NCBI GenBank assembly: GCA_902587325.1
Contig: CACIKV010000002.1
Coordinates: forward strand, 1-64,000
Reading direction: 5' to 3'
Length of the DNA: 64,000 nt
From: an uncultured Bacteroidota bacterium
GTDB lineage: Bacteria; Bacteroidota; Bacteroidia; Flavobacteriales; Flavobacteriaceae
Shown piece after piece: positions 1 to 64,000 of this stretch (position 1 is its first letter; the number at the start of each line of letters is the position of its first letter). The position numbers and the translations under genes were made by a program. Below the pieces are notes generated by a model. The model searched no databases and was not told the origin of the DNA. It saw nothing but the letters and a program-made list of their open reading frames with translations.

Positions 1-3000
1 ATTCTAAAAGAGTTTGAAGGATTAAAAGATAATTCTGTATTAGCTGGTAAGCCATCAACTGAAAATGTTGTTTCTTCATCAAATCCAGCATAGGCTTTGT
101 AATTAACAACTATTTTTCCTTCTTCGCCTTTATTTACACTAAGAGAATTATTTTCTGAACTAATGCTTATAAATGGTTCGTCAGAGGCAAAGTATGAGGA
201 ATATACACCAAGACCATAGGTAGCAGCAAAAACTTTATAATCATCACCTTTTCTTAAATCCAAGTCAGTAATTCTTACATCGCTCATTCCAGCATTTGAT
301 TGTTGCCATGAGGGGTTTTGAGAAGAAAACTCTTTGGTATACCAAACACCAAGTTCAGTTCCAATTATAACTTCTTCCGGATTTAATGGATTTTGAAGAA
401 TACATCTAACAGGAATATCAGGTAGATTTCCATCTTTTTCACTCCAAGATGATCCTCCATTGTTAGTGTAAAATATATTGTTTATTCCATAATTGTGAAA
501 TGTTACAAAAATTTCATTCTCATTAGAACCAAATTCTATATCTGAAACGCTACCAATAAAATTAGAGCCTGTTAGTGATGACCATTCAGCTTCTGATTCT
601 GGATTATCACCTTCAGTATATTTATGAGCATTTTCCACTTTGAGCAATTGACCAACCTCTGTTCCAACATATAAAGTTGAGGTAGATGAATTAGGATACA
701 CGTTTAATGCACTTGCGTTAGAATAGAAAGAGTCATCAAAAAGTAAAACTTTTTTTGCATTAAAGTTTCTTTCATCAGGATCGAAATCATCCCATTCTAC
801 AAATGCGGCAATTTCTGTTTTTGGAATAATACCTCCAGAGGTTGAATAATTTGAATAAATGATACCAAAATCAGAGTCTAAAGTTTGAACATTAATAAAA
901 TCACCAGTACTGGAGCTTTCAGAGTTAATAGTAAAAACTTGACCTGAAGATTCATTTAGATTCCAAACTTCAATTGATCTGTTATAAACATAATTTTGAA
1001 CAAAATATTTATTGGACAATTTTTGAGAAAACATTGTTGCAGCTCCATCTCCTCCACTAACATCATAGGCTTTAGACCCCGAATTAGAATCATCAACTTG
1101 AAACATATTACCATTATCTTGCAATCCACCAACAAAAATATCGTTATCACCTTGTGTTATTGGTCGAGAGGCATTGTTATAGATAGATCTATCGTTTCCT
1201 ACTATAGAAGAATTATGATTTAAAAACATACCTTTTGGTGCGACAGCAATCGTATAATATTGACCAGTATGAAAATTTAAATTTCTAGTTGATATCGAGG
1301 AACCACCTGAATTCGTATATGTAATCCCACCATCATTACCAAATAAGACAATCTGAGGGTTTGACTCCGATATTGCTGCACCATGTTGATCTGCATGAGC
1401 ATATGGCCCATACCTATTGTACCAATGACTTATTTGATCCCATGGGTTAGTAGCTGTGTTTGACCCAGAACCACCTCCGTTTATTGTTTTAAATAGATCA
1501 ATACCCCCAACATAAACATGATTGGGATTAGCAGGATTAGCTTCAATCATTAAATCGTAAAAGGATTGACCTCTTGTAAAATCATTCGATGAAATACCAG
1601 GATCTCCATCATCTGGGAGTGTAATGTCTAGTAATGTGGTAGATGATATAGAACCTTTTTTTATGGTTACTGGATTAGCATTGTTAGATGTAGCTGCTAA
1701 AACAAAAATTTGGTTATCAGTGGTTAGTTCAATTTCAGTTCTATTACCATTTTCAATTTGAAATCTTAATTCAAAATTGTTTCCGCTTGAATCTGATCTG
1801 TAAATTAGTCCACCACCTGCCCCTCTGTTATCTCTTGTGGATGACATCCATACAATGTCATCAGTTGAAATTTCTAAATCCATTGGTTGAACCACCCTTC
1901 CTTCATACTCAATATTTATCTTAATCCAGTTAACTCCCCCATCAGAAGATTTATAGAGCCCATAGTCTTCTCCATTGAATATAGTCTGTGATGCATCTCT
2001 ATACAATGAAGTACCTGCAGCAACGTAAATTTCAGAGTTGCCACTATTATTTCTAACAACTACATCATTAATATAAAATGTTCCTGGAACTATAGTGTAG
2101 CCCTGAACAGTATTTGAGGATTTTTTTAATGATAAAATTGTTTCACCTTGGTTGATCAGATTTTTTAATCTCTGACCATCGCTTTGAGAAATAAACAGTG
2201 TAGGAATATTTATTGCATTTGGATCAGTGGCACCAACCCCCATTGAAACTAGATCATCACCGTCATTGTTGTAAACAATTGCAGCAACAGCTCCAGCATT
2301 TTGAGCATTAAGAACTTTAACACCAAATTCACACCCACCACGCTGAATCAAAGCTATTTTACCATCAACTGAGCTAATGCTTTCACAAGAATTTTCAGGG
2401 TTTGTGAGTGATGCAGTTGCTTCAACTGGTTCAGAAGTTAAAGGTTTTCCAAAAGCACCAGCTAAAAAACTTACTTTATTTTGACCTGTTGGTTTTTTGA
2501 TTTCAATTGTGTTACCCTCACTTATGTAGGTGGTTGGATTTTCAGTATCACCACCAAAAACTTTGAACCATGTGTTTCCTCTATCTTCAGATTTCCAAAG
2601 CCCACTTCCAAGTGCATCTCCCGCAGTGTAAGATTCTCCTGTACCAGCATAAAAAACATCTTTATTATTTGGATCGTAAGTAATTGATGATAAAGCTAGA
2701 TTTTGAGGTATGTTTTCGGTAATGAGTTCCCAAGAGGAGTTTGGATCAGAAATTTTTTCATTTTTGAAAAGACCGCCTGAAACTCCACCAGAAAAAACAA
2801 TTTCATTGGTATCATCATTGGGATCAAACATTAAAGCTTTTGTTCTACCACCTACATTGATGGGCCCTCTTTGAATCCATTTCATCTCCTCGTTTTCACC
2901 AGGAACAGCAGAATTTCTGTTAACTCCAGCTAGCTTTTCATCATCAATAGCATAACGTAAATCTCTCAATTCCTTTTGAATCTTAAATAATTTTTCAGGT

Positions 3001-3257
3001 TCTGGTCTCCCTGTTGCAGGATTCATAGATAGTTCCCATATTTTTTCATTATAAGAATTGGGTGGAAGTTCACGAGATCTTCTTTCAGATTTTGAGAGAT
3101 CCTTTGTTATCAAAAAAGGAGAATTTTGAAGAAAATTTTGATGGACCAACCTTTTTTCATTAATAGTTGATTCATTCCTGTAATCTAAATATATTATTGA
3201 TATCGTCAACAGAATAACAACTAAAAAGCTTGGGCTATATTTATATAAATTTCTCAA
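1..3257 (-). CDS. Secreted/exported protein with PA (protease-associated) domain and BNR/VPS10-like repeats (partial, C-terminus beyond window)
   Basis: Open minus-strand frame from the TTG at 3257 to the window edge, absent from the ORF track because it runs off the edge. N-terminus [26 protein letters not shown] (signal/TM). PA-domain stretch [42 protein letters not shown]. Repeated motifs such as [43 protein letters not shown]. Confidence 0.8.
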
Positions 3258-3295
3258 AAGTTAGTTCAACATTAGATACAACAACTGTACCAATA

Positions 3296-4120
3296 TTATA
3301 CAGAAACTAAACCTTTTATGTGGGGGTGGTATTCGTAGTTTAAAAATTCGAAATCTTCATATTTAAAATCGAAAATACTGGATACATTTCTATTGATTTT
3401 TAATGTCGGTAATTTTTTTGGTTTTCTATCTAGCTGAAGGTTAATTTGATCAGTGTGATTATTATATATATGAGCATCTCCAAATGTATGAATGAAATCG
3501 CCTACATCCAGGTGACAAACATTTGCAATCATATGTGTTAATAATGCATATGAAGCAATATTAAAAGGAACACCTAAAAATACATCGGCACTTCTCTGGT
3601 ATAATTGACAGCTTAATTTATTTTCAGCAACATAAAATTGAAAAAAGGCATGACAAGGAGGAAGAGCAGCTTTTCCATTTTTAACATTTTCACTAAAGCT
3701 AATGGATGTGTCTGGTAACACACTGGGATTCCAAGCTGAAATTAACATTCTTCTGCTATCGGGATTTGATTTTATAGTTTTTATAAGTTCTGAAATTTGA
3801 TCAATATTATCGTTATTCCAATTTCTCCACTGAAATCCATAAACTGGCCCTAGATCACCATTCTTATCGGCCCAAGCATCCCAAATTTTAACACCATTGT
3901 TTTTTAAGTATCCAATGTTTGTTTCACCATTTAAAAACCATAGTAATTCATAAATAATGGATTTAGTATGAAGTTTTTTAGTTGTAACTAATGGAAAACC
4001 ATCAGAAAGATTAAATCTCATTTGATATCCAAAAATACTTTTTGTGCCTGTGCCTGTTCGGTCAGATTTTTCAACTCCTTTTTCAAGAACTTGTTGAATC
4101 AAATCTAGATACTGTTTCAT
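3296..4120 (-). CDS. thyA: Thymidylate synthase
   Basis: [36 protein letters not shown]...[13 protein letters not shown]...[20 protein letters not shown] motifs. Confidence 0.98.
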
Positions 4121-4183
4121 ATCTCTAAATTATGAAATGTGAGAATTTAATATGATATTAAATTGAAAAAAAATTAAAAGATA

Positions 4184-5536
4184 TTAACCAATCAACATAC
4201 CAGCTATTGCTGCTGATAGCAGTGAAGCTAGCGCTCCTCCGATTAAAGCTTTTAAACCAAATTTTGCTAAATTTTTTCTCTGATTTGGAGCTAGAGCTCC
4301 AATTCCTCCAATTTGAATTCCAACCGAAGAAAAATTAGCAAATCCGCATAGCATATATGTTGCCATTATTAGAGATTTCTCATATTTTAAAATAACCTCT
4401 GCCCCTGCAACTTTAAAATCTGCCAATTGCATATAAGCAATAAACTCATTAACAGAAAGTTTTATTCCTAGAAGTTGTCCCATTGGAACAATATCTGCAG
4501 AAGATACACCAATAAGCCACATTAAAGGAGAAAATATTATACCCATTACAGCTTCAAGTGAAAGTTCATTATAAATTGTTTTTGACTCAATGATTGAATT
4601 TAGTCCACTAATATCACCTACAAAAAAAAGCATATAATTTACCATAGCTATCAAAGCAATAAAAACAATTACCATTGCACCAATATTTACAGCCAATTTT
4701 ATTCCTTCAATTGTACCATTTGATATCGCATCTAAAATATTTGATCCCGAATCATAATCTGAAATATTAACATCACTACTTATTTCTTCAGTTTGTGGTA
4801 TAATAATTTTAGAAATTAAAATTGCTCCAGGTGCTGCCATAACTGATGCTGTTAAAAGATGCTTAGCAAACTCAACCTGTTTCACAGGGTCATCACCTCC
4901 TAAAAAAGCTATGTAAGCAGCTAGAACTCCGCCCGCAACAGTTGCCATTCCGCCAATCATCACAAGTAAAATTTCGGATTTGTTCATCTTTGGTAAATAT
5001 GCTTTAATAAGTAGTGGGGCTTCCGTCTGACCAAGAAAAATATTTCCAATAACAGATAAGCTTTCAGATCCTGAAATTTTTAGAAATTTTGTATAAACCT
5101 TTGCAAAAAAACTAACTACTTTTTGAATTATTCCGAAATAAAATAAAATAGATGTTATAGCTGAGAAAAAAATAACAGTTGGTAAAATTTCAAAGGCCCA
5201 TATGTAACTAGTTGATTTAGGTTTTAAGAGATCTCCAAAAACAAATATTGTTCCCTCTCTTGTGAAATCGATAAGTTTGACAAATATTGATCCTGCCTTC
5301 TCAAATATTAATTGAATTAGTGGAACTTTTAGTATTAAAAATCCTATAATTAGTTGACTAATTAATGCTAAAAAAATAGTTTTCCAAGCAATTTTACTTT
5401 TTTTATTACTAAAAATATAAGCTAAAAATAAAACTGAAAAAATTCCTAAAAATCCTCTAAAAAAACTTTCTAAAGAAAATCCTGAGCTTGGAATTAAATC
5501 AATCTCATCAACTAGCATTATAAATTTTAAAATCAA
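4184..5536 (-). CDS. CNT-family nucleoside transporter (NupC-like)
   Basis: Polytopic; GQTEAPLLIKAYLPKMNKSE and GFANFSSVGIQIGGIGALAP motifs of concentrative nucleoside transporters. Confidence 0.93.
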   Translation of the reverse strand: MILKFIMLVDEIDLIPSSGFSLESFFRGFLGIFSVLFLAYIFSNKKSKIAWKTIFLALISQLIIGFLILKVPLIQLIFEKAGSIFVKLIDFTREGTIFVFGDLLKPKSTSYIWAFEILPTVIFFSAITSILFYFGIIQKVVSFFAKVYTKFLKISGSESLSVIGNIFLGQTEAPLLIKAYLPKMNKSEILLVMIGGMATVAGGVLAAYIAFLGGDDPVKQVEFAKHLLTASVMAAPGAILISKIIIPQTEEISSDVNISDYDSGSNILDAISNGTIEGIKLAVNIGAMVIVFIALIAMVNYMLFFVGDISGLNSIIESKTIYNELSLEAVMGIIFSPLMWLIGVSSADIVPMGQLLGIKLSVNEFIAYMQLADFKVAGAEVILKYEKSLIMATYMLCGFANFSSVGIQIGGIGALAPNQRKNLAKFGLKALIGGALASLLSAAIAGMLIG

Positions 5537-5538
5537 AG

Positions 5539-6105
5539 TTATTTTCTCTGGTTAATTTCATCTCTTAATTTTGCCGCGAGTTCATAATTTTCTACTTCAA
5601 TTGCATCATTAATTTTTTTATTTAAATCTTTTATAGAAATATTTTTATAACCTTTTTCAAATTTTTTTTCTATATTTTTTTCAGAAATTTCTTTTTTCAT
5701 GATAATTCCTGCTTTATCTAAAATTTTTGAATAAGTAAATATTGGTGCGTCAAATCTTAAGGCAAGAGCTATAGAATCTGATGTTCTGGCATCAAGAATT
5801 TCTTCAATTTTATCTCTTTCACATATTAAGCTCGAGTAAAAAATACCATCAATTAATTTGTGAATTATAACTTTATTTAATTTTATTTCAAAAGTTTTTG
5901 AAAAATTTTTGAAAAGATCGTGCGTTAGTGGTCTTGGTGGTTCTATATTTTTATCTAACGCAATGGCAATAGATTGAGCTTCAAAACCCCCTATGACAAT
6001 TGGCAACTTTCTTTCACCTTCAACTTCTTCCAAAATCAAAGCATAAGCACCATTTTGGGATTGACTATAAGAAATTCTATTAACTTTAAGCTCTATTAAT
6101 TTCAT
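5539..6105 (-). CDS. Bifunctional nuclease family protein (DUF151) with C-terminal UVR-like motif
   Basis: LPIVIGGFEAQSIAIALDKNIEPPRPLTHDL...DARTSDSIALALRFDAPIF; C-terminal AIEVENYELAAKLRDEI. Confidence 0.9.
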   Translation of the reverse strand: MKLIELKVNRISYSQSQNGAYALILEEVEGERKLPIVIGGFEAQSIAIALDKNIEPPRPLTHDLFKNFSKTFEIKLNKVIIHKLIDGIFYSSLICERDKIEEILDARTSDSIALALRFDAPIFTYSKILDKAGIIMKKEISEKNIEKKFEKGYKNISIKDLNKKINDAIEVENYELAAKLRDEINQRK

Positions 6106-6136
6106 CTTATGGAATAACTAATTCAAAAATAGAAAA

Positions 6137-7099
6137 TTAGTTGTTTACAGCCTTAAACGATTTGAGTTTTTCATTCAATTTAGGCACAATATCAAAAGCA
6201 TCACCTATAATTCCATAATCAGCTGCTTTAAAAAATGGCGCATCAGGATCACTGTTAATAACAACTTTAACTTTTGAAGAACTAACTCCAGCTAAATGTT
6301 GTATAGCACCTGAAATACCAATTGCAATATATAAGTTTGTTGCAACAGGCTTACCTGTTTGTCCTACGTGTTCGCTGTGAGGTCTCCAACCCATATCAGA
6401 AACTGGCTTTGAGCATGCAGTAGCTGCTCCCAGTATCTTAGCAAGTTCCTCTATCATACCCCAATTTTCAGGACCTTTTAAACCCCTTCCTGCTGAAACT
6501 ACAATATCAGCATCGGCTATTGAAATACTACCACTACTTAATTCTATGGATTCTTGATTAATAGTAGATTCAGGAATATTTATTTCAAGGTTTAATATTT
6601 CAGGACTAGATTTTTTTTCTATTAACCCAAAAGAATTATTACAAATACCTATTATTATTTTTTCATTTTTAATAATCACATCACTAAATGCTTTGTTAGA
6701 AAAAGTAGATCTTCTTAATGTAAAAGGCGTTAAGCTTGAAGGTAAACTTACAACATTAGATATATATGTGGAGTTCGTTTTTACAGAAAGTGATGGAGCT
6801 AAATATTTACAATCTGTACTTCCGCCTATTATAATATGACTAACTGATAATTTACTACTTGCTTTGGAAATAGCCTCAGCATATTTTTGAACATTAAATT
6901 GCGATAATTCATCATTGTTGATATTTAATATCTTATCTGGACCATAATTTGATAATTCATTGATATTTTTAATATTAAAACAAAGAATTACCAAATCAGT
7001 TGATAATTGATCGGCAAGTGCTCTAGCATATGAAATTACTTCAAATGAATTTTTCTTTGCTTTGTAGTCTTTTGATTCTATGTAAGTAAGTACTGACAT
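6137..7099 (-). CDS. etfA: Electron transfer flavoprotein subunit alpha
   Basis: C-terminal FAD domain VVSAGRGLKGPENWGMIEELAKILGAATACSKPVSDMGWRPHSEHVGQTGKPVATNLYIAIGISGAIQHLAG. Confidence 0.97.
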   Translation of the reverse strand: MSVLTYIESKDYKAKKNSFEVISYARALADQLSTDLVILCFNIKNINELSNYGPDKILNINNDELSQFNVQKYAEAISKASSKLSVSHIIIGGSTDCKYLAPSLSVKTNSTYISNVVSLPSSLTPFTLRRSTFSNKAFSDVIIKNEKIIIGICNNSFGLIEKKSSPEILNLEINIPESTINQESIELSSGSISIADADIVVSAGRGLKGPENWGMIEELAKILGAATACSKPVSDMGWRPHSEHVGQTGKPVATNLYIAIGISGAIQHLAGVSSSKVKVVINSDPDAPFFKAADYGIIGDAFDIVPKLNEKLKSFKAVNN

Positions 7100-7101
7100 T
7101 T

Positions 7102-7848
7102 CTAAATAACCTTTGCATTTTTGTTAAATATTTCGACAAGTTCATCTAAATTTTCAGAATCAATCATTTTAATTTCTTCTTTTTCTTTAGGTTTATAAAA
7201 TTTTATTATTTCTGTACCAATCTCATCATTTTCTGTTTCAATTATTTCTAATGGTTTTTGTCTTGCTTGCATAATTCCTCTCATATTTGGAATTTTTAAA
7301 TCACTTTCTTCAACCAGTCCTTTTTGACCACCAATTATTGCAGGGAGATTACATGAAAGAATTTCTGTACCACCTTCAATTTCTCTTTTGGCTGTTATTT
7401 TATTCCCATCAATTTCAAGTCCTACACAATTAGTTATAAAATTTATATTTAATATTTCGGAAATAATTCCAGGAACCATAGTGCCATTATAATCTATGGA
7501 TTCTCTTCCAGCAATTATCAAATCATAATTATTATTTGAAATATAATCGCTTATCAATTTAGCAACACGGAAACCATCGGTTGGTTTCTCGTTTATTCGT
7601 ATTGCTTTGTCAGCCCCAATAGCTAAAGTTTTTTTCAATATTGGCTCAGTATTTTCCAGTCCAACATTAATAGTGTCTACAGTTGAATTATCCATTTCTT
7701 TAATCCACATTGCACGGGTTAGTCCAAATTCATCATTGGGATTAATTACAAATTGGATGCCATTAGTGTCAAACGTTGTATCATTTTCAATAAAGTTTAT
7801 TTTTGATGTAGTATCCGGAACACAACTAATACATACTAATATTTTCAT
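7102..7848 (-). CDS. etfB: Electron transfer flavoprotein subunit beta (start moved to internal ATG)
   Basis: MKILVCISCVPDTTSKINF start at 7848; adjacent to etfA; track ORF begins upstream at 7866. Confidence 0.95.
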   Translation of the reverse strand: MKILVCISCVPDTTSKINFIENDTTFDTNGIQFVINPNDEFGLTRAMWIKEMDNSTVDTINVGLENTEPILKKTLAIGADKAIRINEKPTDGFRVAKLISDYISNNNYDLIIAGRESIDYNGTMVPGIISEILNINFITNCVGLEIDGNKITAKREIEGGTEILSCNLPAIIGGQKGLVEESDLKIPNMRGIMQARQKPLEIIETENDEIGTEIIKFYKPKEKEEIKMIDSENLDELVEIFNKNAKVI

Positions 7849-7940
7849 AAAATTATTTATAACCAAATATATGAAAAATCAATTTATTATGCACGCATAG
7901 TATTTTTTAAATTAATGAATCATTTAATGCTTTTTATTAG

Positions 7941-7948
7941 TATTTTTG
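7941..7948 (+). promoter_or_regulatory. Putative Bacteroidota -7 element (TATTTTTG) for pdhB
   Basis: Matches TAnnTTTG 14 nt upstream of the pdhB ATG; -33 not clearly assigned. Confidence 0.5.
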
Positions 7949-7961
7949 CACAAAGTTAATT

Positions 7962-8939
7962 ATGAGAGAAATTCAATTTAGAGAAGCTATTTGTGAGGCT
8001 ATGTCTGAAGAAATGAGAAAAGATGAGAGTATTTACTTGATGGGTGAAGAAGTAGCTGAATACAATGGAGCTTACAAAGCATCCAAAGGCATGCTGGATG
8101 AATTTGGTGAAAAAAGAGTTATCGATACTCCTATTTCTGAATTAGGCTTTGCTGGAATTGGAGTTGGTTCTACAATGACAGGCAATAGACCAATTATTGA
8201 ATTTATGACTTTTAACTTTGCACTTGTAGGAATTGATCAAATTATTAATAATGCTGCAAAAATAAGACAGATGTCAGCAGGACAATTTCCATGTCCAATC
8301 GTATTTAGGGGGCCAACTGGGTCTGCAGGTCAACTAGCTGCAACCCACTCCCAAGCTTTTGAAAGCTGGTATGCAAATTGTCCTGGACTTAAAGTAATTG
8401 TTCCTTCAAATCCTTATGATGCCAAAGGTCTTTTGAAATCTGCTATTAGAGACGATGATCCTGTAATATTTATGGAATCTGAACAAATGTACGGAGATAA
8501 AGGGGAGGTGCCTGAGGATGAATATATAATTCCAATTGGAAAGGCAGAGGTTAAAAAAGTAGGTAAAGACGTCACTATAGTCTCATTTGGAAAAATTATT
8601 AAAGAAGTTTTTAAAGCTGCTGAAATACTTAAGCAAGAAAATATTGAAGTTGAAATTATTGACTTAAGGACAATAAGACCACTTGATTACGATACAATTA
8701 TAGAATCAATAAAAAAAACAAATCGACTTGTAATTGTTGAGGAGTCCTGGCCATTTGGAAATATCTCCACAGAAATTACTTATCAGATTCAAAATATTGC
8801 ATTTGATTATTTAGATGCTCCTGTTATTAGAATTAATACAGCTGACACACCAGCTCCATATAGTCCATCTCTTTTAAAAGAGTGGTTGCCTAATTACAAT
8901 GATGTAATTAAAGCTGTAAATAAAGTTTTATATAAGTAA
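7962..8939 (+). CDS. pdhB: Pyruvate dehydrogenase E1 component subunit beta
   Basis: MREIQFREAICEAMSEEMRKDESIYLMGEEVAEYNGAYKASKGMLDEFGEKRVIDTPISELGFAGIGVG. Confidence 0.97.
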   Translation: MREIQFREAICEAMSEEMRKDESIYLMGEEVAEYNGAYKASKGMLDEFGEKRVIDTPISELGFAGIGVGSTMTGNRPIIEFMTFNFALVGIDQIINNAAKIRQMSAGQFPCPIVFRGPTGSAGQLAATHSQAFESWYANCPGLKVIVPSNPYDAKGLLKSAIRDDDPVIFMESEQMYGDKGEVPEDEYIIPIGKAEVKKVGKDVTIVSFGKIIKEVFKAAEILKQENIEVEIIDLRTIRPLDYDTIIESIKKTNRLVIVEESWPFGNISTEITYQIQNIAFDYLDAPVIRINTADTPAPYSPSLLKEWLPNYNDVIKAVNKVLYK

Positions 8940-8975
8940 TAAATTTTTATTTTTGAACCCTCAACTAATTATATT

Positions 8976-11375
8976 ATGAATTTTAATCTGATATTTATCC
9001 CAATTGCCCTTTCTATTTTGGGTTTAATTTACATGTTTATTAAAGCTAGATGGGTCAAGAAACAAGATCCAGGATCTGAAAAAATGGTTTCCATCAGTGC
9101 TGCAATTAAGAATGGTGCTTTAGCCTTTTTAAATGCTGAATACAAACTATTATTATTCTTTGTTGTCGGTTCATCAATTGCACTTTTTCTAATATCAACA
9201 ATGGTTGATACAACAAGTTGGTTTATAATTCCAGCATTCATAGTTGGCGCTTGCTTTTCTGGCTTAGCTGGGAATATTGGTATGCGAATAGCAACCGATG
9301 CAAACTCAAGAACAACACAAGCAGCAAGAACTAGTTTACCAAAAGCTCTAAATGTAGCCTTTGGTGGAGGAACTGTTATGGGATTAGGTGTTGCAGGCTT
9401 AGCTGTTTTTGGATTAAGTCTTTTTTTCATGTTTTTTGCTAATTATTTTATTACGGAGAATGGAAATTTTTATAATGAAATGACAGTTGTATTAGAATCT
9501 TTAGCTGGTTTCTCTCTTGGAGCTGAGTCTATTGCTCTTTTTGCAAGAGTTGGTGGTGGTATATATACAAAAGCAGCTGATGTTGGAGCAGATCTTGTTG
9601 GAAAAGTTGAAGCTGGTATTCCAGAGGATGATCCAAGAAATCCTGCTACAATTGCTGATAATGTTGGTGATAATGTTGGTGATGTTGCGGGTATGGGAGC
9701 CGATCTTTTTGGAAGTTACGTTGCAACTGTTCTGGCATCAATGGTTCTTGGAAATTACATTATTAAAGACATGTCTGATTTTTCATCTGAACAGTTTTCA
9801 GATGCGTTTAATGGAATTGGACCAATTTTACTTCCACTTTTTATAGCTGGTGTTGGTATAATTGCCTCAATTATTGGGACATTATTTATTAAGGTAAAAA
9901 ATAATGATGCTAAAGAAGCTCAAGTTCAATCAGCGCTAAACACAGGAAATATTATTTCAATCATTGTTACCCTATTTTCCTGTTGGTTTTTAATTGACTG
10001 GCTTCTTCCAGAAACTATAAATGGAATGAAATTTTTTGGGGAAGGAACAAAAGATATTCCAAGCATTAATATTTTTTATTCAACAATTGTTGGTTTAGCA
10101 GTTGGATATCTAATATCATTATTCACTGAATATTACACTGCTCTTGGAAAGAAACCAGTTTTGAATATTGTTAGAAACTCATCTACTGGTGCTGCTACAA
10201 ATATTATCGCAGGTCTGGCCACTGGTATGAAATCAACTTTTTCATCAGTTATTTTGTTTGCTCTAGCTATTTGGGGATCATATACTCTAGGTGGCTTTTA
10301 TGGCGTAGCAATTGCTGCTTCTGCTATGATGGCAACTACTGCTATGCAACTAGCGATAGATGCTTTTGGACCTATCTCCGATAATGCTGGTGGAGTTGCT
10401 GAAATGAGTGAACTTCCAAAGGAGGTTAGAGAAAGAACTGATATTCTTGATTCTGTTGGTAATACTACTGCTGCAACAGGTAAAGGATTTGCTATTGCTT
10501 CTGCTGCTCTTACTGCCCTTGCGTTATTCGCAGCATACGTTACTTTTACTGGAATTGATGGTATCAATATTTTTAAGGCGGATGTATTGGCTGCTTTATT
10601 CATTGGAGGAATGATACCAGTAATCTTTTCTGCATTAGCGATGGAGTCTGTTGGTAAAGCTGCAATGAAGATGGTTGAGGAGGTTAGAAGACAATTTAAA
10701 GAAATACCTGGAATACTCGAGGGAAAGGCTAAACCAGATTATGAAAAATGTGTAGAAATTTCTACAAATGCAGCTTTAAAAGAGATGCTTTTACCTGGAT
10801 TAATCACAATTATAACACCTGTATTGATCGGATTTATTATTGGAGCTGAAGCTTTAGGAAGCTACATGGCTGGTGTTGCGGTTTCAGGTGTTTTGTGGGC
10901 AATATTCCAAAACAATGCTGGTGGCGCGTGGGATAATGCAAAAAAATCATTTGAAGCTGGAGTCGAAATTAATGGAAAAATTGAAAAGAAAGGCTCTGAT
11001 GCATACAAAGCTGCAGTAACTGGAGATACTGTTGGAGACCCATTTAAAGACACATCTGGTCCGTCAATGAACATCTTAATTAAGTTAACTTGTTTAGTTG
11101 GTTTAGTTATAGCCCCAATACTTGGAGATCATAGCTCTGAAATTTCAGAATATAATGATTTGAAAAATATTGAAAAAAATGTTGTTTTAGAAATCAATGA
11201 AGAAAATCCAAATGAAAGTTCACTTACAATAGTAACCAGGTCCGTTGATAACGGTTTAGTTACTGAAAATACTGAAAAATGTTATGGCTCCAGAGCTGAA
11301 CTTTTGTTAATGGCTGCAAAAATTTCAGGAAATCAACATGAAAATGAAATTTCAGTAATACAAAAAAATAAATAG
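8976..11375 (+). CDS. hppA: Membrane-bound H+/Na+-translocating pyrophosphatase
   Basis: [87 protein letters not shown]. Confidence 0.98.
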
Positions 11376-11385
11376 TCAGTGGATT

Positions 11386-11991
11386 TTATTTTAGCTTAGA
11401 ATCAATACTTTTAATGATTGATTTAAAATCATTTTTGTTTTCTACAAAATCTATATTATCAACTTCAATGATCAATAAATTGCTTTTATCATAACTCTGA
11501 ATCCAGGCTTCATACCTTTCATTAAGTCTACTCAAATATTCAATACTTATGGAATTCTCATAATCCCTTCCCCTTTTATGAATTTGATCAACAAGATTTG
11601 GGATTCCACTTCGCAAGTAAATTAATAAATCTGGATCTTTTACAAATGAGTCCAAAGTATTAAAAATAGATTTATAATTTTCAAAATCACGATTAGTCAT
11701 TAGTCCCATTGACTTAAGGTTGGGAGCAAATATAAAAGCGTCCTCGTATATTGTTCTATCCTGTATAGTATTCTTACCATTACTAGAACACTCTAGCATT
11801 TGATTAAATCTACTGTTTAAAAAATAGATTTGAAGATTAAATGACCACCTATCCATTCTTTCGTAAAAATCATCTAAATATGGATTTTTGAGCACATCCT
11901 CGTAGTGTGGTTCCCAATTATAATGATTAGCTAACATTTCTGTAAGAGTTGTTTTTCCTGCTCCAATATTTCCAGCTATAGCTATATGCAT
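11386..11991 (-). CDS. Deoxynucleoside kinase family protein
   Basis: P-loop AIAGNIGAGKTTLTEML; TIQDRTIYEDAFIFAPNL; DLLIYLRSGIPNLVDQIHKRGRDYE. Confidence 0.93.
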   Translation of the reverse strand: MHIAIAGNIGAGKTTLTEMLANHYNWEPHYEDVLKNPYLDDFYERMDRWSFNLQIYFLNSRFNQMLECSSNGKNTIQDRTIYEDAFIFAPNLKSMGLMTNRDFENYKSIFNTLDSFVKDPDLLIYLRSGIPNLVDQIHKRGRDYENSISIEYLSRLNERYEAWIQSYDKSNLLIIEVDNIDFVENKNDFKSIIKSIDSKLK

Positions 11992-12090
11992 GGTTTTTGA
12001 TACTTAACTAATGTATAATAATTTTGAAAATATTTTAAATAAATATTAAACTATTTAAAATAATTGATGTCTATTAATATAACTAGCAAA

Positions 12091-12909
12091 ATGAAAAAAA
12101 TACTTTTACTTATAATATTAGTCTCGTTTGTAAGTTTTTCTCAGGATTTTCAAGGAAAAGCTTTTTACATGTCAAAAATTAATGTTGATAAATCTTGGAT
12201 GGATAATATGCGGTCTCCAACAAGAAAGGCATACATGGAAGATATGATAAAAAAAAATACAGAGAAAAATTACGTTCTCGAGTTCAGTTCTACTGAATCT
12301 TTTTATACTGAAAAAGAAAAAATTGAAATTGGAGAGTCTCAAGGATATAATTGGATGGCCACATATATTGGTGAAAATATTGGGAAACTTTATAAAAATT
12401 TGCAGGATAAAGAAACAATTAATGAAACCGAAATGATGGGAAAGTTTTTTTTAATTTCAGATCCTATTGAACAAATAAAATGGAAAATGACTGGAGAAAC
12501 TAAAAAAATTGGTCAATATAATTGCTACAAAGCCACTTATGACAAAGAAGTTCAAGAAAGGGTATTTAGTTTTGGTTCACAAAATCAAAATCAAAATAAT
12601 TTGATTACAAAAAAAGTTGAAGTTTCTGCATGGTTTACACCAGAAATCCCTGTTTCAACAGGTCCCTCATGGTATCAAGGTCTGCCAGGCTTAATTCTCG
12701 AGGTCAATGATAACAACACAACTATTTTATGTACAAAAATCGTTATAAACCCTACAGATAAGTCAAAAATAAAAAAACCTAAAAGAGGTAAAGTAATCAG
12801 TAATGTTGATTTTCTTGCATTACAAGAACAGAAAAGGCAGGAAGCTAGAGAAATGTGGCAAGCAAGGATGAGAAGATCTGGCGGTGGTAGACCATCTTCC
12901 AATAACTAA
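12091..12909 (+). CDS. GLPGLI family protein
   Basis: Signal peptide MKKILLLIILVSFVSFSQ; YQGLPGLILEVND motif; track ORF uses an upstream TTG at 12064. Confidence 0.9.
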   Translation: MKKILLLIILVSFVSFSQDFQGKAFYMSKINVDKSWMDNMRSPTRKAYMEDMIKKNTEKNYVLEFSSTESFYTEKEKIEIGESQGYNWMATYIGENIGKLYKNLQDKETINETEMMGKFFLISDPIEQIKWKMTGETKKIGQYNCYKATYDKEVQERVFSFGSQNQNQNNLITKKVEVSAWFTPEIPVSTGPSWYQGLPGLILEVNDNNTTILCTKIVINPTDKSKIKKPKRGKVISNVDFLALQEQKRQEAREMWQARMRRSGGGRPSSNN

Positions 12910-12919
12910 ATTAATTTTA

Positions 12920-15691
12920 ATGAAAAGAGTACTAATTTTTTTTTTATTTCCATTTTTCATATATAGTCAGTCAAGTATTAGTGGAAAAATAACGGATGTT
13001 GATGGCAATGTAATAATGGGAGCCAATATTATCGCTGTCAATAATGAAACTAATGTTCTAGATGGCTTTGGAATCTCTAACGAAAATGGGTTTTACAATC
13101 TTAATCTTAAAAATAACACAGAGTTTAATATTAAAGTCACCTTCATTGGATTTTCACCTGTTGAGTTTAATATTTCACTAACTCAAAATATTACAAGAAA
13201 TTTTGCTTTGGAAGAACAGGCCGAAGCTCTAGATGAAGTTGAAATTGTATATGAAATGCCAGTAACAATTAAAGGTGATACAATTGTTTACAGTGCTGAT
13301 GCATTTAATACTGGAACTGAAAAAAAGCTTGCAGATGTCTTAAAAAATATGCCGGGTATTGAAGTTAATGATGATGGAGAAATTGAAGTGGAAGGTCAGG
13401 TAGTAAGAAAAGTACAAATTGAAGGAAAAGACTTCTTTGATGGGGATTCAAAATTAGCAACTCAAAACTTACCGGCGAAAGCTGTTGGAAAAGTTGAAGT
13501 ATTAAGAAATTTTACAGAGAATAATCAATTAAGAGATGTAACAAACAATGAAGATAATTATGCACTTAACATCAGACTTAAGGATGGTCAAGATAAGTTT
13601 TGGTTTGGAGAGATAACAGCTGGTACTGGACCTGATGATATTCATTTAATATCCCCCAAAATATTTTACTATTCAAAAAACTTTAATTTTTCAGTTATTG
13701 GTAATTCAAATGATATTGGTCAACCTCCTTTGTCAAGAAGAGATTTTTACAGATTTGGAGGTGGATTTAATAATCTTAACGCAAGGACTGGTACATCAAT
13801 TAATATTTCATCTGATATTGGAGGAATAGGTAATTTACAAAACAATCGTGCTAAATCGATAGAATCAGAACTTTTGGCAACAAATTTTTCGCTATCAAAT
13901 GATAAAGGATTAGAAATTAGTGGTTTTAGTATTTTTTCGTCAAACGTTAATGAGATAGAAGAAAAAATTAGTAGAACATATTTTACAAATAATATTACTG
14001 AAGAAACTGGACGTAATGTTCTTCAAAATAATGAATTAGAATTATATAAATTTTCTATAGAGTATGAACCAAATGATATTTTCCAGTTAGAATACAATAT
14101 ATTATTAAATCAAAGCAATCAAAATGAAAATACTGATTTGACATCTATGTACGGAAGAGGTTTGAATCGAGTTAATGAACTATTAAATATTGGAAGAATT
14201 CAAACCCCATATTCTTTAAATCAAGAATTAAAAATGTACTACACTGCTGGTGAAAAAAATATTTTTTCATTAGAAGCTCAGCATTTAGACCAAGAAGAAG
14301 ATCCAATTGGTTCATCTGTTAGAGAATTCAATCCATTTTTGAATTTAATTGATTTTGATACAAATCAATCTTCCTACAATACAACTCAAAACAGAAATAT
14401 TAGAACCAAAAAGTTTGAAACCAAATTTGATTATTATTATTTGATTAATGATCAATCTAATATTAATATTACACTAGGGATTACAGATGTATCTCAAAAT
14501 TATGCTTCAAATTTCTTTCAAACATTGGATTCTGGACAAATTAAAAGTTTTAATGATCAACTTTATGCTAATAATGTTGATTTTAATTTTACCGATTCTT
14601 ACATAGCCTTAAAGTACAGAATTAGAACAGGTATCTTTACTTTTGATCCTGGATTAACTTTTCACTCTTACAGCACTAACAATAGTCAATATGGAGATTA
14701 TTTTGAAACAAAAATAAGTGATGTTAGACCTAACTTTAGAGTTAATTTACAATTTAAAAAAACAGAAAGTTTAATTTTAACTTACAGACAGACAACTCAA
14801 TTTACGGATGTAAACAATTTAGCTAAAGCTTATGTTTTCAATAACTATAATAATTTATTTCAAGGTGAACCTGAACTTGAGGCAGGTAAGGTAATTAATT
14901 ATAATTTAAATTATAGAAGTATTAATCAGTTTAATTTTACTAATGTTTTTGCAGGTGCTAATTATTCCAAAAGATCCAATTCCATTCAATCAAGAACAAC
15001 TTTAGTTGGTGTAAATCAAGTTAGAAAACCTACTAATTCAAGTTTTCCAGTAGAATCCTATTCACTATATGGGAGGATTGATAAAAGAACTAAAAATTTA
15101 AAAGGTGAAATTGGAGTTAGATACAATTTTAGTGAATTTAATAATATTGTCAATGATCAAATAAGTAAGACTGAAAACTTAGGTCAAAATTATTCCGTCA
15201 GTTTAGCAACTAATTTTAGAGATAAGCCAAATATTGAGATTGGATATAGATATAATATAAATAAGTACAATAATAGCTTTAATAGTGTTGAAAATACTTT
15301 TTATAGAGAAACGCCATATGTAAGAGTTGATGCATTTTTTGGGAAAGGTTTTGTTTTTAATTCTGAGTATAGTTACAACTATTATAAGAATCAAAATGAA
15401 GTACTTAATGATTTTAGATTTTGGGACGCTGATATATCATTTGAAAAGGAGGGTTCGAAGTGGGAGTATAGTATTGGAGTTACCAACATTTTGAATGATC
15501 AATCAATAAATAGAGATTCGGCCAATGATCTTTCCTCACAAACTAGGATGTATTTAATTCAACCAAGATATATTTTATTTAAATTAAAGTATGATTTAAC
15601 TGCATTTGGAGGCAGTAAAAAATCTGTAGATAAAAATAACAGTTCTAAAGCTAATCTTAGAGGAAATAGAGGGGGAGGAAAGCTTAAGTAG
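12920..15691 (+). CDS. Outer-membrane beta-barrel protein with N-terminal CarboxypepD_reg-like domain (TonB-dependent receptor-like)
   Basis: MKRVLIFFLFPFFIYSQSSISGKITDVDGNVIMGANIIAVN; GTEKKLADVLKNMPGIEVNDDGEIEVEGQ plug-like motif; start reset to ATG 12920. Confidence 0.88.
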   Translation: MKRVLIFFLFPFFIYSQSSISGKITDVDGNVIMGANIIAVNNETNVLDGFGISNENGFYNLNLKNNTEFNIKVTFIGFSPVEFNISLTQNITRNFALEEQAEALDEVEIVYEMPVTIKGDTIVYSADAFNTGTEKKLADVLKNMPGIEVNDDGEIEVEGQVVRKVQIEGKDFFDGDSKLATQNLPAKAVGKVEVLRNFTENNQLRDVTNNEDNYALNIRLKDGQDKFWFGEITAGTGPDDIHLISPKIFYYSKNFNFSVIGNSNDIGQPPLSRRDFYRFGGGFNNLNARTGTSINISSDIGGIGNLQNNRAKSIESELLATNFSLSNDKGLEISGFSIFSSNVNEIEEKISRTYFTNNITEETGRNVLQNNELELYKFSIEYEPNDIFQLEYNILLNQSNQNENTDLTSMYGRGLNRVNELLNIGRIQTPYSLNQELKMYYTAGEKNIFSLEAQHLDQEEDPIGSSVREFNPFLNLIDFDTNQSSYNTTQNRNIRTKKFETKFDYYYLINDQSNINITLGITDVSQNYASNFFQTLDSGQIKSFNDQLYANNVDFNFTDSYIALKYRIRTGIFTFDPGLTFHSYSTNNSQYGDYFETKISDVRPNFRVNLQFKKTESLILTYRQTTQFTDVNNLAKAYVFNNYNNLFQGEPELEAGKVINYNLNYRSINQFNFTNVFAGANYSKRSNSIQSRTTLVGVNQVRKPTNSSFPVESYSLYGRIDKRTKNLKGEIGVRYNFSEFNNIVNDQISKTENLGQNYSVSLATNFRDKPNIEIGYRYNINKYNNSFNSVENTFYRETPYVRVDAFFGKGFVFNSEYSYNYYKNQNEVLNDFRFWDADISFEKEGSKWEYSIGVTNILNDQSINRDSANDLSSQTRMYLIQPRYILFKLKYDLTAFGGSKKSVDKNNSSKANLRGNRGGGKLK

Positions 15692-15707
15692 TTATTTATT
15701 TATAATT

Positions 15708-16733
15708 TTGAATGTGCTTTCAAGGACATTCAACATTCTTTGTTTATTAATTTCCCCAATTTTATATACTCAATCTGGACTAGAGAATATTCTTTTAGCT
15801 GGTGAAACAGACTCAAAAAATTTGTTTAATGGTTATCTGCAACCAGTAATGAAGGGTTCAATATATTTAATGAATTCCGGATGGTATTCAACTGCAAAAG
15901 TTCATAAAAAATTTGGATTTGATTTAACGGTATCTTTAAACTCCATATTGGTGCCAGATACTGAAAAATCTTTTGATATTTCAAGCTTCAATTTTATTCA
16001 ATCAAATTCCAACTCTTTACCAACTATTTTTGGGGAAAGTGTAAATAATGAACTTGCAGTTATAATACCTAAAAACAATGTTCAACCCCAATTATCGAGT
16101 TCGTTTCTGGCACCTGGTGGAATTAAGGATAAGTTTCCGTTAGGTTTTGTTTCATCACCCTTAGTTCAAGCTTCATTAGGTTTACCATTTAAATCGGAAA
16201 TTACAATAAGATACCTACCAGAATATAATAGAAATCGTATATATTTTTCAAGTTATGGATTTGGTTTAAAACATGATCTTACACAGTATTTTAAGTTTTT
16301 CAACAAAATTCCTGCCCTCAGTTTATCTGCATTTGGTGCTGTTTCATTTATGAATATTAATTATGATATTCAATCAACAAAAAGTTTTAATGGATCAAAT
16401 CAAGCTGCAACATTTGATATTTCAAATTACAAATTTCAAATGCTCTCTTCTTTGAATTTATCAATATTTGAAATCTATGCTGGTATAGGAATTTCAGGCG
16501 GAAAATCTTCTTTTGAATTAATAGGTGAGTATGAGCTTGAACTATATACTGTAGATGATAATAATTTATTTAATATTAATGTTTCGGATCCATTTAAATT
16601 GAATTATTCAATACACGAACTAAGTAAAAATATAGGCTTAAAATTTAAATTAATTTTTTTACATGCTTTTATTGATTATACTTTTCAAGAATATGATGTA
16701 ATTTCTGTTGGAGCATCAATAAACTTTAGATAA
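15708..16733 (+). CDS. Hypothetical exported protein (DUF6588-like, tentative)
   Basis: N-terminal signal sequence, beta-rich sequence with terminal VGASINFR typical of OMP-like proteins. Confidence 0.65.
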   Translation: MNVLSRTFNILCLLISPILYTQSGLENILLAGETDSKNLFNGYLQPVMKGSIYLMNSGWYSTAKVHKKFGFDLTVSLNSILVPDTEKSFDISSFNFIQSNSNSLPTIFGESVNNELAVIIPKNNVQPQLSSSFLAPGGIKDKFPLGFVSSPLVQASLGLPFKSEITIRYLPEYNRNRIYFSSYGFGLKHDLTQYFKFFNKIPALSLSAFGAVSFMNINYDIQSTKSFNGSNQAATFDISNYKFQMLSSLNLSIFEIYAGIGISGGKSSFELIGEYELELYTVDDNNLFNINVSDPFKLNYSIHELSKNIGLKFKLIFLHAFIDYTFQEYDVISVGASINFR

Positions 16734-16780
16734 TTCTTGTTTTTTTAATTTTTTTTTTGCAAAATTTGTCTTAATAATAA

Positions 16781-16830
16781 ACGAGGATCGATTTGACTGA
16801 TTGCAACCTCTATAAAAAAGTGCTAAAGCA
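16781..16830 (+). ncRNA. SAM-II riboswitch
   Basis: acGAGGatcGATTTGACTGATTGCAACCTCtataaaaaaGTGCTAAAgca. P1 stem GAGG (16783-16786)/CCTC (16807-16810), conserved GATTTGA..ATTGCAA, A-rich linker and downstream TGCTAAA that can pair GCA/TGC in a pseudoknot. Lies upstream of metY/metX-like genes. Confidence 0.87.
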
Positions 16831-16880
16831 GATGCTTTCCCACTAGGTTTTGTCAAATCATATCTCTTAAAATTAAAATT

Positions 16881-18176
16881 ATGAGTGATCAAAAACTATC
16901 TACTAAAGCTCTTCATGCAGGTCATGACACTAGCTTAACACAAGGAACTAGAGCAGTTCCATTATACCAGTCAACATCATATGTATTCAATGACGCTGAT
17001 CATGCTGCCAATCTTTTTGCTTTGGCTGAACCAGGGTATATTTATACAAGATTAAATAATCCAACAAATGATGTTCTAGAACAAAGATTAGCATCTATTG
17101 AAGGTGGAATAGCCGCCGTTGTAACTGCAGGAGGAACAGCTGCAATTTCAACAACTTTATTAACTCTTTTAAAATCAGGAGATCATATTGTGGCTTCTAA
17201 TAGCCTATATGGTGGAACATACAATCTTTTAAGTGTAATGCTTCCAAGATTGGGAATAACTACAACTTTTGTAGATCCTTCTGATCCTGAAAATTTTGCT
17301 GAAGCAGTACAAGAAAATACTAGAGCTTTTTTTGCAGAATCTCTTGGTAATCCTAAACTTGATGTTTTAGACCTGTCTGAGATCTCATCCAGAGCTAAAG
17401 CATCTAAAGTTCCTTTTATTGTTGATAATACTGTAGCAACTCCAGCATTACTTAGACCTATTGAACATGGTGCTGATATAGTAATTCATTCTTTAACAAA
17501 ATTTATTAATGGAAATGGCACTGCTTTAGGTGGTGCAATCATTGATGCAGGTAAATTTGACTGGTCTAGTGGTAAGTTTCCAGAATTTACTGAGCCATCA
17601 CCTGGTTATCACGGATTGATTTACCACGATGCTCTTGGAGAGGCTTCTTTCATAGCAAAAGCTAGAGTCGAAGGATTGAGAGATATTGGTGCAGCATTAA
17701 GCCCATTTAATGCCTTTCAAATTTTACAAGGTTTAGAAACTCTTGAAATCAGAATGAAAAGACACAGTGAAAGTGCTCTTGAGTTAGCAAAGTGGTTAGA
17801 GTCAAAAGATGAGGTTGAGTGGGTAAATTACCCTGGATTGAAAAGTAGCAAATACAAAAAATTATCTGACAAGTACTTGCCTGATGGACAAAGCGGTATT
17901 GTAACTTTTGGAGTAAAAGGAGGATATGATAGTGCAAAAACAGTAGCTGATAAGACAAAAATATTCTCACTACTCGCCAATATTGGTGATTCTAAATCTT
18001 TAATTATTCACCCAGCTAGTACCACTCATTCACAATTAAATGATGATCAACAAATTTCTACTGGTGTAACAAAAGATTTAATCAGACTTTCTGTTGGTCT
18101 TGAAGATATTAATGATCTGAAAGGTGATTTAGAATTTGCATTTTCACAAATTGATTCTAAGATCTTAAGTTCTTAA
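16881..18176 (+). CDS. metY: O-acetylhomoserine aminocarboxypropyltransferase (sulfhydrylase)
   Basis: STKALHAGHDTSLTQGTRAVPLYQSTSYVFNDADHAANLFAL...RLNNPTNDVLEQRLASIEGG...HSLTKFINGNGTALGGAIID. Confidence 0.96.
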   Translation: MSDQKLSTKALHAGHDTSLTQGTRAVPLYQSTSYVFNDADHAANLFALAEPGYIYTRLNNPTNDVLEQRLASIEGGIAAVVTAGGTAAISTTLLTLLKSGDHIVASNSLYGGTYNLLSVMLPRLGITTTFVDPSDPENFAEAVQENTRAFFAESLGNPKLDVLDLSEISSRAKASKVPFIVDNTVATPALLRPIEHGADIVIHSLTKFINGNGTALGGAIIDAGKFDWSSGKFPEFTEPSPGYHGLIYHDALGEASFIAKARVEGLRDIGAALSPFNAFQILQGLETLEIRMKRHSESALELAKWLESKDEVEWVNYPGLKSSKYKKLSDKYLPDGQSGIVTFGVKGGYDSAKTVADKTKIFSLLANIGDSKSLIIHPASTTHSQLNDDQQISTGVTKDLIRLSVGLEDINDLKGDLEFAFSQIDSKILSS

Positions 18177-19136
18177 ATGGAATCAAATCTTTCTTACATC
18201 GATGTAAGAGATGTTAAAATTTATTCTGGTAGGAAGGTTAATTTCCAGCTTTCCTACCAAAATATTGGTAGAGATTTTAATGATTCACCAGTTGTTGTAG
18301 TTAATCATTCTCTTACAGGCAATTCAAATGTCTCTGGAAAAGATGGCTGGTGGAAAGATTTGGTTGGCAAAGGAAAACTAATAGATACCAATAAATTTTC
18401 AGTTTTATCATTCAATATTCCTGGAAATTGTTTTGGTAATGAAAAAAATGATTTTGTTGACGAACTGGTTTTAGGTGATGTTGCCAAAGCCTTTAACCAA
18501 GCAATACTTAAGTTAGGAATTAATAATGTCCATTCATTAATTGGTGGTTCAGTTGGTGGAGGTTTAGTTTGGGAAATGGGTATATTAAATCCTGATTTAT
18601 TTGACAACCTTATTCCTATTGCATCTGACTACAAATCATCAGACTGGCTTATTGCAAATACTCATCTTCAATCCAAGTTATTGGAAAATTCTTCAGATCC
18701 AATATTTGATGCTAGAATTCACGCGATGCTAACTTATAGAAATCCAATCTCATTAAACAAAAGATTTCTCAATCAACATGATGGCAACGGTAGAAAGGTA
18801 AAAAGCTGGTTGGATTATCATGGTCATAACTTAAAAAACAGATTTCAATTAAAAGCTTACAAGGTCATGAATAAGTTTCTTTCTTCGATTGATGTCGAGT
18901 CTTATTCTAACTCTAGTTTTGATGAATTAATGAAAAAAGTAAAAAGTAACGTATATATTATTTCAATTGATTCAGATTTACTTTTCACTGACTATGAACA
19001 AAGAGAAATCTATAAAAAAGTAAGTTTAGTTAAAAAAAATGTGTATTATTTTCAAATTAGATCAGATCATGGCCATGATGCTTTTTTTATTGAATATGAT
19101 CAAATTTCAAGCTTTCTGAAACGTTGCTTTAAATAA
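18177..19136 (+). CDS. Alpha/beta-fold homoserine O-acetyltransferase-like protein (MetX-like)
   Basis: VVVNHSLTGNSNVSG...LLGVIH-type GGSVGGGLVWEMGI, LIPIASDYKSSDW, RSDHGHDAFFIEYD; directly abuts metY. Confidence 0.85.
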   Translation: MESNLSYIDVRDVKIYSGRKVNFQLSYQNIGRDFNDSPVVVVNHSLTGNSNVSGKDGWWKDLVGKGKLIDTNKFSVLSFNIPGNCFGNEKNDFVDELVLGDVAKAFNQAILKLGINNVHSLIGGSVGGGLVWEMGILNPDLFDNLIPIASDYKSSDWLIANTHLQSKLLENSSDPIFDARIHAMLTYRNPISLNKRFLNQHDGNGRKVKSWLDYHGHNLKNRFQLKAYKVMNKFLSSIDVESYSNSSFDELMKKVKSNVYIISIDSDLLFTDYEQREIYKKVSLVKKNVYYFQIRSDHGHDAFFIEYDQISSFLKRCFK

Positions 19137-19179
19137 TATATTTTGAAAATTAAATTATCTGATGTATTTTCGTAGAGAA

Positions 19180-19233
19180 ATGAGAAAAAATTATAACACT
19201 AAATTCTACTTTTACTTTTACTATATAAGTTAA
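19180..19233 (+). CDS. Phe/Tyr attenuation leader peptide MRKNYNTKFYFYFYYIS*
   Basis: ATG AGA AAA AAT TAT AAC ACT AAA TTC TAC TTT TAC TTT TAC TAT ATA AGT TAA: 8 of 17 residues Phe/Tyr, 7 consecutive. Located between metX-like and pheA, followed by antiterminator/terminator segments. Confidence 0.88.
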   Translation: MRKNYNTKFYFYFYYIS

Positions 19234-19236
19234 AGG

Positions 19237-19276
19237 GGGATTTTTTGTTAACAAATATATTAAATCAAAGAGTCCT
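19237..19276 (+). promoter_or_regulatory. Antiterminator helix of the pheA attenuator
   Basis: GGGATTTTTTG (19237-19247) pairs along 11 positions with CAAAGAGTCCT (19266-19276), including 3 G-U wobbles. The 3' arm overlaps the 5' arm of the terminator. Confidence 0.75.
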
Positions 19277-19297
19277 GAGTTTCAGGACTTTTTTTTT
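19267..19297 (+). terminator. Intrinsic terminator/attenuator upstream of pheA
   Basis: AGTCCTGA (19271-19278) - loop gtt - TCAGGACT (19282-19289) followed by a T run to 19297; extra A-T/G-T closing pairs from 19267; ends 5 nt before the pheA ATG. Confidence 0.93.
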
Positions 19298-19302
19298 GGA
19301 TT

Positions 19303-20121
19303 ATGAAAATATCAATACAAGGAATTACTGGATCTTATCATTATGAGGTAGCTAAAAATTACTTTGGCAATGACTGTACGACATTAGATTGTATGACTTT
19401 CGATGATGTTGTTTTTTCAGTTAAAAATCATCGCTCTGATTTTGGAGTAATAGCTATTGAAAACTCTATAGCTGGTTCTTTGATTCCAAATTATTCACTT
19501 ATTGATAATAATAATCTTAATATAATAGGAGAGTATTATATAAATATCAATCACCAATTAATGGCACTTCCAGGAGTTAAAATTGAAAATATAAAAACTA
19601 TATCATCTCACCCAATGGCATTGTTACAATGTAAAGATTTTCTAAAAAGTTCTAATAAATTGATTTTGGAAGATAAAGATACTGCAGATGTTGCGAGAAA
19701 AATTTCTGAAAATAATTTAATTGATACTGCTGCAATTGCAAGTGAAAATGCTGCACATATATATGGCTTAAGTATATTAAAAAAGAATATTCAAACAATT
19801 AAAAATAATGAGACTAGATTTGTGATTGTTTCTTCTCAAGAATCATTGAACTCCACACTTAAAAAAAATAAAGCATCATTGAAACTAATTCTTAACCATA
19901 GAAATGGAAGTTTAGCAAAAGTTTTAAATATTTTTGCAGAATATAGTATTAATTTGACTAAAATTCAATCTATACCTGTTATAGAAACTCCTTGGAAATA
20001 TGCATTCTTTATTGATTTAACATTTAACAATATTAAAGATTACATTAATGCTATTGAAAAAATTAAACTTAGCTCAGAATTATTTAAGGAATTTGGATTA
20101 TATAAAAGTGAAAAGCTATGA
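19303..20121 (+). CDS. pheA: Prephenate dehydratase with ACT domain (no chorismate mutase domain)
   Basis: ISIQGITGSYHYEVAKNYF; GVIAIENSIAGSLIPNYSLID; NETRFVIVSSQ; C-terminal ACT-like HRNGSLAKVLNIFAEYSINLTKIQSIP. Confidence 0.95.
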   Translation: MKISIQGITGSYHYEVAKNYFGNDCTTLDCMTFDDVVFSVKNHRSDFGVIAIENSIAGSLIPNYSLIDNNNLNIIGEYYININHQLMALPGVKIENIKTISSHPMALLQCKDFLKSSNKLILEDKDTADVARKISENNLIDTAAIASENAAHIYGLSILKKNIQTIKNNETRFVIVSSQESLNSTLKKNKASLKLILNHRNGSLAKVLNIFAEYSINLTKIQSIPVIETPWKYAFFIDLTFNNIKDYINAIEKIKLSSELFKEFGLYKSEKL

Positions 20122-21263
20122 TTAGAGTTGCTGATAGATTAAATCATATTGAAGAATATTATTTTTCAAAAAAATTAAGGGAAGTCAAGAAACTTGAACT
20201 GGATGGTAGACCGATAATAAATATGGGTATTGGAAGCCCTGATATTTCTCCTCCAAAAAAAATAATTAAATCTTTAGAGAAATCATTATATCAAAAAAAT
20301 GCCCATCGATATCAAAGTTATAAAGGAACAGATTTGTTAAGAAATTCAATAAAGAGTTTTTACAAAAAAAAATATAATGTCAAATTAAATTCCGAAAAAA
20401 ATATTCTTCCATTACTTGGCTCAAAAGAAGGAATAATGCACATATCTTTAGCATTTTTGAATCCAGGTGATGAAGTTTTAATTCCCGATCCTGGTTACCC
20501 TACTTACACCTCAGTTACAAATATTGTTGGTGCAAAACCAGTTTATTATGATTTAATTCAAGAAAACTCTTGGCTTCCAGACATAAATAAATTAAATCAA
20601 ATGGATTTAACAAAAGTTAAACTTATGTGGATCAATTACCCTAACATGCCAACCGGTGCTGATTTAGATTCTAATAATTTTAATGAGCTTGTTTTATTCG
20701 CCAAAAAAAACAAAATTTTAATAATTAATGATAATCCTTATAGTTTTATATTAAATGATAATCCAAAAAGTATTTTATCCCTAAAAAATTCTATAGATTA
20801 TTGTTTAGAATTAAATTCACTAAGTAAGTCCTTTAATTTATCAGGTTGGAGAGTTGGAATGCTTATTGGCTCAAAAAAAAATATTAATAGTGTTTTAAAA
20901 ATAAAATCAAATATGGACTCAGGAATGTTTTTCGGAATACAAATGGGTGCTGCAGATGCTCTACAATTAGGTGAAAAATGGTTTAAAAAAATTAATAATA
21001 TTTATTATAAAAGAAAAAAACTGGTACACCAAATATGTGATATTTTAAATATTTCATATAATCCAAATTCTGTTGGAATGTTTGTATGGGGAAAAATTAA
21101 TTCCAATAAATCATCTAAAGAAATGACTGACTATTTACTTTATGAAAAAAATATTTTTATTGCTCCAGGTTTTATTTTTGGAAAAAATGGTGAGGGTTAC
21201 ATTCGTTTTTCTCTATGTGTCGATGAAGAGTTAATTATTGAAGCAAAAAAAAGGTTAATATGA
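20118..21263 (+). CDS. Class I/II aminotransferase (probable aromatic amino-acid aminotransferase)
   Basis: INMGIGSPDISPP, LIPDPGYPTYTSVTNIVGAKPVYYDL, INYPNMPTGA, SLSKSFNLSGWRVGMLIG; in pheA-tyrA operon. Confidence 0.92.
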   Translation: MIRVADRLNHIEEYYFSKKLREVKKLELDGRPIINMGIGSPDISPPKKIIKSLEKSLYQKNAHRYQSYKGTDLLRNSIKSFYKKKYNVKLNSEKNILPLLGSKEGIMHISLAFLNPGDEVLIPDPGYPTYTSVTNIVGAKPVYYDLIQENSWLPDINKLNQMDLTKVKLMWINYPNMPTGADLDSNNFNELVLFAKKNKILIINDNPYSFILNDNPKSILSLKNSIDYCLELNSLSKSFNLSGWRVGMLIGSKKNINSVLKIKSNMDSGMFFGIQMGAADALQLGEKWFKKINNIYYKRKKLVHQICDILNISYNPNSVGMFVWGKINSNKSSKEMTDYLLYEKNIFIAPGFIFGKNGEGYIRFSLCVDEELIIEAKKRLI

Positions 21264-22126
21264 AAATTGGTATAATCGGTTTAGGATTAATGGGAGGTTC
21301 GTTTTCATATGGAATAAAAGAACTATTTCCGAATTCAGAAATTTTTGGATTTGATATTTCCAATGATAACTTTAAAATTGCTACTGAACTGGGAATAATT
21401 GATTCGAAGCTTAACATTAATAATATATCTAATTTTAAATTAATTCTTGTTTCTATTCCAGTTGATAAATCGATCGATGTTTTAAAAATTGTTTTAGATA
21501 ATGTATCTGACAAAACACTAGTAATGGATGTTGGCTCAACGAAGAAAAATATATGTTCTAAATTGAAGAATCACCCAAACAGAAAAAATTTTTTAGCAAC
21601 ACACCCAATATCAGGTACTGAAAATAGTGGTCCAAATGCAGCTATAAAAAAATTATATTTCAATATAACCAATATTATTTGTGAGCCTGAATTAACAAGT
21701 CCTGATATATTAAATTTTGCATATAGTTTATTTAGTAAGTTTAATATGAAAATTATTAATATGGACCCAGCCTCACACGATGAACATATTTCATATGTGT
21801 CTCATTTGTCTCACATCACATCATTTATTTTAGCAAAAACAGTTATTCAAAAAGAGGAAAATGAAAAAAATATTTTTGATTTAGCTGGAAGTGGATTTGA
21901 GTCAACTGTGAGGCTAGCTAAAAGCTCTTCCAAAATGTGGGCTCCTATATTTCTTGAGAACAAAGATAATGTTACAGAAGCGTTAGATGAATACATCAAA
22001 AACTTGGATGAATTAAAACAATTGATAGTTAAAAATGATAAAAAATCAATAGTTAATGATTTAAATAATATAAACAGAGTAAAAAAAATCCTTTCAGGTA
22101 TTAATAATAAAAAAAATGAAAAATAA
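21260..22126 (+). CDS. tyrA: Prephenate dehydrogenase
   Basis: MKIGIIGLGLMGGSFSYGIKELFP; VMDVGSTKKNI; FLATHPISGTENSGP; YVSHLSHITSFILA. Confidence 0.95.
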   Translation: MKIGIIGLGLMGGSFSYGIKELFPNSEIFGFDISNDNFKIATELGIIDSKLNINNISNFKLILVSIPVDKSIDVLKIVLDNVSDKTLVMDVGSTKKNICSKLKNHPNRKNFLATHPISGTENSGPNAAIKKLYFNITNIICEPELTSPDILNFAYSLFSKFNMKIINMDPASHDEHISYVSHLSHITSFILAKTVIQKEENEKNIFDLAGSGFESTVRLAKSSSKMWAPIFLENKDNVTEALDEYIKNLDELKQLIVKNDKKSIVNDLNNINRVKKILSGINNKKNEK

Positions 22127-23198
22127 TAAAAAACTTAGAAGCTGGCTTGATAAATTTAATTTAGATCATCCTCTTGTTATCGCTGGTCCGTGCAGTGCAG
22201 AAACTGAAACACAAATGATGGATATTGCAGAGAAATTAAAAGACTCTGATGTGTCAATTTTTAGGGCTGGTATTTGGAAACCTAGAACTAGACCTGGAAT
22301 GTTTGAAGGAGTGGGAGCAATTGGTTTAAAATGGTTAAAAAAAGTCAAGGAAGAGACTCAAATGCTCACTGCTACTGAAGTTGCTAATGCTAATCACGTT
22401 AAACTTGCTCTGGAAAATGATGTTGATGTATTGTGGATTGGAGCCAGATCAACTGTAAGCCCATTCATAGTTCAAGAAATTGCGGATGCACTCAAAGGAA
22501 CAGAGAAGATAGTACTATTGAAAAATCCGGTAAATCCTGATTTGGCTCTATGGTATGGAGGAATTGAAAGACTTTATTCATCAGATATTAAGAATTTAGG
22601 TGTCATTCACAGAGGTTTCTCTACATATTCAAAATCAAAATACAGAAATAACCCAGAATGGCAGATTCCTATTGAACTCCAAAATAAATTCCCAGATCTT
22701 CCATTAATTTGTGATCCCTCTCATATATGTGGAAGAAGAGATTTGCTTCAAGATGTATCACAAACATCTCTTGATTTAAATTTTGATGGATTAATGATCG
22801 AGTCCCATGTGGATCCTGATAATGCGTGGAGTGATGCTGCTCAACAGATAACCCCTAAAGTTTTAATAGGTTTAATGAAAGATTTAAAAATTAGAAAAGG
22901 CACCTTCAAAGAAGAGAGCTATTTGAATAAGTTAGCAAAATATAGGACAAAAATTGATATCGCTGACAATGACATTCTTGAAATATTGTCAAAGCGTATG
23001 ACTATTGCCGATAAAATTGGAAAAATTAAAAAAGAGCAAAATGTAGCCGTATTGCAGTCTAAAAGATGGAATCAAATTTTAGGAAAAATGATTTTAGATG
23101 GAAAAGAAAAAGGATTAAGTGAGGAGTTTGTTTTAAAAATATTTAAAGCTATTCATCAAGAATCAATTAATCATCAAAAGAAAATAATAAATAGTTAA
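22116..23198 (+). CDS. Bifunctional 3-deoxy-7-phosphoheptulonate synthase / chorismate mutase
   Basis: VIAGPCSAETETQMMDIA, FRAGIWKPRTRPGMFEGVG, LICDPSHICGRR; C-terminal AroQ-like KYRTKIDIADNDILEILSKRMTIADKIGKIKKEQNV. Confidence 0.95.
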   Translation: MKNNKKLRSWLDKFNLDHPLVIAGPCSAETETQMMDIAEKLKDSDVSIFRAGIWKPRTRPGMFEGVGAIGLKWLKKVKEETQMLTATEVANANHVKLALENDVDVLWIGARSTVSPFIVQEIADALKGTEKIVLLKNPVNPDLALWYGGIERLYSSDIKNLGVIHRGFSTYSKSKYRNNPEWQIPIELQNKFPDLPLICDPSHICGRRDLLQDVSQTSLDLNFDGLMIESHVDPDNAWSDAAQQITPKVLIGLMKDLKIRKGTFKEESYLNKLAKYRTKIDIADNDILEILSKRMTIADKIGKIKKEQNVAVLQSKRWNQILGKMILDGKEKGLSEEFVLKIFKAIHQESINHQKKIINS

Positions 23199-24115
23199 TG
23201 AAAGGTCTGGTTTATAAATCAACAGGTAGCTCTTATAGAATTAAACTACAAGATGAAACTTTTGTTGATTGTAAACTTTCTGGAAAATTTAGGATTGATA
23301 ATATAAATTCAACAAATCCAATTTGTGTTGGAGATGAAGTTTTAGTAAAAAAAAGTAATTCCTCAGGAAACGTTATAAACAAATTATTTGAGAGAAAAAA
23401 TTATGTTATTAGAAAATCTGTAAAATTATCTAAACAGTTTCATATTATAGCTTCAAATATTAATATGTGTTTTTTAATTATTACCCCAAAAAATCCAGTT
23501 ACTTCAACTATGTTCATCGATCGCTTTTTAGCATCTACTCTTGCTTATCAAATTGATACTACAATAGTATTTAATAAAATTGATAATTATGATGACGAAT
23601 CTAAAGAAACTGCGAATAAATTAAAAGACATATATATAAATGCAGGTTATAATGTAATTTCGGTTTCTGCTAAGAAAAAAGTTAATATAGATATTTTAAA
23701 AAAAGCCATGACCGGAAATGTTTGTGTTTTTTCCGGTCACAGTGGTGTTGGTAAGTCTACTTTGATTAATTCACTTGATCCTAAAATCAATATTAAAACT
23801 CTACCAATTTCGGATTCTAATTTGACCGGACAACATACTACAACTTTTTCTGAAATGTATGATTTAAATTTTGATTCAAAAATTATTGACACACCTGGTA
23901 TTAAAGGCTTTGGACTTTACAATGTTAATAAATATGAATTAAAAGATTTTTTTAAGGAATTTTCTACAATAAGTTCATGCAAATTTAATAATTGTTTACA
24001 CTATCATGAACCTGGTTGTGAGGTGATTAAAGCTGTAGAAAATGGAAAAATTTCAAAATCTAGATATGACAATTATATTACAATGCTACTAGAAATAGAA
24101 AATAATTTTAGATAG
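23198..24115 (+). CDS. rsgA: Ribosome small subunit-dependent GTPase RsgA
   Basis: Circularly permuted GTPase motifs: VFNKID, FSGHSGVGKSTLINSL, DTPGIKGFG; Zn-site CKFNNCLHYHEPGCEV. Confidence 0.95.
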   Translation: MKGLVYKSTGSSYRIKLQDETFVDCKLSGKFRIDNINSTNPICVGDEVLVKKSNSSGNVINKLFERKNYVIRKSVKLSKQFHIIASNINMCFLIITPKNPVTSTMFIDRFLASTLAYQIDTTIVFNKIDNYDDESKETANKLKDIYINAGYNVISVSAKKKVNIDILKKAMTGNVCVFSGHSGVGKSTLINSLDPKINIKTLPISDSNLTGQHTTTFSEMYDLNFDSKIIDTPGIKGFGLYNVNKYELKDFFKEFSTISSCKFNNCLHYHEPGCEVIKAVENGKISKSRYDNYITMLLEIENNFR

Positions 24116-24568
24116 ATGAAAGCAGTGATTCAAAGGGTTAATTACTCTAAATTAAAAATTGGTGGTGAAGTACACAGCGAAATTGAAAAGGGTTTAATGA
24201 TTCTACTTGGGATTACTCATAATGATACAATTAATGATATTAGATGGTTATCAAATAAAATTATTAATCTTAGAATATTTAATGATGGTGATGGAATAAT
24301 GAATTATTCTGTAAAAGATATCAATGGTGACATTCAAGTTGTAAGTCAATTTACTTTACATGCACAAACAAAAAAAGGTAATAGACCTTCATATATTGAA
24401 GCTGCAAAAGGAGAAGTTGCTGAAAACTATTATAATTTATTTGTGGATGAAATGACAAATATGTTCAATAAAAAAATAAAAACAGGTAAATTTGGCTCTG
24501 ATATGCAGATTGATTTTGAAAATGATGGTCCGGTTACAATTATAATTGATTCAAAGAAAAAAGTCTAA
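24116..24568 (+). CDS. dtd: D-aminoacyl-tRNA deacylase
   Basis: MKAVIQRVNYSKLKIGG; VVSQFTLHAQTKKGNRPSYIEAA; FGSDMQIDFENDGPVTIIIDS. Confidence 0.96.
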   Translation: MKAVIQRVNYSKLKIGGEVHSEIEKGLMILLGITHNDTINDIRWLSNKIINLRIFNDGDGIMNYSVKDINGDIQVVSQFTLHAQTKKGNRPSYIEAAKGEVAENYYNLFVDEMTNMFNKKIKTGKFGSDMQIDFENDGPVTIIIDSKKKV

Positions 24569-24569
24569 T

Positions 24570-24896
24570 ATGGAATTAAATATTTTACAAAAAAAAGTTG
24601 ATGATTGGATTAAAAAGTATGGTGTAAGATACTTTAATGAGCTTACTAATATGGCTCAACTAACTGAAGAGGTTGGTGAAGTTGCACGAATTATATCAAG
24701 AGTTTATGGTGAGCAATCTCCAAAAAAAAATGAAAAAATTAATGATTTGGGAGAAGAGTTAGCAGATGTTTTATTTGTATTGATTTGTCTTGCAAATCAA
24801 ACTGAGGTCGATCTAGAAAAAGCTTTTGATGAAAAACTAAAAAAGAAAACAAAAAGAGATATAGATAGGCATCTATCCAATGATAAATTAAAATGA
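24570..24896 (+). CDS. MazG-like nucleotide pyrophosphohydrolase
   Basis: MAQLTEEVGEVARIISRVYGEQ...LGEELADVLFVLICLANQTEVDLEKAFDEKLKKK; start reset to ATG 24570. Confidence 0.9.
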   Translation: MELNILQKKVDDWIKKYGVRYFNELTNMAQLTEEVGEVARIISRVYGEQSPKKNEKINDLGEELADVLFVLICLANQTEVDLEKAFDEKLKKKTKRDIDRHLSNDKLK

Positions 24897-26128
24897 AAAA
24901 AATTCAGATAAAACCATCTGATTTATTAAAAAACTCAAGCATTAAAATCTCAGGCTCAAAAAGTGAGTCAAATAGAATTTTAATTTTAAACTCAATATAT
25001 AAAAATATTAAAGTTAGTAACCTTTCAAACTCAGATGATACCATTTTGCTTAAAAGTGCACTTGATAATCTAAATGAAAAAATTGACATTCATCATGCAG
25101 GTACTGCCATGAGATTCCTAACCGCATATCTATCAACAGTAGAGGGTAAAAGGTTCATACTAACTGGATCTAAAAGAATGAAAGAAAGACCTATTGGTAT
25201 TCTAGTTGAAGCATTAAAAGATCTGGGTTTTAAAATTAATTATTTGGAAAAAAATGGTTTTCCTCCGTTAAAAATTTCTGGAAATAAAAGTAAAATATCA
25301 AATATAAGTATTGATTCAAATGTTAGTAGTCAATTTATTAGTGCTTTAATTCTCATAGCACCCACTTTAGAAAATGGTTTAAAAATTAAACTTGAGGGTA
25401 AAATTGTTTCAAAGCCATACTTAAATTTGACTTTAAATGTTCTAAAAAAAATAGGAATTTCATATTCATTTAAAAAAAATATAATAGAAATTAAAAATGT
25501 AAAAAAAATAAGAAATAATGATTATTTAATAGAATCTGATTGGACCTCTTTATCTTATTTTTATTCAATTGTAGCAGTAAATAAAAAAATAAATATCAAA
25601 CTAAATAATTTTTTTAAAGATTCATTTCAAGGTGACAGTATTTTGAATAAGATTTTTATTGATCTAGGAGTTAAAACAAAATTTTTAAATGCAAGCGAAA
25701 TACTATTGTCTCCAATAAAAAAATATAAAAAACCAAATAATTTGTCACTAAATTTGATTGATTCACCTGATCTTGCTCAAACAATTGCAGTGACATGTTT
25801 GGCCATGAAGATCCCTGTTGAAATAACTGGTTTACAAACTTTAAAAATAAAAGAAACTGACAGAATCTTGGCGTTAAACAATGAACTTACAAAGTTTGGA
25901 GCAAAAATTAAATATGATGATTCAAGTATTGTTATTTATCCTCCAAAAGAAATTAAGAAAAATATTAATATAGACACATATAATGATCATCGAATGGCTC
26001 TATCTGTAGCACCTTTGGGTTTAATTGTCCCAATAACTATAAATGATCCAGATGTAATATCAAAATCGTTTCCTGAATATTGGAATAATCTTTCTCAATT
26101 AGGATTTAATTTAAAAAATTTAAATTAA
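24893..26128 (+). CDS. aroA: 3-phosphoshikimate 1-carboxyvinyltransferase (EPSP synthase)
   Basis: KISGSKSESNRILIL; HHAGTAMRFLTAYLS; GSKRMKERPI; LKIKETDRILALNNEL; YNDHRMALSVAPLGL. Confidence 0.95.
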   Translation: MKKIQIKPSDLLKNSSIKISGSKSESNRILILNSIYKNIKVSNLSNSDDTILLKSALDNLNEKIDIHHAGTAMRFLTAYLSTVEGKRFILTGSKRMKERPIGILVEALKDLGFKINYLEKNGFPPLKISGNKSKISNISIDSNVSSQFISALILIAPTLENGLKIKLEGKIVSKPYLNLTLNVLKKIGISYSFKKNIIEIKNVKKIRNNDYLIESDWTSLSYFYSIVAVNKKINIKLNNFFKDSFQGDSILNKIFIDLGVKTKFLNASEILLSPIKKYKKPNNLSLNLIDSPDLAQTIAVTCLAMKIPVEITGLQTLKIKETDRILALNNELTKFGAKIKYDDSSIVIYPPKEIKKNINIDTYNDHRMALSVAPLGLIVPITINDPDVISKSFPEYWNNLSQLGFNLKNLN

Positions 26129-26164
26129 ATCCAATTTTACTTGACATCCCCTGTTCTCTGAATG

Positions 26165-26172
26165 TATATTTG
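26165..26172 (+). promoter_or_regulatory. Putative -7 element (TATATTTG) for queA-rlmN
   Basis: Matches TAnnTTTG; TTGAC-like -33 at 26141; 18 nt before queA ATG. Confidence 0.55.
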
Positions 26173-26189
26173 CCAAATTAATATATAAT

Positions 26190-27239
26190 ATGAAACTATC
26201 TAATTTTAATTATGACCTCCCAAAAGAATTATTAGCAGAATACCCTTCTGATCAAAGAGATGAATCAAAATTGATGATTTTAAACAGAGATACCCAAAAA
26301 ATTGAACACAAATTATTCAAAGATATAATTGATTATTTCGATGATGGTGATGTATTTGTCCTAAATGATACAAAAGTTTTTCCTGCAAGATTAATGGGCA
26401 ATAAAGAAAAAACAGGTGCTAGGATTGAAGTTTTTCTTTTAAGAGAACTTAGTAGAGATCAGAGATTGTGGGATGTTCTTGTAGATCCTGCTAGAAAAAT
26501 TAGAATTGGTAATAAACTATATTTTGGTGATGATGATAGTTTAGTTGCAGAAGTTATTGATAATACCACATCGAGAGGAAGAACCTTGAGATTTCTATAT
26601 GATGGATCATATGACGAATTTCGAGAAAAATTACTTGAATTAGGTCAAACTCCTCTTCCAAAATATATTAAAAGAGATGAGGAAGATTTTGACAAAGAAA
26701 GATATCAAACTATTTATGCAAAGAATGAAGGAGCTGTGGCAGCTCCTACTGCTGGATTACATTTTTCTAAGCATCTTTTAAAGAGACTACAAATTAAGGG
26801 TGTTAATCTATCTGAGTTGACACTACATGTTGGTTTAGGCACCTTCAACCCTGTTGAAGTTGAAGATCTTTCTAAACATAAAATGGATTCTGAGGAGTTG
26901 TTCATTAATCAATCAGCTGTTGATATTGTAAATCAAGCTAAACTGAATAAGAAAAAAGTTTGTGCTGTTGGTACTACAGTTATGAGAGGTTTGGAATCTT
27001 CGGTTTCATCAATTGGAACTTTAAATCCATATATAGGTTGGACACACAAGTTTATTTTTCCGCCATACGATTTCAATATAGCAAATTCATTAATAACAAA
27101 CTTTCATATGCCAAAATCAACTTTATTAATGATGGTTTCTGCTTTTGCAGGTCATGATTTTATGATGGATGCATACCAAGAAGCAATCAAGAAGAAATAT
27201 AGATTTTACTCCTATGGAGATGCTATGTTAATTATTTAG
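26190..27239 (+). CDS. queA: S-adenosylmethionine:tRNA ribosyltransferase-isomerase
   Basis: [88 protein letters not shown]. Confidence 0.97.
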
Positions 27240-27240
27240 G

Positions 27241-28281
27241 ATGTCAAATGAGAATGATGATATTCGTTCGATTAGTTTTGATAAACTAAATAACTTTATT
27301 CAAAAGAATAACTTTCCGTCATACAGATCTAATCAGATTTTCAACTGGATTAATAAATCCACACTTAGAAGTTTCGATGACATGACAAACATTCCTAAAA
27401 GTTTAGTTAAACTTTTGAAAGAAAACTTTGTAATTAATATTACAAATATATTATCAAAACAGGTTAGTAATGATTCAACAATTAAATTTGCTATTAAACT
27501 TCATGATAATTTAGTTGTTGAATCAGTTTTGATTCCGTCAGGAAATAGAGTAACAGCATGTGTTTCAAGCCAGGTGGGATGTAGCCTTGATTGTGGATTC
27601 TGTGCAACATCAAAGCTTTTGAGGATGAGGAATCTGCACTCTTATGAAATTTTTGATCAAATAATGATTTTAAATTCACAATCTCTTAAAAATTATTCAT
27701 TACCTATTTCAAATATTGTATTTATGGGTATGGGAGAGCCTCTACTTAATTATAAAAATGTAATAGAAGCTATAAAATTAATAACTAGTGAAGATGGAAT
27801 CAAAATTTCAAATAAAAAAATAACCTTATCTACTTCTGGAATCTCAAAGATGATTATAAAAATGTCTGATGATAATATTAAATTCAATCTTGCTGTTTCA
27901 CTACACTCTGCTGTTGAAGAGACTAGGAATATGATTATGCCTTTTTCAAAATCCTTTCCTTTAGATAAATTAATTAATAGTCTTGATTATTGGTATAAAA
28001 AAACAAAAAGAAAAGTGACTTTTGAATATTTAATATGGAAAGGAATTAACGATGATTTAGAGCACATTGAAGCTTTAGTAAAAATTTGTAAAAGAATTCC
28101 CTCTAAAGTTAATTTAATTGAATACAATAGTATTGATAGTCCTACATTCAAAAAAGCTGATGATTTTTGGGTAGATAATTACCTAAAAATTTTGAAGAAA
28201 AATAAAATTCCGGTTTCTGTTAGAAGATCAAGAGGTAAAGATATCAATGCAGCTTGTGGTCAATTGGCAAATAAACATTAA
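27241..28281 (+). CDS. rlmN: 23S rRNA/tRNA adenine C2-methyltransferase
   Basis: Radical SAM CGFCATSK within CVSSQVGCSLDCGFCATSKL; FMGMGEPLLNYKNV; ACGQLANKH. Confidence 0.97.
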   Translation: MSNENDDIRSISFDKLNNFIQKNNFPSYRSNQIFNWINKSTLRSFDDMTNIPKSLVKLLKENFVINITNILSKQVSNDSTIKFAIKLHDNLVVESVLIPSGNRVTACVSSQVGCSLDCGFCATSKLLRMRNLHSYEIFDQIMILNSQSLKNYSLPISNIVFMGMGEPLLNYKNVIEAIKLITSEDGIKISNKKITLSTSGISKMIIKMSDDNIKFNLAVSLHSAVEETRNMIMPFSKSFPLDKLINSLDYWYKKTKRKVTFEYLIWKGINDDLEHIEALVKICKRIPSKVNLIEYNSIDSPTFKKADDFWVDNYLKILKKNKIPVSVRRSRGKDINAACGQLANKH

Positions 28282-28292
28282 TTTAACTAATA

Positions 28293-29270
28293 GTGAAAAA
28301 GGTATTTAAAATTAGAGAACCTATTTCTCATGAAATGGAAATTTTTGAAGAAAAATTTTCCAGTTTAATGTTGACAAAAGTACCTTTATTAAATAGGATT
28401 ACGCATTATATAATAAAAAGAAAAGGGAAGCAAATGAGACCTATGCTTATCTTTTTATGCTCTAAACTTTTATCAAATGGTAATGTTAATGATAAAGTTT
28501 ACAGAGGAGCATCTGTTATTGAATTAATACATACAGCTACATTAATTCATGATGATGTTGTTGATGATAGTAAGAGAAGAAGGGGTTTTTTTTCAATAAA
28601 TGCAATATGGAAAAATAAAATAGCTGTTTTGGTTGGGGATTTCTTACTTTCAAAAGGAATGCTTTTATGCATTGAAAATAAAGATTTTGATTTATTAGAA
28701 ATTATTTCAGATTCTGTTAAAAATATGAGTGAGGGAGAGCTTCTTCAAATTGAAAAAGCCAAAAAATTAGATATTGAGGAAGATATTTATTTTGAGATAA
28801 TTACTAAAAAAACAGCATCACTAATAAGTTCTTGTTGTAAAATTGCTGCTGCTGGAATTGGTAGTCTAGATAAAGAAAAAAAAATGATTGGAGAGCTAGG
28901 AGTTTCAATTGGCATTGCTTTTCAAATAAAAGATGATTTATTCGATTACGGAAAAAAGAAAATAGGTAAGCCAAGAGGAATTGATATTAGAGAAAAAAAA
29001 TTGACATTACCATTAATATATTCAATTAATAAATCTGATAAAACAAAAAAGAGATGGCTAATAAGTTCAATAAAAAAAAACAGTAAAGACAAGAAGGTTG
29101 TTAATCAAATAATCGATTATGTAAAGCATACAGGGGGGTTAGATTATTCTATAAAAAAGATGAATGAATACCACAAAAAAGCTCTAGTTATATTAGAAAA
29201 ATTTCCAAAAAATAAATATAATGATGCTTTAAAAGAAATGATTCATTATGTTATTGAAAGAGATTATTAA
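28293..29270 (+). CDS. Polyprenyl synthetase family protein (GTG start)
   Basis: LIHDDVVDDSKRRRG (DDxxD) and IAFQIKDDLFDYG (second Asp motif). Confidence 0.95.
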   Translation: MKKVFKIREPISHEMEIFEEKFSSLMLTKVPLLNRITHYIIKRKGKQMRPMLIFLCSKLLSNGNVNDKVYRGASVIELIHTATLIHDDVVDDSKRRRGFFSINAIWKNKIAVLVGDFLLSKGMLLCIENKDFDLLEIISDSVKNMSEGELLQIEKAKKLDIEEDIYFEIITKKTASLISSCCKIAAAGIGSLDKEKKMIGELGVSIGIAFQIKDDLFDYGKKKIGKPRGIDIREKKLTLPLIYSINKSDKTKKRWLISSIKKNSKDKKVVNQIIDYVKHTGGLDYSIKKMNEYHKKALVILEKFPKNKYNDALKEMIHYVIERDY

Positions 29271-29279
29271 ATTTATATT

Positions 29280-31208
29280 GTGATATCAAAGATTACTATA
29301 GATAAAGTATTCGAAACTGCATTAGTTGAAGAAGTAATAGGTGATTTTATTCAACTAAAAAAGTCTGGCTCAAACTTTAAAGGTCTTAGTCCTTTTAGTG
29401 ATGAAAAAACACCAAGTTTTATGGTATCACCAGCTAAGCAAATTTGGAAAGATTTTAGTAGTGGCAAAGGTGGAAATGTAGTAGCTTTTTTAATGGAACA
29501 TGAGCAGTTTTCATATCCTGAGGCAATAAAGTACTTAGCTAAAAAATATAATATTGAAATTGAAGAAACACAACTTACTGAAAAACAAAAAGAGAAAATA
29601 AATGAAAAAGAAAAACTATTTGTAATCACTGATATAGCTAAAAACTTTTTTGTTAAACAACTTTTTGAGTCAGATTTTGGAAATAATATTGCTAAGAGTT
29701 ATTTAATTGAGAGAGGATTCAGTGATTCAATAATTGAAAGATTTGATGTAGGTTGTTTAACTAATTCAGTTGATGATTTAAAAAATTTTCTAATTGGTAA
29801 AAAATATAAAATTGATGATTTACAATCATTAGGTTTAGTTTCTTCAAATACCAATTATGATGTGTATAAATCACGCATAATATTTCCAATTAAAACTATT
29901 TCTGGAAGGACAGCTGGCTTTGGTGCAAGAACACTAAAATCTAATTATAAATCGGCAAAATATATTAATAGTCCTGAATCAATTATTTACAACAAAAGTA
30001 AAATTTTATATGGTTTATATAACTCTAAAAGTGAAATTGTGAAAAGAGATAATTGTTATATAGTTGAGGGTTATACTGATGTGCTTAGATTTCACCAAAA
30101 AGATATTAAAAATGTTGTTTCCTCATCTGGAACAGCAATGTCTACTGATCAAATTAATCTAATTAGAAGGTTGACTAAGAATATTACAATGCTCTATGAT
30201 TCGGATAAAGCTGGTATAAGTGCAACTGTTCGTAGTATTGACATGATTTTAGAACAAAATATGAATGTAAATATAGTTTTGTTTCCAGAAAGTGAAGACC
30301 CTGATAGTTTTGCAAGAAATAAGGAGAGTAAAGAAATAATTAATTACTTAGATGAAAACTCAATAGACTTTATTGAATTTAAAGCGAAGCTACTAGGGGA
30401 ATCTCTTAAAAAATCACCAACAGAAAAGGCTAGAATAATAAATGAAATAGTTTTAAGTATTTCAAAAATTCCTGACAGAATAAAACAAGAAATTTATATT
30501 AAACATTGTTCTGAAATTATGAATATTTCTGAAAATACTTTATTTAATGTTTTAGCTCAGCAATTAGCCTCAAAAAAACAATCTAAACTTTTAAAAAATC
30601 AAAAAGAGAATATTTTTATTGAAAATAAAAGAATTGATCAAATTTTTGAGTTGGAAAAAAAAATTATTGAGATTTTGGTATTATATGGTGATCGAAGAAC
30701 ATCATTTGATGAAATTAAATTAATTAAAAATGATAGAGGTGATTTCACGTATAAGCCTGTAAAAGTAGAGTCGCTGGTTTATGAAAAAATTTTTCTTGAT
30801 TTACAGTCTGATGAAGTTGAATTTGCTAATGATAATTTTAAGATTCTTTATAATCTTCTAATTAGTGAATTTCAAAAAAATGAAAGATTTAATCCGAAAA
30901 CTTTTTTAAATACATTAAATGAAGATCTATCCAACTTAGTGACTACAATTTTAATTAATGAAGATGTTTATCAGTTACATAATTGGGAAACTAAAAATAT
31001 TTTTGTTAAGAAAAAATTAAAATCAATTTCTCAATTGGTTACTGAAACTATTTTAACTCTCAGGACCCTATTGATTAATAAAAAAGTTGGCGAATTAAGT
31101 AAACAAAAAGACAATGGCGAAAATTTAAATCAGGATCTTCTGGATGAAATAGTTAATTATTATCAATTAAAATCTTTGTTGTCTAAAAAACTAAATAGAG
31201 TTATTTAG
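29280..31208 (+). CDS. dnaG: DNA primase (GTG start)
   Basis: GLSPFSDEKTPSFMVSPAKQIWKDFSSGKGGNVVAFLMEHE; VEGYTDVLRFHQKDIKNVVSSSGTAMS. Confidence 0.95.
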   Translation: MISKITIDKVFETALVEEVIGDFIQLKKSGSNFKGLSPFSDEKTPSFMVSPAKQIWKDFSSGKGGNVVAFLMEHEQFSYPEAIKYLAKKYNIEIEETQLTEKQKEKINEKEKLFVITDIAKNFFVKQLFESDFGNNIAKSYLIERGFSDSIIERFDVGCLTNSVDDLKNFLIGKKYKIDDLQSLGLVSSNTNYDVYKSRIIFPIKTISGRTAGFGARTLKSNYKSAKYINSPESIIYNKSKILYGLYNSKSEIVKRDNCYIVEGYTDVLRFHQKDIKNVVSSSGTAMSTDQINLIRRLTKNITMLYDSDKAGISATVRSIDMILEQNMNVNIVLFPESEDPDSFARNKESKEIINYLDENSIDFIEFKAKLLGESLKKSPTEKARIINEIVLSISKIPDRIKQEIYIKHCSEIMNISENTLFNVLAQQLASKKQSKLLKNQKENIFIENKRIDQIFELEKKIIEILVLYGDRRTSFDEIKLIKNDRGDFTYKPVKVESLVYEKIFLDLQSDEVEFANDNFKILYNLLISEFQKNERFNPKTFLNTLNEDLSNLVTTILINEDVYQLHNWETKNIFVKKKLKSISQLVTETILTLRTLLINKKVGELSKQKDNGENLNQDLLDEIVNYYQLKSLLSKKLNRVI

Positions 31209-31992
31209 TATTTACATCATCTGGAATTATACAAATGGGAATGGGTTCCATTTTATGTTTGTTCGAAGAATTGAAAAAATTTAAAATGTTGTAAACATCT
31301 TTTTCTCTTGAATTAAGCTCATTAAAATTTATCTTTTCTTCAATTTGTTTCATTGCTTTTTCAAGTTCTTCATAAGTTGCACCAATTTGATCCTCATCAG
31401 TTCTTGAATCATCCCAAAGTCCGTCCGTTGGAGGAGCTTTAATTATTTCATTATTGATGCCCAAATGTATTGCTACATTTCTGACATCAGTTTTAATAAG
31501 ATCAGCAATTGGAGATAAGTCAACACCTCCATCTCCATATTTGGTGTAGAAACCAATTCCAAAATCTTCAACTTTATTTCCTGTACCTACAACTAAAAAA
31601 TTATTAATTGTAGCATAATAGTAAAGAGTAGTCATGCGAAGTCGTGATCTTGAATTGGCCAAAGCTAATAGATTGTGCTTCGAATTAATTTTTTGAATTT
31701 TGTCAGAGTATTTTGAAAATGATTCTGATAAATCAATAAATTCTGAACTTACGTTAGAAAATTTATTCTTTAGCCATTTTATATGGTTTTTAGATCTTTC
31801 CAGCTCAAAAGCAGTTTGATTTATTGGCATTTCTAAGCATAGTGTTGGATGTCCTGTAGATGCAGCAAGGGTTGATGTTACAGCTGAGTCAATTCCTCCA
31901 GAAACTCCAATAACATATCCTTTTGTTTTTGAATCAATTGTGTAATTATTTAACCAATTAACAATGTGTTTGGTTACCTTTGAATAGTTCAT
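31201..31992 (-). CDS. nadE: NAD+ synthase (start moved to internal ATG)
   Basis: GYVIGVSGGIDSAVTSTLAA; VVGTGNKVEDFGIGFYTKYGDGGVDLSPIADLIKTDV; start MNYSKVTKHIVNWL. Confidence 0.95.
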   Translation of the reverse strand: MNYSKVTKHIVNWLNNYTIDSKTKGYVIGVSGGIDSAVTSTLAASTGHPTLCLEMPINQTAFELERSKNHIKWLKNKFSNVSSEFIDLSESFSKYSDKIQKINSKHNLLALANSRSRLRMTTLYYYATINNFLVVGTGNKVEDFGIGFYTKYGDGGVDLSPIADLIKTDVRNVAIHLGINNEIIKAPPTDGLWDDSRTDEDQIGATYEELEKAMKQIEEKINFNELNSREKDVYNILNFFNSSNKHKMEPIPICIIPDDVNTK

Positions 31993-32007
31993 AATTATAA
32001 AAAAATA

Positions 32008-32976
32008 ATGTATCAAATTTACTGCCAAAATAATTTATTCAAAATTCAATATAAAATCATTTCATTTTTTATATTAACAATTCTAATTGGATGTAATAAT
32101 AAATCAACAGATAATTATGAAAATATAATTATTGATAGATTTGAAAAAAAATTTTTTAATATTCAACCTGACTCATTAAAAATTTTAATAAATCAATATC
32201 CATATTTATTTCCCTCTAGTTTTAGTGATGAAGAATGGTTAAATATTAAGAATGATTCAATTAGAAAAATTATATTTAATGAAACTCAAGTTGAATTTAA
32301 AAATGATTATTTAAGAAAAGATATATCAAAATTATATTATAAATTATCAGACCAGTTTTCAAATTTTAATTCTCCAAAAATAATTACAATAAATAATGGT
32401 TTAGATTTTCAATATAAATTAATTGATATAGATTCTATAGTATTATTATCATTGGATTGCTATTTGGATAATTATGAATTGTATAAAGCTTTTCCAGACT
32501 ATATCTCACAAAAAATGAATAAAAATTATTTGATAAGAGATTTAGCCGAAAAATTAATATCAAGATATGTACCATATCCAACGAATCGTCAATTTCTAGA
32601 CAAGATTATTTATTATGGTAAAGTTTATAATCTTATGATTAATAACCTTGATTTTGTAGAAGCAAACGCTTTATATTATAATGAAAAAGAAATTCTTTGG
32701 GCAAAAGATAATGAAAAAGAGGTTTGGAAATTTTTTATAGAAAATGAAATTTTATTTAATACTTCAAATATTTTAGTTGAAAGATTTATAAATTTTGGAC
32801 CGTATTCAAAGTTTGGTATTTCAACAGACTACGAGTCTACTCCAATGATTGGAAAGTGGATTGGTTATAAAATTGTAAAATCATATTTAAAATCCAATAA
32901 TAAAACTATTGAAGAAATTTTAAATATGAATGAGTATGAATTATATTTAAATTCTAATTATAAACCTGGATTATGA
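32008..32976 (+). CDS. gldB: Gliding motility lipoprotein GldB-like
   Basis: Lipobox IISFFILTILIGC; FEKKFFNIQ..., followed by gldC. Confidence 0.85.
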   Translation: MYQIYCQNNLFKIQYKIISFFILTILIGCNNKSTDNYENIIIDRFEKKFFNIQPDSLKILINQYPYLFPSSFSDEEWLNIKNDSIRKIIFNETQVEFKNDYLRKDISKLYYKLSDQFSNFNSPKIITINNGLDFQYKLIDIDSIVLLSLDCYLDNYELYKAFPDYISQKMNKNYLIRDLAEKLISRYVPYPTNRQFLDKIIYYGKVYNLMINNLDFVEANALYYNEKEILWAKDNEKEVWKFFIENEILFNTSNILVERFINFGPYSKFGISTDYESTPMIGKWIGYKIVKSYLKSNNKTIEEILNMNEYELYLNSNYKPGL

Positions 32977-33308
32977 TTTCAAAAAAAACAGACATAGTAA
33001 TAAATGTTGAATTAGATGAAAATAAAATACCTGAAAAAATGAGCTGGTCAGCTAAAGATGGAGGAATAACTGATCAACAGACCAAAGCTTTTTTATTTTC
33101 TTCTTGGGACCACATAAATAAGGAAACTATGAAAATTGATTTATGGACCAAGGACATGCCAGTTGATGAAATGAATGTGTTTATTCATCAAACACTTGTT
33201 AGTTTATCTCAATCTTTTTTTAAAGCAACCAATAACGAAAAAATGACAGATACTTTCAAGCAGTTTTGTGATTATTTTTCAGAGAATCTGGACTTAAAAA
33301 AAAATTAA
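32973..33308 (+). CDS. gldC: Gliding motility protein GldC
   Basis: VELDENKIPEKMSWSAKDGGITDQQTKAFLFSSWD...TLRIDLWTKDMPVDEM-type sequence. Confidence 0.92.
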   Translation: MISKKTDIVINVELDENKIPEKMSWSAKDGGITDQQTKAFLFSSWDHINKETMKIDLWTKDMPVDEMNVFIHQTLVSLSQSFFKATNNEKMTDTFKQFCDYFSENLDLKKN

Positions 33309-33895
33309 ATAATACTTTTTTTTATATGTTTTCTGATTTCTGATATTCCAATATTTTTTGTTGAAGAGCAAATAAAAAAGGTGCTATCAATTCCTGATTT
33401 GTTAAGTTGTTTAAAATAGTCCTTACAATGTTCTTCAATATTAATTTTTTTTAATTTGTCAGCCTTTGTAAATATTATACTAAAATTTTTATCCTCGGAA
33501 ATAAGAAAATCAATGAAATCAATATCTATTTCAAGAGGTCTATGTCTAATGTCTATCAATAAAAAAATTTTTAGAAGTTTTTCTCTGTTTAAAATATAAT
33601 CAAATGAAATATTTAGAATTATTTCAGATTTTTTTTTTGAAAGCTTATTGTATCCATATCCTGGAAGATCAACTATATAAAAATTATTGTCTATTAAGTA
33701 GTGATTAATTAATTGTGTTTTACCTGGTTTCTTCGATGTTTTAGCTATATTTTTTCTATTTAAAATAGAATTTATGAGACTTGATTTTCCAACATTTGAT
33801 CTACCAATCAAAGCAAACTCTTGAAAACCATCTTTTGGACATTGATGTTCATTAGCACTACTTTTTTTAAATGAAATTTTAGAAAAATTATTCAT
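33305..33895 (-). CDS. engB: Ribosome biogenesis GTP-binding protein YihA/EngB
   Basis: FALIGRSNVGKSSLINSILNRK; PGKTQLINHYLID; VDLPGYGYNKLSK; FTKADKL. Confidence 0.96.
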   Translation of the reverse strand: MNNFSKISFKKSSANEHQCPKDGFQEFALIGRSNVGKSSLINSILNRKNIAKTSKKPGKTQLINHYLIDNNFYIVDLPGYGYNKLSKKKSEIILNISFDYILNREKLLKIFLLIDIRHRPLEIDIDFIDFLISEDKNFSIIFTKADKLKKINIEEHCKDYFKQLNKSGIDSTFFICSSTKNIGISEIRKHIKKSII

Positions 33896-33897
33896 GG

Positions 33898-34659
33898 CTA
33901 TAAACTTTTCTTTAAAAGCCAGCCAGCTAAAATCTCATTAAATTTTTTTGGATGTTCCATCATTGGTGCATGACCACACTTATCAATCCAAAAAAGATCT
34001 GAATTTGGCATAAGCTTATTGAAATCGGTTGCAACATCAGGTGGAGTTACAGTATCTTGTTTGCCCCAGATTAATGCAGTTTCAACATCTATCTTTGGTA
34101 AATCTTTTGCCATGTTATGACGTATAGCACTTTTTGCCATTGCTAAAATTTTAATCAATTTTTTTCTATCATTAACTGTTTCAAAGATTTCATCAACTAT
34201 TTTTTTAGTAGCGATTTTAGGTTCATAAAATACACTTTCAGTCTTTTTTTTTATAAAGCTATAGTCCTCTCTTTTTGGATAGCTATCGCCCATAGAGTTT
34301 TCATATAGTCCAGAACTTCCAGTCAGAACTAATCCTTTTAATAAATTTGGAAAAAGTTTTGCATAAATAAGTCCAACATGTCCTCCTAGTGAATTTCCAA
34401 TAATGATAAAATCTTTCAAATGTTTATACTTTACGAACTCATTAACATATTTTGCAAAAAACTTAACATTTGTTTCTAGAAGTTTTGAAGTATAAACTGG
34501 TAATTCAGGCGCAATAACATTATAGTTTTTTTTTGAAAAGAAATTAAATACATCATTAAAGTTGCTCAATCCACCCATCAGACCATGTAAAATTAGAATA
34601 GGCCTGCCTTTACCAACAGACCTGTAGCTGAACCCATTTTCTGAAATATAACTTTCCAA
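33898..34659 (-). CDS. Alpha/beta hydrolase
   Basis: ILILHGLMGGLSNF; IIGNSLGGHVGLIYAKLFP; GKQDTVTPPDVA; KCGHAPMMEHP. Confidence 0.92.
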   Translation of the reverse strand: MESYISENGFSYRSVGKGRPILILHGLMGGLSNFNDVFNFFSKKNYNVIAPELPVYTSKLLETNVKFFAKYVNEFVKYKHLKDFIIIGNSLGGHVGLIYAKLFPNLLKGLVLTGSSGLYENSMGDSYPKREDYSFIKKKTESVFYEPKIATKKIVDEIFETVNDRKKLIKILAMAKSAIRHNMAKDLPKIDVETALIWGKQDTVTPPDVATDFNKLMPNSDLFWIDKCGHAPMMEHPKKFNEILAGWLLKKSL

Positions 34660-34685
34660 ACCTATTATTTTTTAGTAGATGAAGG

Positions 34686-34693
34686 CAAAGATA
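34686..34693 (-). promoter_or_regulatory. Putative -7 element (TATCTTTG) for the alpha/beta hydrolase-engB transcript
   Basis: Minus-strand TATCTTTG matches TAnnTTTG, 27 nt from the hydrolase ATG. Confidence 0.45.
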
Positions 34694-34804
34694 TGTATTT
34701 CATTTTTAAAATATATTTTAGAAATAAAAGCCAAATGTTGATTTTATTTTATTTAAAATGCTGATTAAAAGAAGATTAACTAAAATGCATAAAATTTATT
34801 AACA

Positions 34805-34834
34805 ATGTGGTAAAATGTGGTAAAATGTGGTAAA
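34805..34834 (+). promoter_or_regulatory. Probable MraZ-binding box: three tandem 10-bp repeats (atgtggtaaa)x3
   Basis: atgtggtaaa atgtggtaaa atgtggtaaa immediately upstream of mraZ; 10-bp-phased GTGG core as in MraZ operators. Confidence 0.85.
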
Positions 34835-34841
34835 ATTTGAA

Positions 34842-34849
34842 TATATTTG
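34842..34849 (+). promoter_or_regulatory. Putative -7 element (TATATTTG) of the dcw promoter
   Basis: Matches TAnnTTTG, 8 bp downstream of the MraZ box and 19 bp upstream of mraZ ATG. Confidence 0.6.
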
Positions 34850-34868
34850 AAAGTAACGCTAATCTATT

Positions 34869-35333
34869 ATGTATAATCTAATCGGTACATACGAATGTAA
34901 GATTGATAACAAGGGTAGAATTATGTTTCCATCACCCTTAAAAAAACAATTAAAAAAAGATCTTTCAAAAGGTTTTATTTTGAAAAGGTCAGTGTTTCAA
35001 AAATGTTTAGAAATATTTCCTTTACATGAATGGGATAAAACTATGATAGGAATAAACAATTTGAACCGGTTCAAAAAGAAGAACAATGATTTTATTAGAA
35101 GATTTACTGCTGGACTTAAGCATATTGAATTAGATAATGCTGGAAGAATATTAATTCCGAAAGATTTAATGATTTTTTCACAGCTTAAAAAAAACATTGT
35201 AATGTCAACAGCTTTAAATATTATCGAAATATGGGATAAGGAAATGTACGAAAACACAATAAATGATTTAAGTGTTGACTTTGCAAAATTAACAGAAGAA
35301 GTAATGGGTAATGATGATGATAATGTTTCATAA
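34869..35333 (+). CDS. mraZ: Transcriptional regulator / division cluster protein MraZ
   Basis: LIGTYECKIDNKGRIMFPSPLKKQL; LDNAGRILIPKDLMIFSQL; first gene of dcw cluster. Confidence 0.95.
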   Translation: MYNLIGTYECKIDNKGRIMFPSPLKKQLKKDLSKGFILKRSVFQKCLEIFPLHEWDKTMIGINNLNRFKKKNNDFIRRFTAGLKHIELDNAGRILIPKDLMIFSQLKKNIVMSTALNIIEIWDKEMYENTINDLSVDFAKLTEEVMGNDDDNVS

Positions 35334-36216
35334 ACCTGTTATGTTAAAAGAGGCGATTGATAGTCTTGAAATAAAAGGTAGTGGAGTTTATGTTGATTTA
35401 ACGTTTGGAGGAGGGGGCCATTCAAAAGAAATTTTACAAAGAATAAATGATGATGGTAGACTAATAGCATTTGATCAGGACGAAAGTGCTATAAAAAATA
35501 AAATTGATGACAGTAGGGTTGTTTTATTAAAGCAAAATTTCATTTATCTGGAGCAGAATTTAAAATATCTCAAAATATCTAAAGTTGATGGTATTCTTGC
35601 AGATCTAGGTGTAAGTTCTTTTCAGTTAGACTCAATCGATAGAGGATTTAGTTTTGAAAGAGATTCTAATCTTGATATGAGAATGAATCAAAAATCTAGC
35701 CCTGATGCAATCGAGATTTTAAACAACTATAGTGAGTCTGATCTTGCTAATATGTTTTTTAACTACTCTGATTTAACAAACTCTAGAAAAATTGCAAAAA
35801 TTATAGTAGAAAAAAGAAATAGAAAAAAAATAAAATCCTCTAATAATTTAAATGAAATACTTTCCATATTTATAAATCATGGATATGAAAATAAATTTTT
35901 AGCTAGAGTTTACCAGGCTATAAGAATTGAGGTTAATCAAGAGATAAAAAATTTAAAAAAACTACTAAATCAACTTCCATACTTATTGAATCAAAATGGA
36001 TTAGTTTCAATTATTACATATCATTCTGTTGAAGACAGGCTTGTAAAAAGATTTTTTAAAAATAATTGTTTCGGTAATGAACCAATTAAAGATGATTTTG
36101 GAAATAAAATTTTATCGATTAAACCAAAATCTAACTTTATTAAACCATCTGAATTAGAAATAAAATCTAATCCACGTGCAAGGAGTGCTAAGCTAAGAAC
36201 AGCTGTTAAAATATGA
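35311..36216 (+). CDS. rsmH: 16S rRNA (cytosine(1402)-N(4))-methyltransferase
   Basis: FHKPVMLKEAIDSL; YVDLTFGGGGHSKEIL; ILADLGVSSFQLDSIDRGFSF; SVEDRLVKRFFK. Confidence 0.97.
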   Translation: MMMIMFHKPVMLKEAIDSLEIKGSGVYVDLTFGGGGHSKEILQRINDDGRLIAFDQDESAIKNKIDDSRVVLLKQNFIYLEQNLKYLKISKVDGILADLGVSSFQLDSIDRGFSFERDSNLDMRMNQKSSPDAIEILNNYSESDLANMFFNYSDLTNSRKIAKIIVEKRNRKKIKSSNNLNEILSIFINHGYENKFLARVYQAIRIEVNQEIKNLKKLLNQLPYLLNQNGLVSIITYHSVEDRLVKRFFKNNCFGNEPIKDDFGNKILSIKPKSNFIKPSELEIKSNPRARSAKLRTAVKI

Positions 36217-36530
36217 CAAATAAAATTATTGACATACTTGTGGGGAAATTTTTAATTGAAAAAATCAATATTGATAATATCCGATTAATATTTTTTATTT
36301 TTTTCCTTGCTTTTCTTCTCATATATTCTTCCCATAGTGTTGATAGTAAAGTGTATGAAATTAGTCAATTAAATACTGAAGTTTCTGTTGTTGAGTCCAA
36401 TTTTATTGAGACAAGAAAAAAACTCATGAATCTAAGAGTCGAGTCAGCAGTAAGAAAAAAACTAATTAGTAAACAAATAAAACCATCACTAAGCCCGCCC
36501 TTTAAAATTTTAATATCAAGTAATAAATGA
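36213..36530 (+). CDS. FtsL-like cell division protein
   Basis: Small single-TM protein with coiled region between rsmH and ftsI. Confidence 0.75.
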   Translation: MTNKIIDILVGKFLIEKINIDNIRLIFFIFFLAFLLIYSSHSVDSKVYEISQLNTEVSVVESNFIETRKKLMNLRVESAVRKKLISKQIKPSLSPPFKILISSNK

Positions 36531-38371
36531 ACAACAATCAATTTGTATTAAAACTCTATGGATTTGCAACAGTTTTTTTATTGTTTGGTTTATTTATCGG
36601 TTATAAACTCTTTTATATTCAGTTTGTAGATGGTGAAAAATATAGACAATTAGCTGAGGATAACACATTAAAATATTCAACTGTAAAACCCCAAAGAGGA
36701 AATATATATTCATTTGACGGTAGTTTGCTTGCTACATCTACAGTAATGTATGATGTTTATTTTGATTCTAAAACTGTAAAGAAAAATCTTTTTGACTCAC
36801 AAGTTTATAATCTTTCTAAAAAATTAGCAAAGTTAAAATCATCTAATCATGATATAGTTAGAAAATCATTAATAAGTGCAAGAAATAGTGGAAATAGATA
36901 TTTTTCTATAATCAAAAATATAGATAAGGTAAATGTTGATAGTATTAAAAGTTTTCCAATTTTTAAATATGGACCAATAAAAGGCGGACTAATAATAGAA
37001 AAGAAAATTAAAAGAGAATTTCCTTTAGGAAAAGTAGCTGAAAGAACCATAGGATATGAAAGAATTGATGAAAATGGTAATTACAGAGGAGTTGGTTTAG
37101 AGCATGCTTTCGGTAAATATCTCAGAGGTCAAGATGGTTATATGTTAAAAAGAAAAATTTCAAATGGGCAATGGAAAACTTTAGACAATGAATTAAAAAG
37201 GGAACCAATCAATGGATTTGATATAATAACTACTATAGATAGTGAAATTCAAGATATTGTTCATGACTATTTATTAGAACAAACAGAAAAATATGAAGCC
37301 AATCATTCATCTGCAATAGTAATGGAAGTTGAAACAGGTGATATTAAAGCAATATCAAATTTTGGATTAACTGAAAATGGTAAGTATTATGAAAAATTAA
37401 ATTACGCAATTGGTGAAGGTATTGAACCAGGTTCTACCTTTAAATTGATAGCTATTGCTGCAGCTTTAGAGGATCAAGTGATTGACACAATACAAAAAGT
37501 CGATACATCTGGTGGAATACTTGATTTTTATGGATATAAAGTTAGAGATAGCAGAAAAGGTGGCTACGGAAAAATTAATGTTATGGATGCCATTAGGCTA
37601 TCGTCTAATACAGGAGTTGTTAAAATTATTGACTCTGTTTATAATAAAAAATCAAAAAAATTTGTTGATCGTCTTTACAATTTTGGTATTGCTAAAACGG
37701 TAATAAGCTCAATTAAAGGTGAACCTAGCCCAATAATTCCTCATCCAAATGATGAAAGCTGGAATGGTTTATCATTGCCATGGATGACATATGGTTATGG
37801 CGTAAAAATGACTCCTATGCAGATTTTAACATTTTATAATTCCATAGCTAATGATGGTGAAGTTGTAAAGCCAAAATTCATTCACAGTACAAGAAAGTTT
37901 GGAACTAATGAAAATAAAGTATATCCAAAACAAATTTTGAATAAGTCTATTTTTTCAAATTATACGAACAAAGTATTAAAGAAGATGCTTTATGACGTAG
38001 TGCATCATCAAAATGGAACAGCAAAGAACATAAAATCGAAGCATTTAAAGTTATCCGGAAAAACAGGAACTACGCAGGTCGACTATATTACAGATACTAT
38101 AAATTATATATCAAGTTTTGTTGGATATTTTCCATCAGATAAACCAAAATATTCTTGCATCATAGTTTTAAATAAACCTAATAAATCAAAAGGTTTTTAT
38201 GGTAATAAAGTGGCTGCTCCAGTATTTAAAAGAATTGCTGAAAAAATTTTTTCAAAATATCCAAAAGTTGAAGAATATGATTTAAATGAATTAAATGAAA
38301 ATATAAGGTTTTCAAAAATTGAAATAAAAAATAGCTCTAGCTACAATAAAATAGTAAGTAATGGAACTTAA
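36527..38371 (+). CDS. ftsI: Penicillin-binding protein 2/3 (FtsI-like peptidoglycan transpeptidase)
   Basis: KPQRGNIYSFDGSLLATS; EPGSTFKLIAIAAAL; SSNTGVVKI; SGKTGTTQ. Confidence 0.94.
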   Translation: MNNNQFVLKLYGFATVFLLFGLFIGYKLFYIQFVDGEKYRQLAEDNTLKYSTVKPQRGNIYSFDGSLLATSTVMYDVYFDSKTVKKNLFDSQVYNLSKKLAKLKSSNHDIVRKSLISARNSGNRYFSIIKNIDKVNVDSIKSFPIFKYGPIKGGLIIEKKIKREFPLGKVAERTIGYERIDENGNYRGVGLEHAFGKYLRGQDGYMLKRKISNGQWKTLDNELKREPINGFDIITTIDSEIQDIVHDYLLEQTEKYEANHSSAIVMEVETGDIKAISNFGLTENGKYYEKLNYAIGEGIEPGSTFKLIAIAAALEDQVIDTIQKVDTSGGILDFYGYKVRDSRKGGYGKINVMDAIRLSSNTGVVKIIDSVYNKKSKKFVDRLYNFGIAKTVISSIKGEPSPIIPHPNDESWNGLSLPWMTYGYGVKMTPMQILTFYNSIANDGEVVKPKFIHSTRKFGTNENKVYPKQILNKSIFSNYTNKVLKKMLYDVVHHQNGTAKNIKSKHLKLSGKTGTTQVDYITDTINYISSFVGYFPSDKPKYSCIIVLNKPNKSKGFYGNKVAAPVFKRIAEKIFSKYPKVEEYDLNELNENIRFSKIEIKNSSSYNKIVSNGT

Positions 38372-39815
38372 GGAGCTCTTAAGAAATATTGAAATAGTAA
38401 AATTCATCGGAATAAAAGATCGAATTGTTAATAACGTTACAAATAATTCAAGTTTAATAAAATCAAATGATTTGTTCATAGCAATTGATGGAAATACTAT
38501 TGATGGTCATTTGTTTATTAATGATGCAATTGATAATGGATCAAAAAATATTGTTTGTAAAAAAATTCCTGATAAAATTTATAATCATGTAACATACATT
38601 ATAGTTAGAAATACTAGAGAAGCTTACTCCAAAATTTGTTCAAATTATTTTAAAAATCCTAGTAAAAAATTGTCCTTAATTGGAATTACAGGTACAAATG
38701 GTAAAACAACTACCGCTACTCTTCTGTATAAACTTTTTCATCTACACGGATATAAGGTTGGATTATTGTCAACCAATAAAATTCTAATTGATGATAAAGA
38801 GTTTAAAACTGATTTAACAACACCAGACTCATATAAATTAAATTATTATTTGAATGAAATGGTTAATACAAAAGTTGAATATTGTTTCATGGAGGTTTCC
38901 TCACATTCAATTGACCAAGAAAGGATTTCAAATTTAGATTATAAATTGGGAGTTTTTACCAATATTTCTCACGACCATCTCAACTACCATAAAACTTTTA
39001 AGAATTATATATATACTAAAAAGAAATTTTTTGATTCTCTGTCTAAACACTCATATTCTTTAATAAATATTGATGATAAAAATAGTGGTGTAATGGTTCA
39101 AAATACTCAATCAAATATTAAAACATTTTCTTTAAAAAAACTTTCTGATTATAACTTAAAAATTATTGAAAATAACATTGAGGGTTTAATTGTTCAATTG
39201 AATGACAAATTAGTTCATACTCAAATAACAGGGAAATTTAATGCATATAATTTAATTGCAGTATATGCCGTGTCTGATATATTAGGATTAGATCCAAGTA
39301 AATCAATTGAATTATTAAGTAAGATAAAGCCTGTTGAAGGTCGATTTCAAGTTATCTCAAAGAATGGAATTACTGGAATTATAGATTTTGCTCATACGCC
39401 TGATGCAATTGAGAAAGTTTTAGTTTCAGTTAAAGATTATGTAAAAAGTGATGGAATGATAATAACTGTTGTTGGATGTGGAGGAGGAAGAGATAAAGAA
39501 AAAAGGAATAAGATGGGTAATGTTTTATCAGAACTAAGTGATCTAACAATTTTCACATCTGATAACCCACGAAATGAAGATCCAAATCAAATTATTGAAG
39601 ACATGCTGATGGGCGTTGATAATAAAAAAATAAAAAAAGTAAAAACTATAACTGACAGAGAAGATGCTATAAAATATGCAGTATCTATCTCAAAGGTTAA
39701 TGATATTCTGTTAATTCTTGGTAAAGGGCATGAAAAATATCAAATTGTTGGTGATAAAAAAATTGAATTCAGTGATAGTGAAGTTCTTAAAAATTATTTA
39801 AAAATAGCTGTATAA
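38361..39815 (+). CDS. murE: UDP-N-acetylmuramoyl-tripeptide synthetase
   Basis: [52 protein letters not shown]. Confidence 0.96.
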
Positions 39816-41023
39816 TGTTATATTATTTGTTCGATTTTCTTGAAAAAAATTATCAGTTTACCGGTGCTAGTCTTTTTCAATATCTCTCATTTAGAGCAGG
39901 AATTACATTTATACTAGCTTTATTTATTTCAACAGTCTTTGGAAAACGAATAATCAATTATCTGTCTTTTAAGCAAATTGGCGAAAACATAAGAGAGCTA
40001 GATTTACCAGGTGAGGACCAAAAAAAAGGGACACCTACCATGGGGGGAATAATTATAATTCTCTCAACAATTATTCCAATTATATTATTCGCGGATTTTA
40101 AAAACATATACATATTAGTCTTATTAATCTCAACTTTATGGCTAGGAGTTATTGGTTTTATTGATGATTATATTAAAGTTTTTAAAAAAAATAAAAAAGG
40201 TTTAAAAGGTTCATTTAAAATTATTGGACAGGTTATTCTTGGTCTTTATATTGGTTTTACAGTATACTTTAATCCTGAAATAAAAACACAAAATATTTAT
40301 GAAAAGAACACAATAAATTCAGTTGATGAATATAGTTATAGCTCTAAATCAGGATCATTAAAAACTACAATTCCCTTTTTAAAGGATAATGAATTAGATT
40401 ATGAACAAATATTTGGAATTAAATCAACGAATTTTAATTGGATATTTTACATATTTATAATCATCCTGGTTATAGTATCTGTTTCTAATGGAGCTAATTT
40501 AACTGACGGCTTAGATGGATTAGCAGCAGGTTCATCATCAATAATAATTTTTACACTCGGAATCTTTGCGTGGATTTCAGGAAATATAATTTTCTCTAAT
40601 TATTTAAATATAATGTATTTGCCTGGAATTGGTGAAATAGTAGTTTTTGTTGCTGCAATACTTGGAAGTTTAATTGGATTTTTATGGTACAATACATACC
40701 CAGCTCAGATTTTTATGGGTGATACAGGAAGTTTAACTTTAGGTGGTCTGATCGCTATAATTGCAATTTTAGTTAGAAAGGAATTACTACTACCAATCCT
40801 ATGTGGAGTCTTTTTATTAGAAACTATATCTGTAATTGTTCAAGTAAGTTATTTTAAATATTCTAAAAGGAAATATGGTATAGGAAAGAGGATTTTTCTC
40901 ATGACACCTATTCACCATCATTTTCAAAAGAAAGGATATACTGAAAGTAAAATTGTAACAAGATTTTGGATTGTTTGTATAATGCTGGCAATTTTATCAT
41001 TGATAACATTAAAAATAAGATGA
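39815..41023 (+). CDS. mraY: Phospho-N-acetylmuramoyl-pentapeptide-transferase
   Basis: [56 protein letters not shown]. Confidence 0.97.
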
Positions 41024-42372
41024 TAAAAAAAGAAATGACAACGATTTTGGGCTCTGGATTAAGTGGAATTGGCGCTATAAAACTTGCTATTAAAAAAAAT
41101 ATACCTATTTATTTATCAGATCATTCAATCATATCAAATGATACAAAAGAATTTTTATTAAAAAATAATATAAAATTTGAGGAAGATGGTCATAACTGGG
41201 ATATTATTTCAAATTCAAAAGAAATTGTAATTAGTCCAGGAATTTCAGCAAAAATGGTGATAAAACATATACCATCATTTAACAAAAAAAATATAGTATC
41301 AGAAATTGAATTTGCTAGTAGATTTACAAACTCATTTATAATTGGAATAACAGGCTCCAATGGAAAAACAACTACAAGTTTTTTGATTCATGATATTTTA
41401 AAAAAGGCTGGATTTAATGTTGGCATTGCAGGAAATATGGGCAGAAGTTTTTCTGAGTCAGTTGCCGATAATCTCTATGATTATTATGTTTTAGAGCTCA
41501 GTAGTTTTCAACTCGATGATATCGTAAATTTTAACCCTAATATTTCAGTTATACTAAATATATCGAAAGATCATCTTGATCGTTATGATTACTCACTTGC
41601 TAACTACATAAGTTCAAAATTTAGAATTGCAAAAAATCAAAACTCTGAAAATAAATTAATAATTAATGGAAAATGTAAAAATTCAATGAATTTTTTAAAA
41701 AGGTTTAAAATAAAATCTGAAATAATAATTATTAATCATAGAAATATTAAAAATGAAAAATCTAATATGATTTTTCAGAGTTATGATAAAATAAAATCAA
41801 AAATTAATAATAATAAACTTATTATGGATATAAATAATTTATCAATACAAGGAAATCACAATATTCAAAATTCAATGGCAGCAATTTGTGTTGCTCAACT
41901 TTTAAATATTTCAAATGAATCAATAAAAGAAAGCCTTACATCATTTAAAAATATTCAACATCGTTTGGAGCATTTTTTAACCATTCAAAAAGTTAAATAC
42001 ATTAATGATTCTAAGGCAACAAATGTTAATGCAGTCTATTACGCTTTGGAATCATTGAATGCTCCCATAATATGGATAATTGGTGGAATTGATAAAGGAA
42101 ATGATTATTCTGATTTAATTCCACTTGTAAAGAATAAAGTAAAAGCAATTATATGCTTGGGCAAAGATAACTCCAAGCCTATAGAGTTTTTTTCAAACTA
42201 TTGCGACTTAATTGTAAGTACAAATAACATGAAAGATGCAGTCAAAAGTGCATATGGGTTTGCTAAACAAGATGATACAGTTCTATTATCCCCTGCATGC
42301 GCAAGTTTTGATTTATTTAAAAATTTTGAGGATAGAGGAGACAAATTTAAAGAAGAAGTAAGAAAATTATGA
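41020..42372 (+). CDS. murD: UDP-N-acetylmuramoyl-L-alanine--D-glutamate ligase (start moved to ATG overlapping mraY stop)
   Basis: [72 protein letters not shown]. Confidence 0.95.
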
Positions 42373-43532
42373 GTTTAATTTCAAAATTAAAGGGAGACAA
42401 AGTTGTTTGGTTTGTAGTACTTGCCTTATCATTTTTTTCTTTTTTACCAATTTTTAGTGCTAGTTCAAATTTTGGCATAAACTTTATTTTTTCAAATTTA
42501 TTCAAACATGTAGCAATTATAATAATCGGTATTTTGATAATGTATACAACTCATTTAATTGATTACAAATACCTTAAGGGACTATCAAAGATTATCTTGC
42601 CATTAATTATAATTTTATTGATTTTTACTGCCTTTCAAGGAAATGAAATTGAAGGAGCAAATGCTAGCAGATGGATAAATATACCTTTAATTGGAATTTC
42701 ATTTCAACCATCAGCACTAGCATCAATTTTTTTACTAATATATATATCAAATTTTTTATCAAAGAATATCAATAAAAAATTAGATTTTAAATCATCATTT
42801 GTTCCATTGTGGTTACCTATTCTGCTAGTTGTAATGTTAATATTACCATCAAACTTTTCCACTGCATTAATGATATTTTTCATGGTTTTAACAATTTTAT
42901 TTCTTGGACAATATCCATTCAAATATATTTCTTCTATAATATTAGCTGGGATTTTTATCGCATCTTTATTTGTTTTACTTGCAAAAAACTATCCAGATTT
43001 AGTTCCTAATAGAATAGATACTTGGGCTAATAGAATAGAAAATTATATAAATCCAAATTTATCTGAATCTGGTTATCAAATTAATAGAGCAAAAGCAGCT
43101 ATAGCCAATGGTTCCTTATTTGGTGTTGGTGCAGGAAAAAGCTCTATGAAATATATTTTACCACAAAGTACTTCTGACTTTATATTTTCAATTGTTACTG
43201 AAGAGTATGGCTTTGTTGTGGCAATTTTAATATTATTTCTTTACCTAATTTTATTATTCAGGATAATTATTATTTCATATAAATCAACATCAATTTTTGG
43301 AAAATTAATTGCATTATCAGTAGGATTACCTGTTGTATTTCAGGCATTTATCAATATGGGTGTTGCTGTTCAACTAATACCTGTAACAGGTCAACCTCTT
43401 CCATTAATTAGCATGGGTGGAACATCAATATGGACTACCTTTTTAGCATTTGGAATTTTGTTGAGTGTAAGTTCAAAAAAAACAATTGGTGAGGCAGAAC
43501 ATAAATCAAATGATTTGAAAATTTATGGTTAG
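42369..43532 (+). CDS. ftsW: FtsW/RodA/SpoVE family lipid II polymerase/flippase-like protein
   Basis: Polytopic; GYQINRAKAAIANGSLFGVGAGKSSMKYILPQSTSDFIFSIVTEEYGF; LPLISMGGTS. Confidence 0.95.
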   Translation: MSLISKLKGDKVVWFVVLALSFFSFLPIFSASSNFGINFIFSNLFKHVAIIIIGILIMYTTHLIDYKYLKGLSKIILPLIIILLIFTAFQGNEIEGANASRWINIPLIGISFQPSALASIFLLIYISNFLSKNINKKLDFKSSFVPLWLPILLVVMLILPSNFSTALMIFFMVLTILFLGQYPFKYISSIILAGIFIASLFVLLAKNYPDLVPNRIDTWANRIENYINPNLSESGYQINRAKAAIANGSLFGVGAGKSSMKYILPQSTSDFIFSIVTEEYGFVVAILILFLYLILLFRIIIISYKSTSIFGKLIALSVGLPVVFQAFINMGVAVQLIPVTGQPLPLISMGGTSIWTTFLAFGILLSVSSKKTIGEAEHKSNDLKIYG

Positions 43533-44613
43533 AAGGTTTTTAATTTCGGGAGGAGGAACGGGTGGTCATATATATCCAGCATTAGCAATAGCAGATGAAC
43601 TTAAAGTTAGATTTTGTAATTGTAAAATATTGTTTACTGGTTCAAGTTCAAGAATGGAGATGAATAAAATTCCAAAGAATGGATATAAAATTAAAGGTTT
43701 GTGGATATCAGGTTTTAATAGGAAAAGTTTTTTTTCAAATTTTTTATTTCCATTGAAGCTTATTGTTAGTCTAGCACAGTCAGTTAAAATTTTATATAAA
43801 TTTAAACCAAATGCAGTAATCGGGACAGGTGGTTTTGCTAGTGGACCTACATTATTTATAGCTAGTCTATTAAAAATTCCAATTTTTATTCAAGAACAAA
43901 ATTCATATCCTGGAATAACAAATAAAATTTTGTCAAAATACGCTGATAAAATATTTGTCTCTTATGAAAATATGGAAAAGTTTTTTCCGAGAGAAAAAAT
44001 TTTAAATTATGGCAATCCCATAAGACATAGGTTTGGTAGACATGATGAATTGAAAAAAGAAAAATTTATTAAAAAAAATCAAATTAATTTAAGCAATAAT
44101 ACACTTTTATTTTTAGGTGGAAGTTTAGGTTCGAATGTAATAAATCAATTTGTTATAAATAATTCTGATTTCTTCGAAAAAAATAATTACAATGTTATTC
44201 TTCAATGTGGTGAAAGGTTTAAAAACATTATTAATGATAATAAATCTAGTAATATAAAAATATTACCATTCATAGATCAAATGCCAACAGTGTTATCATT
44301 TTCTGATTTAATTATTTCTAGATCAGGTGCGATTATAATTTCAGAATTATCTTTTATTGGTAAACCAGTTATTTTCATTCCATCTCCGAATGTTGCAGAG
44401 GATCACCAAACAAAAAATGCAAAGTATTTATACGATTTAGAAGCAGCGGAACTTATACACGAAAATGAAATCGATTATAAATTGAAAAATGTTATAAATA
44501 AAATATTACTGAGTCAAAAGTATAGACTCCAGCTAGCTAGAAATTTCAAATCATTATCAAATTTGAATTCCACAAAATTAATAGTCAAGGAAATCGAAAA
44601 GTACATTAAATGA
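43525..44613 (+). CDS. murG: UDP-N-acetylglucosamine--N-acetylmuramyl-(pentapeptide) pyrophosphoryl-undecaprenol N-acetylglucosamine transferase
   Basis: ISGGGTGGHIYPALAIADEL; GTGGFASGPTL; QEQNSYPGITNKIL; PSPNVAEDHQTKNA. Confidence 0.97.
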   Translation: MVRRFLISGGGTGGHIYPALAIADELKVRFCNCKILFTGSSSRMEMNKIPKNGYKIKGLWISGFNRKSFFSNFLFPLKLIVSLAQSVKILYKFKPNAVIGTGGFASGPTLFIASLLKIPIFIQEQNSYPGITNKILSKYADKIFVSYENMEKFFPREKILNYGNPIRHRFGRHDELKKEKFIKKNQINLSNNTLLFLGGSLGSNVINQFVINNSDFFEKNNYNVILQCGERFKNIINDNKSSNIKILPFIDQMPTVLSFSDLIISRSGAIIISELSFIGKPVIFIPSPNVAEDHQTKNAKYLYDLEAAELIHENEIDYKLKNVINKILLSQKYRLQLARNFKSLSNLNSTKLIVKEIEKYIK

Positions 44614-45959
44614 AATATCAAGATTATAAATATTATTTTTTTATAGGAATTGGCGGAATTGGTATGTCTTCGTTAGCTAAGTATTTAAAATTAAAGAATA
44701 AAAAAATCGCTGGATATGACAGAGAGAAAACAGAAATTTCAAAAAATTTAGAAAAAGCTGGTATTGACATTATATATAATTATGATTTTGATAATATTAA
44801 TCAAAACTATAAGAACTGCGAATTAACATTGGTGGTTTATACTCCTGCAATTTCAGATGATGATATAATATTCAAATTCTTTAGAAATTCAAATTTTGTT
44901 ATGATAAAGAGATCTGACTTGTTAGCATCAATCGTCAATGATAATTTTTCTATTGCAATTGCTGGAACTCATGGTAAAACTACAATAACGGCTATTTTGT
45001 CACATATAATGAGTTATTCAAAATTAAATTACACTGCTTTTATTGGAGGAGTTTCAAATTATAATAATTCAAACTTAATTTATAATGGTGATGAAATTTT
45101 TATTGTTGAGGCAGATGAGTTCGATAAAACTTTTTTAAAATTAGAGCCTGATATCATCTGTATCAATAATATAGATGGAGATCATTATGATATTTACAAA
45201 GATTATGATGATCTAAAGAATTCATTTGAACATTTCTCTAAAAAACTAAAAAATCAAGGAATCTTGATATCTAATGATCAGTTAGATTTTGAATCAATAA
45301 ATTATGGGTTTAATCCAAAATCAAATTTTATAATTAAAAATTTGAGATTTGAATTTGGATACTCAATTTTTGATGTATGCTCGGAAAATTTAAAATACAA
45401 TGAAATATATTTTAATATGATAGGTAAATATAATTGTGTAAATGCACTTGCTGCAATTGTAATAGCTTTAAAAATTAATATACCTATTGACTTAATAAGA
45501 AAAGGCCTTAATTCTTTCAAAGGAGTTAAAAGAAGACTTTCTTTTGAATTAAGGCGGCCAAAAATTTTGATTGATGATTATGCTCATCATCCAAAAGAAA
45601 TTGATTCTGTATATACTTGTTTAGAAGAGATTTACCCAACATTAAGGAAATTTGTGATTTTTCAACCCCATTTGTTCAGTAGAACCAGAGATTTTATTGA
45701 TGACTTTGCGAAAAGCTTAGAAAAATTTGACAGAATTGTTTTATTGGATATTTATCCTGCCAGAGAGAAGTCAATAAAAGGTATTACATCAAAATTATTA
45801 CTAGATAAAATAAAAAATGTTAATAAATCTTTAGCTAAGGAAAATGAATTGTACGAACTAATAATTAATGATAACTCAGAAATTATTATAACTATGGGAG
45901 CAGGCAGTATAGGTGAAATATGTCAGTCATTAAAAAATAAATTAGTGTATGAAAATTAA
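44610..45959 (+). CDS. murC: UDP-N-acetylmuramate--L-alanine ligase
   Basis: FFIGIGGIGMSSLAKYL; AGTHGKTTITAILSHIM; EADEFDKTFLKL; DDYAHHPKEI; FQPHLFSRTRDF. Confidence 0.97.
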   Translation: MKYQDYKYYFFIGIGGIGMSSLAKYLKLKNKKIAGYDREKTEISKNLEKAGIDIIYNYDFDNINQNYKNCELTLVVYTPAISDDDIIFKFFRNSNFVMIKRSDLLASIVNDNFSIAIAGTHGKTTITAILSHIMSYSKLNYTAFIGGVSNYNNSNLIYNGDEIFIVEADEFDKTFLKLEPDIICINNIDGDHYDIYKDYDDLKNSFEHFSKKLKNQGILISNDQLDFESINYGFNPKSNFIIKNLRFEFGYSIFDVCSENLKYNEIYFNMIGKYNCVNALAAIVIALKINIPIDLIRKGLNSFKGVKRRLSFELRRPKILIDDYAHHPKEIDSVYTCLEEIYPTLRKFVIFQPHLFSRTRDFIDDFAKSLEKFDRIVLLDIYPAREKSIKGITSKLLLDKIKNVNKSLAKENELYELIINDNSEIIITMGAGSIGEICQSLKNKLVYEN

Positions 45960-46662
45960 ATTTATCCACATAGTATTTATAATTTTTATTTCATTTAAAA
46001 TTTCTGCCGTAATCTTTACAAATTATATAAATGGATTAAATATTAGTTCTGTAAGCTCGTCTGACATTTCATCTAATTCTTATAATTTTATTTCAAAGGA
46101 CTCATTATATAATTATCTTAAATTATCAAAGCTAATATCCGATTCATTAGCTGTAAAATACATTGATTTAGGGGAAATTGAATCTAAAATTTTAGAAATA
46201 CCCTTCGTGGATGAAGTTTTGTCATTTATTGATATTGAATCAAATTTTAAATTAGAGATAATTGAGAAGAAACCAATTATGGATCTTAAAGATTACGATT
46301 TCATATTATCTAACAAAGGAGAAAAAATACCAAAGATTGATGATTTAAGTTTAAGTATAAAAAGCTGTTTTGGAAAAGTTGATTCCATTGCATTTGGCGA
46401 CTTAGCTGCGTTAGGAAATTACATTAGTGATGATAATTTTTTTATAAATCATATAAAATATATTTACAGTGACAGCACAAGTTTTTATTTTTCAGTAAAT
46501 GATTTTGATTATAATGTAAAACTTGGTGATTTAAATCGATTTGAAAATAAATTAAAAAAATATAAAGGCTTTTATGCAGCAAAAGTTAACACTGATTTTC
46601 TACATAAATATAATAAACTCAATTTAAATTTTAATAATCAAGTAATAGCTCAAAAGAAATAA
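45949..46662 (+). CDS. ftsQ: FtsQ-like cell division protein
   Basis: Single N-terminal TM, position between murC and ftsA; weak sequence motifs only (VDEVLSFIDIESNFKLEIIEKKPI). Confidence 0.75.
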   Translation: MKIKFIHIVFIIFISFKISAVIFTNYINGLNISSVSSSDISSNSYNFISKDSLYNYLKLSKLISDSLAVKYIDLGEIESKILEIPFVDEVLSFIDIESNFKLEIIEKKPIMDLKDYDFILSNKGEKIPKIDDLSLSIKSCFGKVDSIAFGDLAALGNYISDDNFFINHIKYIYSDSTSFYFSVNDFDYNVKLGDLNRFENKLKKYKGFYAAKVNTDFLHKYNKLNLNFNNQVIAQKK

Positions 46663-46663
46663 C

Positions 46664-47971
46664 ATGGAAAATAATGAATTATATATTGGATTAGATATTG
46701 GAACTACCAAAATAGTTGCTATGATAGGAGTTGTAAATGAATATGAAAAATTAAAAATTGTAGGTATTGGTAAATCAAAAAGTTTGGGTGTTCACAGAGG
46801 AGTAGTTAATAATATAACTCAAACAATTCAATCAATTCAAGCTGCAGTTGAAGAAGCTGAGCTAAACTCAAATAATAAAATTGATAAGGTTGTTGTGGGT
46901 ATTGCTGGTCAACACATTAGGAGTCTTCAACATAGTGATTATGTCACCAGAGAAAACTCAGATCAAGTTATTTGCGAAGAGGATATCGATAAGTTAATAA
47001 ATCAGGTTTATAAGTTAGTTATGTTGCCTGGTGAAGAAATTATTCATGTTCTTCCTCAAGATTATAAAGTTGATGGTCAAGGTGAAATAAAGGAACCAAT
47101 TGGTATGTTTGGGTCGAGAGTAGAGGCAAACTTCCATGTAGTTGTTGGCCAAGTAAGTTCAATAAAAAACATAGCAAGATGTGTAAAAAGCTCAGGAATT
47201 AATTTTGAAGGTATTACACTTGAACCTTTAGCTTCTGCTGATGCAGTTTTAAGTTTTGAGGAAAAAGAAGCTGGGGTTGCATTGATTGATATAGGTGGAG
47301 GAACTACAGATTTAGCAATATTTAAGGATGGGATAATTCGCCATACAGCTGTAATACCCTTCGGAGGTAATATTATAACTGAAGATATTAAAGAAGGATG
47401 TTCTATAATTGAGAAACAAGCCGAGCTTTTAAAGATAAAGTTTGGTTCTGCTTGGCCTGGTGAAAATAAAGAAAATGAAATTGTATCAATACCAGGGTTG
47501 AGAGGACGAGAACCAAAAGAAATAACTCTTAAAAACTTATCAAAAATTATTAATGCTAGAATAATTGAGATAATAGAACAAGTATTTATTGAAATAAAAA
47601 ATTATGGACATGATGAACAAAAGAAAAAATTAATTGCAGGAATTGTTTTAACAGGTGGAGGAAGTCAGCTTAAACATTTAAAACAATGTGTTGAATTAGT
47701 TACAGGAATGGATACAAGATTAGGTCAGCCAAATGAGCATTTAGCTGGTAATAATTCAGTTGAAATTTCAAATCCAACTTTTGCAACTGCCGTAGGTTTA
47801 GTTATGAATTCATTAAATAGAAAAAAAAATAATAAAAAAATTAAACAGAAAGAAATTATTGAAAATAAAGTTAATGATTCAAATCAAGATAATATAAATA
47901 AAGATTTTTCAAAAACAGTTTTTGAAAAATTTACTGATAAAATAAAAAATTTTTTAGAAAACGCAGAATAA
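46664..47971 (+). CDS. ftsA: Cell division protein FtsA
   Basis: YIGLDIGTTKIVAMIG; GSRVEANFHVV; ALIDIGGGTTDLAIFKDG; IVLTGGGSQL. Confidence 0.97.
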   Translation: MENNELYIGLDIGTTKIVAMIGVVNEYEKLKIVGIGKSKSLGVHRGVVNNITQTIQSIQAAVEEAELNSNNKIDKVVVGIAGQHIRSLQHSDYVTRENSDQVICEEDIDKLINQVYKLVMLPGEEIIHVLPQDYKVDGQGEIKEPIGMFGSRVEANFHVVVGQVSSIKNIARCVKSSGINFEGITLEPLASADAVLSFEEKEAGVALIDIGGGTTDLAIFKDGIIRHTAVIPFGGNIITEDIKEGCSIIEKQAELLKIKFGSAWPGENKENEIVSIPGLRGREPKEITLKNLSKIINARIIEIIEQVFIEIKNYGHDEQKKKLIAGIVLTGGGSQLKHLKQCVELVTGMDTRLGQPNEHLAGNNSVEISNPTFATAVGLVMNSLNRKKNNKKIKQKEIIENKVNDSNQDNINKDFSKTVFEKFTDKIKNFLENAE

Positions 47972-47981
47972 AATAACAACT

Positions 47982-49766
47982 ATGAATATAAATCAAGATT
48001 TTAATAATTTGACATTTGATTTACCAAAAAATCAAAGTAACGTAATAAAAGTAATTGGAATTGGTGGTGGCGGAAGCAATGCAATAAATCATATGTTTTC
48101 AAAGGGAATCAAAGGCGTAGATTACGTTGTATGTAATACTGATGCTCAAGCTTTAGAAAATAGTTTAGTCCCTAATAAAGTTCAGTTAGGAGTAAACTTA
48201 ACAGAGGGGATGGGTGCAGGTGCTGACCCTAATGTTGGAGAAAAAGCAGCAATAGAAAATCTTACTGAATTAAGAAAAATGCTTGAAAAAAATACAAAAA
48301 TGGTATTTATTACTGCAGGAATGGGAGGTGGAACTGGAACTGGTGCCGCCCCAATTATCTCAAAATTAGCTATGGAAATGGATATTTTAACAGTTGGAAT
48401 TGTAACAATGCCATTCATTTTTGAAGGAAAAGTTAGACAAAATCAAGCAAATAAAGGTTTAGAAAAACTGAAAAAAAATTGTGATTCATTGATAGTTGTA
48501 AATAATAATAAATTGAGAGATATATATGGTAACCTTGGAGTTAAAGAAGGTTTTTCTAAGGCTGATGAGGTTCTTGCAACAGCTGCTAAAGGGATTGCAG
48601 AAGTGATAACCCATCATTATACTCAAAATATTGATTTAAAAGATGCAAAAACAGTACTATCAAAAAGCGGTAGTGCAATAATGGGCTCAGCTGGATCCTC
48701 TGGCGATAAGAGAGCTATAAAAGCTGTTTCTAACGCTCTTGATTCTCCATTACTTAATGATAATAGGATTAAAGGTGCACAAAATGTATTACTACTAATT
48801 CTTTCAGGATCTAGTGAAGTTACAATTGATGAAATAGGTGTAATTAATGATTATATACAAGAAAAAGCTGGAAATAATGTTAATATTATTATGGGGATAG
48901 GTGAAGACCCTGAAACCATTGAAGAAATTTCAGTCACAGTTATAGCAACAGGTTTTGATATTAAATTACAAGATGAAATTATTCATATTGATCCCAAGAA
49001 AAAAATTCATTACTTAGAAAATGAGGGTGAAGTAATAGAAAAATTTGATAAGAACAAAAATAAAACGACTTTACAATTTGAAAATGCATCAGATTCTATT
49101 GATTTTAAAAATATAAATTTTAATTCTGAAAATATAAGTTATTTAGATACTAAAACTGAAACATTTGAACTTGACGACATAAAAGATTTAGACGTTGAAT
49201 TTGAGTCTGTTTCAATTGATAATTCCAATCTTGTTGATGAAAAAATCGAAGTTGACGTTAAGTCTATTGTTGTTAACGAACCTGAATTAATTAAATCTGA
49301 AATAAATGAATTAAATTTTCATAATACAGTTAGTTCCAATGATGACATAGTAGTTCATACTCTTGAAGATGACATTAATGATATCATAGTTATTGATCCA
49401 GTACAAATTATACCATACACTATGGTTGCAGATTCACAGTCTATTAAAGTTGCAGACGAGGTGAATTCAAGTCTAGAAAAAAATAAATCTAATGATGATT
49501 TAAATCCGTTCAACAATCCAATTGCTAAGGCTTTAGCTAAGAGAACTGAGGAAAGAAAAATTAAATTAAAAGAATTTAATTATAAATTTGCAAAGGCAAG
49601 GAGGGTTTTGGACATGGAGAAAGAACCAGCTTACAAAAGAGCTGGAATTGAATTAGAAAGCGATATTATCAGTAACGATATATCAGCTACAAAAATTGAA
49701 GAAGATAATGATGGAAATTTAGAGTTAAAATCAAATAACTCTTTCTTGCATGACAATGTTGATTAA
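47982..49766 (+). CDS. ftsZ: Cell division protein FtsZ
   Basis: KVIGIGGGGSNAINHM; CNTDAQAL; ITAGMGGGTGTGAAPIISKLA; long acidic C-terminal extension. Confidence 0.98.
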   Translation: MNINQDFNNLTFDLPKNQSNVIKVIGIGGGGSNAINHMFSKGIKGVDYVVCNTDAQALENSLVPNKVQLGVNLTEGMGAGADPNVGEKAAIENLTELRKMLEKNTKMVFITAGMGGGTGTGAAPIISKLAMEMDILTVGIVTMPFIFEGKVRQNQANKGLEKLKKNCDSLIVVNNNKLRDIYGNLGVKEGFSKADEVLATAAKGIAEVITHHYTQNIDLKDAKTVLSKSGSAIMGSAGSSGDKRAIKAVSNALDSPLLNDNRIKGAQNVLLLILSGSSEVTIDEIGVINDYIQEKAGNNVNIIMGIGEDPETIEEISVTVIATGFDIKLQDEIIHIDPKKKIHYLENEGEVIEKFDKNKNKTTLQFENASDSIDFKNINFNSENISYLDTKTETFELDDIKDLDVEFESVSIDNSNLVDEKIEVDVKSIVVNEPELIKSEINELNFHNTVSSNDDIVVHTLEDDINDIIVIDPVQIIPYTMVADSQSIKVADEVNSSLEKNKSNDDLNPFNNPIAKALAKRTEERKIKLKEFNYKFAKARRVLDMEKEPAYKRAGIELESDIISNDISATKIEEDNDGNLELKSNNSFLHDNVD

Positions 49767-49769
49767 ATT

Positions 49770-50219
49770 ATGAGTTTACTAAAAAAAATAGATAATGATA
49801 TTAAGTTTGCAATGAAATCTAAAGATGCTTTATCATTAGAATCTTTAAGAGCAGTCAAATCTTCAATTTTATTATTTAAAACTAAATCAGGATCTTCTAC
49901 TGATCTTTCAGATCAAGATGAAATAAAAATTTTACAAAAATTAGTTAAACAAAGAAAGGATAGTGCAGAAATTTATAAAAATCAAAATAGATTAGAACTC
50001 TGTGATACAGAATTAAATCAAGCAAGAATAATTGAATCTTATTTACCTAAGCAACTGTCGCCCTCTGAATTAAGTATAATTATTGATAAAATAATTATAA
50101 AATTAAATGCATCTAGTATGAAAGATATGGGAAAAGTCATGGGTTTAGCATCAAAGGAATTGTCTGGCAAATCTGATGGAAAAACCATTTCTGAAATTGT
50201 TAGAAAAAAATTGATGTAA
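49770..50219 (+). CDS. GatB/YqeY domain-containing protein
   Basis: LESLRAVKSSILLFKTK; ILQKLVKQRKDSAEIYKNQNR; ESYLPKQLS; MGKVMG. Confidence 0.94.
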   Translation: MSLLKKIDNDIKFAMKSKDALSLESLRAVKSSILLFKTKSGSSTDLSDQDEIKILQKLVKQRKDSAEIYKNQNRLELCDTELNQARIIESYLPKQLSPSELSIIIDKIIIKLNASSMKDMGKVMGLASKELSGKSDGKTISEIVRKKLM

Positions 50220-50222
50220 ATT

Positions 50223-50296
50223 GGCCAAGTAGTTCAACTGGATAGAACATCAGATTTCGGCTCTGAGGGTTGAGGGTTCGAATCCTTCCTTGGTCA
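50223..50296 (+). tRNA. tRNA-Arg (anticodon TCG, 50257-50259)
   Basis: Full cloverleaf, 74 nt: GGCCAAG/CTTGGTC acceptor, GTTC..GAAC D-stem, TCAGA-TTTCGGC-TCTGA anticodon arm, GAGGG-TTCGAAT-CCTTC T-arm; CCA not encoded. Confidence 0.96.
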
Positions 50297-51658
50297 CTTT
50301 TTCTTAATTTCTTGATTACATTTTTTAAAAAATCTAATTGACAATAAGATTGATGCAATAGTAAGTCCCATTAAAAAACCAATCCAAACTCCAGAAGCTT
50401 TATGTTCAGTGTATAATCCTAAATATATCATAATAGGAATTCCGAAACAAACGTATGAAATAAAGCAAATTATTGATGGTATTTTAACATCTTGAATTCC
50501 TCTCAATGCCCCTTGAGCTACAATTTGGATACCATCAAAAATTTGAAAAAGAGCTACAATTATAAGTAATTTGGATGCAATATTTGCAGTTTCCATAACA
50601 TCATTATTATTAGCTTTTTCTAAATATAGCCATGGTAATAGGTCTGATGTCAATATAAATATTAAGGCAAATAAAATTTCAATTAATACAGTAATTAAAA
50701 AAATTGAAATTGCTATTCTTTTTAAATTTTTATAATCATTTAGGCCTTTTTGATTTCCAATTCTTATTGTTGCTGCAACACTGAATCCCAAAGCAACCAT
50801 AAATGTTAGAGTTGATAAATTTAATGCAATTTGATTAGCAGCTTGAAAATTAGTTCCAATTATTCCACACACCCATATTCCTGATATAAAAAATCCAACC
50901 TCAAACATCATTTGAAGTGCTGATGGGTAGCCAAGATCAATAATTTTTCTGATGTGTAATAATGAAAAATTTATTTCTGAAAAACTACCGATATACTTAC
51001 TAATATTATTATTAGTCTTTATTAGAATTAATATAATAATTATCATGAAAATTCTTGAAATTAATGTGCCAATTCCTGCTCCTACAAGCCCCATTTGTGG
51101 AAATCCTAGCTTTCCATAAATTAAAATATAATTAATTATAATATTAATAATATTTGCCATTAATGTAGAAATCATTGCAATTTTTGTAAATGATAAACCA
51201 TCAGAAAATTGTTTAAACGATTGAAAAATTACTAATGGAAATAATGAAATTGCAACCCAAGTTATGTATGGATATGCAAGTTCAACTACATTTTCAGGTT
51301 GCCCCATGTGGTATATAATCGGTTTGGACAATAGTACTATTAATGTTAAAATAAAACCTAAAATAGAACATGCAATTATCCCATTCGATAGAATCATTTT
51401 TGTTTTTTCTGTATTTTTTTTTGCATTGCTTTCAGCAATTAATGGGGTTATAGCTGTAGAAAATCCAATACCAAAGGACATGGCTAAAAAAATAAAACTA
51501 TTTCCAAGTGAAATTGCAGCTAATTGAGATGTTCCCAGTTTACCAACCATTATATTGTCGACAAATGCAACAAGCGTATGTCCAACCATTCCAATTATAA
51601 CAGGGTATGCTAGAAAGAAATTATATTTAAACTCTTTGAAATATATTGAAAGATTCAA
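50294..51658 (-). CDS. MATE family efflux transporter
   Basis: 12-TM protein; VGHTLVAFVDNIMVGKLGTSQLAAISLGNSFIFLAMSFGIGFSTAITPLIAE. Confidence 0.95.
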   Translation of the reverse strand: MNLSIYFKEFKYNFFLAYPVIIGMVGHTLVAFVDNIMVGKLGTSQLAAISLGNSFIFLAMSFGIGFSTAITPLIAESNAKKNTEKTKMILSNGIIACSILGFILTLIVLLSKPIIYHMGQPENVVELAYPYITWVAISLFPLVIFQSFKQFSDGLSFTKIAMISTLMANIINIIINYILIYGKLGFPQMGLVGAGIGTLISRIFMIIIILILIKTNNNISKYIGSFSEINFSLLHIRKIIDLGYPSALQMMFEVGFFISGIWVCGIIGTNFQAANQIALNLSTLTFMVALGFSVAATIRIGNQKGLNDYKNLKRIAISIFLITVLIEILFALIFILTSDLLPWLYLEKANNNDVMETANIASKLLIIVALFQIFDGIQIVAQGALRGIQDVKIPSIICFISYVCFGIPIMIYLGLYTEHKASGVWIGFLMGLTIASILLSIRFFKKCNQEIKKK

Positions 51659-51659
51659 A

Positions 51660-52796
51660 TTATATTTTAGATTTTATAGTAAGATATTTAGAAGTTTTTA
51701 AATTTGTTTTTGGACCAATTATATAATTTAAAAGTTCAAATTCTAAATTTATATGATCTTTAATTTCTTTTGTTTTAATATAAATTATTTTTCTCGACTT
51801 TGGTTTGAGTTCAATATACTTGTAATCATTATGAAATGTAAATTCACCAATATAGTTAAGATACATTGGAGCAACTGATTTATTAATTAATTCAACTTCT
51901 AAAATTTCTACTTTTCGATCTCTATAATTATAACCTTTAGCAACAATCTCAAAATTATTATTAATAACTTGATTTAAATTTTCATTTTTTCCAATTATAA
52001 TGTCCCTAAACCAAACAAAGGTTTTTCCATCAAAAAGCGCATTTTTGATTGATTCAATAGATCGACTCTCCGACATAATAAATGTTATAGGCCTATGGTA
52101 GCTTTCTTTTTCATTATTAAAATCCCATTCAATTAGTATATGTACATCACTGGTACCCATAATTGTTAAATTATTTTCTAGTGCAATCTTTAAAGCTTCC
52201 TCAGAAAATGTATCAAAGTTGACTACTTCAATACCATGAAGTAACTTCTCTTTTATTATTTTATTGTGAATTGGATCAAGTTTAGCAATTCCATCACTTC
52301 TGTTAGCTTCCCAATTTGGATGATTCCAAAAAACAAAAGCTTTCTGGTTATTAGCTTCTTTTATAGCATCCTCAAATTCTAATGGTTTTTGTTCACTATC
52401 AAAAAATTTATTTGCATCATTTATGAAAATAGCATTAAAATGTCCTGGAGGCATTGGTTTAGTTATTTCAGTACCATGTACAACGGCTAGAGGCTTACTA
52501 TTTACATAACCTCCTGCAATTTGAAATGATCTATTTCTATTTTTATGTGGAATATCACTTAAATGAGATTGATACTCAATATGCTCAGTCAATGAAATTA
52601 AATCAATGCTATCTCTCACTGCTTCATCGACTCTTAGTGTTGGCCAAACAACTCCATCTGAAAAAACAGTATGAATGTGTAAATCTGATGAAATATAATA
52701 GACATTTTTAGGGCTTTCAAAAAATGTTTTAACACCTTGAGAAAATATCATATTTGAGAAAATAAATAATATGATTACGCATTTTAAATTTTTCAT
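51660..52796 (-). CDS. Exported PHP-domain metal-dependent phosphoesterase-like protein
   Basis: Signal peptide MKNLKCVIILFIFSNMIFSQ; YISSDLHIHTVFSDGVVWPTLRVDEAVRDSIDLISLTEHIEY; AFVFWNHPNW; GTSDVH. Confidence 0.9.
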   Translation of the reverse strand: MKNLKCVIILFIFSNMIFSQGVKTFFESPKNVYYISSDLHIHTVFSDGVVWPTLRVDEAVRDSIDLISLTEHIEYQSHLSDIPHKNRNRSFQIAGGYVNSKPLAVVHGTEITKPMPPGHFNAIFINDANKFFDSEQKPLEFEDAIKEANNQKAFVFWNHPNWEANRSDGIAKLDPIHNKIIKEKLLHGIEVVNFDTFSEEALKIALENNLTIMGTSDVHILIEWDFNNEKESYHRPITFIMSESRSIESIKNALFDGKTFVWFRDIIIGKNENLNQVINNNFEIVAKGYNYRDRKVEILEVELINKSVAPMYLNYIGEFTFHNDYKYIELKPKSRKIIYIKTKEIKDHINLEFELLNYIIGPKTNLKTSKYLTIKSKI

Positions 52797-54433
52797 AGGC
52801 TAACAGTTTTTAATAATCTTTTTTTTATTCGCTTATATTTTTTTAGGCTTGTTGAATATGAAGTATAGTTTGTAAAAATTTTATCAATTATTTTTTTATG
52901 AAAATCAAAATCAATTTTTTTTAACATATCTAATAACTCATAATCTTCACATCCAATTCTGTGAGCTTCGAATCTGAGGGATGATAATGGTCCTTCTTCA
53001 CCGGGGTAAATAACATGAGTATCTCCTGCAGGAAGGAAATTATTTGGACCTGCAACTGGAGATGGATGTTTTATAACACTTTGATTAAAAGGGTCAGCTT
53101 TATATTGGTTTAAACCCCAATGTAAATAGCCCATAGTATTATACTTTGAACCACCCCAACCAAAATAAACTTGTCTAATTTTTTCCATATCTAGTGTTCT
53201 GTTTAGCCATTTACCACCAGGCACCAAACAGGTATAAACAAGTACTTTTTCACCCAACTTTTCTCTTGATCTAAAAAAATCTTCATTTTCTTGAAAATCA
53301 TTAATTATTGGACACCAAATATCAATTGCATTACCTAAGCTTTCTCTAGTATTAGTTGCTTCCATTATCTTAATTTTTGGATAGATTTTTTTGATTTGCA
53401 TTGAAACATCAGAATAGCATTTTGCATTAACTGATGTTGGCTCATCTGCAATGTGTTGTAACCATTGAGTTGTTAAATTATATTTTTCAGTAAAATTTTT
53501 GATTTTTTTAATGATAATTTCAATCTCATTTTTTCCCTCTTCAGTATAATAGCCTACATTTCTGAGTTTTGTGATAAGTTCAGGGTTTCCCCAATCATCA
53601 TTTTTACCTCTACCTAGTAGATGAGGGGACTCAAAATATTTAAAACCATATTTAAGAAAGACATTTACAAATGATATCATTTTTTCTTCATCTAAAAAAA
53701 TCTCACCATTTTTTAGATTAATTAATTCTCCAGGTATTTTAACACAATTCTGCCTGCCAGATGCCATTATTTTAGCGTATTTATCCAACATTGAATACCA
53801 TTCAGTACTCCACCTGTCAAGATTATGATATTCTTCCATTTTTGATAAATTAAACCAGTTAGTATAAAAGAAATTACTTGAATCTAGATTAGGTATTAAA
53901 GTATTGTAAATATTTATTTTAAGTTTTAAATTGTATTCTTTACCATTAATTGATATTTTAAAATTTAATTTGTGATTTTTTACAATTAAATCTTTTTCAA
54001 TTGGAATCTTAATGTTAATTAAACTAAATTTTGTTTTGGTAATTATGCTTTTGGAATTTAAAGGCTTGATGACCTCAAATACTTCAAAAGGTGCCCGCCT
54101 TATCACATGAGGGTTTATTAATCCTTTAAATTGTTCTGTCCTGCTATCCAATCCAGTATTTTGTTCAACAGGCACTGCAAGAACTTCACTTAGATCAACT
54201 TTATTGATTGTGGGGCTTTGATAATCAACTTCAACAATGGAGTTTAGATCAGAAAAAACTATTAGATTAACATTGACAGTGGTATTTAACGCTGTATCAA
54301 CAGCGTATGATTTTGGAAATTTAGTTTTATTAACATCAGGATAAACGGCATCTAAAACATTAGAAAAACCAACATCCTGAGCAATTGCTAAAAATGAAAA
54401 AAAAAATAGTATTGTAGTAAAAATATTTTTCAT
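52793..54433 (-). CDS. Exported DUF4091-type (glycoside hydrolase-like) protein
   Basis: Signal peptide MKNIFTTILFFFSFLAIAQ; C-terminal YFGWGGSKYNTMGYLHWGLNQYKADPF...YPGEEGPLSSLRFEAHRIGCEDYELLDML. Confidence 0.88.
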   Translation of the reverse strand: MKNIFTTILFFFSFLAIAQDVGFSNVLDAVYPDVNKTKFPKSYAVDTALNTTVNVNLIVFSDLNSIVEVDYQSPTINKVDLSEVLAVPVEQNTGLDSRTEQFKGLINPHVIRRAPFEVFEVIKPLNSKSIITKTKFSLINIKIPIEKDLIVKNHKLNFKISINGKEYNLKLKINIYNTLIPNLDSSNFFYTNWFNLSKMEEYHNLDRWSTEWYSMLDKYAKIMASGRQNCVKIPGELINLKNGEIFLDEEKMISFVNVFLKYGFKYFESPHLLGRGKNDDWGNPELITKLRNVGYYTEEGKNEIEIIIKKIKNFTEKYNLTTQWLQHIADEPTSVNAKCYSDVSMQIKKIYPKIKIMEATNTRESLGNAIDIWCPIINDFQENEDFFRSREKLGEKVLVYTCLVPGGKWLNRTLDMEKIRQVYFGWGGSKYNTMGYLHWGLNQYKADPFNQSVIKHPSPVAGPNNFLPAGDTHVIYPGEEGPLSSLRFEAHRIGCEDYELLDMLKKIDFDFHKKIIDKIFTNYTSYSTSLKKYKRIKKRLLKTVSL

Positions 54434-54473
54434 TCAAATTTTCATTAATTTAAGAAAATTAAAACAGCTTATC

Positions 54474-55079
54474 ATGAAAAAATATTATTTATTATTCCCA
54501 CTGATAATTTTTTTATTTTCTTGCAATGAGGATAAAAAATTAGAAATTATTTCACTATTTAATGGTGAGAATTTAGATGGCTGGATAATTTATGGAACTG
54601 AAAAATGGTATGTTGAGGACAATGAGCTTGTTTGTGAAAGTGGTTCTGACGAACAGTACGGTTATCTGGGTACTAGTGAATATTATGATGACTTCATTCT
54701 TGAATTAAATTTTAAACAGGAAAATAATGGTAATAGTGGTGTGTTCTTTAGGTCAACTGTTGATGGTACAAAAGTTAAGGGATGGCAAGTTGAAGTTGCA
54801 CCACCTGGCTTTCACTCTGGGGGAATATATGAATCTTATGGTCGTGGATGGTTAATAAAGCCTGATGTGTCTAAAGATTCAGTTGTAAAGATGGGAGAGT
54901 GGAATAAGATGAAAATTAAAGTGATGGATGATGAGGTTACAACGTGGATAAATGATTTTGAAATGATTAAAATTCAAGATTCAATAATTGGTAAAGGATT
55001 AGGAGGTATTGCTTTACAAATTCATGATGGTGGTGGAATTAAGGTTAGGTGGAAAAATTTAAAGATTCAAAAGCTTTAG
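54474..55079 (+). CDS. DUF1080 / 3-keto-disaccharide hydrolase-like lipoprotein
   Basis: Lipobox LIIFLFSC; SLFNGENLDGWIIYGTEKWYVEDNELVCES; NSGVFFRS; GWQVEVAPPGFHSGGIYESYGRGW. Confidence 0.92.
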   Translation: MKKYYLLFPLIIFLFSCNEDKKLEIISLFNGENLDGWIIYGTEKWYVEDNELVCESGSDEQYGYLGTSEYYDDFILELNFKQENNGNSGVFFRSTVDGTKVKGWQVEVAPPGFHSGGIYESYGRGWLIKPDVSKDSVVKMGEWNKMKIKVMDDEVTTWINDFEMIKIQDSIIGKGLGGIALQIHDGGGIKVRWKNLKIQKL

Positions 55080-56128
55080 CCGTGAATGTCACCACTTGAA
55101 TGATCTTTAGAAGCTCCAGTAACACTGCTCAGACAGTTTACCTTGTTATTGACCTTTAAATAACCTAATAGAGCAAAAATTAAAGATTCTTTATAATTAA
55201 TAATTCTTTTGTTAGGAACTATAAAGTTTATTTTGGAATCAAGGTTTAGGGATTGGATTAAGTTTTTATTAAAAGTCCCTCCTCCAGTAAGTAAAACTTT
55301 AGATCCATCATTAATATTTCTCTTAATTTGAAAGCTAGCATGTTTAATAAATGTGGCGAGAATATCAACTTCTTTAATTTTATATTTTTCAATGATCGGA
55401 AAAATATTTTTTATAACAAATTCAAACCCCAAAGATTTTGGATACGTTTTTTTATAGTAGTTTAAATTATTTAATTCATTAAATAAATCTATATTGATTA
55501 TTCCTTTTTTTGATAATTTCCCATCAAGATCACATTCATATCTTAGCTTATTAGCGTAATGATTCAATACTGTATTTAGTGGACAGATATCATATGCAAA
55601 AATTTTACTTGAATCTTTTACAGATATATTTATAAAACCACCTAGATTTAAACAATACTTATAGTCATTAAAAAGTAATTTGTCACCAATTGGAACTAGT
55701 GGAGCGCCTTGACCGCCAAGCTTTACATCTTTTTCTCTAAAATTATTTACTGTTTTAACACCAGTGATTTTATTAATAATTTCTCCATTTCCAATTTGTA
55801 AGGTTTTGTTAAACTTGGGTTCATGAAAAACTGTATGTCCATGAGATGAAATCAAATCAGGTTTATCTAACTTATTCTTATTTATAAATTTTATAACATT
55901 TAATCCAATAAACTCACCAAGCTCTTTATCAATTTGCTTGATTTTATCTTTGTCCAGTTTGATAATACTTTTAAGCTTTGTTTTTAGGTTATAATCGTAA
56001 TCAATAGTATCACAATCAATAATTTCATAGTTAGAAGGATCATGATTATCAAACGAAACATAACAGATGTCAAGTCCATCAACAGAAGTACCACTCATTA
56101 ATCCAATAATTTTAATTGAATTGCTCAT
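55076..56128 (-). CDS. anmK: Anhydro-N-acetylmuramic acid kinase
   Basis: KIIGLMSGTSVDGLDICYVSF; SSHGHTVFHEP; NLGGFINIS; FAYDICPLNTVLN; LLTGGGTFN. Confidence 0.95.
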   Translation of the reverse strand: MSNSIKIIGLMSGTSVDGLDICYVSFDNHDPSNYEIIDCDTIDYDYNLKTKLKSIIKLDKDKIKQIDKELGEFIGLNVIKFINKNKLDKPDLISSHGHTVFHEPKFNKTLQIGNGEIINKITGVKTVNNFREKDVKLGGQGAPLVPIGDKLLFNDYKYCLNLGGFINISVKDSSKIFAYDICPLNTVLNHYANKLRYECDLDGKLSKKGIINIDLFNELNNLNYYKKTYPKSLGFEFVIKNIFPIIEKYKIKEVDILATFIKHASFQIKRNINDGSKVLLTGGGTFNKNLIQSLNLDSKINFIVPNKRIINYKESLIFALLGYLKVNNKVNCLSSVTGASKDHSSGDIHG

Positions 56129-56159
56129 TATTTTTTAATTTAAAAAAACTAAAGAAAAA

Positions 56160-56813
56160 TTAATTAATTACCGAGTCTAATTTTTTAATTGTATTAAATG
56201 CATCCTCTGACTTGAAAACAAAACTTCCTGCAACCAGAATGTCAGCACCTAATGATACCAATTTTTTTGCATTATCAAGATCAACACCACCATCAATTTG
56301 AATCATTGCCTTAGAATGATTTTTAGTTATAATTTGTCTAAGTTTTTCAAGTTTAACAAATGTTTCAGGAATAAATTTTTGTCCTGAGAATCCAGGAAAT
56401 ACACTCATCAAACATACTAAATCTATTTCACTAATTATTGATTCGAGTGATGACACAGCAGTATCAGGGTTAATAGCAATACCTGCTTTTACATCAAGTT
56501 TTTTTATTTGATTAATTGTATTAATAAGATTATCACATGCCTCGTAATGAACGGTTATAGTTTTAGCACCAAGTGATGCAAATTTTTCAATATAATTTTC
56601 AGGATTAATAATCATAAGGTGTGCATCCAAGTGCTTGGTTGCATATTTCTTAAAAACTTCAAGGATTGGAGTTCCAAATGTGATATTTGGTACAAAAACA
56701 CCATCCATAATATCAAGATGAAACCAATCTGCTTCACTTTGATTCACCATTTCAATCTCATCTACTAACTTTCCAAAGTCGCACGAGAGCATTGATGGAG
56801 CAATAATTTTCAT
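56160..56813 (-). CDS. rpe: Ribulose-phosphate 3-epimerase
   Basis: IAPSMLSCDFGKLVDEIE; WFHLDIMDGVFVPNITFG; LDAHLMI; MSVFPGFSGQKFIPE; QIDGGVD. Confidence 0.98.
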   Translation of the reverse strand: MKIIAPSMLSCDFGKLVDEIEMVNQSEADWFHLDIMDGVFVPNITFGTPILEVFKKYATKHLDAHLMIINPENYIEKFASLGAKTITVHYEACDNLINTINQIKKLDVKAGIAINPDTAVSSLESIISEIDLVCLMSVFPGFSGQKFIPETFVKLEKLRQIITKNHSKAMIQIDGGVDLDNAKKLVSLGADILVAGSFVFKSEDAFNTIKKLDSVIN

Positions 56814-56816
56814 TAA

Positions 56817-57680
56817 TTATCCTAAGTATGTTTTTAAGATTTTACTTCTAGATGTGTGTTTTAATCTTCTAATAGCTTTCTCTTTTATTTGTCTTACTCT
56901 CTCTCTTGTCAAATCAAAAGTTTCTCCAATTTCTTCCAGAGTCATGGCATGTTGTTCACCCAATCCAAAATATAATCTTACAACATCTGCTTCTCTAGGG
57001 GTTAATGTTTCAAGAGATCTTTCAATTTCAGTTTTTAGTGATTCATGTAGTAAACCTTTGTCTGGATTTGGGGATTCACCGCTTTTTAAAACATCATACA
57101 GGTTTGAATCTTCACCTTCAACTAATGGAGCATCCATGGAAACATGTCTGCCAGAATTTTTCATAGACTCTTTGACGTCTGAAATAGTCATATCAAGTTC
57201 TTTAGCAATTTCCTCCGCAGAAGGAACTCTTTCATTAGCTTGCTCTAGAAAAGCATACATTTTATTAATTTTGTTAATAGATCCAATCTTGTTAAGTGGC
57301 AATCGAACAATTCTGGATTGTTCAGCTAAGGCTTGAAGTATTGATTGTCTAATCCACCAAACAGCATATGAAATAAATTTGAAACCACGGGTTTCATCAA
57401 ATCTCTTGGCAGCTTTGATAAGACCAAGATTCCCCTCATTAATTAAGTCAGGTAGTGTAAGACCTTGGTTTTGGTATTGCTTCGCAACAGAAACAACAAA
57501 TCTTAAATTAGCTTTTGTAAGTTTTTCAAGGGCAATTTCATCTCCTTGTTTTATCCTCTGGGCTAATTCAACTTCTTCTTCCGCAGTTATTAAATCAACT
57601 TTACCAATTTCTTGTAGATATTTATCTAAAGATGCAGTTTCTCTGTTTGTAACTTGTTTTGTTATTTTGAGCTGTCTCAT
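56817..57680 (-). CDS. rpoD: Primary-type sigma-70 factor RpoD/SigA
   Basis: [107 protein letters not shown]. Confidence 0.97.
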
Positions 57681-57727
57681 TTAAGTCTTTTATTACTTAT
57701 ACGATTTATAACTAAAAAGGTTTCATT

Positions 57728-59845
57728 TCAATCCTTTTTTTTTGGTCTTTCAAGTAAAATTTTTCTAGAAACTTTTTGTTTTCTAGTTCTTGAATCAATA
57801 CCCATATATTTAACTTTGGTTATATCACCAATATTCAGGTATTTTTCAACTTTTTCAACTCTTTCCCACGCAATTTCTGAAATATGAAGTAATACTTCTT
57901 TCCCAGGTCTAAATTCAACAACAGCTCCAAATTCTAAAATTTTTACAACTTTTACATTATACTCTTTTCCAACTTCAGGTTTAAAAGTAATGTTGTCAAT
58001 TTTCTCAATAACTAAATCAATCATTTCTTGATTTGTACCTAAAATTTCAATAACACCTTTTTCATCCTCTTCCTCAATAACAATTGTTGTACCAGTTTCT
58101 TTTTGCATTTCTTGAATTATTTTTCCACCAGGACCAATAACAGCACCAATATATTCACCATCAATTATTAGTTTTACCATTTTTGGTGCATGTGGTTTAA
58201 CAGAATCAGCAGGTTTCTCAATTGTATTAGTCATTTCTTTTAAAATTTCTAATCTCCCATTTTTAGCTTGTTCCAATGCTTTTTCTAAAATTTCATATGA
58301 CAAGCCTTTAATTTTAATATCCATTTGACATGCTGTAATACCATCTTTGGTGCCTGTAACTTTAAAATCCATATCACCAAGATGATCTTCGTCACCAAGA
58401 ATATCAGATAAAACTGAATATCTTTTTCCATCAGAAATTAATCCCATTGCAATTCCTGAGACAGGTTTCTTTATTTTAACTCCTGCATCCATCAAAGCCA
58501 TAGTTCCCGAACATACTGTTGCCATTGAAGATGAGCCATTTGATTCTAAAACTTCAGAAACAACTCTAACAGTATAAGGACAATCATGTGGAAAAACTTT
58601 ACTTAAAGCTCTTTGAGCTAGATTACCATGACCAATTTCTCGTCTTGATGTTCCTCTTAGTGGTCTTGCTTCACCTGTGCAAAAAGGTGGAAAATTATAA
58701 TGTAAATAAAAATTTTCTTCACCTTGATTTGTTGGCGAATCAATAATATTGGCATCACGTGATGTTCCTAGTGTAACAGTTGCTAAAGCTTGAGTTTCAC
58801 CTCTTGTAAAAACTGATGAACCATGGGTAGAAGGTAAATAACTAACCTCACACCAAATTGGTCGAATATTAGTGGTTTTTCTTCCATCAAGACGAATACC
58901 CTCACTTAATACAAGCTCACGAACTGCTTCTTTTTCAACTTTTAAAAAATAACTTAAAATTAATTTTTTATTTTCTTCTAAATCTTCTTCGCTGAAGGAT
59001 TCTAATAATTTCTCTTTAATTTCGGCAAATTCCTTGGATCTTTGTTTTTTATCGAGCCCTTTTTTAGCTATTTCATAACACTTGTCATAACACATACTAT
59101 GAATTTTATCTAATAATTCATGATTTTCTTCACCTTTCTCATACTCTCTAATTTCTTTTTTTCCGATCTCATCAACTAATTCAATCTGAGCATCAATTTG
59201 ATCTTTGATAGCGTTATGACCAAATTTAATTGCATCAGTCATTTCTTGTTCAGATATTTCTTCAAATTCACCCTCTACCATTGAGACAGAATCATAACTA
59301 GCTCCAACCATAATATCTATGTCAGATTCTGCTAATTGAGTTCTGCTTGGATTTATAATAAAATTTCCTTCAATTCTTGCAACTCTTACTTCTGAAATAG
59401 GGTATTCAAATGGTATGTCAGATAATTGAATTACAGTTGATGCAGCCAATCCTGCCAATGAATCAGGCATGACATCATCATCATGTGACATTAGTTGAAT
59501 CATTACTTGAGTCTCATAATGATAATCTTTAGGAAATAGAGGTCTTAAAACTCTGTCGACTAATCTCATAGTAAGTATTTCATCGTTTGATGGTCTAGCT
59601 TCTCTTTTAAAAAAGCCACCAGGAAATTTTCCAGCAGCTGCAAACTTTTCTCTATAATCAACTGTTAGTGGAAGAAAATCAACTGGACTTGCATTTCGTG
59701 ACGAGACAACAGTTGCCAGCAGCATAGCATTGCCCATTTGGATAACAGCCGAACCATCCGCTTGTTTTGCTAATTTTCCGGTTTCGATTGAAATAATTCT
59801 ACCATCTGGTAAATTAATTTCTTTTTTATAAATTTTAGTATTCAT
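57728..59845 (-). CDS. pnp: Polyribonucleotide nucleotidyltransferase (start moved to internal ATG)
   Basis: [15 protein letters not shown]; two RNase PH domains; KH domain [30 protein letters not shown]1 domain; start [16 protein letters not shown]. Confidence 0.97.
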
Positions 59846-59898
59846 TTTGTTTTCATTAATTAATTGTTGTGTGAGTAGCAACCAATGAAAACTTAATT

Positions 59899-60168
59899 TT
59901 ATTTTCTTAAAGAAAGTTTTTTAATAATGGATCTATACTTATTTATATCTTTATTTTTCAAGTAACTCAAAAGACTTTTTCTTTTGCCAACCATTTTTAA
60001 CAAAGATCTTTCAGTATTAAAATCTTTTTTATTGTCTTTTAAATGTTTAGTCAAATGATTAATCTTTGTTGTAAATAATGCTATTTGACCTTCTGTGGAT
60101 CCAGTATCTTTATCTGATGATCCATTATCTTTAAAAATATCTTCTCTTATTTTTTTTGTTAAATACAT
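59899..60168 (-). CDS. rpsO: 30S ribosomal protein S15
   Basis: [49 protein letters not shown]. Confidence 0.98.
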
Positions 60169-60187
60169 TTAACTCAAATTTTGTGGG

Positions 60188-60195
60188 CAAATATA
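60188..60195 (-). promoter_or_regulatory. Putative -7 element (TATATTTG) for rpsO-pnp
   Basis: Minus-strand TATATTTG, 20 nt from the rpsO ATG. Confidence 0.5.
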
Positions 60196-60211
60196 ATATA
60201 ATTTTTTAATG

Positions 60212-61078
60212 TTAAAGAGATTTTTTTCTCAAGCTTTTATTTAAAATCAAGTCAATGTATAGATTAACTTTTTCTTTTAAATCGTTTCTGTGTGAAATAA
60301 AATCAATGAAACCATGTTCTAATAAAAACTCTGATTTCTGGAATCCTTCAGGAAGATCTTTTCCAGTAGTATCTTTCACGACCCTAGGACCAGCAAAACC
60401 GATCAAAGCACCAGGTTCTGCAATAATTATGTCTCCAAGCATTGCAAAAGACGCTGTAGTTCCACCTGTTGTAGGATCTGTGCACAATGAAATATATGGA
60501 ATTTTTTTATTTGATAATTGAGTTAGTTTCGCAGATGTTTTAGCCATTTGCATCAAAGAAATTGCACCTTCCATCATTCTTGCACCACCTGATTTTGAAA
60601 TTATTAAAAGTGGAGATTTAGTATTTATTGAATGATCGACTGCTCTAGATATTTTTTCACCAACTACAGACCCCATCGATCCACCAATATAAGAAAAGTC
60701 CATGGAAGCTATAGTTATATTTTTACCTTTGGACCTTCCAAAAGCAACACTAATTGCATCCTTTAGTCCAGTCTTGTTCTGTGCTTCTTTAATTCTTTGA
60801 GGATAAGATTTAGTGTCAGAAAAACTCAAAGGATCTGACGCTACTAAATTTCCAAAGAGAATATTGTATTCATTATTGTCGAAAAAAATTTCAAAGTATT
60901 CTTTCGATCCAATTCTCATGTGAAAGTTGTCTTCAGGCGAAACATAATTATTTTTAACAAGTTCATCATTGTCAACAATTTTTCCAGATGGAGTTTTATG
61001 CCATAAACCGTCAGGCGTATCTTTCTTGTCTTTCGTATTTGTTTGAATCCCTTTTCTTTTTCTCTTAAACCAAGCCAT
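60212..61078 (-). CDS. accD: Acetyl-CoA carboxylase carboxyltransferase subunit beta
   Basis: [77 protein letters not shown]. Confidence 0.96.
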
Positions 61079-61104
61079 AATGTCAAATAAATCTCAAAGA
61101 CAGA

Positions 61105-62154
61105 TTATAAAGTGTTAATATTGTTTAAATCTCTAAATGCTTGTTCAAGCCTTTCAACAAAGGCTACTTCACCTTTTCTAAGCCAAACTCTTGGATCATA
61201 AAATTTTTTATTTGGAATATCATCGCCCTCAGGATTTCCAATTTGGTTTTTTAAATAACTTGAATTTTCATTAAAATAATTTCTAACGCCGCTCATAAAA
61301 GCATATTGCATGTCAGTATCGATATTCATTTTAATGGCTCCGTAAGAAATAGCTTCTCTAATTTCTTCAACTGAAGATCCAGAACCTCCGTGAAAAACAA
61401 AATTTACAGAATTTGCAGGTAAATTAAATTTTTTTGAAATATATTCTTGAGAGTTTTTTAAAATTTTTGGTGTTAATTTCACATTTCCGGGCTTGTATAC
61501 TCCATGAACATTTCCAAAAGCCGCTGCAATTGTAAAGTTTTTACTAACTTCAGATAATTGCTCATAAGCATAAGCTACCTCAGCAGGTTGAGTATATAGT
61601 TTTGAATCATCAATGTCGGTATTATCCACTCCATCTTCCTCTCCACCTGTGACACCAAGTTCAATTTCAAGAGTCATATCAATTTTTGACATCCTTTTTA
61701 AATATTCTTTGCATGTTGAAATATTTTTAATAAGATCTTCCTCTGAAAGATCAATCATGTGAGAGCTAAATAGAGGTTTTCCAATTTTAGCATAGTTTTT
61801 CTCACTTTCATCTAAAAGTCCATCTACCCAGGGTAATAACTTTCTCGCAGCATGATCCGTGTGTAAAATTACAGTACTGTTATAACTCTCTGCAAGCTCA
61901 TGAACATGTTTTGCACCTGCAATTGATCCTTTTATTGATGCAACTTGATCTAAATTATTCAGGCCTTTACCTGCATTAAAACTTCCACCACCATTAGAAA
62001 ATTGGATAATTACTGGTGAGTTTAACTTTGATGCAGTTTCTAAAGTTGCATTAATTGAGCTAGAACCAATAACATTTACAGCTGGAATAGCAAATTTCTT
62101 TTTTTTTGCTAAATCAAATATCTTTTGAACGTCATTTCCTGTGATAACACCCAT
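61105..62154 (-). CDS. fba: Class II fructose-bisphosphate aldolase
   Basis: AIPAVNVIGSSSINATLETA; HTDHAARKLLPWVDGLL; ELGVTGGEEDGVDNT; FVFHGGSGSSVEEIREAI. Confidence 0.97.
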   Translation of the reverse strand: MGVITGNDVQKIFDLAKKKKFAIPAVNVIGSSSINATLETASKLNSPVIIQFSNGGGSFNAGKGLNNLDQVASIKGSIAGAKHVHELAESYNSTVILHTDHAARKLLPWVDGLLDESEKNYAKIGKPLFSSHMIDLSEEDLIKNISTCKEYLKRMSKIDMTLEIELGVTGGEEDGVDNTDIDDSKLYTQPAEVAYAYEQLSEVSKNFTIAAAFGNVHGVYKPGNVKLTPKILKNSQEYISKKFNLPANSVNFVFHGGSGSSVEEIREAISYGAIKMNIDTDMQYAFMSGVRNYFNENSSYLKNQIGNPEGDDIPNKKFYDPRVWLRKGEVAFVERLEQAFRDLNNINTL

Positions 62155-62197
62155 TATATTATATTGTTAAAAACAAAAATAGTAAGAATAAAGCAAG

Positions 62198-64000
62198 TTA
62201 AAAAGGATAATTTAAACCAATATTAAAAACAGCTTTTTTTAATGAAAAATCGTTAAACCATCTATCTTTTTTAATTAAAGCTGGGTTATATGTTTTCAAA
62301 CCCATGTCCAACCTAAAAATAAATAAGCCAGAATCATATCTTACTCCTATACCGCTTCCAATTGCTAATTCATTAAGATCTTCAAAACCATTAAAACTTC
62401 TTGATTCTTCTTCAGTGTCATCAAAGACATTCCAAATATTTCCAATATCTGTAAAAATTGCACCATTAAAGTTTCCAAACATTTTAAATCTGTACTCTAA
62501 ATTAAGAGCTAGTTTAAGATTAGCTTCATTAAACTCATTTTTAGCACCACTTGAACCTGGACCAAGCTTATAAACTTCCCATGCTCTATTATCGTTAGAG
62601 CCACCTCCAAAAAATGATTCTGAAAATGGAATATTATTGGAATTTCCAAAAGGAATTGCAATACCACCGAAATATCTCATGGCAAAAAGAGAATTATCAC
62701 TTACATCCCAATGCCTGATAAAACTGGATTCAATCTTTAAAAATTGTGAAAATTCCAAATCCGAAATAAGTTTCTTGCCCTCAGAGTTTTTATTAATCAA
62801 TATACTAGCTAGATTTCCAGACGACTTGAACTTAAGTTTCCATTGCCTAAAATTCTTTTTATCATATCTGTTATCATAATTATTAGAAATTTGAAAACTG
62901 GATCCTATAATTAAATTATTAGATATTAGTCTTTGTCTTCTACCCTCAATGTAGCTAAGTAATGAAAAATCATCACTATCAATAATTATATTTCCATTTA
63001 ATACATCTTCAATAAATAAATTAATACCGTTTGGAATATTTAGCTGATCATTTAAAAAATATTTTGAATCAGATGTATATTTAGAAGAAATAAAATTTAA
63101 TTGACCATACGAATTTGAGTATATGTTAAAATAATTTTCAATATTTTTATTATTAATTAACTCAATTTGAATAGCTGAAAAATCAATAAATTTATTATTT
63201 TTCGTCCACCCATAATTAAAATCAAGTTTAAAACTGTTTCTATCTAATCCAATATTTCTTTGGTTTGATGATCCAAAACTCAAAAATGTAGTTTTGTTTT
63301 CTAAATTATCAGTATAGTTTTCAAAAAACAAGAACCTTGGAAAATTGATTGTTAAATCATAATTAGTTTGCGAAATTGTTTTATTGCCAGATTTACCGAT
63401 TGATCCACTTGCTGTAAGATTAAGGTTTTCTCCATTTTTAAAAAAGTTTCTTGATTTAAATCTATTTTCAAAAGCAATTCCTATATCCTCAATATCAGAT
63501 TGTTTAAGGTCAAATCCAAAGCCTAGTCCAAACTTCTTTTTATTATTTAAAATTATGTTAGCGTCTAGTGTGTTGTCGCTAGCTTCAGTATATTGTATTG
63601 ATGGAAAATTAAATAGATCAAGATTATTTAATGATTTTAAAGTAGATTTTCTTAATGAGTCATTAAAAACAGAATTCTTTCTGAATTTAATTTTAGATTG
63701 CAAAAAACCTTTATTGAATTTAAATTTCGTTTCATTATCAATTTCTTCTAAATTAATATTTCTAATTTTAAATATTTTATAATCATCTCCATTAATTATT
63801 ATATCAACTGGTAAAGAGTAATTATTTCTTGTCGAATCGATTTTAATTGAAAATACTATGGAATTTATTTGAAATCCATAAACACCATTATTTCTAAAAA
63901 GATTGTAGAGTCTATTTCTTTCTAAATCAAAATTTTCAGTAATAAAAAACTCATTTTCTTTTAAAAATGAATTGAATTTATTTTTATTATAAATTGAGTC
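62198..64000 (-). CDS. BamA/TamA-family outer membrane protein (partial; N-terminus beyond window)
   Basis: Frame continues upstream of the tracked Met at 63703 to the window edge; C-terminal barrel FFGGGSNDNRAWEVYKLGPGS...GIGVRYDSGLFIFRLDMGLKTYNP. Confidence 0.85.
   Translation of the reverse strand, partial: DSIYNKNKFNSFLKENEFFITENFDLERNRLYNLFRNNGVYGFQINSIVFSIKIDSTRNNYSLPVDIIINGDDYKIFKIRNINLEEIDNETKFKFNKGFLQSKIKFRKNSVFNDSLRKSTLKSLNNLDLFNFPSIQYTEASDNTLDANIILNNKKKFGLGFGFDLKQSDIEDIGIAFENRFKSRNFFKNGENLNLTASGSIGKSGNKTISQTNYDLTINFPRFLFFENYTDNLENKTTFLSFGSSNQRNIGLDRNSFKLDFNYGWTKNNKFIDFSAIQIELINNKNIENYFNIYSNSYGQLNFISSKYTSDSKYFLNDQLNIPNGINLFIEDVLNGNIIIDSDDFSLLSYIEGRRQRLISNNLIIGSSFQISNNYDNRYDKKNFRQWKLKFKSSGNLASILINKNSEGKKLISDLEFSQFLKIESSFIRHWDVSDNSLFAMRYFGGIAIPFGNSNNIPFSESFFGGGSNDNRAWEVYKLGPGSSGAKNEFNEANLKLALNLEYRFKMFGNFNGAIFTDIGNIWNVFDDTEEESRSFNGFEDLNELAIGSGIGVRYDSGLFIFRLDMGLKTYNPALIKKDRWFNDFSLKKAVFNIGLNYPF

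Follow-up and report, generated by a model that had tools for sequence, protein, structure and literature searches.

A predicted Phe- and Tyr-sensing transcription attenuator upstream of pheA in Flavobacteriaceae

The pheA leader in the window (the whole 64,000-nucleotide stretch of DNA that was analysed, from a marine Flavobacteriaceae-type bacterium) is very probably a classical ribosome-mediated transcription attenuator, predicted to regulate the genes behind it by sensing charged tRNA-Phe and tRNA-Tyr. A short leader ORF, an intrinsic terminator, and an alternative pairing that overlaps the terminator lie between a metX-like ORF and pheA, and they are conserved together among relatives. 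The original prediction had already read the gap as a ribosome-mediated attenuator, a reading supported by this conservation, by the alternative pairing, and by the match between codon identity and pathway in three operons of the same genome.

Leader region and the genes behind it

The gap from the end of the metX-like ORF (19136) to the ATG of pheA (19303) measures 166 nt, the length originally given. It includes, on the plus strand, a leader peptide ORF of 17 codons at positions 19180 to 19233 (ATG at 19180, TAA at 19231-19233), which encodes MRKNYNTKFYFYFYYIS and reads ATG AGA AAA AAT TAT AAC ACT AAA TTC TAC TTT TAC TTT TAC TAT ATA AGT TAA. The seven consecutive Phe/Tyr codons, TTC TAC TTT TAC TTT TAC TAT (FYFYFYY; 19204 to 19224, plus strand), are present as had been claimed and form the proposed sensing or stall site. 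The sequence AGGGGGATTTTTTG follows directly 3' of the leader ORF and is in turn followed by the terminator hairpin.

The codon string (TTY/TAY)x7 is found 17 times in the 1.475-Mb genome, against 19 times for a reversed control pattern, and its chance expectation within the 166-nt gap is about 0.001 per strand. A T-rich codon string alone is therefore too common to convince, which is why its conservation was tested. Sixteen of the 17 genomic matches are located on the minus strand of their contigs, the pheA leader being the only one on the plus strand.

The intrinsic terminator occupies positions 19267 to 19297 of the plus strand, where the stem AAAGAGTCCTGA / TCAGGACTTTTT (19267-19278 and 19282-19293; -13.9 kcal/mol) encloses the loop GTT (19279-19281), and the run of nine Ts (19289-19297) ends 5 nt before the pheA ATG, exactly as first reported. 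In the terminator scan this is a 12-pair stem, with two sites (the hairpin being counted once per strand) compared with 0.1 expected in shuffles, and the fold of the 141-nt region (z = -2.7) is more stable than all 200 shuffles. The antiterminator helix, which the original prediction had postulated and left unplaced, could be located: segment 2, its 5' arm GGGATTTTTTG (19237-19247, plus strand), pairs with segment 3, its 3' arm CAAAGAGTCCT (19266-19276, plus strand), which overlaps the 5' arm of the terminator. This 2:3 helix has 11 contiguous pairs and a stability of -12.5 kcal/mol, matched by none of 100 shuffles.

A candidate pause helix 1:2 extends over 19195 to 19250 of the plus strand (19195-19217 with 19228-19250). 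It is a strong helix in the window sequence, at -12.3 kcal/mol, with four of 100 shuffles being equally good. In the 67 non-redundant loci it always overlaps segment 2, but since it exceeds the shuffles in just 21 of them, we regard the 1:2 helix as likely rather than proven.

The leader stop of the window species and of loci L002 and L003 (19231-19233) is positioned six codons before that of the close relatives L004 and L043. The L004 ORF runs on past the serine as IKRIFC, and the ORFs of both L004 and L043 cross segment 2; in the fold model, a ribosome at the earlier stop of the window leader still covers segment 2.

Profile searches agree with the gene identities named originally, from prephenate dehydratase to aroA, all on the plus strand. 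The first gene predicted to be controlled is pheA itself, coding for prephenate dehydratase (19303-20121; NCBIfam PRK11898, E 2e-57, below the curated cut-off), followed by a class I/II aminotransferase (20118-21263), the prephenate dehydrogenase gene tyrA (21260-22126; NCBIfam PRK08507, 345 bits, above cut-off), and a DAHP synthase-chorismate mutase (22116-23198), for which both domains match with scores below their curated cut-offs. The last aromatic gene of the string is aroA, coding for EPSP synthase (24893-26128; TIGR01356, 296 bits, above cut-off), and rsgA-, dtd-, and mazG-like ORFs, named by eye, lie between it and the DAHP synthase-chorismate mutase gene; the genes overlap or abut. 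On the upstream side, a SAM-II riboswitch (16777-16836; 72.8 bits, gathering score 44) is found directly 5' of a metY-like gene (starting at 16881) and the metX-like gene, placing two RNA-based amino-acid controls, this riboswitch and the pheA attenuator, within 2.5 kb.

Conservation among relatives and codon identity in three operons

Eighty pheA loci were compared; they come from 30 genomes belonging to the genus and family of the window species and from scanning species genomes, and the two sets overlap in part. In 76 of the 80, an in-frame leader with a Phe/Tyr run of three to nine residues and, behind it, an intrinsic terminator precede pheA, which excludes a chance origin of the run and the terminator. 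The four exceptions are L046, whose contig ends 104 nt upstream, L076, a partial gene, L077, an unrelated Desulfoplanes record, and L020, the pheA locus of an intact relative, where no such leader was found. The leader peptides vary (FYFYFYY, FYFFFYY, WFYFFF, WYYFYFY), and run, frame, and position stay constant. Beyond the order, 25 pheA loci were sampled from elsewhere in the class; 16 of them carry a leader with an aromatic run, mostly with a terminator, and nine show no leader by the criteria used.

The strongest evidence that the antiterminator is real comes from the co-variation of segments 2 and 3 between lineages. The terminator stems differ by lineage (AGTCCTG, AGTCTCG, ATCCCGAT, ACCCGGA, AGTCCCG), and segment 2 varies along with them. 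Paired with its own segment 3, segment 2 reaches a mean of -10.6 kcal/mol, compared with -5.8 kcal/mol for a foreign stem class, and foreign arms proved equally good in 2% (median 0%) in this own-versus-foreign arm test. Over the 67 non-redundant relatives, the 2:3 helix has a mean stability of -12.6 kcal/mol, does better than 95 or more of 100 shuffles in 60 loci, and begins 7 to 12 nt past the last codon of the run in nearly all of them; the terminators of L019, L021, L055, and L079 were anchored on the inner stem. Related genomes thus retain the run of aromatic codons as well as the hairpins that overlap, the features on which the original prediction had staked itself.

Specificity was assessed in the window and a further 400 kb or so of its genome (about 464 kb altogether), where 197 genes are preceded by a gap of 40 nt or more. 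A terminator just ahead of the gene combined with a leader ORF is found in two of these 197 gaps, those of pheA and hisG, and a third match is a tRNA. The His leader before hisG (L141; G000:C6, reverse strand) encodes MRKLIHNHHSLFLILKRDM and has an antiterminator and the terminator AAACCCGTTTGAGAAATCAAGCGGGTTTTTTT, and a Trp leader before trpE, which lies elsewhere in the genome (L142; G000:C12, reverse strand), encodes MKNYYKFWWQRYINRLLSL, likewise with an antiterminator and with the terminator AAGGCTTGTCTTTGCGACAGGCCTTTTTTTTTT. Both antiterminators (hisG, -11.0 kcal/mol; trpE, -10.1 kcal/mol) start 12 to 14 nt past the codon run, in the same geometry as at pheA. The codon identity fits the pathway in all three operons of the genome, with Phe and Tyr before pheA, His before hisG, and a Trp pair before trpE. 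For ilvD, no match was found in this genome.

Proposed mechanism and alternative explanations

From these elements we infer a course of events leading from transcript start over ribosome stalling to a termination that responds to amino acids. Transcription would begin about 3 nt 5' of the leader ATG. When Phe- or Tyr-tRNA is scarce, the ribosome would stall within 19204-19224, leaving segment 2 (19237-19247) free to pair with the emerging segment 3 (19266-19276), and this 2:3 pairing would block the terminator, so that pheA, the aminotransferase gene, tyrA, aroF/CM, and onward would be transcribed. When both tRNAs are plentiful, the ribosome would reach the stop codon (19231) and mask segment 2, whereupon segment 3 could pair with segment 4 (19282-19293), resulting in termination at the T-run. 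If the leader is not translated, helix 1:2 may hold segment 2, making the terminator the default again.

To model the ribosome, the nascent RNA was folded at the stage before segment 4 has emerged, with everything up to the leading edge of the ribosome removed. Wherever in the run the A-site is placed, this footprint folding gives the antiterminator a pair probability of 0.98-0.99, and with the ribosome at the stop codon the probability falls to 0.09 (edge 11) or 0.00 (edge 14). In the absence of a ribosome, the 2:3 helix is favoured before segment 4 with a probability of 0.85, which means that an untranslated default to termination would need an early 1:2 helix or a 3:4 hairpin displacing 2:3. 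Once segment 4 is present, the 3:4 terminator always wins at equilibrium, suggesting that the attenuation decision is kinetic and needs co-transcriptional timing. Known classical attenuators likewise rely on such a kinetic co-transcriptional decision.

The short distance of 5 nt between the T-run end and the pheA ATG, and a similar closeness to the ATG in many same-genus loci, would also suit a control of translation instead of, or besides, termination, in which the 3:4 hairpin hides the pheA start and a stalled ribosome frees it via 2:3. Yet behind every hairpin there is a T-run of the kind seen in intrinsic terminators, and the distance from hairpin to pheA is 20 to 95 nt in many relatives (L042, L025, L056, L059), too great for the pheA start to be hidden, which makes translational control very unlikely. 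Alternative terminator and antiterminator helices are used by riboswitches as well, and one of the SAM-II type is located nearby in the window. A riboswitch that binds a metabolite or a tRNA, for instance a T-box, beside a short ORF that is there by coincidence is even harder to credit: an aptamer would not fit between leader and terminator, and what stays constant is a run of codons, kept in frame, for a residue that fits the pathway in three operons. At gathering score, Rfam covariance models find nothing between 19100 and 19320, the window yielding only the SAM-II riboswitch and a tRNA, and at a relaxed threshold no family comes near its cut-off at the pheA leader.

T-rich strings do arise by chance in this AT-rich genome (17 TWYx7 in 1.475 Mb), and the hairpin could on that account be a plain terminator of the metY-metX operon next to a fortuitous T-rich frame, with pheA expressed by another promoter or by read-through. 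The predicted promoter, however, sits between metX and the terminator, the frame and the run are conserved in 76 of the 80 loci, and segments 2 and 3 co-vary, arguing that this explanation has next to no probability; judged from comparative sequence data, we consider its central claim refuted.

Predicted leader start and relation to known systems

A predicted promoter of the Bacteroidota primary-sigma type precedes the leader at positions 19142 to 19172 of the plus strand, composed of TTTG (19142-19145; -33 box), a spacer of 19 nt, and TATTTTCG (19165-19172; -7 box). It fits nine of ten consensus positions, and nearly all same-genus loci score 9 or 10 of 10 with a 19-nt spacer. In Flavobacterium psychrophilum the TAnnTTTG box is described at -12 to -5 (PMC9723704); its position there leads us to predict the transcript start at about 19177, giving a 5' untranslated region (UTR) of about 3 nt. 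An in-frame ATG at 19162 (MYFRREMRKN...) was rejected as the leader start, being located before both the predicted -7 box and the predicted transcript start. Bacteroidota initiate translation largely without Shine-Dalgarno pairing.

In nearly all same-genus loci (L001-L018), the distance from box to ATG is 4 to 7 nt (predicted UTR of 0 to 3 nt), whereas it is 10 to 19 nt, most commonly 16 to 19 nt, in most other Flavobacteriaceae (L021-L080), a difference in the leader 5' UTR that is predicted to be lineage specific. The trpE and hisG leaders also begin 4 to 7 nt past a box-like sequence, imperfect in the case of hisG; the trpE leader ATG is found 4 nt past a perfect TATATTTG box and may therefore be leaderless. 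The genome-wide control for 5' UTRs comprises only four perfect promoters, with predicted UTRs of -1, 15, 18, and 36 nt, a number too small to draw a firm contrast. Leaderless mRNAs make up 5.5% in F. psychrophilum (PMC9723704). We tentatively suggest, as a possibility somewhat short of probable, that the attenuator leaders of this genus are carried on leaderless or near-leaderless transcripts (predicted 5' UTR of 0 to 3 nt, compared with about 12 to 15 nt in other Flavobacteriaceae) and that Phe/Tyr attenuation is an ancestral trait of the class. If true, ribosome loading would be linked directly with the first few nucleotides of the emerging transcript, and a close timing of ribosome and RNA polymerase would be implied in Bacteroidota.

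Leader-peptide attenuation is textbook knowledge in Proteobacteria and known in Actinobacteria; to our knowledge, it is little documented in Bacteroidota, and for pheA in this phylum it is absent from Rfam. The pheL-pheA attenuator of gamma-Proteobacteria (RF01859, Phe_leader) shares with the present one the Phe-rich leader, the mutually exclusive antiterminator and terminator, and pheA behind them. The window leader is not a member of this family by sequence, scoring 22.2 bits where the gathering score is 55, and it differs in mixing Phe and Tyr codons before an operon that makes both amino acids, as well as in its Bacteroidota-type promoter and the near absence of a predicted 5' UTR. A switch conserved across the class would serve as a natural reporter of aminoacyl-tRNA levels and of how transcription and translation are coupled, in a phylum whose promoters and translation starts are unusual.

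Whether the Bacteroidota instance had been described, which the original prediction had left undecided, can be answered in part. The 2021 transcriptome of F. psychrophilum reported strong clues that leader peptides attenuate amino-acid operons, and it described, ahead of pheA (and hisG), a 5' element that is conserved in other Flavobacteriaceae genera and has no Rfam hits (PMC9723704). This concerns the same gene in the same bacterial family. The finding was thus partly anticipated, and the mechanism is not a new one. In the main text of that paper, neither a leader sequence nor an alternative structure is given; the explicit three-segment model, its reach across the class, and the predicted near-leaderless leader start are the new additions. 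A map of Bacteroides thetaiotaomicron mentions sORFs reminiscent of leader peptides. In the trpL attenuator of Sinorhizobium meliloti, the leader ORF lies on a transcript that starts at its ATG (PMC7298713), resembling the 5' UTR of 0 to 3 nt predicted here, although that system belongs to another phylum and uses Trp codons, and the transcript start of the pheA leader is a predicted one. Among our loci, a Flavobacterium sp. (L057) carries the leader MLNNSFYYSNSFYFFWNGERDCRIVI together with a terminator.
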